Assembly (NCBI GenBank): GCA_024698705.1
Contig: JAILQX010000016.1
Location: forward strand, 1 to 49,305
DNA: 49,305 nt
Source: Lachnospiraceae bacterium
GTDB taxonomy: Bacteria > Bacillota > Clostridia > Lachnospirales > Lachnospiraceae
Direction of reading: 5' to 3'
Within the stretch, counting starts at the first letter, position 1. The number at the start of each line of letters is the position of its first letter. Below are positions 1 to 49,305 of the stretch, one piece after another. The notes below the pieces were generated by a model. The model did no database searches. It worked only from the letters and a program-made list of their open reading frames with translations, and was not told where the DNA came from. The position numbers were made by a program, and so were the translations under genes.

Positions 1-2
1 AG

Positions 3-1454
3 ATCGTTGACGATAAGGGAGAACTGCTTTCCGACGGCAAAACGGAGAATAAGGAAGCGACAAGGTATATAAACAGGGTCACCAACAGGGCGAACCTTGA
101 AGCGTCAAACAGATACTTTGCTTCTTTTGTTGAAGAAGCGCATAAAAGGGGTATCAAGGTCATCATAGACGGCGTGTTCAACCACTGCGGATCGTTCAAC
201 AAGTGGATGGACAGGGAGCGGATATATGAAGATCAGGAAGGCTACGAAAAGGGCGCATATGTAGACAAAAGCAGTCCGTACCATGATTTTTTCAGATTCT
301 TCGAAGACAAGTGGCCTTATAACGGAACCTATGACGGATGGTGGGGACATGACACGCTTCCGAAGCTGAACTATGAAGGTTCGAAGGAGCTTAGGGATTA
401 CATTCTCCGCATTGCAAGAAAATGGGTTTCCCCGCCCTATAACGTTGACGGCTGGAGACTCGATGTTGCGGCCGATCTCGGACACAGTCCCGAATTCAAC
501 CATCAGTTCTGGAAGGATTTCAGAAGAGCGGTCAAGGAAGCTAACCCAAATGCGATAATAATCGCGGAGCATTATGGGGATCCTTCGGGATGGCTTGCCG
601 GAGACGAATGGGACACGATAATGAACTACGACGCGTTCATGGAGCCCGTCACATGGTTTTTGACCGGAATGCAGAAGCACAGCGATGATTTTCGCCAGGA
701 TCTTCTCGGAAATGCGGATGCGTTCGAAGGGATGATGCGAGACGGTGTTTCGAAGTTCATGGCGCCTACGCTGTTTACGACGATGAACGAGCTGTCGAAC
801 CATGACCACTCGAGATTCCTGACAAGGACAAACCATGTTGTCGGACGTGTGGCCGATAAGGGATATGAAGCCGCCAACCAGGGTGTGAACAAGGCTGTCA
901 TGCGCGAAGGCGTTGTGATGCAGATGACGTGGGCAGGCGCGCCGACGATATATTACGGTGACGAGGCGGGCGTTTGCGGATTCACGGACCCGGATAACAG
1001 AAGAAGTTACCCTTGGGGCAAGGAAGATAAAGAGCTTATCCGTTTCCACAAGGAAATGATCCGGATCCACAAGGAAAACCGGGAGTTGATCACCGGTGCG
1101 GGGATCATACTTTATAAGGAATACAATGTTATGGCATACGGCAGGTTCATTAAGAACAACGAGATCATCGTGATAGTTAACAACAACGACTGCGAAAAAG
1201 AGATCGATATGAGAGTTTGGCAGACCGGGATTCCGAGAGAGTCTAAGGTGACAAGGCTTATGCTTACCGATGCCGACTCGTTTACGACGGATGCCATGGA
1301 GTATGCTGTTGAAGGCGGCAGATTGAAGATAACCATGCCAAAGACATCGGCAGTCGTTTTAAAGGGCAGACAGGGCGATGATAAAAAAGATGAAAAAGAA
1401 GACGCATCAAAGCGTATCAGTCCTTTACAGAAGCTCGAATATCTGCTACATTAG
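3..1454 (+). CDS. GH13 alpha-glycosidase (neopullulanase/cyclomaltodextrinase-like), 5' partial
   Basis: Reading frame open from the window edge, so the N-terminus is missing. The four conserved GH13 regions are visible: DGVFNH (region I), GWRLDV with the catalytic Asp (region II), IIAEHYGD with the acid/base Glu (region III) and ELSNHDHSR (region IV, NHD). The segment GWWGHDTLPKLNYE before region II is typical of neopullulanase, cyclomaltodextrinase and related alpha-glycosidases. A beta-sandwich C-terminal domain follows (roughly the last 120 residues) and the protein ends in a short Lys/Asp/Glu tail. No signal peptide can be judged because the start is absent. By family it hydrolyses alpha-1,4 (possibly alpha-1,6) glucosidic bonds in maltodextrins, pullulan or cyclodextrins; exact specificity cannot be read from sequence. 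It precedes two small genes on the same strand and may share their transcript. Confidence 0.9.
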   Translation: MVDDKGELLSDGKTENKEATRYINRVTNRANLEASNRYFASFVEEAHKRGIKVIIDGVFNHCGSFNKWMDRERIYEDQEGYEKGAYVDKSSPYHDFFRFFEDKWPYNGTYDGWWGHDTLPKLNYEGSKELRDYILRIARKWVSPPYNVDGWRLDVAADLGHSPEFNHQFWKDFRRAVKEANPNAIIIAEHYGDPSGWLAGDEWDTIMNYDAFMEPVTWFLTGMQKHSDDFRQDLLGNADAFEGMMRDGVSKFMAPTLFTTMNELSNHDHSRFLTRTNHVVGRVADKGYEAANQGVNKAVMREGVVMQMTWAGAPTIYYGDEAGVCGFTDPDNRRSYPWGKEDKELIRFHKEMIRIHKENRELITGAGIILYKEYNVMAYGRFIKNNEIIVIVNNNDCEKEIDMRVWQTGIPRESKVTRLMLTDADSFTTDAMEYAVEGGRLKITMPKTSAVVLKGRQGDDKKDEKEDASKRISPLQKLEYLLH

Positions 1455-1476
1455 AGACTGTTTTTGAGGTTTTCGT

Positions 1477-1713
1477 ATGCGTGAAATGGAATTTAAGATG
1501 GAACGTCCCGGACTTTTAGAGGTGGGTCAGAGCATCACCGTTACGGAAGGTATTCTTCCGACAAGCTATTATTATACGATAGATCCGTCCCTTGCTATGA
1601 GCGCGAACTACGAATTCAGAAAGAGACTCAAAAGCAGGGAAGGCGTCGTAAAGAGCATAGAGGAAAGACCGGAAGGATACTATGTGATCGCAACCTTTTC
1701 CGAGGAAGCGTAA
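1477..1713 (+). CDS. small protein of unknown function (78 aa)
   Basis: Not recognised. A GAGG about 7 nt before the ATG supports this start. The product is soluble-looking, without membrane segment or signal peptide, and has a charged centre (FRKRLKSREG). The C-terminal half (EGVVKSIEERPEGYYVIATF) reads as a short beta-rich fold. Its stop codon touches the ATG of the following receiver-domain gene with no gap, so the two are almost certainly co-translated, and a role connected with that signalling protein is possible. Codon use is like the neighbouring host genes. Confidence 0.7.
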   Translation: MREMEFKMERPGLLEVGQSITVTEGILPTSYYYTIDPSLAMSANYEFRKRLKSREGVVKSIEERPEGYYVIATFSEEA

Positions 1714-2403
1714 ATGTTTGGTATAGGAAAAAAGAACAAAAGCGACAGTAAAAAGAATACTACAGGCAAAGAAAGGCAGTTCATATCCGAGCTCTCATAC
1801 AATGTCCGTAATCCACTCAATACGATATGCGGGATCACCGAGATCGCAAGAAAGAACATCGAAGGCGATTATGACAGAGAGACTTTGCTTTCGTATATGG
1901 AGATCCTCGAAGATGCGGCAACGGAGCTGCAGCAGACGGTGGATCATTATTTCGAGTGCTATGAAGCAGGAAGTTATTCCGGTGTCTATACCGAAAACTC
2001 CGAAGAAACGGACAAGAGCGTCTTGAAAAATCTTCGGGTCATGGTAGTCGAAGACAGCAGTGTCAGCCAGCTCATAGCAAAAGAAAGATTGGAGAACAGC
2101 GGAGCCATAGTGACTCTGTGTGACGGCGGAAAAGACGCGGTAGAGCGTTTCAAACAGTCGATCACGGGAACGTATGATGTCATATTCATGGATATAAACA
2201 TGCCGGAGATGGACGGGTATGAAGCAACCGATGCGATACGTTCGTGCGATCATCCGCAGGCCAAGATCATACCTATCATAGCGATGACGGCAGAGGCTCT
2301 CACGGAGGATATACAGAAGGCTTTGAAGGTCGGAATGAACGCGCATGTATCAAAGCCCATAAACGACGAAAAGATAGTCTCCGCGATCAAAGCGGTCCTG
2401 TAA
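1714..2403 (+). CDS. degenerate HisKA-like domain fused to a response-regulator receiver domain
   Basis: 229 aa. Residues 21-85 look like a histidine-kinase dimerisation domain: SYNVRNPLNTICG aligns with the kinase H-box (S-H-E-I-R-T-P-M-N), but the phospho-accepting His is Tyr29 and the following Glu is Asn30. There is no HATPase domain. Residues 106-229 are a complete receiver domain: acidic pair Glu113-Asp114, phospho-acceptor Asp160 in FMDINMPEMDG, Thr192, Lys214 in VSKP. It therefore resembles the C-terminal end of a hybrid kinase whose kinase core is gone: it can be phosphorylated but cannot phosphorylate, and could dimerise through the helical half. No output domain is present. It lies directly behind the 78-aa gene. 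Confidence 0.8.
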   Translation: MFGIGKKNKSDSKKNTTGKERQFISELSYNVRNPLNTICGITEIARKNIEGDYDRETLLSYMEILEDAATELQQTVDHYFECYEAGSYSGVYTENSEETDKSVLKNLRVMVVEDSSVSQLIAKERLENSGAIVTLCDGGKDAVERFKQSITGTYDVIFMDINMPEMDGYEATDAIRSCDHPQAKIIPIIAMTAEALTEDIQKALKVGMNAHVSKPINDEKIVSAIKAVL

Positions 2404-2413
2404 CAAAAAAATG

Positions 2414-2442
2414 TTGCAAAAGCAGGAGATTATGTGTATAAT
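2414..2442 (+). promoter_or_regulatory. sigma-70-type promoter of tRNA-Phe
   Basis: TTGCAA (2414-2419), 17-nt spacer, TATAAT (2437-2442). The predicted start near 2449 lies about 23 nt before the mature tRNA 5' end. Confidence 0.8.
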
Positions 2443-2471
2443 GGCTTTTGCTGACGAAAAAAGCGTTATTT

Positions 2472-2544
<73 letters not shown>

Positions 2545-2552
2545 CTTGTTCA

Positions 2553-2597
2553 AAAGGCTTCAAATGCTGTAATAATCAGTGTTTGAAGCTTTTTTGT
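2553..2597 (+). terminator. element-supplied terminator behind tRNA-Phe
   Basis: GGCTTCAAA (2556-2564) pairs with TTTGAAGCT (2582-2590, one G-T pair), followed by a T run. It lies just inside the left end and replaces the native terminator that is now at 13114-13145. Confidence 0.75.
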
Positions 2598-2610
2598 TTT
2601 AGTGGATTTT

Positions 2611-2625
2611 TGATGCAAATTGATG
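2611..2625. repeat. candidate integrase arm-type site, left end
   Basis: TGATGCAAATTGATG occurs here and again at 13025-13039, about 70-80 bp inside each end of the element. TGATGCAA recurs immediately after it (2621-2628). Subterminal repeats like this are where tyrosine integrases bind with their N-terminal domain; the role is inferred from position. Confidence 0.5.
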
Positions 2626-2661
2626 CAACATGATGTTTCTGCACGTTTCACGGATTTTTAA

Positions 2662-3924
2662 TCATGTTTCACGAGGGGAGTCTACAGCAAAGGCCTGCTC
2701 CATCTGCTCAAGGATTTCATCATCATCATCGTGAACATTACGAAAATAGTGGAGTGTAGTAGCTACCTGTGAATGTCCCAAGGCTCTTGAGACTTGCATA
2801 AGATTCTTTCCGTTGTACAGATTGCTTGCACTTGTGAATCTGATCTTATGACTGGAGTAATAAGGTACACCGGCTTCCTTGCAATAGTGTGCAAGACGTT
2901 CATCAAAATATGATGTGCGCATCAGATGTCCCTGAGGCATAAACACATATTCGCCGTGTGGATTAATCTCTTTTGCTTCCATAAGAATTTTGACCGCCTC
3001 ATTTGTTAAACGAAGAATTCTTTTACCTTGAGGGGTATTCTTTTTAGTATGGTCTACAACCTCAACAACCTGTGATTCAAATGTCATATCATCTTTGAGT
3101 CTGCGATTCTGTAGAACCTGTTTATGGATGCGGATTGTCCTTTCTTCAAGATTGATATCATCCCATGCAAAGCTTTTTAGTTCTCCGATACGTACCGTGA
3201 GTTGAAACATCAGCCTGATAGCAAGTGCATAAGGCTCATGTTTATCCTTGAGATAACTAAGAAGTGCTATTCTCTCGGATTTCTTGTATACATGATCCTC
3301 ATTGAATGGAACATAGAAATTGAATTCCTTAAAATCTATATTCTTGATGGGATTCGTATCTACAAGCTCACGCCTTATGGCATAATCATACATCTTATTG
3401 AGCAGAGATCTTAGATTACCAATGCGTTTAGCGGTATATTTACCGTCCATGGTCAGCGTTTCAAAAAAATCCAGAAAATCCTTTGTTGTAAGTTTCTTAA
3501 TAGTTTTTTTGACTAAATCGCTTCCGGAGAGAAATTTACGCCAATCACATCTGTTTTCTTCTATCGTTTTGGGCGTAACTTTGTTACGATCCCGCCGATA
3601 CATCATAAAGTCAGGAAATATATCCTCTAAAGATGTTCCGGCATCTCCATAATAGAAAGCATACAAATCTTCAATCAGTCCATACTCAGTTGAAGCAATT
3701 ATCTGCTTCCTCTTACCACAATCATTAACGTATGTGTAATATCTGCCATCAGCTCTTTCACATATCTTGGAATGGTGTACACTATTCAATTTTTGGCGTT
3801 TAGACATAGTTATTCTATATCCAACCTCTGATGCAGATATATTAGCATCGGATATTATGGAATTCAATAAGATTATCTTGTCGGAAGTAGATAGTTCAGA
3901 TATTGATTGCGGTGTTGTATTCAT
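2662..3924 (-). CDS. int: tyrosine recombinase / integrase
   Basis: 420 aa. It catalyses site-specific integration and excision of the element at tRNA-Phe. The catalytic set is complete: Arg245 (LTVRIGELKS), His359 and Arg362 (HKIR), His384 (LGHSQVATT) and nucleophile Tyr393 (LHYF). Residues about 95-185 form the SAM-like core-binding domain, and the N-terminal part before it is probably the arm-binding domain. The gene points toward attL with its 3' end about 115 bp from it, the usual arrangement. The chosen ATG has no clear Shine-Dalgarno and follows directly on an 8-bp inverted repeat; Met40 (MSKRQKL) is an alternative start. AT-rich codon use differs from the host genes. Confidence 0.95.
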   Translation of the reverse strand: MNTTPQSISELSTSDKIILLNSIISDANISASEVGYRITMSKRQKLNSVHHSKICERADGRYYTYVNDCGKRKQIIASTEYGLIEDLYAFYYGDAGTSLEDIFPDFMMYRRDRNKVTPKTIEENRCDWRKFLSGSDLVKKTIKKLTTKDFLDFFETLTMDGKYTAKRIGNLRSLLNKMYDYAIRRELVDTNPIKNIDFKEFNFYVPFNEDHVYKKSERIALLSYLKDKHEPYALAIRLMFQLTVRIGELKSFAWDDINLEERTIRIHKQVLQNRRLKDDMTFESQVVEVVDHTKKNTPQGKRILRLTNEAVKILMEAKEINPHGEYVFMPQGHLMRTSYFDERLAHYCKEAGVPYYSSHKIRFTSASNLYNGKNLMQVSRALGHSQVATTLHYFRNVHDDDDEILEQMEQAFAVDSPRET

Positions 3925-3945
3925 GGCTAACTCTGTCAGTTAGCC
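3925..3945 (-). promoter_or_regulatory. inverted repeat abutting the integrase start codon
   Basis: GGCTAACT and AGTTAGCC form a perfect 8-bp inverted repeat around a 5-nt spacer, ending one base before the integrase ATG. In mRNA it forms a hairpin where the ribosome site should be; in DNA it could be an operator. Confidence 0.5.
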
Positions 3946-4004
3946 AACTATTGAAGCTTGGTGTCTTCGTACTCATCTGACATACTCCTTTCGTATTATT
4001 ATGA

Positions 4005-5123
4005 TCATTCAAAGGGATTTTCCGGTTCATCAGTATCTTTAAAGTCTGATGATCCCTCTGCACGTTCTTTCAGGTTCTGATATGACACATATTCTGATGC
4101 CGGTATTTGAAATGTATGATAACCGCTATCATCTTTCCAGTGATAACAATAGTCCGTGATCCTGCGAAGCAGTTGAGTTTTGCTGTCGATTGTTCTGTTT
4201 GCCAAAGAGACCATCTCGTTATATATTTCATCGGGAGTAAAGATACTTGTTGCGTGTATCTCCGTCCATAAGCTGTAGATGTTATTATATCGGGCATGAA
4301 TTTGCGCTTTATAGCCTTGGAAGATTTGAAGCAGAAAACCGTATTTGAAGCTGTCGGTCTTGATCTCATCCAAGAATATGATCTTTTCGGCTTGATAATT
4401 GTCGAATAGAGCAGTGCAGTTATTGGAGTAGTCCGAACCAAAGAAGACATCTTCCTCGCCATATTCTTCGCACAGTTTTGTATAGGTATATGATTTACCA
4501 CTTCCACTTGCTCCAATATGCCATATGATACGCACTTCACGTAATGGTGGAGTCTCTTGCAGGCGTTTCGCAAAGAAAGCTTTGCGGATAATAGTTTCGT
4601 ATTGTCTGAATACAACGCTTTGTTGCATGATCTGTTCGGGAAGCATGTCTTGATCGATCATTTCTTCAATCTGTAAAAGCATTTCCGTCCGATCATTTGT
4701 CAGAGTAAATGAAGGGATAACACCCTCTTCGTAAAAGGTTTCTGGCAGATTTGTCTCTGCCTTGGATGTATGTCTATCACCTTCTTTTCGAATGTAAGCT
4801 CTGCATTGTTGGGGAGTACCGAAGACTTCTGTTTCCAAATGACAATGATTGAAAAGCTTTTGCATGGCACTCCAACGCTTCTTTTTAGACAATAAGATGA
4901 AAACATGTGTGTGATATACAGAAGACTGCTCATCGCAAAGGCAGAAGTATACTACATGCTTAATCTTATTGTGAATTAGATCGATTATATGATCATGTGT
5001 AAATCCATATTCGACGGGATTGTTGATCTCGATCATAAATGCTTTTGTCTGGCGATCATAAGTCTTTTTTTTGCCGTTGTCCGATTTATTATCCAACGTG
5101 GCATCTTTTTTTTGCTCTTCCAT
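4005..5123 (-). CDS. rep: rolling-circle replication initiator, HUH endonuclease plus superfamily 3 helicase (CRESS-type Rep)
   Basis: 372 aa from the ATG at 5123, chosen because AAGGG lies about 9 nt upstream; an in-frame ATG at 5186 has no such site. HUH domain: motif I AFMIEINNP (28-36), motif II YHTHVF with the metal-binding His71 and His73, motif III RAYIRKEG with nicking Tyr110 and Lys113. Helicase: Walker A GASGSGKS (204-211), Walker B IIFLDE (248-253), and a later IFTPDEIY segment in the place of motif C. Motif I resembles the F-T-x-N-N-P form of CRESS-DNA virus and pCRESS plasmid Reps. By family it nicks one strand in an origin loop, stays bound through Tyr and unwinds the duplex. 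A fitting origin is present at 7271-7299. The gene is transcribed toward the integrase, with 80 bp between them. Confidence 0.93.
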   Translation of the reverse strand: MEEQKKDATLDNKSDNGKKKTYDRQTKAFMIEINNPVEYGFTHDHIIDLIHNKIKHVVYFCLCDEQSSVYHTHVFILLSKKKRWSAMQKLFNHCHLETEVFGTPQQCRAYIRKEGDRHTSKAETNLPETFYEEGVIPSFTLTNDRTEMLLQIEEMIDQDMLPEQIMQQSVVFRQYETIIRKAFFAKRLQETPPLREVRIIWHIGASGSGKSYTYTKLCEEYGEEDVFFGSDYSNNCTALFDNYQAEKIIFLDEIKTDSFKYGFLLQIFQGYKAQIHARYNNIYSLWTEIHATSIFTPDEIYNEMVSLANRTIDSKTQLLRRITDYCYHWKDDSGYHTFQIPASEYVSYQNLKERAEGSSDFKDTDEPENPFE

Positions 5124-5191
5124 TGAAATATCCCTTTCTGAAATCTGTATAGTATAGGAATCATAGCGATCAGATAGAAGTCTCATCGGCT

Positions 5192-5219
5192 ATTGTATAA
5201 GGAATACAGAATTTGACAA
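5192..5219 (-). promoter_or_regulatory. candidate rep promoter
   Basis: On the minus strand TTGTCA (complement of 5214-5219), 16-nt spacer, TACAAT (complement of 5192-5197), about 70 bp upstream of the chosen rep start. The iteron-like repeats at 5279-5313 lie just upstream of it. Confidence 0.55.
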
Positions 5220-5278
5220 ACTTTTTTTCGAAAAAGGGTTGATATCGGGGCGTTCAATAATACCACCAATTATTTGAT

Positions 5279-5313
5279 AATGAGTCTGCGAGATTTCGAC
5301 AATGAGTCTGCGA
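5279..5313. repeat. iteron-like direct repeats between rep and the sigma-like gene
   Basis: AATGAGTCTGCGA occurs twice without mismatch (5279-5291 and 5301-5313) with a 22-bp period, two helical turns. Its position in the divergent rep/sigma intergenic region fits a Rep or regulator binding site. No similar repeat flanks the stem-loop at 7271. Confidence 0.55.
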
Positions 5314-5410
5314 TTTTGGGAAACACGTTTAAAAATCCGAAAGTATAATGCACGTATAGTAAAGCAATCGCGATGGTTTTCTAAAAAAACAATAGGAGGA
5401 AAAGGAACAT

Positions 5411-6103
5411 ATGTTAAAACGCGTTCAAACCTTAATAATAATCATGTTATTTGGTGTATTACGACAGATGATACCGGAGAATAATATTGATCCGATGGGA
5501 TGTAATCAGCTTGAAGGATTGAAACTACCCATTGTCTTCAATAATATAAACGGAAAAGACGAGATCACAGTATATGATAATGGACTTGCGCTTGTAAAAA
5601 AGGATAAAGGACATGGAGAGCCACATAAGTCAGTATTTCCGGTATTAAAAGCAAAACTATTTTACAGATTTGCAGATGGAAGCAGGTGGACGTGCTCTGA
5701 TTATGCGATTCTTGATCAGTTGGATGCAGAAATGGTCTTGTGGGATTATGCAAATTATAAGCTTGAACGAAATGCACATCAAAGGCATTATGATCATTGC
5801 AAGGCAGGGATAGACGAGGATGATAGTTATGATACAGATCGGTATGATGGAATTGGAATAGATCATAAATGGTATCTTGCAAGTGATTATATGAATCCGG
5901 AAATTGAATATTTAAAATATGAGCGTAAAAAAGCTGTTCAAGAAGCTATATCAAAATTGAATGATAAGCAGAAAAAAGTTATACAGTTATATTTCTATGA
6001 AGATATGACTATGGAGGAAATATCTGAAGTTGTAGAAAAAGCTGTGTCAACTGTTCATTACAGATTGTATAGGGGATTAGAGGAACTTAGTCATCTGTTT
6101 TAA
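5411..6103 (+). CDS. sigma-70 region 4-like DNA-binding protein
   Basis: 230 aa. AGGAGG at 5394-5399 supports the start, although 11 nt away. The C-terminal residues 175-228 match sigma region 4: AISKLNDKQKKVIQLYFYED, then TMEEISEVV, then VSTVHYRLYRGLEEL as recognition helix. The first 170 residues have no recognised sigma region 2; they contain a hydrophobic first stretch and an Asp/His/Tyr-rich middle. Sigma-like proteins of this size are common on Firmicutes mobile elements and regulate the element's own transcription, which is the inferred role. A TATAAT at 5344-5349 upstream lacks a good -35. The protein is divergent from rep and is the first gene of the plus-strand block. Confidence 0.75.
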   Translation: MLKRVQTLIIIMLFGVLRQMIPENNIDPMGCNQLEGLKLPIVFNNINGKDEITVYDNGLALVKKDKGHGEPHKSVFPVLKAKLFYRFADGSRWTCSDYAILDQLDAEMVLWDYANYKLERNAHQRHYDHCKAGIDEDDSYDTDRYDGIGIDHKWYLASDYMNPEIEYLKYERKKAVQEAISKLNDKQKKVIQLYFYEDMTMEEISEVVEKAVSTVHYRLYRGLEELSHLF

Positions 6104-6118
6104 ATTGCTGTGTAATTC

Positions 6119-6155
6119 TTTTACATGGGGAGATGGTATATCTCCCTATGTAAAA
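6119..6155 (+). promoter_or_regulatory. 16-bp stem-loop between sigma-like and lipoprotein genes
   Basis: TTTTACATGGGGAGAT (6119-6134) pairs with 6140-6155 with one G-T pair and a 5-nt loop; the outer AATTC/GAATT continues the stem across one bulged base. It lies 16 nt after the sigma-like stop and 55 nt before the lipoprotein start. It could terminate in either direction or act in the leader; there is no T run on the plus strand. Confidence 0.55.
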
Positions 6156-6209
6156 CGAATTGATTGTCATGAATTGCTATGTTATATTATGAGCGAGAGG
6201 TATAACATT

Positions 6210-7094
6210 ATGATAAGAAAAGAGTTAGCAACAGCAATAGGATTGTCGGTAGCATTATCTGTTACCGGTTGTGGAAATACAAGTGTTGTTGTCGAAGAAC
6301 CAAAGACAGATGCAGTTGAAGAAGTAAAAGAAGAAAAGGATTCTACAGCACCCAAGTTAAAATCAAAGGATAAAATAGAGCCGGTTGATTTGGGAGCAGA
6401 GATTATAGCATCAGAATATGTTGAAGTTGAAGATGATTCTGATGTAAGTGTTTATTTTGTTGCTGAAGATGGGGATGTTCTTACTTTGGATATTCCTAAA
6501 GAATTGGATTCAGACACCAAAGAGATAGACTATACTGTTGTTGCCGTAGATGCTCTCGGTAACCGTTCTGATGAAATCATAGTTACGATACCGATTATTG
6601 TATCTGAAGAAACAGCAAAAGAGGAAACACAGGAAAAGGAAGAAAACACAGGCGATACACCAGACTACATCATAGAACCTTGTGAAGACACAACCTATTA
6701 CGCAATTCAAACATGTAATGTACGTTCTGGTCCTTCAACTGAATACGATGCAGTTAGACAGTTAGCACCTAACGAAGAAATTATAGTCAATGGTAGAGTT
6801 AAAGCACCTAATGGTAAGAACTGGTGTGTTATTAAAACATCAGATGGTAGCACACAAATGGTTAGTGGTAGCTTAATATCAAAAGAGAAGATAGCAACCA
6901 AGAAACCAAGTAATAATAGTGGTTCTACCAATCCAAGCACTGGTACAACAAATCCTGCACCAAGTGATTGCTCAGTAGCAGATTGTGAAAGTGACTGTGA
7001 AGGATATTGTAGTGCAGACTGCTTTAGTGATTGGAATCCATCAGATTGTGAAGCATCTTACTGCTCAGGTTCATACTGTGCAGCAGCAGAATAA
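6210..7094 (+). CDS. lipoprotein with Ig-like and SH3b domains and a CxxxC-repeat tail
   Basis: 294 aa from the ATG at 6210, supported by GAGAGG 9 nt upstream. Residues 1-21 form a lipoprotein signal peptide with lipobox SVTGC (Cys21), so the mature protein is anchored to the outer face of the membrane. Then: an acidic linker, an Ig-like repeat (about 45-130; DSTAP opening and VVAVDALGNRSDEI end, as in DUF5011/HYR-type repeats), a second Glu/Lys-rich linker, a bacterial SH3 domain (about 160-228; CNVRSGPSTEYDAV, cell-wall binding by family), a Ser/Thr/Pro linker, and a 43-residue tail with eight Cys, four of them in CESDCEGYCSADC spacing. Such Cys-repeat tails occur in metal-binding or disulphide-rich proteins and in radical SAM-modified peptides; a radical SAM gene is on the same element. 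Confidence 0.8.
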   Translation: MIRKELATAIGLSVALSVTGCGNTSVVVEEPKTDAVEEVKEEKDSTAPKLKSKDKIEPVDLGAEIIASEYVEVEDDSDVSVYFVAEDGDVLTLDIPKELDSDTKEIDYTVVAVDALGNRSDEIIVTIPIIVSEETAKEETQEKEENTGDTPDYIIEPCEDTTYYAIQTCNVRSGPSTEYDAVRQLAPNEEIIVNGRVKAPNGKNWCVIKTSDGSTQMVSGSLISKEKIATKKPSNNSGSTNPSTGTTNPAPSDCSVADCESDCEGYCSADCFSDWNPSDCEASYCSGSYCAAAE

Positions 7095-7118
7095 AACAAA
7101 CATCAATATAAGAACAAC

Positions 7119-7150
7119 AAATAGCCTGTCCAACACTGGGCAGGCTATTT
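7119..7150 (+). terminator. terminator-like hairpin after the lipoprotein gene
   Basis: AAATAGCCTG (7119-7128) pairs perfectly with CAGGCTATTT (7141-7150), with CC/GG extending inward. Only a short T run follows. It lies 25 nt behind the lipoprotein stop and directly before the GC-rich block. Confidence 0.7.
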
Positions 7151-7156
7151 CAATTG

Positions 7157-7310
7157 CCCCACGCGCGGATAGGCGTAGGCGGTCTTGACGCAGGCGGCGA
7201 AGCGGAGCGTAGCGCCGAGCACAGACGCCGTTAAGCGCCGAGCGCAATGGGCAATGCCCCGCAAGGGGCAGGACGTGGGTATACTATTACCCCACGTCCC
7301 AATCGCCCAA
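7157..7310. other. GC-rich structured block containing the candidate replication origin
   Basis: About 150 bp of strongly GC-rich DNA in an otherwise AT-rich element, without a credible gene. It contains AGCGCCGAGC twice (7211-7220, 7234-7243), several GGCG steps, a small hairpin GCCCC/GGGGC (7256-7268) and at its right edge the stem-loop 7271-7299. The rest, 7311-7396, is AT-rich and shows nothing further. Confidence 0.7.
7271..7299 (+). other. candidate rolling-circle origin: stem-loop with nonanucleotide TACTATTAC
   Basis: GGACGTGGG (7271-7279) pairs perfectly with CCCACGTCC (7291-7299). The 11-nt loop TATACTATTAC ends in TACTATTAC (7282-7290). Geminiviruses have TATAATATTAC in an 11-nt loop, circoviruses and nanoviruses a TAGTATTAC, so the loop matches the NANTATTAC consensus cut by CRESS Reps. 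By analogy nicking is expected between 7288 and 7289. The element's Rep is of the same enzyme class, so origin and initiator agree. Confidence 0.82.
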
Positions 7311-7396
7311 CGCATGAAAACCTATGGAAAATCAGAGTTTTTTTTAATTATTTGGGATTTCAGAAAATCCCATTTCCCAAACCATAATTCCCTAAA

Positions 7397-7425
7397 TTGA
7401 AAATTATGACTTTGAAATCTATATT
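7397..7425 (+). promoter_or_regulatory. promoter of the small-gene block
   Basis: TTGAAA (7397-7402), 17-nt spacer, TATATT (7420-7425), 35 nt upstream of the start at 7461. Confidence 0.55.
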
Positions 7426-7460
7426 GTATATAAATATAGTATGAATACCGGAGGAAGAAC

Positions 7461-7856
7461 ATGATAAAACTTGAATTGCTTGATTATACAAAGCGTGATA
7501 AGGGTGGTTATGATTTGTTATTTTTACGTGAACCACCGACCGAAAATCGTAAAAGAGGAAAAAGAAGATGGGTTACTTCTGATGAGCTTAAAGATAAGAT
7601 TCAGAAGGGACTTGTTGAGGTAGATGGTGTCAGTATTACAAAAAAAGGAACGCTAAAGGTAAAGGAGAACACACTTAAATCAACATCGTTGGAGATAAAT
7701 GATAAAAAGATAGCATCATTGGATAGACAAATAGCACAGGAGACTAATATTATAAAGAAAAGAGAGTTGACGGATAGACGTGTAAAGCTTAAACAAAAAA
7801 GTGAGCGATTGATAGCAAAGAAGGAAGATAATTATACTGATGAGGACGAAAAATGA
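7461..7856 (+). CDS. unknown basic, coiled-coil protein (131 aa)
   Basis: Not recognised. GGAGG 7 nt upstream supports the start. The first 60 residues are a compact basic segment (NRKRGKRRWVTSDELKDKI), and residues about 85-125 are heptad-like and rich in Lys, Arg, Glu and Gln (KKIASLDRQIAQETN onward), so a coiled coil is likely. No membrane segment or signal peptide. It is the first gene downstream of the candidate origin, a place where replication or partition accessories are often found; that is position-based inference only. A terminator hairpin follows immediately. Confidence 0.7.
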   Translation: MIKLELLDYTKRDKGGYDLLFLREPPTENRKRGKRRWVTSDELKDKIQKGLVEVDGVSITKKGTLKVKENTLKSTSLEINDKKIASLDRQIAQETNIIKKRELTDRRVKLKQKSERLIAKKEDNYTDEDEK

Positions 7857-7887
7857 CTGGGTATTTGAAATACTCAGTTATTTTTTT
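7857..7887 (+). terminator. terminator after the coiled-coil gene
   Basis: CTGGGTATT (7857-7865) and AATACTCAG (7869-7877) form a hairpin with one G-T pair, overlapped only by the last bases of the preceding stop region, followed by TTATTTTTTT. Confidence 0.75.
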
Positions 7888-7913
7888 GAAAAAGATCATT
7901 CCCAAACCTTTAT

Positions 7914-7942
7914 TACATAGAGAGATTGATATCTCCCAATAT
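7914..7942 (+). promoter_or_regulatory. imperfect stem-loop resembling 6119-6155
   Basis: ACATAGAGAGAT, a 4-nt loop, then ATCTCCC: the same ACATnG..GAGAT / ATCTCCC pattern as the larger hairpin at 6119-6155, here with one internal mismatch and a shorter stem, ending 20 nt before the next gene start. Confidence 0.4.
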
Positions 7943-7962
7943 GAAGGAAAGGAGAAAAAAAG

Positions 7963-8379
7963 ATGAATCCCAATATCAGTAGAATAAAGCTGAATCAGAC
8001 CACTATCTTTGGGAGCAAAAGGAAAGAACTGCCAGTCGATTCTGTTGCTACACGTTTTAAAAGAGATCCGGATACTCATCTTCCTACAGCGGAAATTGAG
8101 GGATATGCAGTTAATGCTTTTACTGCACGTGGTGAAGTACAAACTGTTAAGCTTCCGCTTGAAGTTGAATCTAAGATTGAAGAGATTCGAAGTGCTCTTA
8201 TGAAGGAAAAGATAGTTAAGGTCACATTCACGAATTTGGTCGGGAAGTTTTGGGCATTACTTGATCAGAATAGTGGAAGGGTTCTTCAGGGAATCAGTAC
8301 AACAGCAACTGATGTAGAAATCTTTTCTATTGAAGATCCCGTTGACGAAGATATCGATATGGACGATGTCGTACTGTAA
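7963..8379 (+). CDS. unknown element protein (138 aa)
   Basis: Not recognised. AAGGAG 9 nt upstream supports the start. The N-terminal third is basic (RIKLNQTTIFGSKRKEL), the middle alternates likely beta strands (EGYAVNAFTARGEVQTVKL, VKVTFTNLVGKFWAL), and the C-terminus is strongly acidic (DPVDEDIDMDDVVL). A beta-rich core with an acidic C-terminal tail is the plan of single-strand DNA-binding proteins, which would suit a rolling-circle element, but no sequence signature of such a family was seen. First of a closely spaced run of four genes. Confidence 0.7.
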   Translation: MNPNISRIKLNQTTIFGSKRKELPVDSVATRFKRDPDTHLPTAEIEGYAVNAFTARGEVQTVKLPLEVESKIEEIRSALMKEKIVKVTFTNLVGKFWALLDQNSGRVLQGISTTATDVEIFSIEDPVDEDIDMDDVVL

Positions 8380-8390
8380 CATCATCAAAA

Positions 8391-8411
8391 GGGCGGTCAT
8401 AACGACCGCCC
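8391..8411 (+). terminator. GC-rich stem-loop between two small element genes
   Basis: GGGCGGTC (8391-8398) pairs perfectly with GACCGCCC (8404-8411) around a 5-nt loop. No T run follows and the next Shine-Dalgarno is 10 nt on, so attenuation or mRNA processing is as likely as full termination. Confidence 0.55.
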
Positions 8412-8432
8412 AACCTCTAAAGGAGCAAAAAT

Positions 8433-8972
8433 ATGAAAACATTTAGATATCATCTTGCACAGGAATGCAAGAATGACAAGGAACTTATGGATCAGATTGA
8501 TTACTCTGACAGACTTAGTCCTCGTAATGTTGATCCACGTATTATCGATTCGAGGCTTCCATTTACGAATGTTGAGATACCGGCAAGTATACTAACCGAT
8601 GATGGAAGTGATTATCTACACGCAGTTGAAGCAGATCGTGATGGCGAGAATATCAAGATTCGTATAATCGTTAAACAACAGCAGAGTATTCGCGGTGTAA
8701 ACGTTGTGCTTCCACATGCACACGATCGGATCATGTATCAAAAGTACCGCGATCTTAGGTATCTTATTCGGAATCAAGATGTTGTATATATTTCTTTTCC
8801 GAAGTTATATGTGATGGCGATTAGGAACGTTCGAGGGCTTTATCTTATGGCTCACGATTTCAAGGTTTACGATGCGGATCATAGTAATGAGTCTGCTAAC
8901 AGTTGTCAGGATGATGACTGGTTGTGTGATTTTTCCGATAATGAACCGCCGAAACCTCGAATAATGATATGA
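8433..8972 (+). CDS. unknown element protein (179 aa)
   Basis: Not recognised. AAAGGAG 8 nt upstream supports the start. Soluble, no signal peptide, mixed alpha/beta character. The segment DVVYISFPKLYVMAIRNVRG is the most hydrophobic part, but it is broken by charges and does not look transmembrane. The C-terminus is acidic and ends in a Pro/Arg patch. It overlaps the reading frame region of the next gene by nothing more than its stop, and the next Shine-Dalgarno follows at once, so the genes 7963-9866 probably form one operon. Confidence 0.7.
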   Translation: MKTFRYHLAQECKNDKELMDQIDYSDRLSPRNVDPRIIDSRLPFTNVEIPASILTDDGSDYLHAVEADRDGENIKIRIIVKQQQSIRGVNVVLPHAHDRIMYQKYRDLRYLIRNQDVVYISFPKLYVMAIRNVRGLYLMAHDFKVYDADHSNESANSCQDDDWLCDFSDNEPPKPRIMI

Positions 8973-8989
8973 GGAAGGAGGAAAAACAG

Positions 8990-9376
8990 ATGAAATATGC
9001 AGAAGTGGTTCAATTCTTTGATAGATACAATGCCATAGACAGTCTTGATACAGTAGCAGTCAGTTCGTTTGGCTTTTCGGTTGATCAAATAACCGGAGAG
9101 CCAAAGCAGATGATATTATCGGTATGCATAAACCGATATAGAGCAAATTGTGAATCACCGGAATTTCCGGTGTATATAGATGCCGATAAGATATATCATC
9201 AGCCTGCGCACTACATGCTTTTGGAGAAGTTCGAGAGCGGTGATCCGTTCACATATATCCAGCCCAAGGAGTTAGTTGTGTATCATCACCTGATTGGGGA
9301 GTACTATCGGTACTTCGGATTCTGTGATGGGTTTATTGTTCCGGAGTATTATATGCTTGGTCGTAATAAGAGGTAA
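8990..9376 (+). CDS. unknown element protein (128 aa)
   Basis: Not recognised. GGAGG at 8977-8981, 8 nt before the ATG at 8990, decides the start; an in-frame ATG at 8969 overlaps the previous stop but has no ribosome site. Soluble, rich in Tyr and Phe (about one residue in six), with YIDADKIYHQPAHYMLLEKF and ending DGFIVPEYYMLGRNKR. No known motif seen. Translationally coupled to the genes on either side. Confidence 0.68.
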   Translation: MKYAEVVQFFDRYNAIDSLDTVAVSSFGFSVDQITGEPKQMILSVCINRYRANCESPEFPVYIDADKIYHQPAHYMLLEKFESGDPFTYIQPKELVVYHHLIGEYYRYFGFCDGFIVPEYYMLGRNKR

Positions 9377-9380
9377 GAGT

Positions 9381-9866
9381 ATGGTTACAAATAATAATAT
9401 GACACATGGGATAACCGAACTCATGAAGCAGGGTTACAAATATGCAGTAAATCAATACAGGATCAGAAATGCTCAGAAGCAACAAATAATGATGAATCAG
9501 ATAGCGGCTAATAACAGTAATGCGATACGTTATGATCTGTTTCAGGGATTCAGACACAGCAACTATCCAAACCTTCATCCTATAGTGTCGTTCAACAATA
9601 TTCGGAACCATGGATGGAGTATACAGAACAATAGTGTAATATACAGATATACTCTGGCGAAAACTAGTGCCGAGCCTTTACCAAGCGCAATACTACAAAG
9701 TATGATGTCGAATATGAATACTGACTTGGCAGGGGCGTTAACAACACTGATAGATTTATATGATCCTCAATATGTAAGTATGTTCTATCCTTACCTTTAT
9801 AATGGAGTACTTATCGTTTCTATCAGAGATTTAGGAATTGATGTCGAACTGAGTGTTATGATCTAG
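9381..9866 (+). CDS. unknown element protein (161 aa)
   Basis: Not recognised. AAGAGG 7 nt upstream of the ATG at 9381 supports this start, 4 nt after the previous stop. The N-terminal half is rich in Asn and Gln (MTHGITELMKQGYKYAVNQY, AANNSNAIRYD), and the C-terminal half is more hydrophobic (DLAGALTTLIDLYDPQYV, YNGVLIVSIRDLGIDVEL). No signal peptide or membrane segment is convincing. A diverged remnant of the same C-terminal coding sequence lies at 10336-10392, so this gene once existed in two copies on the element. Confidence 0.7.
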   Translation: MVTNNNMTHGITELMKQGYKYAVNQYRIRNAQKQQIMMNQIAANNSNAIRYDLFQGFRHSNYPNLHPIVSFNNIRNHGWSIQNNSVIYRYTLAKTSAEPLPSAILQSMMSNMNTDLAGALTTLIDLYDPQYVSMFYPYLYNGVLIVSIRDLGIDVELSVMI

Positions 9867-9982
9867 TGAATAAGCCTTGATTCTTCGGGTGCAGGGCTTG
9901 TATTATTATTCAGAGGGTTTTTGATATGTCGACATTATATAAATACAGTCAATTCAATATTATAGTTGAAGATAGGGCAGAT
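9816..9982 (+). repeat. ~167-bp diverged direct repeat, copy A
   Basis: Matches 10336-10503 with scattered substitutions and one indel, offset about 520 bp. It spans the end of the 161-aa gene, a hairpin (9872-9899) and the first codons of a radical SAM gene. In copy A the 161-aa gene is intact, while the hairpin has lost two base pairs and the radical SAM start is broken. Confidence 0.85.
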
Positions 9983-9994
9983 CCAAGTATTTAA
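9926..9994 (+). pseudogene. remnant of a radical SAM gene start
   Basis: ATG with AGAGGG 8 nt upstream, followed by 22 codons (MSTLYKYSQFNII then VEDRAD) that match the first residues of the intact radical SAM protein at 10447, then a switch to unrelated sequence and a stop. It is what is left of a second copy of that gene. Confidence 0.8.
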
Positions 9995-10077
9995 AACAGT
10001 TAATAATCATTTGGATATGATGTATAATAATATATAGGTGCGGTTTAGATTTCTATTTGGAAAGGAAGGTGTAGCAA

Positions 10078-10320
10078 ATGAGAGTGTTATTAGATGATGA
10101 ACAAGTAATTGAAGCTTCGAGTATAATTGGGTATCTTGAAGAATATGGAAAATACACGTTGTCGTTTAACAATGGTGAGAATTTTGATATGCAATTTGAA
10201 TATGATGATAGTATTAGTGTGGAAGAAGCGCAAGAAAGAGCTAAGAGAATAATAAAAGCAGCATATGAAAAAGGGTTAGTTGACTGTTCCAATGAGCCTT
10301 GGGATATATTGTTAAATTGA
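10078..10320 (+). CDS. unknown acidic small protein (80 aa) between direct repeats
   Basis: Not recognised. AAGGAAGG 8 nt upstream supports the start, and TATAAT (10023-10028) suggests its own promoter with a weak -35. The acidic N-terminal half is beta-like (GKYTLSFNNGENFDMQFEYD), followed by an amphipathic helix (SVEEAQERAKRIIKAAYEKG) and the end VDCSNEPWDILLN. It has one Cys and no double-Gly or typical leader signature. Because it lies just before the radical SAM gene, a precursor peptide or a partner is conceivable, but its position between two copies of a repeat suggests a separately acquired or leftover gene. Confidence 0.65.
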   Translation: MRVLLDDEQVIEASSIIGYLEEYGKYTLSFNNGENFDMQFEYDDSISVEEAQERAKRIIKAAYEKGLVDCSNEPWDILLN

Positions 10321-10335
10321 AAATCTTATAATATT

Positions 10336-10392
10336 GTTTCTGCCAGAGATTATGGGAACTGATGTTGAACTGCGTATGCTGATTTGGTGAAT
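10336..10392 (+). pseudogene. frameshifted tail of a second 161-aa-type gene
   Basis: Encodes VSARDYG, then after a one-base shift GTDVELRMLIW and a stop, matching the end VSIRDLGIDVELSVMI of the protein at 9381-9866. Nothing upstream of 10336 continues the similarity. Confidence 0.7.
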
Positions 10393-10420
10393 AAGCCTTG
10401 CATCTTCGGGTGCAGGGCTT
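10393..10420 (+). promoter_or_regulatory. UUCG-tetraloop hairpin in the leader of the radical SAM gene
   Basis: AAGCCTTGCATC pairs over 12 positions with GGTGCAGGGCTT (two G-T pairs) around a TTCG tetraloop, a very stable form. It is followed by an AT-rich stretch and the Shine-Dalgarno AGAGGG at 10433. It may terminate the upstream unit, protect the mRNA end or control translation. Confidence 0.65.
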
Positions 10421-10446
10421 ATATTATTATTAAGAGGGTTTTTGAT

Positions 10447-12945
10447 ATGTTGACACTATATAAATACAGCCAATTTAATATAGTAGTTGAGGATAAGGCA
10501 GATAAAATACTGCTATATAATACCTACACACTGAAATACAGATACCTTCATAAGACCGACTACCTTGATATTTGCAATAAATCAGATATTGATATCGCTG
10601 ACGTACCTGTATATTTAGCAGAATGTGGCTTTATAGTCCCCTGTGACGTGGACGAGATACAACGATTGAAGGACGATGTTTCACAGAAGATAAATGACAG
10701 GGACTTTATTTTCATATCAGTATTCCTGACCTTGGGTTGCAATTACCGGTGCCGGTACTGCTTTGAGCAGTCACAGCTTTGCAATTCAGAATATCTGAGC
10801 AAAGATACGGCTGATGCGATAGTCGCGTTTGTTAAGAAAAGATACTCAGAACATATATACAAAGAACCTTTAAGAATAAAATGGTTCGGTGGCGAGCCTC
10901 TCTTGGCATTAGATATGATCCGGTATATTACCGGCGAATTGAAGTATAATAACATCCCTATCGAAGCAAAGATATATACAAACGGCAGACTTCTCACTAA
11001 AGAGGTTGCTCTTGAACTTAAGGAATCGCTTTGCGTAACCGGTGATGTTGTAATTCCAATTGACGGATTACCGGCAACGTATGCCTTGCAGAAGGGTTGT
11101 GCCGAGAATGATTTTTATGAGGTTGTAAAGAATATCCAAGAAGCTCAGGATATACTGAATATCGTGATACATATAAACGTATCTGAGCAAACAAAGAATG
11201 ATGCTGTACCGCTTGCATCACTGTTAAGGGATAAATATCATATAAAGTCCCGTATTAATGTTGTTAGGGTTGAACCGCAGAATACAGATGTTGTTAATGC
11301 CGATAATAATGTTGATCTAGACGAAGTGAAAAGAGTACAGGCGCTTATATCGGAAAAACCTATAGTGCCTAAAAGGCGTGCAAGTGGATGCGAAGCTCGA
11401 TGGAATGATTATTATGTTGTCAATGTTAACGGTGATCTGTACCGGTGTGAGCATCTGTTCGGACAAAAGAAGTATTGTTACGGCAATATAAGGGATTATG
11501 ATGGTAGACTTCCGCTTAAGAACTCTATATGGGATAACAACAGGATAATAAATGATTGTCGTGGCTGTCCCATACTTCCGATCTGTTTGGGTAATTGCGC
11601 CACAAACAGATACATTGAAAAATTAGACTGTGATAAAGATAAGCGTATAGCATGGCTGTTGAGACATGTAAAGAAACTGGCTGAGTTCAATTCGTATAAA
11701 ATATCCCAGTATAACACTATTGCTGACAGAAATGATAACGGCGATTTATTACTCTTTAATACAATATCTTCAAAAGGAAGATGGGTTCCGACAGGCGTAT
11801 ATGATCAGATGAAAGATCAGGAATGCATCCATTCAATAGATGTTCCGGATTATATGATTAGAGACGGGTATGTGGTTCCGCAATATGTGAATGAACTTGA
11901 ACAACATAATAGTTTAAGTGATAACTCAGATACCCTTGAATTAACTGTTGCGGTGACAAAAGACTGTAACTATCATTGCACATACTGCTTTGAAAAGGGA
12001 AAAAATGACAAGGAAGATATAAACGATCATACAATTCAAGGTATTATGAGTTATGTGTCGGAATTAACAGGAAAGCATGAGTTTAATCGAATCAAAGTAG
12101 TCTATTTTGGTGGTGAGCCTTTGTTGAACATATCCGGAATTAAGGAAATAGCCCGAAGATTAAGAAAAGTAACGGATATTCCGATCACCGGACACCTAAC
12201 AACTAACGGTAGATATTTAACAGCGGACATATTGAAAGATCTTGATGACTGTAACATTAGGACGGCGCAGATAACCATGGATGGAATGCCCAAGGAGTAT
12301 GCGTGTCTTAAAACATGTAATGAGTCGGATTTTTATGAGGTAATTGATAATATAAAATCGATTCAGGATATCATAGAAGTACAGATAAGGATAAATGTTG
12401 GTGATAATAGTGAATCTGTAAAGGAATTAATTGCGTATATAGCAAGGGAGAAGATCAAGTGTTATATGCACTTGGAAGATATAACCTATTTAGAACATAG
12501 CTCTGAAGAGTATCTTGATGGATATTCTAAATACGTTGAATCGTATAAAGACATAATGCGTTTTGTATATAACAATGGGTATCAGGGTTATTTCGGAAAC
12601 ATCATACCAAAGCATCGCAGGGTTGCATGTCAGGCAAAACGACCTTACTATTATGTGATTGATACAAGAGGTAATATGTATAAATGCCCTGAGCTGATAT
12701 TCCGAGAAGAGTATTCTATTGGTAGTGTCTTTGATGGGATAACGAATACTAGACTTAACGATCTGTATATGAGCAATCGGTTGGATGAAAAATGTGATGC
12801 TTGTATAAACAGGCCGTTATGCAATGGAAAGTGTACCACTATCAGGTGTATATATAATAAAGATATAAATTGTGAAGCTCTTGATGAGTTGTATAGATTT
12901 CAAATTCGACTGAACATGGAACATGGATTTACACGTAATCCTTGA
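10447..12945 (+). CDS. tandem double radical SAM-SPASM protein
   Basis: 832 aa from the ATG at 10447 (AGAGGG 8 nt upstream; an upstream in-frame ATG runs through the hairpin). Two homologous modules in one chain, about 409 residues apart. Module 1: N-terminal domain (1-90; LLYNTYTLKYR), radical SAM CxxxCxxC at Cys98/102/105, WFGGEP, then a SPASM domain ending CRGCPILPICLGNC. Module 2: N-terminal domain (about 415-495; LLLFNTISSKGRW), CxxxCxxC at Cys507/511/514, YFGGEP, SPASM end CDACINRPLCNGKC (both C-x2-C-x5-C-x3-C). Each module should hold one radical SAM [4Fe-4S] cluster and auxiliary clusters. SPASM enzymes modify peptides or proteins (sulfatase maturation, sactipeptides, ranthipeptides). 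Substrate unknown; candidates on the element are the Cys-repeat lipoprotein and the 80-aa protein. No peptide transporter or protease is near. Confidence 0.92.
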   Translation: MLTLYKYSQFNIVVEDKADKILLYNTYTLKYRYLHKTDYLDICNKSDIDIADVPVYLAECGFIVPCDVDEIQRLKDDVSQKINDRDFIFISVFLTLGCNYRCRYCFEQSQLCNSEYLSKDTADAIVAFVKKRYSEHIYKEPLRIKWFGGEPLLALDMIRYITGELKYNNIPIEAKIYTNGRLLTKEVALELKESLCVTGDVVIPIDGLPATYALQKGCAENDFYEVVKNIQEAQDILNIVIHINVSEQTKNDAVPLASLLRDKYHIKSRINVVRVEPQNTDVVNADNNVDLDEVKRVQALISEKPIVPKRRASGCEARWNDYYVVNVNGDLYRCEHLFGQKKYCYGNIRDYDGRLPLKNSIWDNNRIINDCRGCPILPICLGNCATNRYIEKLDCDKDKRIAWLLRHVKKLAEFNSYKISQYNTIADRNDNGDLLLFNTISSKGRWVPTGVYDQMKDQECIHSIDVPDYMIRDGYVVPQYVNELEQHNSLSDNSDTLELTVAVTKDCNYHCTYCFEKGKNDKEDINDHTIQGIMSYVSELTGKHEFNRIKVVYFGGEPLLNISGIKEIARRLRKVTDIPITGHLTTNGRYLTADILKDLDDCNIRTAQITMDGMPKEYACLKTCNESDFYEVIDNIKSIQDIIEVQIRINVGDNSESVKELIAYIAREKIKCYMHLEDITYLEHSSEEYLDGYSKYVESYKDIMRFVYNNGYQGYFGNIIPKHRRVACQAKRPYYYVIDTRGNMYKCPELIFREEYSIGSVFDGITNTRLNDLYMSNRLDEKCDACINRPLCNGKCTTIRCIYNKDINCEALDELYRFQIRLNMEHGFTRNP

Positions 12946-12970
12946 CAAGAAGTAGTATTCTTGATAGTAT
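12942..12970 (+). promoter_or_regulatory. outward-facing promoter at the right end of the element
   Basis: TTGACA (12942-12947, overlapping the radical SAM stop), 17-nt spacer, TAGTAT (12965-12970), pointing at attR. No gene follows before the terminator at 13114-13145; the remaining 12971-13088 contains only the arm-type repeat. Confidence 0.55.
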
Positions 12971-13024
12971 TGCATACGTCAAAATGATAATACAATTTAT
13001 CCCATTAGCATCGTTTGCTCAATC

Positions 13025-13039
13025 TGATGCAAATTGATG
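13025..13039. repeat. candidate integrase arm-type site, right end
   Basis: TGATGCAAATTGATG, identical to 2611-2625 and 50 bp inside the right attachment core. Confidence 0.5.
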
Positions 13040-13088
13040 TAAACCGGAACAGAGGTTGGATTTACTCCTTTCTTAGGTATAGTATAAA

Positions 13089-13110
13089 GTTCGATTCCGG
13101 TTCTGGGCAC
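13089..13110 (+). repeat. attR core (22-bp copy of the tRNA-Phe 3' end)
   Basis: Perfect copy of 2524-2545. The upstream half of a tRNA is absent, so this is an attachment site and not a gene. Host sequence resumes immediately after. Confidence 0.92.
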
Positions 13111-13113
13111 GAA

Positions 13114-13145
13114 GAAGTCTTGATATTTCAAGACTTCTTTTTTTG
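13114..13145 (+). terminator. original tRNA-Phe terminator, displaced by the element
   Basis: GAAGTCTTGA (13114-13123) pairs perfectly with TCAAGACTTC (13128-13137), then eight Ts. It lies 3 nt behind attR, exactly where a terminator for tRNA-Phe would be before integration. Confidence 0.85.
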
Positions 13146-13156
13146 TGTTTATAATC

Positions 13157-13186
13157 TTGTAATATTGAATGAAACCATGTTATTAT
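13157..13186 (+). promoter_or_regulatory. promoter of the L,D-transpeptidase operon
   Basis: TTGTAA (13157-13162), 18-nt spacer, TATTAT (13181-13186), about 45 nt before the gene start at 13233. Confidence 0.5.
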
Positions 13187-13232
13187 GACATAGTGTGTGC
13201 ATATGCTTATTTTTAAGGAAAGTTGATTTATC

Positions 13233-14660
13233 ATGGAAGACGATCAGGAAGCATTAAAGCCCAAAAGATCTGCTAAAATACTCAGATTTTTCTTATTTTT
13301 CATATTGATGGTTTGTCTATTGTATGTAGGTGCGGCTTACTTTTTTTCGTCACACTATACGTACGGTACTGTAATTGCAGGGAAAGACTGCAGTTTTAAA
13401 TCAAAAGAAGAGGTTTATAACAGCTTTAACGGCTATGAACCCAAACGTGCGATCATCATTTCCGGAAGAGATAACAGAGAGTGGTCGGTTTACACGGATG
13501 AGTTTGAGACCAGAACCAATTATGACCTTTCGGGTCTTGACAGAAACCATAATGATCTGACAGAGGGCTTCGGTTGGATCAAAAAGTGTATAGACGGACG
13601 GGATATTGCCGTTATCGCGGACGTTGTATTTGATGAGGAATCCTTTGAAAATGCTCTGAACAACTCGGTCTTGTGTTCCGCAACAGGCAGAAAAGAGCCT
13701 CAAAATGCTTTTTTGGCCGGATACAACGATCAGACGGGTGTATTTGATATAAAAGAAGGCGCTCAGGGCAATGTCCTGGACAATAAGAAGGTTGATAAAT
13801 ATCTTGAACAGGCTTTGACAGGGATACTTGCCCAGAATATGGAGATTCATGTCAACCTGACAGAGGGCGATTGCTACAAGAAATCCAACATGTCGGTTGA
13901 AAATGCCAAGCTTATCGGTGAAAAGAGCAAGGCTGACAAGATGCTCGGATCAAAGATCTCTTATGATTGGAACGGCGTGCGAGTCATAGTAGACCATACT
14001 GTTATCAAGGATTGGCTTGATATTGATGACAATACTGTCACTCTCAATAAGGACAAGGTTCATGATTTTGTGGTACAGACCGCAGAGTATAATGATACCT
14101 ACAATAAGCCCATGTTCTTCAGGACAACGGGCGGCCATAACATTTCCATAGACAGGGGTGATTACGGCTGGGCGACCGATGTGGAAAAAGAGACCGAGCT
14201 TCTGATCGACGATATCTTAAACGGAAGGGATATTTCCAGGGAACCCGGGTATATCCATACGGCGTATGTCAAGGGACAAAATGATATAGGACCTTCTTAC
14301 GTTGAGATAGATCTGAGCAATCAGCATCTTTATCTGTATATAAACAATAAACTGGATTTTGAAACGGATGTCGTTACCGGTAATGTTTCGGCGGGTCACA
14401 AGACACCCGAAGGCATATACGGAGTAACCTACAAAGCCAGAAATGCCATATTGAGAGGGCCCGGATACGAGTCATTTGTATATTACTGGATGCCCTACAA
14501 CGGCGGCGTCGGTATGCATGATGCAACATGGAGAGGCAAGTTTGGCGGTGAGATCTACAAATATTCAGGGTCACACGGCTGTATCAATATGCCGCTTTCT
14601 TCTGCAAAATACATATTTGAAAAGGTAGAACAGGGTTTTCCTGTGGTATCATATTGGTAA
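13233..14660 (+). CDS. membrane-anchored L,D-transpeptidase (YkuD family)
   Basis: 475 aa. One N-terminal membrane helix (about 18-38), short cytoplasmic start, so the enzyme faces the cell wall. Residues about 45-300 carry the putative peptidoglycan-binding repeats often found before YkuD domains in Clostridia (PG_binding_4 type). The C-terminal YkuD domain (about 345-475) has the conserved HDATWRGKFGG segment and the catalytic motif SHGCINM with nucleophile Cys450. By family it forms 3-3 cross-links between meso-diaminopimelate residues of stem peptides or attaches proteins. AAGGAAA about 10 nt before the ATG. It is the first gene of a plus-strand run continuing with the guanylate-kinase-like gene 10 nt later. 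Confidence 0.92.
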   Translation: MEDDQEALKPKRSAKILRFFLFFILMVCLLYVGAAYFFSSHYTYGTVIAGKDCSFKSKEEVYNSFNGYEPKRAIIISGRDNREWSVYTDEFETRTNYDLSGLDRNHNDLTEGFGWIKKCIDGRDIAVIADVVFDEESFENALNNSVLCSATGRKEPQNAFLAGYNDQTGVFDIKEGAQGNVLDNKKVDKYLEQALTGILAQNMEIHVNLTEGDCYKKSNMSVENAKLIGEKSKADKMLGSKISYDWNGVRVIVDHTVIKDWLDIDDNTVTLNKDKVHDFVVQTAEYNDTYNKPMFFRTTGGHNISIDRGDYGWATDVEKETELLIDDILNGRDISREPGYIHTAYVKGQNDIGPSYVEIDLSNQHLYLYINNKLDFETDVVTGNVSAGHKTPEGIYGVTYKARNAILRGPGYESFVYYWMPYNGGVGMHDATWRGKFGGEIYKYSGSHGCINMPLSSAKYIFEKVEQGFPVVSYW

Positions 14661-14670
14661 GAGATAGAGT

Positions 14671-15261
14671 ATGGGCAAGATATTTTATATAATGGGGAAA
14701 AGTTCATCGGGTAAAGATACCGTATACAGACGTATCATGCAGATCGAAGGCGACAGATTGTCAAAAATAGTGATGTATACGACACGTCCCATCAGAGAAG
14801 GCGAAAAAGACGGCGTGCAGTATCATTTCACTGACAACAAGGGATTTGACAGGCTGCTTAAGGAAGGTAAGATCATTGAATACAGGATCTATGATACATT
14901 TTACGGGGAATGGAAATATTTTACCGTGGATGATGGAAATATCAACCTGGATAAAAAGAATTATCTGATCATAGGCACACCGGCTTCTTACAAAGCCACG
15001 AGGCAATACTTTGGAAATGACAAGGTTATGCCGATATTAATAGATGTAGACGATGGTGTAAGACTGCAGAGAGCCCTCAAAAGGGAGCTGAAGCAGGAAA
15101 CGCCCAAATATGAGGAAATGTGCCGCAGATTTCTTGCGGATGCCGAAGATTTCAGTGAAGAAAAACTGAAGGAATGCGGCATAACGGATAGATTCAATAA
15201 CGAAGATCTGGATACATGCTTAAATGAAGTAATCTATTATATCAGACAGAATCTGCAGTAA
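14671..15261 (+). CDS. guanylate kinase-like protein
   Basis: 196 aa. P-loop GKSSSGKD (9-16) and the GMP-binding signature YTTRPIREGEKDGVQYHF (about 37-54) place it in the guanylate kinase family (GMP + ATP to GDP + ADP). After that segment it departs from standard Gmk: the usual glycine/tyrosine turn is DTFYGEWKYF and the lid helix is unusual, so it may be a divergent paralog with a regulatory role. It sits between a cell-wall gene and yaaR rather than beside rpoZ/remA as canonical gmk does, which supports a second copy. Confidence 0.8.
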   Translation: MGKIFYIMGKSSSGKDTVYRRIMQIEGDRLSKIVMYTTRPIREGEKDGVQYHFTDNKGFDRLLKEGKIIEYRIYDTFYGEWKYFTVDDGNINLDKKNYLIIGTPASYKATRQYFGNDKVMPILIDVDDGVRLQRALKRELKQETPKYEEMCRRFLADAEDFSEEKLKECGITDRFNNEDLDTCLNEVIYYIRQNLQ

Positions 15262-15287
15262 TATAAGCCATTTGCAGGGAGAACAGA

Positions 15288-15728
15288 GTGGATATAAAGG
15301 TCAACCAGATGACACCTGTCAATCAGGTGGAACAGCATATCGAAAAGCCGGCGGAAGAGGGCGCGTTCAAGTTCACATTGGCGAGTCACATAGAGGAGGC
15401 CGGTCTGCAGGAGCGTCTCACGTCTATGATGAATGAGATAACCATGCAGGGAGATAAGCTTGCCAAAAAGCGCGATATCAGGGATATGAAGAGATACCGC
15501 GGACTTGTGAAGGACTTCATCAATGAGATAGTTACCCGCTCGCATGAATTTTCACGTGAAAATTTCCTGGACAGACGGGGAAGACACCGCGTATATGGTA
15601 TAATAAGACTGGTAGATGAAAATCTTGATGCACTGGCTCAGGAACTCATGAAGGAAGAGAAAGACAATCTTGCCATCCTCGGTAAGATCGATGAGATCAG
15701 GGGCCTTTTGCTGGATATATTTACGTAG
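15288..15728 (+). CDS. yaaR: YaaR family protein (DUF327)
   Basis: 146 aa, GTG start with GGGAG upstream. The C-terminal two thirds show the DUF327 pattern: [18 protein letters not shown], then [19 protein letters not shown] and a helical end. The function of the family is not established. Its place directly upstream of holB and ricT is the same as in Bacillus subtilis, which makes the assignment firm. The start of holB follows 10 nt after the stop. Confidence 0.88.
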
Positions 15729-15738
15729 GAGGGATGAT

Positions 15739-16737
15739 ATGCCGAAATTTTCAGATATTTACGGACAGAAAATGATAAAAGAGCATCTTCAGAATGCCCT
15801 TAAAACAGGTAATATTTCTCACGCGTATATAATCAACGGAGAAAGATTCAGCGGCAAGGAATACATTGCAAAGATATTTGCAATGGCGCTTCAATGCGAG
15901 AAAAAAGGAGTGGATCCGTGTAATGAATGCCATGCATGCAAGCAGGCATTGAGCGGAAACCAGCCCGACATAATCCACATAACACATGAGAAACCCAATA
16001 CGATATCGGTTGATGATATAAGGGAACAGGTCAATAAGGACATTGTAATCAAACCCTATGCCTGTGAGAAAAAGGTTTATATAATAAACGAAGCCGAGAA
16101 GATGAATACACAGGCGCAGAATGCATTGCTCAAGACGCTTGAGGAGCCGCCGGAGTATGCGGTCATCATCATTCTGACAACCAATGTGGATGCCCTGCTT
16201 CCCACAATACTCAGCAGATGTGTTGTTCTCAACATGAAGCCTGTTGATGACAACCTTGTCAAGGAATTCCTGATGAAGGAAGTACAGGTTCCGGATTACA
16301 AGGCAGAGGTATGTGCGGCATTTGCAAGAGGTAATATCGGTAAAGCCAAGATCCTGGCAAGCAGCGAGGAATTTGACAAGATCAAGATCGAGGCGATCGC
16401 TCTCTTAAAACACATCGATGAGATGGAGACCAACGAGATATCACAGGCTATCAAGCAGATGAATGAATATAAGCTGGAGATAAACGATTTTCTCGATATT
16501 CTGGCGATCTGGTACAGGGATGCTCTTATGTTCAAGGCAACAGCGGATGCCAATAACATGATCTTCAGGGATGAGATGAAATTCATCAAACAGACAGCAT
16601 CAAGGAGCACATATGAGGGTCTGGAGATCATACTTAAAGCCCTTGATAAAGCAAAAACAAGATTGTCGGCCAATGTCAGCTTTGAGCTGACCATGGAACT
16701 GCTTCTCCTGACTATCAAGGAGAATTCAAATTTATAG
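15739..16737 (+). CDS. holB: DNA polymerase III subunit delta'
   Basis: 332 aa from the ATG at 15739, with AGGAGGG 6-8 nt upstream. AAA+ clamp-loader fold: YGQKMIKEHLQNAL, a modified Walker A (GERFSGKEYIA), zinc-binding cysteines (CEKKGVDPCNECHACK), NEAEKMNTQAQNALLKTLEEPP and the SRC motif (LSRCVV). Delta' is the non-ATP-hydrolysing clamp-loader subunit that works with DnaX (encoded at 43487-45049 in this window) to load the beta clamp. Followed by ricT, as in Bacillus. Confidence 0.95.
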   Translation: MPKFSDIYGQKMIKEHLQNALKTGNISHAYIINGERFSGKEYIAKIFAMALQCEKKGVDPCNECHACKQALSGNQPDIIHITHEKPNTISVDDIREQVNKDIVIKPYACEKKVYIINEAEKMNTQAQNALLKTLEEPPEYAVIIILTTNVDALLPTILSRCVVLNMKPVDDNLVKEFLMKEVQVPDYKAEVCAAFARGNIGKAKILASSEEFDKIKIEAIALLKHIDEMETNEISQAIKQMNEYKLEINDFLDILAIWYRDALMFKATADANNMIFRDEMKFIKQTASRSTYEGLEIILKALDKAKTRLSANVSFELTMELLLLTIKENSNL

Positions 16738-16764
16738 GCAAAAGCCAAACAGTGAGGTTTATAG

Positions 16765-17670
16765 ATGAAAAAAGTAATAGGAGTAAGATTCAGGACAGCC
16801 GGAAAGATTTATTATTTTGATCCGCTGGATTTTAATATAAAGAAAGGGTGTCATGTGATCGTTGAAACCGCCAGAGGCGTCGAGTACGGAACTGTAGTCG
16901 GCGACATCAAGGAGGTGGAGGACGACAAGGTCGTTCAGCCGCTCAAGCCTGTTCTCAGGATAGCAAGCGAAAAGGACGATGAGCAGGAGAGAAAGAACAA
17001 GGACAAGGAAAAGGACGCATTTAAGATCTGCCTGGAAAAGATACATAAGCACGGATTGCAGATGAAGCTGATAGATGCGGAATATACCTTTGACAATAAC
17101 AAAGTGCTGTTTTATTTTACGGCAGACGGAAGAGTGGATTTCAGGGAGCTGGTCAAGGATCTTGCAAGCGTGTTCAAAACAAGGATCGAACTGCGTCAGA
17201 TCGGCGTAAGGGATGAGACCAAGATCCGCGGCGGTATCGGTATCTGCGGCAGACCGTTATGTTGCCATACTCATCAATCTGATTTTATACCCGTATCCAT
17301 CAAGATGGCAAAAGAGCAGAACTTAAGCCTTAATCCGACCAAGATATCCGGTGTGTGCGGAAGACTCATGTGCTGTCTGAAGCATGAAGAGGATACTTAT
17401 GAGGAGATAAACAGGAGACTGCCCAACGTAGGTGACTTTGTCACTACGCCCGATGGCTTAAAAGGCGAGGTACACAGCGTAAATGTTCTTCGCGAGCTCG
17501 TTAAGGTAATAGTCGAAGAAGGCGATGAGAAGGAGATTCACGAATACAAGGCCGGTGAACTTAGGTTCAAGAAACGTTTCAGAAAAGACAAGGTCCAGCT
17601 GACCAAAGAAGAGATGAAAGAACTTGAACTTCTTGAAAAACAGGACAAAACACAGGGTGTGGATGATTGA
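16765..17670 (+). CDS. ricT: PSP1-domain protein RicT (YaaT)
   Basis: 301 aa. PSP1 domain with the two conserved cysteine clusters CGRPLCC and CGRLMCC; in Bacillus the Ric (YmcA-YlbF-YaaT) complex carries [4Fe-4S] clusters and modulates RNase Y processing, competence and sporulation. The N-terminus VIGVRFRTAGKIYYFDP and the linker rich in Lys/Asp/Glu (about 70-88) are typical. Downstream of holB, as in Bacillus. The role in this organism is inferred from the family. Confidence 0.92.
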   Translation: MKKVIGVRFRTAGKIYYFDPLDFNIKKGCHVIVETARGVEYGTVVGDIKEVEDDKVVQPLKPVLRIASEKDDEQERKNKDKEKDAFKICLEKIHKHGLQMKLIDAEYTFDNNKVLFYFTADGRVDFRELVKDLASVFKTRIELRQIGVRDETKIRGGIGICGRPLCCHTHQSDFIPVSIKMAKEQNLSLNPTKISGVCGRLMCCLKHEEDTYEEINRRLPNVGDFVTTPDGLKGEVHSVNVLRELVKVIVEEGDEKEIHEYKAGELRFKKRFRKDKVQLTKEEMKELELLEKQDKTQGVDD

Positions 17671-17700
17671 TCATCCACACTTATTCAGTTTGGGAAATAT

Positions 17701-18447
17701 ATGGATACCGACAGGATAGTGCTTAAGGACAACGAAAGGATAGACGACCTTCAGAGGAACGGCTACGGGATCATACAGAATCCGGAGCGGTTCTGTTTTG
17801 GAATGGATGCAGTATTGCTTTCGGGGTTCGCGAGAGCAAAAAGCGGTGACAGAGTATTGGATCTCGGAACGGGAACAGGCATCATACCCATACTTATGGC
17901 AGCAAAGACCGATGCGGCGCATCTTACAGGGCTGGAGATACAGGAAGAAAGCGCCGATATGGCGGGAAGAAGTGTGATGTTGAACGGTCTGGAGGATAAG
18001 ATCGATATAGTGACGGGAGACATTAAAGAGGCGGTCGGACTGTTTGACAAGTCGAGCTTTGACGTGATAACATCCAATCCGCCGTATATGATCGACAGCC
18101 ACGGTCTGACAAATCCTCACAGTGAAAAGGCGATAGCCAGACATGAGATCATGTGTAATCTGGAGGATGTGATCAGTGCAGCTGCGGCTTTACTAAAACC
18201 GGGAGGCAATTTCTTTATGGTCCACAGACCTTTCAGACTTGCGGAAATACTGACCGGCTTAAGGGCACACAAGCTGGAGCCCAAACGTATGCGGCTGGTA
18301 TATCCGTTTATAGACAAGGAACCCAATATGGTACTCATAGAGGCCAACAGAGGCGGAAAAGCGGCGCTTACAGTGGAAAAGCCCCTTATCGTATACAAGG
18401 AACCCGGCAAATATACGGATGAAATATATGATACATACGGTTATTGA
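17701..18447 (+). CDS. tRNA1(Val) A37 N6-methyltransferase family (TrmN6/YabB)
   Basis: 248 aa. Class I SAM methyltransferase: motif I VLDLGTGTGIIPIL (about 53-66), acidic LEIQ for SAM ribose, and the catalytic NPPYM typical of N6-adenine methylation of RNA or DNA. The N-terminal DDLQRNGYGIIQNPERFCFGMDA is characteristic of the YabB/TrmN6 group. In Bacillus yabB follows yaaT and yabA; yabA is absent here. Substrate adenosine 37 of tRNA-Val is known for the E. coli homologue only. Confidence 0.88.
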   Translation: MDTDRIVLKDNERIDDLQRNGYGIIQNPERFCFGMDAVLLSGFARAKSGDRVLDLGTGTGIIPILMAAKTDAAHLTGLEIQEESADMAGRSVMLNGLEDKIDIVTGDIKEAVGLFDKSSFDVITSNPPYMIDSHGLTNPHSEKAIARHEIMCNLEDVISAAAALLKPGGNFFMVHRPFRLAEILTGLRAHKLEPKRMRLVYPFIDKEPNMVLIEANRGGKAALTVEKPLIVYKEPGKYTDEIYDTYGY

Positions 18448-18520
18448 TGGGATATCGGACGATATGGATCCGTATACAAATGACCGATCAGAAAATTAAA
18501 AGGATATGGAGGAGAAGAAC

Positions 18521-19423
18521 ATGGCAGAATCTATGAAGGATTACGAGAGAGAACTGGAGAATTCATTCAGGAGCATTGAGGAAGGTGATATGATAACCGG
18601 AACGATCATCGATGTGACGGAAGAAGAGATAACTCTGGATCTCAAATATTTTACACAGGGGATCATAAAGGCATCCGATATAAGTGCGGATCCTTCATTT
18701 TCCATACTGGACATGAGGATCGGAGATGAAATAACGGCGACTGTGGTAAATACCGATGACGGACACGGCAATATCCTGTTATCAAAGATCGCGGCTGATA
18801 ATGATCTGTCATGGGATATCCTGAAGGGGTACAAAGAGGATGAAAGCATTCATTCGGTAAAGATCACGGAGACCGTACCTGCGGGAGCGATCGCTTACCT
18901 CGAGGGCATAAGAGGATTCATACCGGCATCGGCTCTTGATGTATCTTATGTTGAAGATACTTCGGTTTACAAAGATAAAAGAGTGGATGTCAGGGTTACA
19001 GAGGTAAACCCCGATAAAGAAAAACTTATATTGTCCGTAAAGTCGGTCCTTAAAGACCGTCAAAGAGAAGAACAGAATCATAAGATAGCCATGATAATAC
19101 CCGGAACGATACTGGATGGCGTGGTTGAGAGTCTTCAGCAATACGGTGCATTTGTCAACATAGGGGACGGCCTGACCGGTCTCGTTCATATTTCCCAGAT
19201 ATGTGAAAAGAGGATCAAGCATCCGAAAGAGGTATTGAAAGAGGGACAGCAGGTAAAAGTAAAGGTCCTCAATACCAACGAAGGAAAGATATCACTCAGC
19301 ATAAAGGCCTGCGAAGAAAATGTTATCGTCGATGAAAAAGAAGAGCTTGATATCTCAAAATATACGGACAGCGAGTCTGTCGGAACAAGTCTGGGCAGCT
19401 TATTTGCCAATCTGAAACTGTAA
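18521..19423 (+). CDS. S1 RNA-binding domain protein (ribosomal protein S1 homologue)
   Basis: 300 aa from the ATG at 18521; GGAGGAG 6 nt upstream decides this over an in-frame ATG at 18506. Three S1 (OB-fold) repeats: about 20-90 (GDMITGTIIDVTEEEITLD), 100-175 (with GIRGFIPASAL), and 190-260 (GTILDGVVESLQQYGAFVNI, GLTGLVHISQI). The third is the most canonical. Low-GC Gram-positive bacteria often have such short S1 proteins in place of six-repeat RpsA, binding mRNA at the ribosome or in RNA turnover. It replaces yazA/yabA in the otherwise Bacillus-like gene order. The C-terminal 35 residues are acidic. Confidence 0.88.
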   Translation: MAESMKDYERELENSFRSIEEGDMITGTIIDVTEEEITLDLKYFTQGIIKASDISADPSFSILDMRIGDEITATVVNTDDGHGNILLSKIAADNDLSWDILKGYKEDESIHSVKITETVPAGAIAYLEGIRGFIPASALDVSYVEDTSVYKDKRVDVRVTEVNPDKEKLILSVKSVLKDRQREEQNHKIAMIIPGTILDGVVESLQQYGAFVNIGDGLTGLVHISQICEKRIKHPKEVLKEGQQVKVKVLNTNEGKISLSIKACEENVIVDEKEELDISKYTDSESVGTSLGSLFANLKL

Positions 19424-19449
19424 AAAGAATATAAGAAAAAGGACGGGGC

Positions 19450-20298
19450 TTATGTCAGAAGTGAGTTATATATATCACGTTTGGATACGCCCCTGTCTTT
19501 TGCAACCAGCTTCATGGCTTCTTTGCGGTCTATGCCCCGATCTTCGTAAAGAGCCATATGTTCTTCTATGGACATATTTTCAAAGCTTTTTCGCATCTCC
19601 GCATCTTTTTCCTCAAATGATCTGCCTTCTATAACAAGAACATATTCACCGCGGGGTTCGTTGGTCTCATAGTATCTGATGGCAGAATCTATGGTCGTGT
19701 GGTCAACTTCTTCAAACTTTTTGGTCAGTTCCCTGCACAGAGCAATCTTCCGGTCGCCCAGAGCGGTGGACAGATCGGTCAGTGTTCCCTTAAGATGATG
19801 GGGTGCCTCATACAATATGATGGTCCTGCTTTCTTCGGACAGTTCCTCCAATATGCGGCGGCGTTCCTTTTTGTCAGCCTTTTCGGAAGGAAGAAAACTC
19901 TCAAAGCAGAAGCGTCTTGTCGGCAAGCCGGACAGGGTAAGGGCAACTATAAGTGCCGCCGGACCCGGAAGGGAAGTGACGGTTATCCCTTCTTTGATAC
20001 ACATCTGTACCACTGCTTCGCCCGGATCGGATATGGCAGGAGTTCCCGCATCCGTGATAAGTGCGATGTTCAGACCCTCTTTAAGCTTGGCGATAAGAGT
20101 ATGACCTTTATCTATCTTATTGTATTCGTGATAACTGGTCATGGGAGTCTCAATACCGAAATGATTGAGGAGCTTTATGCTGTTGCGAGTATCCTCGGCG
20201 GCAATAAGATCCGCCTCTTTAAGCGTTTCTACGATCCTCGGAGACATATCACCGAGATTTCCTATGGGTGTTGCACACAAATACAATATACCGGACAT
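19450..20298 (-). CDS. rsmI: 16S rRNA (cytidine1402-2'-O)-methyltransferase
   Basis: 282 aa from the ATG at 20298, preceded by GGGAGGGG. It has the tetrapyrrole methylase fold with the RsmI signatures LYLCATPIGNLGD, AAEDTRNS, TDAGTPAISDPG and LPGPAALIVAL, and the end FYNSLL-like (RDIYNSLLT). It methylates the ribose of C1402 in the 16S decoding centre. It is convergent with the S1 gene (26 bp apart), whereas in Bacillus the neighbouring genes run in the same direction. Confidence 0.95.
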   Translation of the reverse strand: MSGILYLCATPIGNLGDMSPRIVETLKEADLIAAEDTRNSIKLLNHFGIETPMTSYHEYNKIDKGHTLIAKLKEGLNIALITDAGTPAISDPGEAVVQMCIKEGITVTSLPGPAALIVALTLSGLPTRRFCFESFLPSEKADKKERRRILEELSEESRTIILYEAPHHLKGTLTDLSTALGDRKIALCRELTKKFEEVDHTTIDSAIRYYETNEPRGEYVLVIEGRSFEEKDAEMRKSFENMSIEEHMALYEDRGIDRKEAMKLVAKDRGVSKRDIYNSLLT

Positions 20299-20421
20299 AA
20301 GCCCCTCCCTGATAATGTAACTGAATACAATTTTAACCTTATCACGATATGTTTTCAAGCGTATAGAAAGATGGCGAAACTCAGAAAAATGTCACATTTT
20401 AGTGAATTTCTGCGGCTTATA

Positions 20422-20430
20422 TGATATAAT
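20422..20430 (+). promoter_or_regulatory. extended -10 promoter of pncB
   Basis: TGATATAAT, an extended -10 element without a clear -35, about 66 nt upstream of the pncB start and divergent from rsmI. Confidence 0.5.
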
Positions 20431-20496
20431 ATGTCGCGATTTACTATTGCGGAACATAACGCAGGGCATGGGGAAAAAAGAAAAGGAGATCATATC

Positions 20497-21720
20497 ATGG
20501 AACCTATTATTGTCAGTTTGCTGGAAACAGATGCTTATAAATTTTCGATGGGTCAGGCAATCTACCATCAGTTTTCGGAATATAAGACTACATGGTCTTT
20601 CAAATGCCGTAATGAGGATGTGCATTTTACGGATGAGATGATAGAGGAGATCAAGAGACAGATCAAGCTTTACTGCAACTTAAGATTCAATGAGGAGGAG
20701 CTTGAGTATCTCCATAACATCAAATGGATAAGAGGTTCATATTGTGATTTCTTAAGACTCTGGAAGCCCAGATATGAGGATTTCACGTTCGGTACGGATG
20801 CACCCTGCGGACTTACCATAGAGACAAGAGGTACATGGCTCAATACATCCATGTATGAGATACCCACATTGGCTATCGTCAATGAGGTTTATTTCAGGAT
20901 GGCTCATGATTATGATACATTATTTGAGAGTTTCAAGAGAAGACTCAATGACAAGGTGGCAAAACTCAAGACAGAGGAATATGAACTCGGGGCATTTTCT
21001 GAATTCGGTATGAGAAGAAGACTGTCCGGGGAGGCCCAGGAACTTGCCGTAAAGACGCTCAGTGAGAACACATATCCCACCTCAAAATTTGTCGGAACAT
21101 CCAATGTTTATCTTGCCAAGAAATACGGAATAACACCGGTCGGTACCATGGCTCATGAGTGGATCATGTGTGTAGGTCAGGGCAATCATAAGCATAATCC
21201 GGCATTTTCAAACTGGTATGCACTTGATGCATGGGTTAAGGAATACGGAGTGCTCAACGGAACTGCTCTTACGGATGCCATTACGACCAAGTGCTTCCTT
21301 GAGGATTTTCAGCTGACATATGCAACACTTTTCAGCGGTGTAAGACATGACAGCGGCGATCCGTTTGCATGGGGCGATATGATGATAGAGCATTATAAGG
21401 ATCTGGGGATAGATCCGCTTACAAAGACATTATTGTTCAGCGATAGCCTTAATTTTGAGAAGGCTACCAATATACTGAAATATTTCAAGGGACGTGCAAA
21501 GGTTGCATTCGGTATCGGAACATATATAGCAAATGATACCGATGTTGAGGCTCTTAACATAGTCATGAAGACAACAGCCTGCAACGGTATGGATGTTGCC
21601 AAGATAAGTGATGTAGAAGGCAAGGGAATGTGCAAGAGCCCCGAGTACGAGCATTATCTCATGAGATGTATCAAGTGGAGAATGGAACATGAAACGGGCA
21701 ATAACTCGCTTCGTGTGTAA
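20497..21720 (+). CDS. pncB: nicotinate phosphoribosyltransferase
   Basis: 407 aa from the ATG at 20497 (AAGGAG about 9 nt upstream). PncB-type sequence: LLETDAYKFSMGQAIYH at the start, FGMRRRLSGEAQ, GTMAHEWIMCVGQ, and FSGVRHDSGDPFAWGD for phosphoribosyl binding. It makes nicotinate mononucleotide from nicotinate and PRPP in NAD salvage. No NAD repressor site was recognised upstream. Confidence 0.95.
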   Translation: MEPIIVSLLETDAYKFSMGQAIYHQFSEYKTTWSFKCRNEDVHFTDEMIEEIKRQIKLYCNLRFNEEELEYLHNIKWIRGSYCDFLRLWKPRYEDFTFGTDAPCGLTIETRGTWLNTSMYEIPTLAIVNEVYFRMAHDYDTLFESFKRRLNDKVAKLKTEEYELGAFSEFGMRRRLSGEAQELAVKTLSENTYPTSKFVGTSNVYLAKKYGITPVGTMAHEWIMCVGQGNHKHNPAFSNWYALDAWVKEYGVLNGTALTDAITTKCFLEDFQLTYATLFSGVRHDSGDPFAWGDMMIEHYKDLGIDPLTKTLLFSDSLNFEKATNILKYFKGRAKVAFGIGTYIANDTDVEALNIVMKTTACNGMDVAKISDVEGKGMCKSPEYEHYLMRCIKWRMEHETGNNSLRV

Positions 21721-21747
21721 TAAGACGGAAAGAATTACAGTTACAAT

Positions 21748-23637
21748 ATGAAGGTCAATAAAAAGCGTAAAAAACCGGGTATAAGGTTAAAGACAAAGCC
21801 CGACAAAAAGAACGGCAAGAAATATCTGATCGCGGGCTTGGCGGCAGTTGTCATCATAACAGCGGTTGCCGCGATATTTATATTTCGAAAACCCGGCAAA
21901 GATGCAGAGTTTCTTTTTCCTGATGTAGAGGATTTCGTGGAATCGGGTGAGGAAGAGACGACAGCCGAAGACGATTCATTTGCCCTTTCCGAGGAGGAAG
22001 CGGCAAAAGCCAGGGAAAGGATAGCCTCGGCAGACGGGCTGGAGACCGCATGGGAGAGCACTTGGCTTAAGAAGATAGATATTTCCGGAGATACCTGTGA
22101 TTATCTGACAATAGAAGATTGTGTCATCTCGGATGAAGACCATTCAAAAGTGAAGGTGAGAGGGATACTTGAAGGCATACCGGATGCGGATACGGAGGAA
22201 TTGTATCTGTTCGCATTGAACACCTATGAGACCAGCATAGCGGAAGGGGCCGAACCCATAGATACCTTCAGGATCGAAAAGACGGATCCCGAATTTGAAC
22301 TCTATGCAAACCTCAACCATAAGCAGGCAGGGACCAGACTTTTCAAGAAATTTGTGGTCGCAGCCAAGAGAAACGGCAGATATCAGATCCTGGGAAAGAG
22401 CAGATATATCACAAACCCGGAACAGATTGCCAAGGTAAATGCCTACAAAAGGGCATCTTCAGTCAAGGGTCTGATCGTTGATCCGATAAGACTCAGAGGA
22501 AGTGAGTTGGATGATCTGGGAGTAAAGCAGGGAGCATACAACATACCGCTCGGCTATATCATGGGCGGTACGACTTCGGGACTCAGATCGACCATTTATT
22601 ATGATTACGGTGGAAAGACATATGCCTTTAACGGTCAGGCGATCTCGGAATTCGACATAGTTTTTGAGACACTTTCAGCCAAAGGGATACAGGTCACGGC
22701 AGTCATACTCAATAACCGTAACGGAGCATACCCGGAGCTGATCCATCCCAATGCCAGAGGCGGAGCCACGGCTTCATGGTACTATATGTTCAACGGAGCG
22801 GATGCGGACGGTGTCAATGCGATGGCCGCGGCAGCTTCATTTCTTGCGGAAAGATATTCCGGAGCACACGGCACGATATCCAACTGGATCATCGCCAATG
22901 AGATCAATGCAACAAAAGAGTGGAATCATTATGCCGCAACTGATGTATACGATTATACCAAGGAGTATTCACAGGGATTCAGGGTCTTCTACAATGCGAT
23001 CAAGAGTGTCAACGGCAGCGCTAAGGTCTACATGCCGCTTGACCAGACCTGGAACAGAAACCTGAATAACGGTGATTATGACGGAAGAGACGTACTTGAT
23101 CATTTTAATTCGCTGATAAGCGAAAAAGGCAATATAGACTGGGATCTTGCATATCACGCTTATCCGGTGCCATTGACAAATGCGGCATTCTGGAATACGG
23201 GATCTAAATTCAGCAAATATACGACTCAAAGTGCCGATACGCCTATGGTATCTATGTCCAACGTCAATATAGTGACGGATTATATCTGCAGGGATGCATT
23301 TTTAAAGCCTGACGGAACGCCGAGAGACGTATTTATCAGTGAAGTCGGATTCACATCGACTTCGGGTGAAGGAGTACAGGCGGCTGCCATTGCCTATGCA
23401 TACTACATAGCGGACAGGAACCCGCGCATCAACGGACTCATCATAAATCATGAAACGGATGATGCACTTCAGCTGAGTCAGGGACTTGCCGTGGGACTTA
23501 CGCATGCGAACGGTGCCCACAAACAGGCTTATAATGTATACAAGCATCTGGATATGGCGGATTCCGAAGAGGTTACAAAGTTTGCACTGGACATCATAGG
23601 TGCGGACAGCTGGTCAAGCATAGTAAGATACTGGTAA
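21748..23637 (+). CDS. membrane-anchored DUF5722 glycosidase-like protein
   Basis: 629 aa. Basic start, one membrane helix (about 28-50), then an acidic linker, so the bulk is extracellular. Residues about 90-225 form a beta-rich domain, and residues about 235-625 resemble DUF5722, a TIM-barrel domain of glycoside-hydrolase type. WIIANEINATKEWN (Glu385, preceded by Asn) and FISEVGFTS (Glu532) are in the places of acid/base and nucleophile of clan GH-A retaining enzymes. Substrate unknown. No strong Shine-Dalgarno near the ATG. It ends 61 bp before the amino-acid transporter, with no sign of functional linkage. Confidence 0.78.
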   Translation: MKVNKKRKKPGIRLKTKPDKKNGKKYLIAGLAAVVIITAVAAIFIFRKPGKDAEFLFPDVEDFVESGEEETTAEDDSFALSEEEAAKARERIASADGLETAWESTWLKKIDISGDTCDYLTIEDCVISDEDHSKVKVRGILEGIPDADTEELYLFALNTYETSIAEGAEPIDTFRIEKTDPEFELYANLNHKQAGTRLFKKFVVAAKRNGRYQILGKSRYITNPEQIAKVNAYKRASSVKGLIVDPIRLRGSELDDLGVKQGAYNIPLGYIMGGTTSGLRSTIYYDYGGKTYAFNGQAISEFDIVFETLSAKGIQVTAVILNNRNGAYPELIHPNARGGATASWYYMFNGADADGVNAMAAAASFLAERYSGAHGTISNWIIANEINATKEWNHYAATDVYDYTKEYSQGFRVFYNAIKSVNGSAKVYMPLDQTWNRNLNNGDYDGRDVLDHFNSLISEKGNIDWDLAYHAYPVPLTNAAFWNTGSKFSKYTTQSADTPMVSMSNVNIVTDYICRDAFLKPDGTPRDVFISEVGFTSTSGEGVQAAAIAYAYYIADRNPRINGLIINHETDDALQLSQGLAVGLTHANGAHKQAYNVYKHLDMADSEEVTKFALDIIGADSWSSIVRYW

Positions 23638-23698
23638 AACAGGTATTTCATAAAGAAACATAGTGTAATAAGCATTTTCAGGAAAGCAGGGGTTAAAG

Positions 23699-24388
23699 AT
23701 GTCAGCTTGGTTTACGGATTTGGCCGAGACATTTAAAAGGTGTTTTATAGTTGAAGACAGGTATATGCTGCTCGTCAACGGTATCGGGGTGACCATAAAG
23801 GTGTCGATACTGGCAGCCATACTGGGTATAATCATCGGATTTTTTATAGCGATATGCAACCTTTCCAAGAAAAAACCGTTAAATATCCTTGGTAAGGTTT
23901 ATACGGATGTGATCAGGGGAACGCCCTCGGTCACACAGTTAATGATCATATATTTTGTCATATTTGCCACGGTACGCTGGTCGAAGTGGATCATAGCGGC
24001 GATAGCCTTCGGTATCAATTCGGGAGCGTATGTATCCGAGATCATAAGAGCGGGTATACTCTCGATCGACAGAGGACAGACCGAAGCGGGACGTTCGCTG
24101 GGTCTTGATGCAAAGCAGACAATGATGAAGATCGTGGTTCCCCAGGCGGTCAAGAATATATTTCCCGCACTGTGCAATGAATTCATCACACTTGTCAAGG
24201 AAACCGCTATCGTCGGTTATGTTGGATTGGTAGATATCCAGAAGGCAGGCGATTTTATAAAGAGTAACACCTATGAAGCATTTATGCCCCTTATAGGCAC
24301 GGCGATCATCTATTTTGTACTTATCAAGATACTTACGGTCGTATTTGCAAAATATGAGGAGCACCTCAGAAAATCCGAGATAAGATAG
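23699..24388 (+). CDS. polar amino-acid ABC transporter permease
   Basis: 229 aa with about five membrane helices and the HisM/GlnP-family inner-membrane signature: [30 protein letters not shown], and the EAA loop [22 protein letters not shown] contacting the ATPase. Works as a dimer with the ATPase 11 nt downstream and the lipoprotein at 25296. CAGGGG 8 nt before the ATG. Confidence 0.95.
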
Positions 24389-24399
24389 GGGGAAATGTG

Positions 24400-25134
24400 A
24401 TGGGAGCAATGATAAAAGTCAACAATCTGCGTAAAAGCTTTAACGGAACAGAGGTTCTTTCGGGGATCAATGAAGAGATAAACGAGGGAGAGGTCGTCGT
24501 TGTAATAGGCCCCTCAGGCTCCGGAAAGAGTACGTTCTTAAGATGTCTCAACCTGCTTGAAACGCCGGATGACGGCGAAGTGATCATAGACGGTGAACAG
24601 ATCAACCTGCCCAAGGTGGATGTCAACAGGGTAAGACAGAAGATGGGAATGGTATTTCAGCATTTTAACCTGTTCCCGCATCTTACGGTGAAGCAGAATA
24701 TCACGCTCGCACCGGTCGAGCTTAAGAAAATGACACCGGAAGAGGCGGACAAAAAAGCCATGGAGCTCCTGGAGATAGTCGGACTATCTGAGAAAGCGGA
24801 CGCATATCCCGCTTCTTTGTCAGGCGGACAGAAGCAGCGTATCGCAATAGCCAGATCACTTGCGATGGAGCCCGAGATCATGCTTTTCGATGAACCCACT
24901 TCAGCCCTGGATCCCGAGATGGTCGGTGAGGTTCTGGATGTTATGAAAAGACTCGCAAAGAGCGGTATGACCATGGTTGTCGTTACGCATGAGATGGGAT
25001 TTGCCAAGGAAGTCGGAACGAGACTTCTCTTCATCGATGAGGGCAATGTACTCGAGAGCGGTGATCCGAAGGAAGTATTTGAACATCCGCAAAAAGAAAG
25101 AACAAAGGTATTTTTAAGCAAGGTTCTGGTCTGA
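24400..25134 (+). CDS. polar amino-acid ABC transporter ATPase (GlnQ family)
   Basis: 244 aa from the ATG at 24400, 7 nt after GGGGG; a GTG one codon upstream (24397) is possible. Walker [11 protein letters not shown]-loop [10 protein letters not shown], signature LSGGQKQR, Walker [10 protein letters not shown]-loop VVTHEM: a complete, active ATPase. It drives uptake of a polar amino acid (glutamine, glutamate, cystine or arginine type); the exact substrate is not readable. Confidence 0.95.
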
Positions 25135-25214
25135 TATCCGGCCATAAGACAGACCGCAGCGTTTACAGGGGGCGGCGTGGAACATCTGCATGGGGCAGAT
25201 CGAAACACCTTTGC

Positions 25215-25242
25215 TTGACAAAAGCGGATAATTTGATAGACT
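25215..25242 (+). promoter_or_regulatory. separate promoter for the amino-acid binding protein
   Basis: TTGACA (25215-25220), 16-nt spacer, TAGACT (25237-25242), about 54 nt before the binding-protein ATG. It would allow the lipoprotein to be made in excess over the membrane parts. Confidence 0.55.
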
Positions 25243-25295
25243 ACTAAGTATTCTTGTGAGTTTTTAATTTTTTAGCAGAGAAAAGAGGAAAGATT

Positions 25296-26048
25296 ATGAA
25301 AAAAGTATTATCACTTTTAACAGTAATGATCATGACGGCAGCCATGCTTGTCGGCTGCGGTTCGGATGCAAGTGCAAACACGATCAAATTCGGAACCAAC
25401 GCAGAGTTCCCGCCTTTTGAGTTTGTAACGACCAATGGAGTGATCGGAGAGTTTGACGGTATCGATATGGCGATCGCCAAGGAGATAGGAACACAGATCG
25501 GTAAGGAAGCAGTGATTGAGAACATGGAATTCGATTCACTTCTGATCGCACTTCAGAATGGCCAGATCGATGCAGCTATCGCAGGTATGACCATCACTGA
25601 AGAAAGAAAAGAGTCTGTTGATTTTTCAAACCCTTATTACACCGCAACTCAGGTTATGATCGTTAAAAAGGATTCAACCATAGCCAAGGCAGGCGATATG
25701 GCTGACAAGAAGATCGTTGTCATCCAGGGTTATACGGGTGAGACCTGTGTACAGGATATGGGTTATCAGTACGAAGCGTTCAAGAAGGGAACGGAAGCCA
25801 TCCTTGAGCTTAGCAACGGCAAATGTGATGTGGTCGTTATCGACTCAGCAACAGCACAGAAATACGTAAAGGACAACCCGGATCTTAAGATCGTTGAGGA
25901 CAGTGATGCATTTGAGGCAGAGGAGTATGCCATCGCGGTAAAGAAGGGCAATACAGAGCTTCTTAACCAGATCAATGCTTCAATCGACAAGATGCTTGCG
26001 GACGGAACAATTTCCGAACTTGCCGCAAAGTATACCGAAGCAGAATAA
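25296..26048 (+). CDS. amino-acid ABC transporter substrate-binding lipoprotein
   Basis: 250 aa. Lipoprotein signal peptide with lipobox MLVGCG (about residues 17-22). The rest is SBP family 3: IKFGTNAEFPPFEF, IDMAIAKEIG, AAIAGMTITEERKESVDFS, and VVIDSATAQKYV. It captures a polar amino acid outside the membrane and delivers it to the permease encoded 0.9 kb upstream. It has its own promoter and a terminator after it. Confidence 0.95.
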   Translation: MKKVLSLLTVMIMTAAMLVGCGSDASANTIKFGTNAEFPPFEFVTTNGVIGEFDGIDMAIAKEIGTQIGKEAVIENMEFDSLLIALQNGQIDAAIAGMTITEERKESVDFSNPYYTATQVMIVKKDSTIAKAGDMADKKIVVIQGYTGETCVQDMGYQYEAFKKGTEAILELSNGKCDVVVIDSATAQKYVKDNPDLKIVEDSDAFEAEEYAIAVKKGNTELLNQINASIDKMLADGTISELAAKYTEAE

Positions 26049-26072
26049 ACTCCTGACGGAAAATGGATTTCA

Positions 26073-26105
26073 AAAAGGGTTGCAGGTCCTGCGACCCTTT
26101 TTATT
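26073..26105 (+). terminator. terminator after the amino-acid binding protein
   Basis: AAAGGGTTGCAGG pairs with CCTGCGACCCTTT (one G-T pair) around a minimal loop, followed by TTTTATT. Confidence 0.88.
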
Positions 26106-26164
26106 GTGCCGGAAATGTGATAGAATACTGTTAATTATGCGAAAGTCAGTAAGGAGTAAGGCAT

Positions 26165-28141
26165 ATGTGTAAAGACAAATATTACATAACAACAGCGATA
26201 GCGTATACGTCGGGAAAGCCTCATATAGGCAATTCCTACGAGATAGTCATGGCTGATGCGATCGCAAGACATAAGAGGCAGCAGGGCTATGATGTATATT
26301 TTCAGACCGGAACCGACGAACATGGACAGAAGATAGAGGAAAAAGCAAAGGCAGCAGGCATCACACCAAAGGAATTTGTCGATAATGTTGCCGGGATCAT
26401 CAGAGGGATCTGTGACAGTCTCAATGTTTCGTACGATCATTTCATCAGAACGACCGATGATTATCACGAGAAGCAGATCCAGAAGATATTCAAAAAGATG
26501 TATGCTCAGGGTGATATATACAAGGGTGCTTACGAAGGCATGTACTGTACTCCGTGCGAATCCTTCTGGACGGAAAGCCAGCTTGTTGACGGAAAATGTC
26601 CCGACTGCGGAAGAGAAGTCAAGCCCGCAAAGGAGGAAGCATATTTCTTTAAGATGAGCAAATATGCCGACAGGCTTATAGAGCACATAAACTCGCATCC
26701 CGAGTTTATACAGCCGGTTTCAAGAAAAAATGAGATGATGAACAATTTTCTGTTGCCCGGACTTCAGGATCTTTGCGTATCGAGAACCTCTTTCAAATGG
26801 GGCATCCCGGTAGATTTTGATGATAAGCACGTGGTCTATGTATGGCTGGATGCACTTTCAAACTATATCACGGGTATAGGATATGATGCGGACGGCAACA
26901 GTTCCGACCTGTACAAAAAGATGTGGCCGGCAGACCTTCATCTTATCGGAAAGGATATCATAAGGTTCCATACCATTTACTGGCCGATCTTTCTTATGTC
27001 ACTCGGAGAGCCGCTCCCGAAGCATGTATTCGGACATCCGTGGCTTTTGCAGGGCGGCGAGAAGATGAGCAAATCAAGGGGCAATGTCATATATGCCGAC
27101 GATCTGATCGATATGTTCGGTGTTGATGCCGTCAGATATTTCGTGCTTCATGAGATGCCTTATGAAAATGACGGTACCATCACATGGGATCTTGTGGTTG
27201 AGAGATTCAATTCGGATCTTGCAAATATAATCGGAAACCTTGTAAACCGTACTATTTCCATGAGTAATAAGTACTTTGACGGAATAGTTGAATCTACAGG
27301 TGTTACGGCCGACATAGACAGTGATCTCAAGGAAGTTGTGACGTCTGCAAGGGATAAGATCTCGGCAAAAATGGAGGATATGAGAGTGGCCGATGCCATA
27401 AGCGAGGTCATAGCTCTCTTCAGAAGGTGCAACAAATATATCGATGAGACCGAACCGTGGGTACTTGCCAAGGACGAGGCTGCAAAACCGCGTCTGAAGG
27501 AAGTTCTTTATAACCTGACAGAGTCGATCGTGATCGGCGCAAATCTTCTCATACCCTATATGCCGGAAACCGCTTCAAAGATACTTGAGCAGGTGAATGC
27601 AGGCGAGAGAAGTTATGATGACCTTGCTTCATACGGTCTGTTCAAATCAGGTACAAAAGTGACGGATAAGCCTCAGATACTGTTTGCAAGACAGGATCTC
27701 AAGGAGGTTATGATAAAGGTAGAGGAGATACAGGCTGCACAGCGCGCCGAATATGCGAAAGAAAACGGTATCGAACCCGAGAGCGAAGAACCCGTTATCG
27801 ATGTGGAAATCAAGCCCGAGATAACCTATGATGACTTTGCAAAGCTTCAGTTCAGGATAGGAAAGATCATCAAATGCGAGGAAGTTCCCAAGTCAAAGAA
27901 GCTTTTATGCTCACAGGTAAAGATAGGCAGCGAGGTTAAGCAGATCGTTTCGGGTATCAAGCAGTATTACACCCCAGAGGAAATGGTAGGCAAGAAGGTT
28001 CTTGTACTAACAAATCTCAAGCCCGCAACACTTGCGGGTGTTGTATCCGAAGGAATGCTTCTGTGTGCCGAAGATGCGGACGGCAATCTTGCACTTGTAA
28101 CACCCGAAAAGGATATGCCCGCCGGAGCGGAAGTTTGTTAA
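26165..28141 (+). CDS. metG: methionyl-tRNA synthetase
   Basis: 658 aa. Class I synthetase: HIGN (20-23) for HIGH, KMSKS (300-304), and a connective domain with one zinc-binding set (CTPCESF...CPDCG). The C-terminal 105 residues are an EMAP/Trbp111-like tRNA-binding OB fold (FRIGKIIKCEEVPKSKKL) that also dimerises. Charges tRNA-Met. It lies downstream of rsmI with insertions, as metS follows the yaaT-rsmI block in Bacillus. No T-box leader is present: only 60 nt separate the terminator and the start. Confidence 0.97.
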   Translation: MCKDKYYITTAIAYTSGKPHIGNSYEIVMADAIARHKRQQGYDVYFQTGTDEHGQKIEEKAKAAGITPKEFVDNVAGIIRGICDSLNVSYDHFIRTTDDYHEKQIQKIFKKMYAQGDIYKGAYEGMYCTPCESFWTESQLVDGKCPDCGREVKPAKEEAYFFKMSKYADRLIEHINSHPEFIQPVSRKNEMMNNFLLPGLQDLCVSRTSFKWGIPVDFDDKHVVYVWLDALSNYITGIGYDADGNSSDLYKKMWPADLHLIGKDIIRFHTIYWPIFLMSLGEPLPKHVFGHPWLLQGGEKMSKSRGNVIYADDLIDMFGVDAVRYFVLHEMPYENDGTITWDLVVERFNSDLANIIGNLVNRTISMSNKYFDGIVESTGVTADIDSDLKEVVTSARDKISAKMEDMRVADAISEVIALFRRCNKYIDETEPWVLAKDEAAKPRLKEVLYNLTESIVIGANLLIPYMPETASKILEQVNAGERSYDDLASYGLFKSGTKVTDKPQILFARQDLKEVMIKVEEIQAAQRAEYAKENGIEPESEEPVIDVEIKPEITYDDFAKLQFRIGKIIKCEEVPKSKKLLCSQVKIGSEVKQIVSGIKQYYTPEEMVGKKVLVLTNLKPATLAGVVSEGMLLCAEDADGNLALVTPEKDMPAGAEVC

Positions 28142-28144
28142 ACA

Positions 28145-28636
28145 ATGGATCACCGTATGAAAAACGGCAGGTTATACACGATTGAGAGGGCTAAACCCTC
28201 TCAATTTGATGATGCGTGTGAACTTGCATATAAAGTATTTCTGAAATTTGAGTCAAAAGAATACGGACGGGAAGGTACGGATAAATTTGCGGAATTCCTG
28301 ACCAGTCCCCAGCTTCAGAAGCTGTTTGAAACCGGTCATTATATCATGTTTCTTGCTATGTGTGAGGGTGATATCATAGGAGTCATCTCTGTCAGGAGCG
28401 GCAATCATATTTCCCTTCTGTTTGTGGATGAACGGTATCACAGACAGGGGATAGGCGGTGAACTGATAAAGCAGATGCAGGATCATCTGCTGTCCACCGG
28501 TGCGGGATATGAGAAGATGACGGTCAACGCCGCACCCTATGGGATACCTTTTTACGAGAGGACCGGATTTATAAAAACAGGGGAGACTACGGTGACCGAT
28601 GGGATCATATACACACCCATGGAAATGTATCTATGA
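28145..28636 (+). CDS. GNAT family N-acetyltransferase
   Basis: 163 aa, starting 3 nt after the metG stop. GNAT fold: RAKPSQFDDACELAYKVFL at the start, central ISLLFVDERYHRQGIGGELI with the acetyl-CoA loop R/Q-x-x-G-x-G/A (RQGIGG), and the C-terminal GIPFYERTGF. Substrate unknown. Its coupling to metG suggests only shared transcription. Confidence 0.9.
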   Translation: MDHRMKNGRLYTIERAKPSQFDDACELAYKVFLKFESKEYGREGTDKFAEFLTSPQLQKLFETGHYIMFLAMCEGDIIGVISVRSGNHISLLFVDERYHRQGIGGELIKQMQDHLLSTGAGYEKMTVNAAPYGIPFYERTGFIKTGETTVTDGIIYTPMEMYL

Positions 28637-28713
28637 CAGAGAAAACTCTGCGTGGCAGGTTTGTCTGAAGACCGCCCGCAGTTCATAAACAGTTACGGAA
28701 AGAGGGAACAGCA

Positions 28714-29502
28714 TTGTTAGAAAGAATGTTTAATTATGAGAATCCGGTATGGCAGTTCATGAGTAAGATCGCCGACCTGATCATTCTCAACACACTTGTG
28801 ATCGTATTTTCATTGCCGGTCTTCACCATAGGAGCCACATGGACGGCGCTTTATTACACATTGTTAAAGATAGTCAGAAAAGAAGAGACCTATATCTGGA
28901 AAGAATTCTGGAACTCATTTAAGAGCAATCTGAAGCAGGCTACTGCGATCTGGGGTATATGTTTTGTATTTCTGGCGGTTCTTTCGCTGGATGTATATAT
29001 GTGGTTCATGGATCCGACTTTGCTGCCGAAGGCACTTAAGATCACGACGATAATAGTATTTTTCATCGTATTGTCGGTGACGGTTTATGTATTTCCGATA
29101 CTTTCGCATTTTGAAAATACGGTCAAAAAGACAATGGTAAATGCGTTCATAGTATCATTTATCAATATCCCGTATACGATATTGTTCATATTTCTTCTGC
29201 TACTGCCGATCGGACTTGTTTTATTTGAGCCCAGGTTACTGCTGCTGTGGGCATTCTGCGGAATAAGCGGGCCGGCACTCCTGGCAACCTACGCTTGGAA
29301 CAGAATATTTAAGAAGCTGGAGCCGCAGAAAGAGGAGAAAGAGCAGGACAACGAAGATGATGAAGAGCGCATATTCAGCGATGAACTGAGGGAGGATCCG
29401 GAACAGGAGATCGCAGTCAAAGAAAAGGTCAAAGAAGCGGCAGAGGATACGTCCGAAAAACCGACTGAAGAAACAGCAGGAGAGCCCGCAGAAGAAAAAT
29501 AA
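28714..29502 (+). CDS. YesL family (DUF624) membrane protein
   Basis: 262 aa. TTG start, chosen because AGAGGG is 7 nt upstream while the next ATG (28726) is too far from it. NPVWQFMSKIADLIILNTL and SLPVFTIGATWTALYYTLLK are characteristic of YesL/DUF624. About five membrane helices in the first 200 residues, then a long cytoplasmic Glu/Lys-rich tail of about 65 residues. YesL genes usually lie with sugar ABC transporters; here the MsmK-type ATPase follows after a terminator. Function of the family unproven. Confidence 0.85.
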   Translation: MLERMFNYENPVWQFMSKIADLIILNTLVIVFSLPVFTIGATWTALYYTLLKIVRKEETYIWKEFWNSFKSNLKQATAIWGICFVFLAVLSLDVYMWFMDPTLLPKALKITTIIVFFIVLSVTVYVFPILSHFENTVKKTMVNAFIVSFINIPYTILFIFLLLLPIGLVLFEPRLLLLWAFCGISGPALLATYAWNRIFKKLEPQKEEKEQDNEDDEERIFSDELREDPEQEIAVKEKVKEAAEDTSEKPTEETAGEPAEEK

Positions 29503-29512
29503 AAAAGAACAT

Positions 29513-29564
29513 GGCAATCTGTATAAATATTCCGAACAATATTTGGCAGGTTGCCTATTTTTTT
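29513..29564 (+). terminator. terminator after the YesL-like gene
   Basis: GGCAATCTG (29513-29521) pairs with CAGGTTGCC (29547-29555, one G-T pair); an inner AATATT pairing supports it; T run 29558-29564. Confidence 0.78.
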
Positions 29565-29631
29565 GTGAACATTATTTTTGTATACTTAACTAAGGTAAAT
29601 GAGACAAAATTGTATTTAGGAGGATTTTATA

Positions 29632-30741
29632 ATGGCAAGTTTATCTTTAACAAATATCTGCAAAAGATATCCTAACGGTTTTGAAGCTGTAAAGGACTTC
29701 AATCTTGAGATAGCAGATAAAGAGTTTATTATTTTCGTAGGACCTTCAGGATGTGGTAAGTCTACTACACTTCGTATGATTGCCGGTTTGGAAGATATCA
29801 CTTCAGGTGAGTTAAAGATTGGTGACAGAGTAGTTAACGACGTAGAGCCTAAGGACAGAGATATCGCGATGGTATTCCAGAACTACGCTCTGTATCCTCA
29901 TATGACAGTTTATGATAACATGGCATTCGGTCTTAAGCTTCGTAAGGTTCCCAAGGATGAGATCGACAAGCAGGTTAAAGAAGCAGCAAGGATCCTTGAC
30001 CTTTCAGCATTGCTCGATCGTAAGCCGAAGGCTTTGTCAGGTGGTCAGAGACAGAGAGTTGCCATGGGACGTGCTATCGTTCGTAACCCTAAGGTATTCC
30101 TTATGGACGAGCCTCTTTCAAACCTGGATGCTAAGCTTCGTGTACAGATGCGTATTGAGATCGCTAAGCTGCATCAGAGACTGGGCACAACGATCATCTA
30201 CGTTACACATGACCAGACAGAGGCTATGACACTTGGTACACGTATCGTAGTTATGAAGGACGGTGTTGTTCAGCAGGTTGATACACCTCAGAACCTTTAT
30301 GACAAGCCTCAGAACCTGTTCGTAGCAGGATTCATGGGATCACCTCAGATGAACTTCCTTGACGGAACAGTTCAGATCAACGGTGAAGATGTTGTTATCA
30401 ACTGTGCAGATATCGAGATCCCTCTTCCGCCTGCAAAAGCTAAGAAGCTTATCGAAGGTGGATATGACGGAAAGGTTGTTACATTTGGTATCCGTCCTGA
30501 AGACGTATATGATTCAGAGATGTTTATCGAGACAGCTAAGGCTTCTTTCGAAGCTACAGTTAAGGTTTACGAATTGCTTGGTGCAGAAGTATTCCTTTAC
30601 TTTGAACTTGATGAGTTCCCTATTACAGCAAGAGTTGATCCTCGTACAACAGCAAGACCCGGCGATACGATCAAGGTTGCATTTGATGTTGAGAAGATCC
30701 ATATCTTTGATAAGGAAACAGAGCAGGTTATCACAAACTAG
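29632..30741 (+). CDS. sugar ABC transporter ATPase (MsmK/UgpC family)
   Basis: 369 aa, AGGAGG 8 nt upstream. Walker [11 protein letters not shown]-loop [13 protein letters not shown], signature LSGGQRQR, Walker [17 protein letters not shown], then a C-terminal TOBE/MalK-type regulatory region (about 240-369). MsmK-type ATPases energise several sugar importers whose operons lack an ATPase; no permease or binding protein is adjacent, which fits a shared subunit. Codon use is markedly different from neighbours (many CGT, GGT and CTT codons), as in highly expressed genes. A TATACT (29581-29586) is a possible -10. Flanked by terminators on both sides, so monocistronic. Confidence 0.95.
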
Positions 30742-30752
30742 TTTTGATTTAA

Positions 30753-30786
30753 GATGGAGACGCAATTGCGTCTCCATTTTTTTTGC
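30753..30786 (+). terminator. terminator of the MsmK-type gene
   Basis: ATGGAGACGCAA pairs perfectly with TTGCGTCTCCAT (30753-30776), followed by a T run. Confidence 0.92.
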
Positions 30787-30822
30787 TTTATAATGATTTA
30801 TTAGATGAAAGGAGCTTGGATC

Positions 30823-31911
30823 ATGCTGACGAATCAGGTTATACAGAATACCATTGACGAATTGAACTCCATAACTAAGGTCGATTTTATAGTATACGAT
30901 GTAGAAAGCGGCGTGGTGGCTTCGACAGTTAAGGGTGACATACAGGATCCCGATCTTATCGAGAAATTTATAGATTCTAAGGTAGACAGCCAATCAGCCA
31001 ATGATTGTCATTATATAAAGGTCAGGGACGAAGGTGATGTGTTATATGTACTCATATCGCTCGGTTCCACGGAATTCGCTTATACAATGGGAAAAGTTGC
31101 AGTCAGCCAGCTCCAGAATCTTATGGTCGCATATAAGGAGAGGCTGGACAGGAACAGCTTCTTCCAGAACCTCATATTGGACAATCTCCTGCTCGTTGAT
31201 ATCCATAACAGAGCGCAGAAGCTGCATATAGAAAATGATAAGCCACGTATGGTCTACCTCATAGAGGTCGCCAATGATACCGATAATGTTGCAAGCCAGA
31301 TGTTAAGAAGTCTTTATGTGGAACAGGGCGGAAATTATATGACTTCCGTCGATGAAAGGATCATCATTCTTGTAAAGGACATGGAACCCGACATTACCAG
31401 GGAAGAATATAATGAAGTGGCGCAGACCATAGTAGACATGCTTGAATCCGAAGGAATGCTGAGAGTAAGGGTTTCATACGGACTTCCGGTCAGGGATCTC
31501 ACCGATGTGTCGAAGTGCTACAAAGAAGCAAAGATGGCTCTCGAGGTCGGAAGTATCTTCCATTCCGAGATGAAGGTCATTTCATATGAAAAGCTGGGAA
31601 TCGGACGACTCATTTATCAGCTACCGGCAAATCTGTGCAGGATATTTGTAAAAGAGATATTCGGAGATGTAAAACCTTCGGATATAGATGCGGAGACCAT
31701 AGCAACGATCAATAAATTCTATGAGAACAACCTTAATATCTCAGAAACCGCAAGACAAATGTATATCCACAGAAATACTCTTGTTTACAGGATGGAGAAG
31801 CTTCACCAGATGATAGGGCTGGATATGAGAAGTTTCGAGGACGCCGTAACCTTCAAGATGGTAATGATGGTAGTCGATTATCTCGAATATCTTGAAAAAC
31901 ATGATAAATAA
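30823..31911 (+). CDS. CdaR/PucR-type transcriptional regulator
   Basis: 362 aa from the ATG at 30823, 8 nt after AAAGGAG; an in-frame ATG at 30805 precedes that site. The N-terminal 130 residues are the sugar-diacid-recognition type sensor (NTIDELNSITKVDFIVYD, FAYTMGKVAVSQLQNL), the middle is GGDEF-like CdaR, and the C-terminus is the PucR helix-turn-helix (NLNISETARQMYIHRNTLVY then RMEKLHQMIGLD). Placement right after an MsmK/UgpC-type ATPase is common in Clostridia and suggests control of sugar uptake; its ligand is not readable. Confidence 0.9.
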   Translation: MLTNQVIQNTIDELNSITKVDFIVYDVESGVVASTVKGDIQDPDLIEKFIDSKVDSQSANDCHYIKVRDEGDVLYVLISLGSTEFAYTMGKVAVSQLQNLMVAYKERLDRNSFFQNLILDNLLLVDIHNRAQKLHIENDKPRMVYLIEVANDTDNVASQMLRSLYVEQGGNYMTSVDERIIILVKDMEPDITREEYNEVAQTIVDMLESEGMLRVRVSYGLPVRDLTDVSKCYKEAKMALEVGSIFHSEMKVISYEKLGIGRLIYQLPANLCRIFVKEIFGDVKPSDIDAETIATINKFYENNLNISETARQMYIHRNTLVYRMEKLHQMIGLDMRSFEDAVTFKMVMMVVDYLEYLEKHDK

Positions 31912-31928
31912 GAACCATTTGAGAAATG

Positions 31929-31983
31929 ACCCGTATCACTGATCAATCCCTCTGAGGGAAGAGTTGGGGATGCGGGTTTTTAC
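31929..31983 (+). terminator. terminator of the CdaR-like gene, overlapping the end of the nrdG-like gene
   Basis: ACCCGTATC (31929-31937) pairs with GATGCGGGT (31970-31978, one G-T pair), then TTTTTA. The 3' arm lies inside the last codons of the convergent gene. Confidence 0.68.
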
Positions 31984-32634
31984 TATGTCCAGAAATCCCT
32001 TAAGTTGCTCCGCAGAAAAGCTGAAGCACTGCATATTACCTATACCCGGAGCCTCTTTGTAACTCTGAATAAAGTATGAGCAATCTTTGGGAAGCCACTC
32101 AGCTATATCTTTGAAATCAGCTTCGGTGTGGATACCGCCGACCGTTGTGGTGCGGAATTCATAGGAAATGCGCCCTTTGGAAAGGATCTCGACGGAAGCG
32201 AGGATATTGTCGATCTTAATGCCGGCAATACCTGTTGCGAGAGCATAGTTATCCCTCCCCGCTTTTATATCCATGGCCACATAATTCAGTTTACCTGAAT
32301 CTATGAGCCTTTCGAGCTTTGCCGGGTTCATGCCGTTCGTATCAAGCTTAACATTGTAGCCTATGTCTTTTAGCTTATCTATAAAATCTTCAAGGTCCGG
32401 CTGAAGCGTCGGTTCACCGCCGGTTATGCAGACACCGGAGAGTATGCCATGCCTTTTTTTAAGAAATGCCAGGATCTGTGCTTCATCTTCCTTTGGAAAG
32501 ATATCGGGGTTCAGAACAAGATCGCTGTTGTGGCAATATGGACAGCGCATGTTGCATCCGCCTGTAAATACAGTTGCGGCAACGTGTCCGGGGTAATCGA
32601 GTAATGTGGTTTTGGTAAATCCGTGAATATCCAT
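31936..32634 (-). CDS. anaerobic ribonucleotide reductase activating protein-like radical SAM enzyme
   Basis: 232 aa. Radical SAM motif Cys27/31/34 (CNMRCPYCHN), TGGEPTLQ for SAM binding, and the start HGFTKTTLLDYPGHVAATVF, typical of the NrdG-like group TIGR02495. The family makes the glycyl radical of a partner enzyme such as the class III ribonucleotide reductase; no nrdD or other glycyl-radical enzyme is adjacent, so the partner is unknown. An anaerobic way of life is supported. Confidence 0.88.
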   Translation of the reverse strand: MDIHGFTKTTLLDYPGHVAATVFTGGCNMRCPYCHNSDLVLNPDIFPKEDEAQILAFLKKRHGILSGVCITGGEPTLQPDLEDFIDKLKDIGYNVKLDTNGMNPAKLERLIDSGKLNYVAMDIKAGRDNYALATGIAGIKIDNILASVEILSKGRISYEFRTTTVGGIHTEADFKDIAEWLPKDCSYFIQSYKEAPGIGNMQCFSFSAEQLKGFLDIVKTRIPNSSLRGIDQ

Positions 32635-32746
32635 AATTTATGCTTTCAGAGTTAAACTAGACCTTTGTTTTTACTTAAAAATAAGGTATCATATAAGAGA
32701 CGCAGTTTTATACCTACGGGGAAATTATATCATAATATGAGGTAAA

Positions 32747-33256
32747 ATGGAAAAGGTTAAAGCCACACATATAAGGGCTACCGCATTTGCCGGAGCGGAG
32801 CCGGATGTCAGGTATATGAAAGAGGCTCTGAAGCTTGCCGAGAAAGCAGCAAATCTCGGAGAAGTGCCCATAGGATGTGTGATCGAATATCAGGGCAGGA
32901 TTATAGGCAGGGGTTATAATCGCAGAAAGACAGATAAAACAGCACTGGCCCATGCGGAGATAACAGCCATAAAAAAAGCATGTAAGGTCCTCGATGACTG
33001 GAGGCTGGAAGGATGTACGATGTACGTTACACTGGAGCCGTGTCAGATGTGTGCCGGAGCCATAGTTCAGGCAAGGATCCCGAGAGTGATCATAGGCTGC
33101 ATGAACCCGAAGGCCGGATGCGCCGGATCGATCATGGATATTCTGCATGAACCGAAGTTCAATCATCAGGTCATTACCGAGCAGGGAATGCTCGAGCAGG
33201 AGTGTTCACAGGTATTAACGGATTTTTTTAAACAGATGCGCACAAGTAACCGTTAG
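32747..33256 (+). CDS. tadA: tRNA-specific adenosine deaminase
   Basis: 169 aa. Zinc deaminase motifs HAE (69-71) and PCQMC (98-102), with EVPIGCVI before them. It converts A34 to inosine in tRNA-Arg(ACG). GAGG 5 nt before the ATG; the N-terminus is about 20 residues longer than usual, and Met24 (MKEALKLAEKA) would give the standard length. Upstream TTGTTT-16-TATCAT (32665-32692) is a possible promoter, divergent from the nrdG-like gene. The SRP RNA follows, as in Bacillus subtilis (tadA-scr). Confidence 0.95.
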   Translation: MEKVKATHIRATAFAGAEPDVRYMKEALKLAEKAANLGEVPIGCVIEYQGRIIGRGYNRRKTDKTALAHAEITAIKKACKVLDDWRLEGCTMYVTLEPCQMCAGAIVQARIPRVIIGCMNPKAGCAGSIMDILHEPKFNHQVITEQGMLEQECSQVLTDFFKQMRTSNR

Positions 33257-33261
33257 GAAAT

Positions 33262-33290
33262 TTGACAAGAGAAGGGTTATTGTTTATACT
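33262..33290 (+). promoter_or_regulatory. promoter of the SRP RNA
   Basis: TTGACA (33262-33267), 17-nt spacer, TATACT (33285-33290): a strong sigma-70-type promoter, with transcription expected from about 33297. Confidence 0.85.
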
Positions 33291-33296
33291 TACCAT

Positions 33297-33507
33297 CGTG
33301 TCGCAAAGTGATCCTGTACAGGGAGAGCTTGCATAGCAGCCCTTTTTTATCGGTTATGATGTTTGGGTCTTGCGCAATAGGAATCTACGAACCTGGTCAG
33401 GGCAGGAATGCAGCAGCCATAAGAAGAATCTCCTATGTGCCGCAAGGGTGCCTGGCGGAGTCGGTGGAAAGGTAACGTGTGCAAGTTCTTCGTATACAGG
33501 ATTTTTT
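33297..33507 (+). ncRNA. ffs: signal recognition particle RNA (scRNA)
   Basis: The Ffh-binding hairpin is recognisable at 33395-33418: GGTCAGGGCAGGAATG followed by CAGCAGCC, with flanking pairing (TAGGA with TCCTA). The 5' region ATCCTGTA (33311-33318) pairs with TACAGGAT (33495-33502) just before a T run, closing the molecule and giving a terminator. Length about 210 nt, a long Firmicutes type with an Alu-like 5' domain though shorter than the Bacillus RNA. Position after tadA agrees. Exact ends are estimates. Confidence 0.88.
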
Positions 33508-33546
33508 GTACGGTTTTATATTATTGAGTTTATCGGAGGTATGGCA

Positions 33547-36399
33547 ATGAAATTTGTATTGGATTGGGATGAATATGCAAAAAAAGCCAGACAGGCGGTA
33601 GCGGAAGGCTGTGTTTTGCTGAAAAATGATAAAGAAGCCCTTCCGCTTAAAGAAGGCTCCAAAATATCAATATTTGGCAGGATCCAGAACACTTATTACA
33701 AGAGCGGTACCGGTTCCGGTGGAATGGTAAATGCACCTTATGTCATTTCCATACTTGATGCATTTCGTGAAGAGAAGGGCATAGAGATCAACAGGGAACT
33801 GCTTGATGTTTACGAAAAATGGACGGAGAAGAACCCATACAACAAGGGAAAAGGCTGGGCAGCAGAACCCTGGTCACAGGAAGAAATGCCATTAAGTGAT
33901 GAGGTGGTCAAAAAAGCGGCAGAGTCATCGGACGAAGCAGTCATCATAATCGGCAGGACAGCGGGTGAAGATCAGGACAATTCGGCAACGGCGGGAAGTT
34001 ATCTTCTTACCGAGGGTGAAGAGAAAATGCTGGAAAAAGTATGTGCTGCGTTTGATAAGACCGTAGTCGTACTTAATGTCGGAAATATCATAGATATGTC
34101 ATGGGTCGCAAAGTATGACCCGTCGGCTGTTCTGTACGGTTGGCAGGGCGGAATGGAAGGCGGACGGGGTGTTGCGGACGTACTAGTCGGACGTGTGAAT
34201 CCCTGCGGACATCTAAGTGATACCATTGCAAAGGATCATAAGGATTACCCTTCCACGGCTAATTTCAACAAGAATGCGGATAAGTACGATTCGAGCACAT
34301 ATCTGAAGCTTAAACATAGCGATCAGTTAAACTATAACGATGAAGATATCTACGAAGAAGATGTCTATGTCGGTTACAGATATTTTGAAACGGGAGCCAA
34401 AGAGAAGGTTTTGTATCCGTTTGGCTTTGGTCTTTCGTATACGACATTTGAGACCGCTTCAACCTTTGCATTTCCGGAGGATACGAAAGTTAAGGTTACG
34501 AGCAGGGTTACAAACACCGGATCTGTAAGCGGTAAAGAAGTGGTTCAGGTATATTATGAGCCGCCACAGGGCATGCTCATGAAGCCTGTCAGAAACCTCA
34601 TCGCGTTCGGGAAGACAGGCGTGTTGGCACCCGGGGAAAGCGAAGAGCTGAGCTTTGATATAGATATAGCCGATATGGCTTCATTTGACGATGGCGGATA
34701 TACCGGCCATGTCAATTGTTTTGTGCTTGAAAAGGGTGAATATAAGATCTATGTGGGATCCGATGTCAGAAAAGCGACCGAAACGGGAAGTTTTGAACTT
34801 GCGGATACGATAGTTGTAGAAGAAGTTAAGGAGGCTCTCGCTCCGACAAAGGCATTTGAAAGAATGACCATCAAGGTTACGGGTAAGAACGGTTCGGTAT
34901 TTATAAAAGGGACACAGTCCGTTCCCACGAGGACGGTTGATATCGCAAAACGAATCAAAGAAAACAGGGAGAAGGACAGACCCTGCACAGGTGATAAGGG
35001 TATAGTTTTTGCCGATGTCGCATCTGGCAGGAAAACCATAGAAGAATACGTGGATCAGTTCACGGATAAAGAACTCATATACATGTCGCGCGGTGAGGGA
35101 ATGTCTTCAAACAAGGTTACTCCCGGTATAGCAGGTTCTTACGGCGGAGTGTCAAAAAGCCTTCATGATCATTACGGCATGCCTGTTGCAGGTCTTTCGG
35201 ACGGACCGAGTGGTATAAGGATGGACTGCGGTGCGGAAGCATTTGCCCTGCCGATCGGAACAGCGCTTGCATGTACCTTCAACACCGAACTTGTAAAGGA
35301 ACTGTATATATTTGCCGGAAAAGAGATCAGATACAACAAGATCGATTCGCTTTTGGGACCAGGTATAAACATACACAGAAATCCCCTGAACGGAAGGAAT
35401 TTCGAGTATTATTCGGAGGATCCTTTCCTGACGGGAACAATGGCTGTAGCGGCGCTTAAGGGACTTCATACAATGAAGGTAACCGGCACGTTAAAGCATT
35501 TTGCGGCTAACAACAGAGAATTTAACAGACATTTTGTCAATTCGGTGGTTTCTGCAAGAGCACTCAGGGAAATATATCTCAAGGGCTATATGATGGCAGT
35601 AAAAGAAGCCGGAGCATACAACATCATGACTACATACGGCTTGATAAACGGTATATATACCGCAGGTAATTATGACCTCAACACGACCATTCTTCGTGAA
35701 GAATGGGGCTTTGACGGCGTGGTCATGACAGACTGGTGGGCAAGGGTCAATGAAGAAGGCGAAAAAGGCGATATAAAGCATACCGGTTACATGATAAGAT
35801 CACAGAATGATCTGTATGAGGTTACGGCCAATTCGGAAGAGAATGGCAACAATGACGATGCGGAGGAAATGCTTGCCGAAGGAGTTATAACCAGAGGAGA
35901 CCTGCTGCGCAATGCTAGAAATATCGTAAGCAGCCTTCTTAGGACACCTGTTGCAGACAGACTGATAAACGGGGAAGATGAGGTCGAGGTAAGGAATAGG
36001 CCGAAGTCAAGCAGACCCACTCCGAAGATCATGCCTGCGGCAGAATACAAGGGCGGAGAGATGATACTCGATCTGTCGAAACTCGATACGTCGGCAGGAA
36101 GTCTTAACCAGTTCCCGATCAAGGTCAACGAAAAGGGTCAGTACAACATGCATATCCGCATGAAATCCGATCTGAGCGAGCTGTCACAGACATCCATGAA
36201 CATCATGAGCAACGGTCTGCTGCTCCATACGATCACGATACACGGTACCGGCGGAGAATGGATAGATGAGAATGTTGTATTCGAGGTATTTGTGTCCATA
36301 GACAATTATATTGATCTGTCATTTGCACAGACAGGAATAGATATCGACAGTATAGTGGTCACTAAAATACGTTCTTTGGAAGAAAGTACGTTATTCTAA
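33547..36399 (+). CDS. GH3 beta-glucosidase-type enzyme with reversed domain order
   Basis: 950 aa from the ATG at 33547 (GGAGG 7 nt upstream; the ATG at 33541 is too close and longer readings run into the SRP RNA). The order is C-terminal alpha/beta sandwich first (about 10-310: EGCVLLKNDKEALPL, GGMEGGRGVADVLVG), then a fibronectin-III-like domain (about 320-430), then the catalytic TIM barrel (about 500-800: GLSDGPSGIR, FAANNREFNRH, nucleophile Asp729 in VVMTDWW). This permuted order is known for beta-glucosidases of rumen Butyrivibrio and Ruminococcus. A further beta domain of about 100 residues ends the protein. No signal peptide: cytoplasmic. Likely cleaves beta-linked oligosaccharides; exact sugar not readable. 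Confidence 0.92.
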   Translation: MKFVLDWDEYAKKARQAVAEGCVLLKNDKEALPLKEGSKISIFGRIQNTYYKSGTGSGGMVNAPYVISILDAFREEKGIEINRELLDVYEKWTEKNPYNKGKGWAAEPWSQEEMPLSDEVVKKAAESSDEAVIIIGRTAGEDQDNSATAGSYLLTEGEEKMLEKVCAAFDKTVVVLNVGNIIDMSWVAKYDPSAVLYGWQGGMEGGRGVADVLVGRVNPCGHLSDTIAKDHKDYPSTANFNKNADKYDSSTYLKLKHSDQLNYNDEDIYEEDVYVGYRYFETGAKEKVLYPFGFGLSYTTFETASTFAFPEDTKVKVTSRVTNTGSVSGKEVVQVYYEPPQGMLMKPVRNLIAFGKTGVLAPGESEELSFDIDIADMASFDDGGYTGHVNCFVLEKGEYKIYVGSDVRKATETGSFELADTIVVEEVKEALAPTKAFERMTIKVTGKNGSVFIKGTQSVPTRTVDIAKRIKENREKDRPCTGDKGIVFADVASGRKTIEEYVDQFTDKELIYMSRGEGMSSNKVTPGIAGSYGGVSKSLHDHYGMPVAGLSDGPSGIRMDCGAEAFALPIGTALACTFNTELVKELYIFAGKEIRYNKIDSLLGPGINIHRNPLNGRNFEYYSEDPFLTGTMAVAALKGLHTMKVTGTLKHFAANNREFNRHFVNSVVSARALREIYLKGYMMAVKEAGAYNIMTTYGLINGIYTAGNYDLNTTILREEWGFDGVVMTDWWARVNEEGEKGDIKHTGYMIRSQNDLYEVTANSEENGNNDDAEEMLAEGVITRGDLLRNARNIVSSLLRTPVADRLINGEDEVEVRNRPKSSRPTPKIMPAAEYKGGEMILDLSKLDTSAGSLNQFPIKVNEKGQYNMHIRMKSDLSELSQTSMNIMSNGLLLHTITIHGTGGEWIDENVVFEVFVSIDNYIDLSFAQTGIDIDSIVVTKIRSLEESTLF

Positions 36400-36432
36400 T
36401 AAAACAATAGTAAAACAGGTAAAACAATGGTA

Positions 36433-36475
36433 AAATGGAGAAAGTCGGGTTCATAAGGGCATTCTCCATTTTTAT
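36433..36475 (+). terminator. terminator after the GH3 gene
   Basis: ATGGAGAA (36435-36442) pairs with TTCTCCAT (36462-36469), flanked by A run and T run, so it could work in both directions. The preceding 36400-36436 has four imperfect TAAAACA-type repeats. Confidence 0.72.
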
Positions 36476-36568
36476 TATATAAAAAAACCTGTATAACCCT
36501 TATTTTACACGAAAACAAAAATGAGTTGAAAAAAAGCACAAAAACGTATAAGATTAAAATGATCGGGA

Positions 36569-36578
36569 AAAACGTTTT
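36569..36578. promoter_or_regulatory. LacI-type operator candidate
   Basis: AAAACGTTTT, a perfect palindrome with the central CG usual for LacI-family operators, 27 nt upstream of the regulator start. AAAACGTAT at 36541 may be a half-matching second site. Confidence 0.5.
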
Positions 36579-36604
36579 ACAAAGTATCAGACACCGGAGG
36601 GTAT

Positions 36605-37642
36605 ATGCCAACTACATTAAAAGAAATAGCAGAGGTATGTGGGGTTACAGTCAGCACAGTATCTAATGTTCTGAATGACAAGCCGAAAGTAAGCGCAGAA
36701 AAGAAGCGTCAGATCTTAAAGGTCGTTGAGGAAATGGGTTACCAGCCCAATTATTTCGCACAGGGTATCAGAAAAACAAAAAAGAGGATAATCGGTATCA
36801 TAACCGAGGATATCATGGACTTTGCGACAGTCAATATGGTTGAGACGATCATGGCCTATCTGGAAAACAATAGTTACAGATCATTGCTCCTTAACATGCG
36901 AATGTATGATAAGTGGGATAACCAGTGGTATGATGACAACACGAAGATAGTTGAATCAAGCAGGCCCTTGTTCCAGCAGATCATGTCGGTAAAGGCGGAC
37001 GGATTCATTTATATTGCCGGACACTGCCGAAAGATCCATTGCATTCCGGAAAATATAGATGTTCCGGGGATCGTTCTGTACGGTATCTCGGCTGACGAAC
37101 GCTATCCTTCCGTGGTCTTGGACGACGAAAAGGGCGGTTATGAGGTAACCAAATATATTATTGACAAAGGATTTAAGGAGTTCGGTATCATTTCAGGAAA
37201 AAGCGATAACATGCATACCAACAGGCGTCTTCTGGGTATCCAGAAAGCCATGTTTGATGCGGGGATACCGTTCAATCCGGAGCTTGTCAGGGAAGGAGAC
37301 TGGAAGAGAACAGGGGGATATGAGAACACACAATATCTGCTTGATAAAGGCGTCAAATGCATTTTCTGCATGAATGATCTTATGGCGGCGGGAGTGTATG
37401 ATTATCTTTACGATCATGGATTGGAAGTAAAGAAGGATATAAGTGTTATGGGTTACGATGATCGTGAGATCTCGGATTATATGAGACCGAGACTTTCCAC
37501 GTATGATCTGAATCATTCGGGACTTGCGAAAAAATGCGCCGAGATGATGATCGAAATGCTTGGGGAGCCCGAAACCAAAATTTATAACAACGCCCATATA
37601 GCCAAAATAGCGGGAAGGCTGATCGAGCGCCAGTCCATTTAG
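36605..37642 (+). CDS. LacI family transcriptional regulator
   Basis: 345 aa, GGAGG 5-6 nt upstream. N-terminal LacI helix-turn-helix TLKEIAEVCGVTVSTVSNVL and hinge (QPNYFAQGIRK), followed by a periplasmic-binding-protein-like sensor domain (about 60-340: GIITEDIMDFATVNMVET, VVLDDEKGGYEVTKYI, FCMNDLMAAGVYDYL). Located between a GH3 and a GH51 gene, it probably senses a plant-cell-wall sugar and controls these genes and itself; the ligand is inferred only from context. Confidence 0.93.
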   Translation: MPTTLKEIAEVCGVTVSTVSNVLNDKPKVSAEKKRQILKVVEEMGYQPNYFAQGIRKTKKRIIGIITEDIMDFATVNMVETIMAYLENNSYRSLLLNMRMYDKWDNQWYDDNTKIVESSRPLFQQIMSVKADGFIYIAGHCRKIHCIPENIDVPGIVLYGISADERYPSVVLDDEKGGYEVTKYIIDKGFKEFGIISGKSDNMHTNRRLLGIQKAMFDAGIPFNPELVREGDWKRTGGYENTQYLLDKGVKCIFCMNDLMAAGVYDYLYDHGLEVKKDISVMGYDDREISDYMRPRLSTYDLNHSGLAKKCAEMMIEMLGEPETKIYNNAHIAKIAGRLIERQSI

Positions 37643-37671
37643 GCGGTAGAAAGTATATATCAGGAGGGGCG

Positions 37672-39156
37672 ATGAAAGCTAAGATATTTTTTGAAAAAAA
37701 CAGTGAAGTCAGCAAGATAGATAACAGGATATACGGTTCTTTCATAGAACATCTCGGAAGAGCGGTATACGGAGGTATATACGAACCCGGTCATGAAACA
37801 GCGGATGACATGGGATTCAGACAGGATGTACTTAAGGAGATAAAGAAGATAAATGTTCCGATAGTCAGATACCCGGGCGGTAACTTTGTATCCGGATACA
37901 ACTGGGAAGACGGAACGGGGGATAAAGCCGCAAGGCCCAAAAAGCTGGATCTGGCTTGGTCAAGCGTGGAGACGAATCAGATCGGAATAGATGAGTTCCA
38001 AGAATGGGCCAAGAGGGCCGGCAGCGAAGTGATGATGGCTGTAAATTTGGGCACAAGGGGTGCCGAAGAAGCCAAAAATCTGGTAGAATATTGTAACAGC
38101 ACAACAGATACATATTATGCCAACAAGAGAAGAGCCAACGGATTTGATAAGCCGTTTAAGATCAAGACCTGGTGTCTGGGCAATGAGATGGATGGCCCCT
38201 GGCAGATGGGCAGCAAAAAGCCCATGGAATATGCACGCCTTGCCTGTGAATCAGGAAAACTCATGAAATGGGTGGACAGTGATATAGAGCTTGTGGCCTG
38301 CGGCAGCAGTGCGCCGACCATGCCCACTTTCGGAGAATGGGAAAGGACCGTTCTCAGGGAAGCTTACGATCAGATAGACTATATGTCATTGCACAATTAT
38401 TACAGAAATGACAAGGGTGACACGGCTGAGTTCTTTGCCAGCTCGATGATCATGGACAGATTTATCAAGGATGTGGCTGCCATGTGCGATGAGATCAAGG
38501 CCGAGAAAAATTCGGACAAGACTATCAATCTCTCATTTGATGAGTGGAATGTCTGGTTCCACAGTGACGAAGCAGATAAGAAGCAGGAAAAATGGCAGAT
38601 CGCGCCGCCGCTTCTTGAAGATATCTACGATCTTCAGGACGGAATAGTGGTGGGAAGCCTTCTGATCACATTGCTTAAGAATGCTGACAGGGTTAAGATC
38701 GCATGCCTGGCACAACTTGTAAATGTCATAGCACCCATCATGACGGTAAACGGCGGGGATATATGGCTTCAGACCATTTTCTATCCGTATTATTACACAT
38801 CGGTAAACGGCAGGGGAACAGCGCTTGTAACAAAGTGCGAATGCGGTTCCTACGATACGGAAGAACATAAGAACATTCCGTATATCGATGCGGTTGCGGT
38901 TGAAAATGAAGACGGTAAACTTACCGTATTTGCGATCAACAGGTCTCTTGAGGAGAATTGCGAGATAACTCTGGACATGAAGGGCTTTGAGGATTACAGG
39001 ATCGTAAAGCATGTCTCACTTGAAGGAGACGACATGACGGCCCATAATTCCGCGGACAACAAGAAAAATGTTATACCGACGGAGAAATCGATTGACGGGG
39101 CAGGCTCGCTCACATTGTCAAAGGCATCATGGAATATGATCTGTTTTGAAAAATAA
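37672..39156 (+). CDS. alpha-L-arabinofuranosidase (GH51)
   Basis: 494 aa, AGGAGGGG upstream. GH51 features: YGSFIEHLGRAVYGGIYEPG at the start, VRYPGGNFVSGY, acid/base Glu172 in GNEMDGPW, nucleophile Glu291 in FDEWNVW, C-terminal beta domain. Cytoplasmic (no signal peptide), intracellular removal of arabinofuranosyl units from arabinoxylan or arabinan oligosaccharides. It follows the LacI regulator by 29 bp and is likely co-transcribed with it. Together with the GH3 enzyme it forms a hemicellulose oligosaccharide locus. Confidence 0.95.
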   Translation: MKAKIFFEKNSEVSKIDNRIYGSFIEHLGRAVYGGIYEPGHETADDMGFRQDVLKEIKKINVPIVRYPGGNFVSGYNWEDGTGDKAARPKKLDLAWSSVETNQIGIDEFQEWAKRAGSEVMMAVNLGTRGAEEAKNLVEYCNSTTDTYYANKRRANGFDKPFKIKTWCLGNEMDGPWQMGSKKPMEYARLACESGKLMKWVDSDIELVACGSSAPTMPTFGEWERTVLREAYDQIDYMSLHNYYRNDKGDTAEFFASSMIMDRFIKDVAAMCDEIKAEKNSDKTINLSFDEWNVWFHSDEADKKQEKWQIAPPLLEDIYDLQDGIVVGSLLITLLKNADRVKIACLAQLVNVIAPIMTVNGGDIWLQTIFYPYYYTSVNGRGTALVTKCECGSYDTEEHKNIPYIDAVAVENEDGKLTVFAINRSLEENCEITLDMKGFEDYRIVKHVSLEGDDMTAHNSADNKKNVIPTEKSIDGAGSLTLSKASWNMICFEK

Positions 39157-39178
39157 TTACGAAACGGAGTGACCTGGA

Positions 39179-40432
39179 TTGAATAAAAAAGATGTCCTTG
39201 AGTTGAAGAGAAGATTTAAGAAAGAAGGCTGCACCATAAGACGTATGGCCGGTTGCTATGTGGATGCCGGAAAGCAGCAGGTCCTTAAACTCAATGAAAC
39301 CTTCTTAAATCTGGACGAAGAGGAATTTTTCAAATTTCTTGAGATAGCAAAGAAAACCATGGCCGGAACCATCGGCAACAATATACTGGAGCTGGATTTT
39401 CCGCTTGATGAGGAAGCACCGGGAGGAAAGCAGCAGTTTTTATACGGCCTTAGGGCCAGTGCGCTCGAAAATGAAGACCTTCTGGAAAGGTTATATGAAA
39501 TTATCATCGACAGTTATCAGTATGTCGGCAATTATCTGATCCTTATATTTCATGATTCCTATGATATCATGAGCAGGACAAGCGATAAGCAGAAGCTCGA
39601 TGAATCCGAAGAGGTTTACGAATATCTGCTCTGTGCCATTTGTCCGGTCGCATTGTCTAAACCGGGATTGGGGTACCGCAAGGATGAGAACCGTATAGGT
39701 GCCAGGATCCGTGACTGGGTAGTCGGTGTGCCCGATATGGGATTTTTATTTCCCGCATTTTCGGACGGAAGCGCCGATATACATAAGGTGGATTATTTTA
39801 TAAGGGATGCCAAGGATTCACATCCCGAATTTATAGCGGATGTTCTCGGCTGCGGTCCCAAGCTGACAGCCACGGAACAGAAGCAGACATTCCATGCCAT
39901 AGTAAAGAAGGCTTTCGGACCTGATGAAGAGAAGTGTGAAAAGGCACTTATCAACGTGCAGGAGAGCCTGAACGACAAGATAGAAACCGGTGAGGAAATG
40001 ACAGATGCCCAGATCGCATCCATAGTTCTTACCGATGAAACCATAGAGGAGGTCCTTGTTGAAAACGGACTTGACGAGGTGGTCGCAAAACAGGTCAAGG
40101 ACGCTGTCAGGGAATCCTTCGGTGAGGACATGCCGCCCGTAGCCAATCTGATAGACGGCAAGGCACTTGAAGCCAATGCAAAGATCAAAAAAGAGCAGGA
40201 GCTTGTCAAAGAGGTCAACACCTTAAAGACAGAGATCATTGAGAAGGATAAGCAACTGTCGGATGCCGCAACATATATCGAGGATCTGAAAACATATGAT
40301 GTGGTTGTCAGAGTTAAACCCGATAAAGCTGCCAGGATAAAGAGCCAGATGCTCGGAGATCAGAAATATCTGATGATCCCAATGGATGCCAACGAGCATG
40401 TCAATCTCAACGGTGTAAATACACAGGTTTGA
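39179..40432 (+). CDS. DUF4317 family protein
   Basis: 417 aa, TTG start with GGAG about 9 nt upstream. The start KKDVLELKRRFKKEGCTIRRM, GCYVDAGKQQV, and the middle AICPVALSKPGLGY with VGVPDMGFLFPAFSDGSADI are characteristic of DUF4317, found almost only in Clostridia. The C-terminal third contains a coiled coil (EANAKIKKEQELVKEV onward). No enzyme motif or membrane segment. Function unknown. Confidence 0.85.
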   Translation: MNKKDVLELKRRFKKEGCTIRRMAGCYVDAGKQQVLKLNETFLNLDEEEFFKFLEIAKKTMAGTIGNNILELDFPLDEEAPGGKQQFLYGLRASALENEDLLERLYEIIIDSYQYVGNYLILIFHDSYDIMSRTSDKQKLDESEEVYEYLLCAICPVALSKPGLGYRKDENRIGARIRDWVVGVPDMGFLFPAFSDGSADIHKVDYFIRDAKDSHPEFIADVLGCGPKLTATEQKQTFHAIVKKAFGPDEEKCEKALINVQESLNDKIETGEEMTDAQIASIVLTDETIEEVLVENGLDEVVAKQVKDAVRESFGEDMPPVANLIDGKALEANAKIKKEQELVKEVNTLKTEIIEKDKQLSDAATYIEDLKTYDVVVRVKPDKAARIKSQMLGDQKYLMIPMDANEHVNLNGVNTQV

Positions 40433-40444
40433 AAGGAAAAGATC

Positions 40445-41641
40445 ATGTCCGTAACAGACAGGTTTAACGGAAAGAGAATTCTTATATGGGGATACGGAAG
40501 GGAAGGCAGATCTACGGAGGCCTTCCTTAATCGATGCTGTAAACCCGCTTCAATAGAGATATTCGAGGGCAAAAGAGAGGATATAGACGAGAAATGTTAT
40601 GATTATATCTTCAAAAGTCCCGGGATCGTGATGAACGACGAGGATCCGAAGTACACTTCGCAGACGCAGGTCTTTATGGAGGAATTCGGTGACAGGACCG
40701 TTGGTATCACGGGAACCAAGGGAAAGAGCACCACATCAAGTCTTTTATATACGGTACTCAGGGAGTGCAGTGGCAGGGATACCCTGCTTTGTGGCAATAT
40801 CGGCCTGCCCTGTCTGGATTATTTTGATCAAATCACCGATGATACGATAGTTGTTTTTGAGTTATCATGCCATCAGCTGGCGCATTTGACTGTCTCTCCG
40901 CATATAGCGGTCTTCCTGAATCTTTATGAAGATCATCTGGATTATTACGGAACAATGGACAGATATTTTGCAGCCAAGACGCATATTTCCCTGAATCAGA
41001 GCGAAGAGGATTGTCTTTATGCGGGCTCCAATGTTCCCGGGTTCGATACCGTGGCAAAGAAGATCGTTATAGATCCTGAGAATATCGGTCATTATGATCT
41101 TTCCATAAACGGCATACATAATCAGTTCAATGCCGAATTCGTGTACAGGATCGCAACGGAGATCTTCGGATGTGACGGAGATAAGGTGAAGGAAGCCATG
41201 GCCGGCTTCACCGGTCTTGCTCACAGGCTTCAACTTGTGGCTACCGTGGACGGCGTGGAGTATTACGACGATTCCATTTCCACGATACCGCAGGCAACGA
41301 TCAGCGCGGCGACCAGCCTTAAGAACGCGAAAACGCTTCTTATAGGCGGCATGGACAGAGGGATCGATTATACCCTTCTTGAGAGATTCATAGCCGAAAA
41401 TCCGCAGTTTAACTATATCCTTATGTACGAAACCGGAAAAAGGATATTAAAAAATGTTTCCGACAGCGGATCGGTGTATTATGCGGAGGACCTTGAAAAA
41501 GGTGTAAGAAAAGCCAAAGAGATCACAGCCTCCGGCGAGGCCTGCATCCTTTCTCCCGCAGCCGCCAGCTACGGTTACTTCAAGAACTTTGAAGAGCGTG
41601 GGGATGTGTTTATGGAGCTGGTGAAGAAAACTTTCTTGTAA
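40445..41641 (+). CDS. murD: UDP-N-acetylmuramoylalanine--D-glutamate ligase
   Basis: 398 aa. Mur ligase: N-terminal Rossmann-like UDP-binding domain (GYGREGRSTEAFL), P-loop GTKGKST (90-96), central ENLYEDHLDYY-type segment (LNLYEDHLDYYGTM), and the C-terminal domain with AHRLQLVATVDGVEYYDDS. It adds D-Glu to UDP-MurNAc-Ala in the cytoplasm. Somewhat shorter than the usual 440-450 residues, and not located in a dcw cluster, so a second, divergent MurD copy is possible. Confidence 0.88.
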   Translation: MSVTDRFNGKRILIWGYGREGRSTEAFLNRCCKPASIEIFEGKREDIDEKCYDYIFKSPGIVMNDEDPKYTSQTQVFMEEFGDRTVGITGTKGKSTTSSLLYTVLRECSGRDTLLCGNIGLPCLDYFDQITDDTIVVFELSCHQLAHLTVSPHIAVFLNLYEDHLDYYGTMDRYFAAKTHISLNQSEEDCLYAGSNVPGFDTVAKKIVIDPENIGHYDLSINGIHNQFNAEFVYRIATEIFGCDGDKVKEAMAGFTGLAHRLQLVATVDGVEYYDDSISTIPQATISAATSLKNAKTLLIGGMDRGIDYTLLERFIAENPQFNYILMYETGKRILKNVSDSGSVYYAEDLEKGVRKAKEITASGEACILSPAAASYGYFKNFEERGDVFMELVKKTFL

Positions 41642-41656
41642 ATGCATTGGCAGGAT

Positions 41657-41684
41657 AAATAAAAAAGCCCATTCGGGCTTTTTT
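41657..41684 (+). terminator. terminator between murD and the convergent membrane-protein gene
   Basis: AAAAAAGCCC (41660-41669) pairs with GGGCTTTTTT (41675-41684) around ATTC; A and T runs make it bidirectional. Confidence 0.82.
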
Positions 41685-42226
41685 TAATTTAACGGATTAC
41701 CGCAAGACTGACAAACCTGAATATCACCTTTGATGATCCTGTTCTGAGCTCCGCAGTTTTTACATATAACGGTTATAAATGATGCGGTGGGAGCTTTTTC
41801 TATCAAGCTGATCAGATTGTGAGAGGCTATATCATAATTCATATTCTTAAGGTAATACTTGTCTATCAGGCGGATCAGCATAGCTTCCATAGCAGATTCG
41901 GTGACTGCGACCTTGCCTGTTTTTGATATGTATGATTGTTGAACTTCTGTTATGGTCATGGCCGAATCCGGATTCTGATACATGATCAGGGCAAGGGTTT
42001 GGGCTTTTTTCTGTGTGATCCTTCCCATGATGATCTTATAAATAGGGAAAGCGAATACGGCAATGAAAGTAATATCAACGATGTAATCAATTGCTTCTGA
42101 GATACCGAATGAAATATCCTCAAATAAAACGCTTATACTGACAATTGTCATAAAAGATAAAAGCACTATCAGTGTGTAATCCAAAGCGTTTATTCGGAAA
42201 GATCTTTTGCCAAGGTAGTCATTCAT
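41684..42226 (-). CDS. membrane protein with C-terminal zinc ribbon
   Basis: 180 aa from the ATG at 42226, preceded by AGGAGG 7 nt away. Two membrane helices (about 16-36 and 45-67) at the N-terminus, a cytoplasmic winged-helix-like middle (LALIMYQNPDSAMTITEVQQ) and a C-terminal CxxC...CxxC zinc ribbon (CKNCGAQNRI, VCQSCGN). Not a recognised family. Convergent with murD and divergent from the phosphofructokinase gene. Confidence 0.75.
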   Translation of the reverse strand: MNDYLGKRSFRINALDYTLIVLLSFMTIVSISVLFEDISFGISEAIDYIVDITFIAVFAFPIYKIIMGRITQKKAQTLALIMYQNPDSAMTITEVQQSYISKTGKVAVTESAMEAMLIRLIDKYYLKNMNYDIASHNLISLIEKAPTASFITVICKNCGAQNRIIKGDIQVCQSCGNPLN

Positions 42227-42316
42227 ATCAATTCCTCCTGTTTTCTTTTCACAGATCATTATAGATAAACCGGAGCTTATAATCAAATAAAACATGCCGA
42301 AGCGGGTCTATATTCG

Positions 42317-42345
42317 TTGTTAAATACAGTGATTTTTGTTATAAT
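42317..42345 (+). promoter_or_regulatory. promoter of the phosphofructokinase gene
   Basis: TTGTTA (42317-42322), 17-nt spacer, TATAAT (42340-42345). A small hairpin TGAAGT/ACTTCA (42355-42376) lies in the leader. Confidence 0.72.
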
Positions 42346-42398
42346 CTAGGTTGGTGAAGTGAGGGGCGAGACTTCAAGTATTTCACAGGAGGTTGGCT

Positions 42399-43475
42399 AT
42401 GAAGAGAATAGGTATGTTAACGAGTGGCGGTGACTGTCAGGCACTCAATGCAGCGATGAGAGGTGTAGTAAAATCACTCTACAACAATTGCAAGGATGAT
42501 CTGGAGATCTACGGATTCCTGAACGGATACAAGGGACTTATCTACGGGGATTTCAAGATGCTTACCGGCAGGGATTTTTCCGGAATACTTACCATAGGCG
42601 GAACAATACTCGGCAGCAGCAGAACACCGTTCAAGACCATCAAGGAGCCCGATGAAAACGGACTTGATAAGGTTGAGGCCATGAAACAGAATTATTACAA
42701 ACTGAAACTGGATTGCCTTGTCATACTCGGTGGTAACGGAACACATAAAACAGCCAATCTGCTCAGACAGGAAGGACTGAATGTCATAACACTTCCCAAA
42801 ACCATAGACAATGACCTTTACGGAACTGATATGACCTTCGGATTCCAGTCAGCGGTTGATCTTGCTACATCGGTCATAGACTGTATACATACCACGGCAG
42901 CATCACACGGACGTATATTTGTTGTGGAAGTTATGGGCCATAAGGTCGGATATCTTACGCTGAATGCCGGAATGGCAGGCGGAGCGGATATCATACTTAT
43001 ACCGGAGATACCTTATGATATGGACAAGATCATCGAAAAGGTTGAACAGCGTATGGAAACCGGTAACAGATTTACCATCATAGCCGTTGCGGAAGGTGCA
43101 ATAAGCAAAGAAGATGCAAAGCTGTCCAAGAAGGAATATCAGAAGAAGCTTGCCAACTCGACATATCCTTCGGTTTCATATGAAGTAGCCGATCAGATCC
43201 AGAAGAGGACAGGACATGAGGTGCGTGTAACGGTACCGGGACATATGCAGCGAGGCGGAAGCCCCTGTCCGTATGACAGAGTATTTGCCAGCAGGCTCGG
43301 AGCTGAAGCGGGCAAACTCATACTGGAAGGCGAATACGGCTTTATGGTAGGATATAAAAACCGTGAGATAGTAAAGGTTCCGCTGGAAGACGTAGCGGGC
43401 AAGCTCAAAATGCTTGATCCCGATGCTACCATAATACAGGAAGCAAAGATGCTCGGAATCAGTTTTGGAGATTAA
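42399..43475 (+). CDS. 6-phosphofructokinase (group A family)
   Basis: 358 aa from the ATG at 42399, 6 nt after AGGAGG. LTSGGDCQALNAAMRG, GGTILGSSR, catalytic PKTIDNDL (133-140), MGHKVGYL and GHMQRGGSPCPYDR are all present. It phosphorylates fructose 6-phosphate in glycolysis. The donor determinants are mixed: Gly114 in GGNGT is the ATP-type residue, while Lys134 (PKTIDND) is the residue of pyrophosphate-type or Streptomyces-like enzymes; the usual Asp before Gly114 is Asn113. ATP is more likely, but not certain. Confidence 0.92.
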   Translation: MKRIGMLTSGGDCQALNAAMRGVVKSLYNNCKDDLEIYGFLNGYKGLIYGDFKMLTGRDFSGILTIGGTILGSSRTPFKTIKEPDENGLDKVEAMKQNYYKLKLDCLVILGGNGTHKTANLLRQEGLNVITLPKTIDNDLYGTDMTFGFQSAVDLATSVIDCIHTTAASHGRIFVVEVMGHKVGYLTLNAGMAGGADIILIPEIPYDMDKIIEKVEQRMETGNRFTIIAVAEGAISKEDAKLSKKEYQKKLANSTYPSVSYEVADQIQKRTGHEVRVTVPGHMQRGGSPCPYDRVFASRLGAEAGKLILEGEYGFMVGYKNREIVKVPLEDVAGKLKMLDPDATIIQEAKMLGISFGD

Positions 43476-43486
43476 TGATATAGATC

Positions 43487-45049
43487 ATGTCATACGTTGC
43501 ATTATACAGAAAGTTCAGACCTGACAATTTCATAGATGTCAAAGGACAGGATCATATAGTGACGACGCTTAAGAACCAGATAGAAGCCGACAGGATCGGT
43601 CATGCATATCTGTTCTGTGGCACCAGAGGAACAGGAAAAACATCCATAGCCAAATTATTTGCAAAGGCGGTGAACTGTCAAAATCCAAAGGACGGAAGTC
43701 CCTGCGGAGAGTGTGAATCGTGCAAGAGGATAGCAGCCGGAGTAAGCATGGATGTTGTTGAGATGGATGCCGCTTCCAACAACGGTGTTGAGGATGTCCG
43801 CAATATTATCGATGCGGTTTCTTATCCGCCGTCAGAGGGAAAATACAGAGTATACATCATAGATGAGGTGCATATGCTCTCGACCAATGCATTCAATGCG
43901 TTGTTGAAAACCCTGGAAGAGCCGCCATCATATTGCATATTCATACTTGCGACTACCGAGGTGCATAAGATACCGATCACAATCCTGTCGAGATGTCAAA
44001 GGTATGATTTCAAACGTATTTCCATAGATACCATAGCAGACAGGCTCGAAGAGCTCATGCAGAAGGAAAATGTAGATGTTGAACCCAAAGCACTCAGATA
44101 CATAGCCAAAACAGCCGACGGCTCCATGAGAGATGCACTGTCGCTGCTGGACCAGTGTATAGCATTTCATTACGGAAAGAAACTCACATACGAGGATGCG
44201 CTGGATGTATTGGGAGCCATAGATACGGAAGTTTTCAGCAAGCTGCTGCGCAGCATACTTGACAGAGATGTCACGGGATGCATCAAACAGCTTGAGGAGA
44301 TAGTAAGCCAGGGCAGGGAAATGACATGGTTCATCTCTGATTTCACATGGTATCTCAGAAATCTCCTGATAGTAAAGACTGGTCCGGATGCGGAGGAAAT
44401 GGTAGACATGTCCGCAGACAACCTGAACAGACTCAGGGAAGAGGCGCAGATGTGCGAATCCGAGACGATACTAAGATTCATAAGAGTCTTCTCGGAGCTG
44501 TCAGGTGAAGTCAGATATGCTTCCCAGAAGAGAATATTGATAGAAGTAGCGCTTATAAAGCTATGCAGGCCTCAGATGGAAACAGACAAAGAGTCTGTGA
44601 TAGACAGGGTCAGAGTACTCGAGGATAAGATGGAAAACGGGGAATTCACCGTAAATGCCGTCAGAAGTGTTTCCGAGCAGACAGCTGTTGAATCTGAACC
44701 GGCCAAACTTCCCGAGGCTTTGCCGGAGGACGTCCAAAGGGCGGTCAACGAGTGGCGTCAGATAATGAGCGATTTTGAAGGCCTGGAAAGAAACCTGATC
44801 ACGAAAATGCGGGTTTCATTGTCGGCGCAGAATAAACTGCTTCTTGTGTATCCCGCAAATGATGCACCTATGGGGATATTTGACAAAGAAGTCACACAGG
44901 AGCATGTAAAAAGGATCATTTCCGATCATATCGGTAAAGAAATAGAAGTTGAATTTCAAAAAACCGGAAACAGCGACGAGATGAAGAGCGTTTATCCGGA
45001 CATTCTGAAGATGGCGGGAATAAATACAACCATAATCGAGGAGGATTAA
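43487..45049 (+). CDS. dnaX: DNA polymerase III subunit gamma/tau
   Basis: 520 aa. YRKFRPDNFIDVKGQDHIV start, Walker A GTRGTGKTS, zinc cysteines (CQNPKDGSPCGECESC), DEVHMLSTNAFNALLKTLEEPP, SRC motif. Clamp-loader ATPase working with HolB. A clear Shine-Dalgarno at normal distance is missing (GGAG 16 nt upstream). No programmed frameshift site was found. First gene of dnaX-ybaB-recR, and in Bacillus this trio follows tadA-scr directly. Confidence 0.97.
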   Translation: MSYVALYRKFRPDNFIDVKGQDHIVTTLKNQIEADRIGHAYLFCGTRGTGKTSIAKLFAKAVNCQNPKDGSPCGECESCKRIAAGVSMDVVEMDAASNNGVEDVRNIIDAVSYPPSEGKYRVYIIDEVHMLSTNAFNALLKTLEEPPSYCIFILATTEVHKIPITILSRCQRYDFKRISIDTIADRLEELMQKENVDVEPKALRYIAKTADGSMRDALSLLDQCIAFHYGKKLTYEDALDVLGAIDTEVFSKLLRSILDRDVTGCIKQLEEIVSQGREMTWFISDFTWYLRNLLIVKTGPDAEEMVDMSADNLNRLREEAQMCESETILRFIRVFSELSGEVRYASQKRILIEVALIKLCRPQMETDKESVIDRVRVLEDKMENGEFTVNAVRSVSEQTAVESEPAKLPEALPEDVQRAVNEWRQIMSDFEGLERNLITKMRVSLSAQNKLLLVYPANDAPMGIFDKEVTQEHVKRIISDHIGKEIEVEFQKTGNSDEMKSVYPDILKMAGINTTIIEED

Positions 45050-45051
45050 AA

Positions 45052-45405
45052 ATGGCTAAGAGAGGCGGTTTTCCGGGAGGAGCAATGCCCGGTAACATGA
45101 ATAACCTGATGAAGCAGGCACAGCGCATGCAGCGTCAGATGGAAGAAAATCAGAAAAATCTTGATGAAAGTGAATTCACTGCAAAAGCAGGAGGCGGAGC
45201 TGTAGAAGTCGTTGTTTCCGGCAAGAAGGAGATAAAGAAGCTCACACTCGACAAAGAAGTTGTTGATCCCGATGATGTTGAGATGCTGCAGGATCTTATC
45301 GTAGCAGCGCTCAATGAAGCATTTGCACAGGTTGATGCGGCAAGTGAGGCTGCCATGAGCAAGATGACAGGAGGACTTGGCGGACTCGGAGGATTTGGAT
45401 TCTGA
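45052..45405 (+). CDS. YbaB/EbfC nucleoid-associated protein
   Basis: 117 aa, starting 2 nt after the dnaX stop with GAGGA upstream. Central [20 protein letters not shown] and [20 protein letters not shown] are typical of YbaB/EbfC; the ends are rich in Gly and Met/Gln. A small dimer binding DNA, conserved between dnaX and recR. The last base of its stop is the first base of the recR ATG. Confidence 0.95.
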
Positions 45406-46004
45406 TGGAGCTGTACAGTGGCCCGATTAATAAACTGATAAGTGAATTAAGTACACTTCCGGGAATAGGCGAGAAATCGGCGGGACGATTGGCATTTCAT
45501 CTGATAAACATGCCGCAGGCAAGGGTTGAGAGGCTGACAAGTACCATACTTGAGGCCAAGAAAACCGTTTGCTACTGCAAATCCTGCTATACATTGACGG
45601 ACAAAGAGCTGTGTCCGATCTGTGCCAATGAGAACAGAGATCATGGTACCATAATGGTCGTGGAAAATGTCAGGGATCTGGCGGCCTATGAGAAAACCGG
45701 CAAATACACCGGTGTATACCATGTTTTGCACGGAGCCATAAGTCCCATGATAGGAATAGGACCGGGAGACATTAAACTGAAGGAGCTGATAGAAAGACTG
45801 AAGGATGACACGGTCAAAGAGGTCATCATAGCGACGAATTCAAGCCTTGAGGGTGAGACCACAGCAATGTATATCAGCAAACTGATAAAGCCTTCGGGAG
45901 TAAAGGTTACAAGGATCGCCAGCGGAGTTCCCGTAGGCGGTGATCTGGAATGTATTGATGAGGTTACGTTATTGAGAGCATTGGAGGGAAGGACCGAACT
46001 TTAG
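45405..46004 (+). CDS. recR: recombination protein RecR
   Basis: 199 aa, one-base overlap with the preceding gene (TGATG). Helix-hairpin-helix ([19 protein letters not shown]), Cys4 zinc finger ([18 protein letters not shown]), Toprim domain ([18 protein letters not shown]) and Walker-like C-terminus. Forms the ring clamp that with RecO/RecF loads RecA at gaps. Confidence 0.97.
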
Positions 46005-46053
46005 TATTTGCCGATCCGGAGTGCTCATATGCGATAAAAGAAAGGGGAAAATC

Positions 46054-47091
46054 ATGAAAAGTGTTATTTACGGACAGACAAAAGAGGGTAAAAATGTTAC
46101 CGAATATATTTTGACCAATAAGAACGGCATGGAGATAGGAGTGCTTGATTTTGGAGCGATCTTGAACAGGATCTGCCTTCCCAATGCGGACGGTACCAAA
46201 ACGGATGTGGCTCTTACATGCCCTGACATGGAGGTTTATTCCTACAACGGAACATACCTCGGATCAACGATCGCACCGAATGCCAATCGTATAGGCAATG
46301 CGAAGCTTACCATCGACGGAAAAGAATATAAGATGGAAGTCAATGACGGCCCCAACAATCTTCACACCGCGTTTGATACCGGTATGAACAAGAGGCTGTG
46401 GATGGCAGATGCAAAGGAAAACAGCGTAAAATTTACGGCAGAGCTTGCGGACGGAGATTTCGGTCTTCCGGGAAACAGGGTTCTTTCAGTTACATACACG
46501 CTGACTGATGACAATGAGATAAAGCTTGATTATGAAGGAACCAGTGATAAGAATACCATAATCAACATGACAAACCATACATATTTCAACCTTAAGGGAC
46601 ATGGTGAAGGAGATATCCTCGATCATGAACTATGGCTTGCTGCAAGTAAGTTCACTATGCCCGATGGCGGCGGTATCCCTACGGGCGAGCTTAAGGACGT
46701 AAAGGGAACACCCCTTGATTTCACGGTGATGAAGCCGATCAGCAGGGACAATGACATAACCAATCCGATCATGGCACTTGTCAACGGATATGATCATAAT
46801 TACTGTATAGACGGCTGGGATGGCAAGATGAAGAAGATAGCAGAGGTAAAAGAGCCCATAAGCGGAAGAAAGATGATCGTTTATTCGGATCTTCCGGGAG
46901 TACAGTTCTATTCAGGCAATTATATCAAGGATAATCCGGGTAAAAACGGAAAGGTTTACCAGAAAAATTACGGACTTTGCCTTGAAACACAGTATTATCC
47001 GGATCATATCAATCACCCCGAATTCCCTCAGGCAGTATTTGGTCCCGACAGACGATACAATACGACAACGATCTATCGTTTTGAATTCTAA
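46054..47091 (+). CDS. aldose 1-epimerase
   Basis: 345 aa from the ATG at 46054, 7 nt after AAAGGGG. GalM fold: YLGSTIAPNANRIGNAKL, catalytic His in NMTNHTYFNLKG, VNGYDHNYCID, and the Glu near the end (GLCLETQYYPDHINHP). Interconverts alpha and beta anomers of glucose or galactose. It follows recR closely, but the join is probably incidental. Confidence 0.93.
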   Translation: MKSVIYGQTKEGKNVTEYILTNKNGMEIGVLDFGAILNRICLPNADGTKTDVALTCPDMEVYSYNGTYLGSTIAPNANRIGNAKLTIDGKEYKMEVNDGPNNLHTAFDTGMNKRLWMADAKENSVKFTAELADGDFGLPGNRVLSVTYTLTDDNEIKLDYEGTSDKNTIINMTNHTYFNLKGHGEGDILDHELWLAASKFTMPDGGGIPTGELKDVKGTPLDFTVMKPISRDNDITNPIMALVNGYDHNYCIDGWDGKMKKIAEVKEPISGRKMIVYSDLPGVQFYSGNYIKDNPGKNGKVYQKNYGLCLETQYYPDHINHPEFPQAVFGPDRRYNTTTIYRFEF

Positions 47092-47112
47092 AGGCAGCAA
47101 ATAGGAGTCATA

Positions 47113-48297
47113 ATGGCCTCAATAACCCAATTTCCCGGCAAACAGAATGATGAAGACGGGATGAATTTCTCACAAAAACTGCACCTTCACAAGCTTAAAA
47201 GCCTGGTGAAGGTGATTGTTGTGGTTGCCGTTATCGTGATCGTGGCGTCGATACTTATCGCATACAACAGGAATCTGACGTATACACGGATAACAACGAT
47301 CAACAGCGTCGACCGCGTAAGCCTGGAAACCTCGTCATATATCAACAATAACGGAAGTATCATAGTATACAGCAAAGACGGCGTGAATTGCATAGACGAA
47401 AAGGGAACGGTCCTGTGGAACATGACATATGAGATGCAGAACCCGATCATAAGACGAAGTGATGTGTATGTGGCAGCCTGCGATTATAACGGGCATGTGG
47501 TAAATATCATAGACATGCAGGGCAAGACATCATCAATAGATACAAAGCTTCCGATACGTGATTTCAGCATATGCAAAGAAGGCCTTGTTGCGGTCATAAT
47601 AGAGGATTCCGGCAATTCATGGGTTAACCTCTATAACGTGGACGGAACAAAGATAGCCGAGATAAAGGCAACGATGTCGAAGACGGGATATCCCTTATGT
47701 GTATCCCTGTCCGGTGAGGTAATGGCTGTAAGCTATCTGTATGTTGACAGTTCATCCATGGAAAGTAGGGTTGTATTTTACAACTTCGGCGGCGTGGGAG
47801 AGAACGTGCCGGACAAGATAGTCAGCAGTTATGCGTATAACTCGGCGGTGGTACCGTATATTGAATATCTTGACAGTGAGAATGTATTTGCGGTAGCAGA
47901 CAACAGACTAATGCTCTACAACGGATCAAAGATACCGAAATCCGTTGCGGATAAGCTGATAGATGAAAATATCGTCGGTGTATATTACGGTGCGTCGAAG
48001 GTCGGACTGGTATTCTATGATTCCACCGGAGAAAACAAGTATAAGCTGGAGCTGTACGACAAGTCCGGTGAACTGGAATGCACATACAGATACAATATGG
48101 ATTTTAAGGACATTCTCATCAGTTCGAGTCAGGTTCTCATATACAATGAAGCGCAGTGTATAGTTGTGGGTGACGACGGAACGGTCAAATATAACGATCT
48201 GTTCGAATCTCCGGTCATATACATAGCTACCACGGGATCCCCGAAGAAATACCTGTTTGTGAAGGAAAATACACTTGAAACAGTGAAGTTTGAATGA
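47113..48297 (+). CDS. DUF5711-type membrane-anchored beta-propeller-like protein
   Basis: 394 aa. Basic N-terminal region, one membrane helix (about 34-54), then an extracytoplasmic domain of repeated beta units: GSIIVYSKDGVNCID, GTVLWNM, GHVVNIIDMQG, LYNVDGTKIAEI and similar, as in PQQ/WD-like propellers. Matches the Clostridia family DUF5711 as remembered; function unknown. Its stop overlaps the start of the CvpA-like gene, so the two are coupled. Confidence 0.75.
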   Translation: MASITQFPGKQNDEDGMNFSQKLHLHKLKSLVKVIVVVAVIVIVASILIAYNRNLTYTRITTINSVDRVSLETSSYINNNGSIIVYSKDGVNCIDEKGTVLWNMTYEMQNPIIRRSDVYVAACDYNGHVVNIIDMQGKTSSIDTKLPIRDFSICKEGLVAVIIEDSGNSWVNLYNVDGTKIAEIKATMSKTGYPLCVSLSGEVMAVSYLYVDSSSMESRVVFYNFGGVGENVPDKIVSSYAYNSAVVPYIEYLDSENVFAVADNRLMLYNGSKIPKSVADKLIDENIVGVYYGASKVGLVFYDSTGENKYKLELYDKSGELECTYRYNMDFKDILISSSQVLIYNEAQCIVVGDDGTVKYNDLFESPVIYIATTGSPKKYLFVKENTLETVKFE

Positions 48298-48806
48298 TGG
48301 AAATTAATATAACCTTTATAGTAGCAATAATAGTGGCGATATGCGGTATCTATCTCGGTGCAAAAAAAGGACTTGCGAAGAGTATTGCAGGATTCATCGC
48401 ATTTGTGGCCACGATATTGATGCTCGGAATATTTTTAAGGATTTACAATACGTATACCAAGGGCCGGATGATGGATATGGTCGTGGCCATAGTCGCGCTG
48501 GTGGTGCTTGGTGTGGTATACGGAGTATTGAAGCTAATAGTCAAATCCGTCAAAGCAATAGCGGAATTGCCGGTAATAGCGGTTGTTGATAAGCTTGTGG
48601 GAGCGATACTCGGACTAGTGGTCGTGATAGCTATCTACCATATAGTAGTGATCATGTCGACCTTCGGATATCTCGGAAATGTTGGAGTAAAGATCGTAGA
48701 AGATGTCAGGAGCAACGAATATCTGCAGTTGGTGGCCAGATATGATATTCTGGAACTATTTACATTGTGGAAAAATAACATAGTGGACAAGATAAAAGGC
48801 ATGTGA
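48294..48806 (+). CDS. CvpA family membrane protein
   Basis: 170 aa, ATGA overlap with the preceding gene; an ATG one codon later is equally possible. About four membrane helices (5-25, 31-50, 60-80, 95-125) with the CvpA-type start FIVAIIVAICGIYLGAKKGLAKSI split by Gly-Lys-Lys-Gly. CvpA is linked to colicin V production and envelope homeostasis elsewhere; coupled with an extracytoplasmic propeller protein, an envelope role is plausible. Confidence 0.8.
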   Translation: MMEINITFIVAIIVAICGIYLGAKKGLAKSIAGFIAFVATILMLGIFLRIYNTYTKGRMMDMVVAIVALVVLGVVYGVLKLIVKSVKAIAELPVIAVVDKLVGAILGLVVVIAIYHIVVIMSTFGYLGNVGVKIVEDVRSNEYLQLVARYDILELFTLWKNNIVDKIKGM

Positions 48807-48822
48807 CTTTAAAGACCGGATA

Positions 48823-48850
48823 GAGAGCTCTTTTAAAGGGCTCTTTTTTG
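48823..48850 (+). terminator. terminator after the CvpA-like gene
   Basis: AGAGCTCTT (48823-48831) pairs with AAGGGCTCT (48836-48844, one G-T pair), followed by TTTTTT. Confidence 0.85.
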
Positions 48851-48933
48851 TACCATAAACCTGCAGAAAACTGTTGCAAAATGGATCTCAAAATGATATT
48901 ATGAAATTCCACCGACAAAAATCGGAAAAAGTC

Positions 48934-48962
48934 TTGACGCAGGCGGATTCTGGTGCTAATAT
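48934..48962 (+). promoter_or_regulatory. strong promoter in the terminal non-coding region
   Basis: TTGACG (48934-48939), 17-nt spacer, TAATAT (48957-48962), pointing right into structured non-coding DNA. Confidence 0.65.
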
Positions 48963-49018
48963 ATCAGAGTTGCGTCGAAAGACGAAACGAATGTTATCCA
49001 TAACAGGATAAGATATGA

Positions 49019-49067
49019 AAGAACCCTCGCCCATTTAAAGATTTGCCTACGGCAAAGGGGCTCGGGC
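49019..49067 (+). repeat. 49-bp direct repeat, copy 1
   Basis: Identical to 49174-49222, period 155 bp. Contains the short hairpin TTTGCC/GGCAAA (49042-49056) and ends GGGGCTCGGGC. Confidence 0.9.
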
Positions 49068-49173
49068 AATGTCGTGTTCCGAAGGAACATGACGGTCATA
49101 CCCTTTAGGGGATGACATGTACTTTGACAAATAAACAGCAATGCAACCCTGAAAATTCTTAAAAAAGGTTTGT

Positions 49174-49222
49174 AAGAACCCTCGCCCATTTAAAGATTTG
49201 CCTACGGCAAAGGGGCTCGGGC
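49174..49222 (+). repeat. 49-bp direct repeat, copy 2
   Basis: Identical to 49019-49067. Both copies are followed after a few bases by a TCGT-containing hairpin of different sequence but similar shape. Confidence 0.9.
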
Positions 49223-49305
49223 CACATCGTATCCTTAACAGGATACGACAAATATAAACCATGAAGAAAATTCAGAACAAACAAAGTAAATTTTTGGAAA
49301 GCTAA

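Follow-up and report, generated by a model that had tools for sequence, protein, structure and literature searches.

We analysed a window of 49,305 nucleotides from a Lachnospiraceae genome (contig JAILQX010000016.1). Within this window, repeat search and ARAGORN identified an element of 10.57 kb bounded by exact 22-bp direct repeats at a tRNA-Phe gene, with a terminator-like hairpin recognized by eye after attR. The G+C content was 0.375 inside the element and 0.447 outside, and the positions of all features are listed in Table 1. The original prediction of an integrated CRESS-type Rep element with a complete tyrosine integrase of its own and repeats at tRNA-Phe proved right, but the element belongs to a kind already described in PMC6668415. 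The other genes that it named, namely, the sigma-like gene, Cys-tailed lipoprotein, small genes and double radical SAM enzyme, were all present. Relatives of the integrase at E≤1e-75 within the family shared only 39–41% identity, and no close relative was detected among 397 family genomes.

Table 1. Features of the element and its target gene (positions in the window)
Feature	Position	Strand	Evidence and remarks
tRNA-Phe	2472..2545	+	ARAGORN; 3'-terminal 22 nt (2524-2545) = attL
Putative integrase arm site, left end, TGATGCAAATTGATGCAA	2611..2628	+	Repeat search; predicted function
Tyrosine integrase, 420 aa	2662..3924	-	Pfam Phage_integrase PF00589 5.6e-20; PHROG integrase 2.5e-45
Rep, HUH endonuclease + SF3 helicase (CRESS-type)	4005..5126	-	Motif III YIRK; alternative longer start 5186
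Sigma-70 region 4-like regulator, 230 aa	5411..6103	+	Pfam 6.4e-13
SH3-domain lipoprotein, 294 aa, proposed substrate	6210..7094	+	Pfam SH3_3 1.7e-6; lipobox by eye
Candidate replication origin hairpin, nonanucleotide TACTATTAC	7271..7299	+	Hairpin scans
131-aa protein	7461..7856	+	Weak PHROG match 8.9e-5 over charged stretch
Core gene A, 138 aa	7963..8379	+	Weakly similar to DUF961-like protein of related element
Core gene B, 179 aa	8433..8972	+	Shared with related elements
Core gene C, 128 aa	8990..9376	+	Shared with related elements
Core gene D, 161 aa	9381..9866	+	Shared with related elements
149-nt duplicated junction, first copy	9834..9982	+	D end + radical SAM gene start; 22-codon relic from 9926
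80-aa ORF between junction copies	10078..10320	+	ORF list
149-nt duplicated junction, second copy	10355..10503	+	Repeat search
Tandem radical SAM/SPASM maturase, 832 aa	10447..12945	+	Pfam 7.2e-26, two stretches; CX3CX2C in each half
Putative integrase arm site, right end	13025..13042	+	94% copy of left; kept in G399 right end
attR, exact 22-nt copy of attL	13089..13110	+	Repeat search; right end also in G399 (L121)

The Rep protein matched Pfam Viral_Rep (4.2e-4) and RNA_helicase (5.4e-4), both slightly short of the Pfam cut-offs, and PDB chains named 'replication-associated protein' (6.4e-6 and 1.6e-5). Alignment revealed motifs I, II and III together with Walker A and B, while the usual Asn was absent at the motif C position; the protein is thus an HUH endonuclease fused to an SF3 helicase. 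Because its motif III reads YIRK, it falls off the YLxH side. In a tree that took in Reps from family genomes, Butyrivibrio and inovirus records, the window Rep was placed in a clade apart from the five inovirus Reps.

A hairpin with a NANTATTAC loop is the origin consensus of eukaryotic-type CRESS replicons. The origin stem-loop of the original prediction was recovered as such a hairpin, and its role as origin is predicted from sequence. Hairpins of the NANTATTAC type lay near 20 of 21 YxxK-type Reps, bacterial and phage, versus neither of two YLxH-type Reps. Under the strict rule of this Rep comparison, 5 of 2,300 shuffles gave a hairpin. Chance hairpins were common in a loose scan (stem of at least 8 in 89/300 shuffles, at least 9 in 25/300); requiring the exact NANTATTAC motif and a G+C condition reduced chance to 1/100 for the window, under a rule chosen post hoc, after the hairpins had been viewed. 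Our literature search found no paper combining NANTATTAC and pCRESS.

The A-B-C-D block of small genes was common to two other elements, both at tRNA-Gly. The Butyrivibrio MB2005 element, with a repeat at that gene, carries a gene with weak sigma likeness followed by A, B, C, D, Rep and Int, and in the element of genome G116 the set is a lipoprotein gene, A, B and C, then one additional gene before D, Rep and Int. A remnant in genome G399, of another genus, has repeats 1,596 bp apart, with the same tRNA-Phe site and a right end like that of the element (80 of 87 nt identical), indicating that the boundaries recur in a relative, an outcome in favour of the original prediction, and that site-specific integration with direct repeats took place at this second-genus locus also. 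Among 11 same-genus loci with tRNA-Phe, nine contained the exact 22-nt att, one of them cut by the contig start, and by eye a separate terminator-like sequence came after each of the nine copies. Neither element proteins (in the stretch examined, 1.5 kb downstream in the nine) nor a second att-like copy was detected at any of the 11. Since the flanking genes of the window were not found beside them, these loci represent unoccupied target genes rather than a clean empty site; no empty site with shared flanks was detected in the genus, which counts against the plasmid reading. The suggestion that about 10.6 kb is large for a CRESS-type element held in that this size lies at the upper end (repeat spacings of approximately 3.7–8.3 kb in six related integrated elements; 5.7–10.2 kb in five inovirus records with CRESS-type Reps), but it is not alien to the group. 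The excess is mostly due to the 2.5-kb radical SAM gene.

Structure predictions for A and D, using the window and Butyrivibrio rows, reached mean pLDDT values of only 46 and 47. The similarity of A to one DUF961-like neighbour protein was equalled by 0 of 60 shuffles, but to two other DUF961-like proteins by 14 and 16 of 60. The idea that D might be a soluble relative of the protein whose gene precedes that of an FtsK-like ATPase in related elements was rejected, as 5/60 to 47/60 shuffles scored as high for six proteins; profile comparison was likewise weak. Paralogy of A with B or C was also unsupported by comparison. The two junction copies were identical at 129 of 149 positions, and the ORF between them had no Pfam match and PHROG matches no better than 0.038.

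The tail of the lipoprotein is rich in Asp and Cys and ends in YCAAAE. Homologues of this lipoprotein were found in genomes G193 (two) and G275. The maturase, at E≤1e-45, was detected in three of the 397 family genomes sampled, that of the window included, and the Cys-tail lipoprotein, across the whole profile, in the same three; in both G193 and G275 the two genes are adjacent. These counts are lower bounds, since only the best candidates per genome (two for the maturase) were scored, and the 200- and 397-genome samples used in this study overlap, both containing the genome of the window. The N-half of the window maturase was 54% identical to the second G275 maturase and the C-half 39% to the first; the enzyme is a fused pair of maturases, which one relative encodes as separate genes. 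Its distant matches include PapB-type maturases, but the PapB-type family cut-off was not reached; the two halves scored 87.5 and 108.1 bits against NF047865 (cut-off 340), and among the matches listed neither half attained the cut-off of an NCBIfam peptide-maturase equivalog. PADLOC returned viperin-model matches to the radical SAM part only. None of G193, G275 and G399 matched the window-type Rep, and the absence from G193 and G275 indicates that the cargo system is not confined to elements of this type.

The element is best classified with the integrated plasmids of the pCRESS kind that are already known, and it falls on the non-YLxH side. As in the p4M-like groups pCRESS1-3 of Kazlauskas et al. 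2019 (PMC6668415), its Rep joins HUH and SF3 domains and has a YxxK motif III rather than YLxH, it encodes an integrase and is flanked by direct repeats at a tRNA gene, and no virus structural gene is recognized by Pfam or PHROG. According to the same text, 97.5% of bacterial viral-like Reps outside groups 7 and 9 reside in site-specifically integrated elements. The A-B-C-D block and the radical SAM/lipoprotein cargo of the element go unmentioned in the main text of that paper ('radical' and 'lipoprotein', 0 occurrences). The new part of the element is this cargo; the original prediction rightly called it unusual but missed the pairing of lipoprotein and radical SAM enzyme.

Our preferred reading, with a probability of about 0.68, is a pCRESS-kind plasmid that integrates and replicates by rolling circle and carries a two-gene surface-protein system as cargo. 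Int would recombine attP with the 3' end of tRNA-Phe, leaving the tRNA whole, and Rep would nick the TACTATTAC hairpin and so drive rolling-circle replication of the circle once excised. A regulatory role is probable for the sigma-like gene, and A–D may form a backbone block. The double radical SAM/SPASM enzyme would bind the lipoprotein in the cytoplasm and install cross-links in its Asp-Cys tail, most likely Cys-to-Asp thioethers; the modified lipoprotein would then be exported and lipid-anchored, presenting its SH3 domain and rigid cross-linked tail outward, where they may serve in surface exclusion or in competition.

An inovirus prophage, reduced or satellite, in which a CRESS-type Rep and integrase accompany small genes that either code for filamentous-phage parts or borrow them, appears quite unlikely. 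The matches of Rep in the phage collection were six bajarodino records, and the five examined were all Inoviridae with Zot. Inoviruses with a CRESS-type Rep (bajarodino viruses; inovirus Rep family iPF_00203 of PMC6813254) have a Rep homologous to that of the element (27–31% identity) and an origin hairpin of the same kind. Roux 2019 (PMC6813254) notes a family of inovirus Reps whose helicase motif is that of eukaryotic ssDNA viruses. In one family genome, L032, a Rep of this type lies close to a Zot gene (Pfam 6.9e-19), and the PHROG weakly matched by the 131-aa protein is described as 'released from the phage upon host infection'. In contrast to the five records, which have Zot and circular genomes, no gene of the element matched the Zot/pI morphogenesis ATPase or a coat protein in Pfam or PHROG (structural labels at 0.08 or worse, the chance level), and its Rep belongs to a different clade. 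No Zot was seen on reading through the ORFs of the two syntenic relatives, and six single proteins from them gave no Zot match in PHROGs. Profiles of C and D had no hits in IMG/VR, and that of D had none in the phage records; IMG/VR scans with Rep, maturase, D, lipoprotein and C gave no relatives, the short-pattern scans being weak negatives. A formerly mobile island, now fixed and decaying with its cargo under selection, is distinctly unlikely. Such decay is exemplified by the 1.6-kb remnant in G399, a relic duplication lies at 9834-9994, and the maturase (E≤1e-30) was found in none of 19 other same-genus genomes; however, the integrase, Rep and core frames are open, the att copies identical and the origin hairpin intact.

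It is also rather unlikely that the radical SAM enzyme acts on another peptide, such as the 80-aa ORF directly upstream or a host peptide, with the lipoprotein merely co-travelling. Against the pairing, at least five genes (7461-9866) and the 80-aa ORF lie between lipoprotein and enzyme in the window, and maturases of lower similarity are found where no such lipoprotein is (G012, 1.4e-39; G399, 3.9e-27), so that the link rests on three genomes. The SH3-type lipoproteins of the G116 element and the G399 remnant have no Cys tail, which by itself fits mere co-travelling; as their genomes contain no or only a distant, unlinked maturase, the tail goes with the enzyme and is missing from these two lipoproteins. 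This pattern, the shared occurrence in the same three genomes with adjacency in two, and the single Cys of the 80-aa ORF suggest that the lipoprotein and the double radical SAM enzyme are one system. 'DC' pairs exceeded the expectation from composition in the tails of the window (0/5000 shuffles as high) and G193 (0 and 3), but the G275 tail was without clear enrichment (168/5000), which counts against the cross-link reading. Modification of a signal-peptide-bearing protein ahead of export would also be unusual. PapB (PMC9413430) links Cys-Xn-Asp (n=0–6) and left a transposed Asp-first motif unlinked, and many tail Asp residues directly precede Cys, arguing against a PapB-like linkage. The cargo enzyme shares its radical SAM and SPASM domains and a Cys/Asp-rich partner with ranthipeptide maturases of the PapB type and allied rSAM/SPASM families (TIGR04463, TIGR04280, CefB), but differs in that two maturases are fused in it, its partner is an SH3 lipoprotein of 294 aa and its scores lie far under curated cut-offs. 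We propose that the double enzyme introduces cross-links into the Asp-Cys tail of a surface protein held by a lipid anchor, by a chemistry predicted from sequence. Tentatively, and with somewhat less than even confidence, this may represent a RiPP-like class with an entire lipid-anchored SH3 surface protein as its precursor. Dedicated radical SAM maturases, single, paired or fused, would cross-link the Asp-Cys tail, and the class would be spread partly as cargo of virus-like rolling-circle plasmids and serve in surface exclusion or competition.

According to PMC6668415, many eukaryotic single-stranded DNA viruses are proposed to derive from CRESS-type Reps of bacterial plasmids. The hairpin at 20 of 21 YxxK Reps makes the replication start of such Reps open to a direct nicking assay. 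The fused enzyme of the window, the two enzymes of G275 and the single enzyme with two substrates of G193, together with the tail-less lipoproteins of G116 and G399, where a close enzyme is absent, provide a comparative set. The cargo suggests a new use for peptide-modifying radical SAM enzymes, which would act on a membrane-anchored surface protein.

The element is bounded by an exact 22-nt repeat, the first copy of which is the end of tRNA-Phe, so that the tRNA stays whole upon integration. The original prediction had placed the direct repeat, the tRNA gene, the integrase, the Rep and the cargo correctly. The G+C content was 0.375 in the element versus 0.447 in the remainder of the window. 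One copy of TGATGCAAATTGATGYAA lies inside each element end, plausibly as a putative integrase arm site. A terminator-like hairpin directly within the left end resembles the hairpin after the unoccupied tRNA-Phe of G203 (L063), from the same genus as the window's genome, as though the element had acquired a host terminator.

Features of the element and of comparison loci
Feature	Location	Position	Basis or remark
22-nt repeat, exact	window	2524-2545; 13089-13110	
Terminator-like hairpin	window	2546-2600	
TGATGCAAATTGATGYAA copies	window	2611; 13025	repeat analysis
SH3-domain lipoprotein	window	6210-7094 (+)	Asp-Cys-rich tail
Candidate origin hairpin, exact NANTATTAC	window	7271-7299	DNA folding and scan near Reps
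Core genes A-D	window	7963-9866	
149-nt duplication	window	9834-10503	129/149 identical
Tandem radical SAM/SPASM maturase	window	10447-12945 (+)	
23-nt repeat of G399	L121	8725-8747; 10321-10343	start-to-start 1,596 bp
Two tandem CRESS-Rep elements	L028	483-11715	one tRNA-Gly, three att-like repeats
Candidate inovirus prophage	L032	9218-17094	family genome
About 5 direct repeats of 19 nt (AATGTCTATGCAATYATGC)	L038	7499-7612	iteron-like
Lipoprotein-maturase-maturase operon of G275	L101	6951-10719	

The boundary expected in relatives was recovered in G399, a genome of another genus of the same family, which shares the tRNA-Phe site and right end of the window. Here, tRNA-Phe is followed by what reads as the C-terminal fragment of an integrase, by a gene for an SH3 lipoprotein and by a window-like right end, with 80 of the last 87 nt through attR identical to the window. 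A genome search gave no Rep match in G399. Judged from sequence, the locus is what remains of an element of this kind, and its shared right end supports the element boundary. In the search of the genus for empty tRNA-Phe sites, an unoccupied exact att was present at 9 of 11 same-genus loci, with neither a second att copy nor element proteins within 1.5 kb downstream, but none was a clean empty site, since the flanking genes of the window were not beside these tRNA-Phe loci.

The window Rep contains motif I, HUH motif II (HTH), motif III of the YxxK type (YIRK), and Walker A and B, while its motif C position reads SIF, with the usual Asn missing. It is without the YLxH signature, which Kazlauskas et al. 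(PMC6668415) assign to pCRESS4-8. Rep matches were detected in 15 of 200 family genomes, including the window's own. In a tree of 23 Reps, drawn only from family genomes, Butyrivibrio and inovirus records, the window Rep paired with that of Butyrivibrio MB2005 (support 99/98), and five Reps from inovirus records sat in a different clade. The Reps of the two tandem L028 elements belong to two different clades. At L032, the surroundings of a CRESS-type Rep include a Zot gene, an ORF of 78 aa and a secreted-looking protein of 801 aa.

The 106-nt stretch around the candidate origin hairpin folded well as DNA (z −3.7, equalled by 0 of 200 shuffles). A hairpin with exact NANTATTAC was found near 20 of the 21 YxxK Reps (5/5 inovirus records among them; L026 was the sole exception) and near neither of the two YLxH Reps, both from one genome. 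The shuffle control across all 23 Rep places yielded 5 such hairpins in 2,300, under a strict rule set post hoc, following a looser scan with common chance hits (89/300). Of these 20 hairpins, 15 are separated from the Rep start by no more than ~350 nt; that of the window is 2.1 kb upstream. TATTAC was absent from the main text of the papers on bacterial pCRESS Reps checked, and our literature search found no paper combining NANTATTAC with pCRESS; the origin may be reported under other words. The L038 repeats are ~500 nt from the origin hairpin at that locus.

The backbone genes A, B, C and D recur with their order kept, alongside Rep and Int, in Butyrivibrio MB2005 (repeats 7.9 kb apart) and G116 (7.05 kb; one additional gene between C and D), at tRNA-Gly in both. 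The radical SAM/lipoprotein cargo is also present in G193 and G275, which have no match to this Rep. The G116 Rep falls in another clade than the window Rep and its integrase is at a different tRNA, suggesting that Rep and Int were probably swapped around the A-D block. A search of 397 family genomes detected gene C in only 2, and A-D had no family match above cut-off in Pfam and PHROG searches. Several other family Rep elements have an FtsK-like ATPase in place of A-D (L034, Pfam 1.5e-11); the L037 match was under the Pfam cut-off, and further examples were recognized by reading among the ORFs listed. By eye, among ORFs listed for elements with borders fixed for part only, those at L018, L028, L034, L036, L037, L039 and L040 apparently have a gene for another type of secreted protein or lipoprotein (LRR_5, Thr-rich, others).

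The maturase was detected at E<=1e-45 in 3 of 397 family genomes, namely the window's own, G193 and G275. G193 has two Cys-tail lipoproteins and then one maturase, and G275 one lipoprotein and then two maturases. In the window maturase, the N-half shares 55% identity with the enzyme of G193 and 54% with the second enzyme of G275, and the C-half 39% with the first of G275; the window maturase is thus a fusion of two paralogues, reversed relative to the G275 gene order. CX3CX2C is kept in both halves, and 11 Cys columns are common to at least five of six alignment rows. None of the curated maturase cut-offs was reached by the window maturase. G012 has a more distant maturase (1.4e-39) without a match to the lipoprotein profile A2 at 1e-12, that of G399 is distant and unlinked (3.9e-27), and G116 had no match at 1e-20. 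In the window, 22 codons of the maturase start persist as a relic of the 149-nt duplication, and an 80-aa ORF lies between its two copies. A related radical SAM gene adjoins an MFS transporter on Sarcina sp. JB2 plasmid p8 (10 kb; L102). The G275 operon has an rsmG-like gene on one side and a parB-like gene on the other, and a 40-nt duplication (85%) with parS-like and DnaA-box-like sequence flanks it, resembling an insertion close to the chromosome origin.

The lipoprotein tails contain 8-11 Cys within the last 55 residues, conserved Asp-Cys pairs and an Ala-Glu end. Three tails clearly contain more Asp-Cys pairs than their composition would predict; in that of G275 the surplus was not clear (168/5000 shuffles). 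Profile A2, built from the lipoproteins of the three maturase genomes, gave matches at 1e-12 in 15 of 397 genomes. Full-length matches (233 positions) were limited to those three, where they are by construction, and matches in the other 12 stop at position 195 or before; the informative result is the absence of the tail from every other sampled genome. A Cys tail is likewise missing from the lipoproteins in the G116 element and in the G399 remnant. This distribution, based on three genomes only, is what acquisition of tail and enzyme together would leave.

By analogy with described maturases, the enzyme would form a thioether in the lipoprotein tail. PapB is reported to link Cys-Xn-Asp with n=0-6 and to fail on a transposed, Asp-first motif (PMC9413430); the window tail contains CX3D and CX2D pairs. 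We speculate that the conserved lipoprotein N-terminus might double as a leader, meeting the cytoplasmic maturase before export, and that the lipoprotein might have a surface role. A non-exhaustive literature search found no such lipoprotein maturase. The element itself is of a known kind; its novelty lies in the cargo, which may constitute a radical SAM system of a new type.
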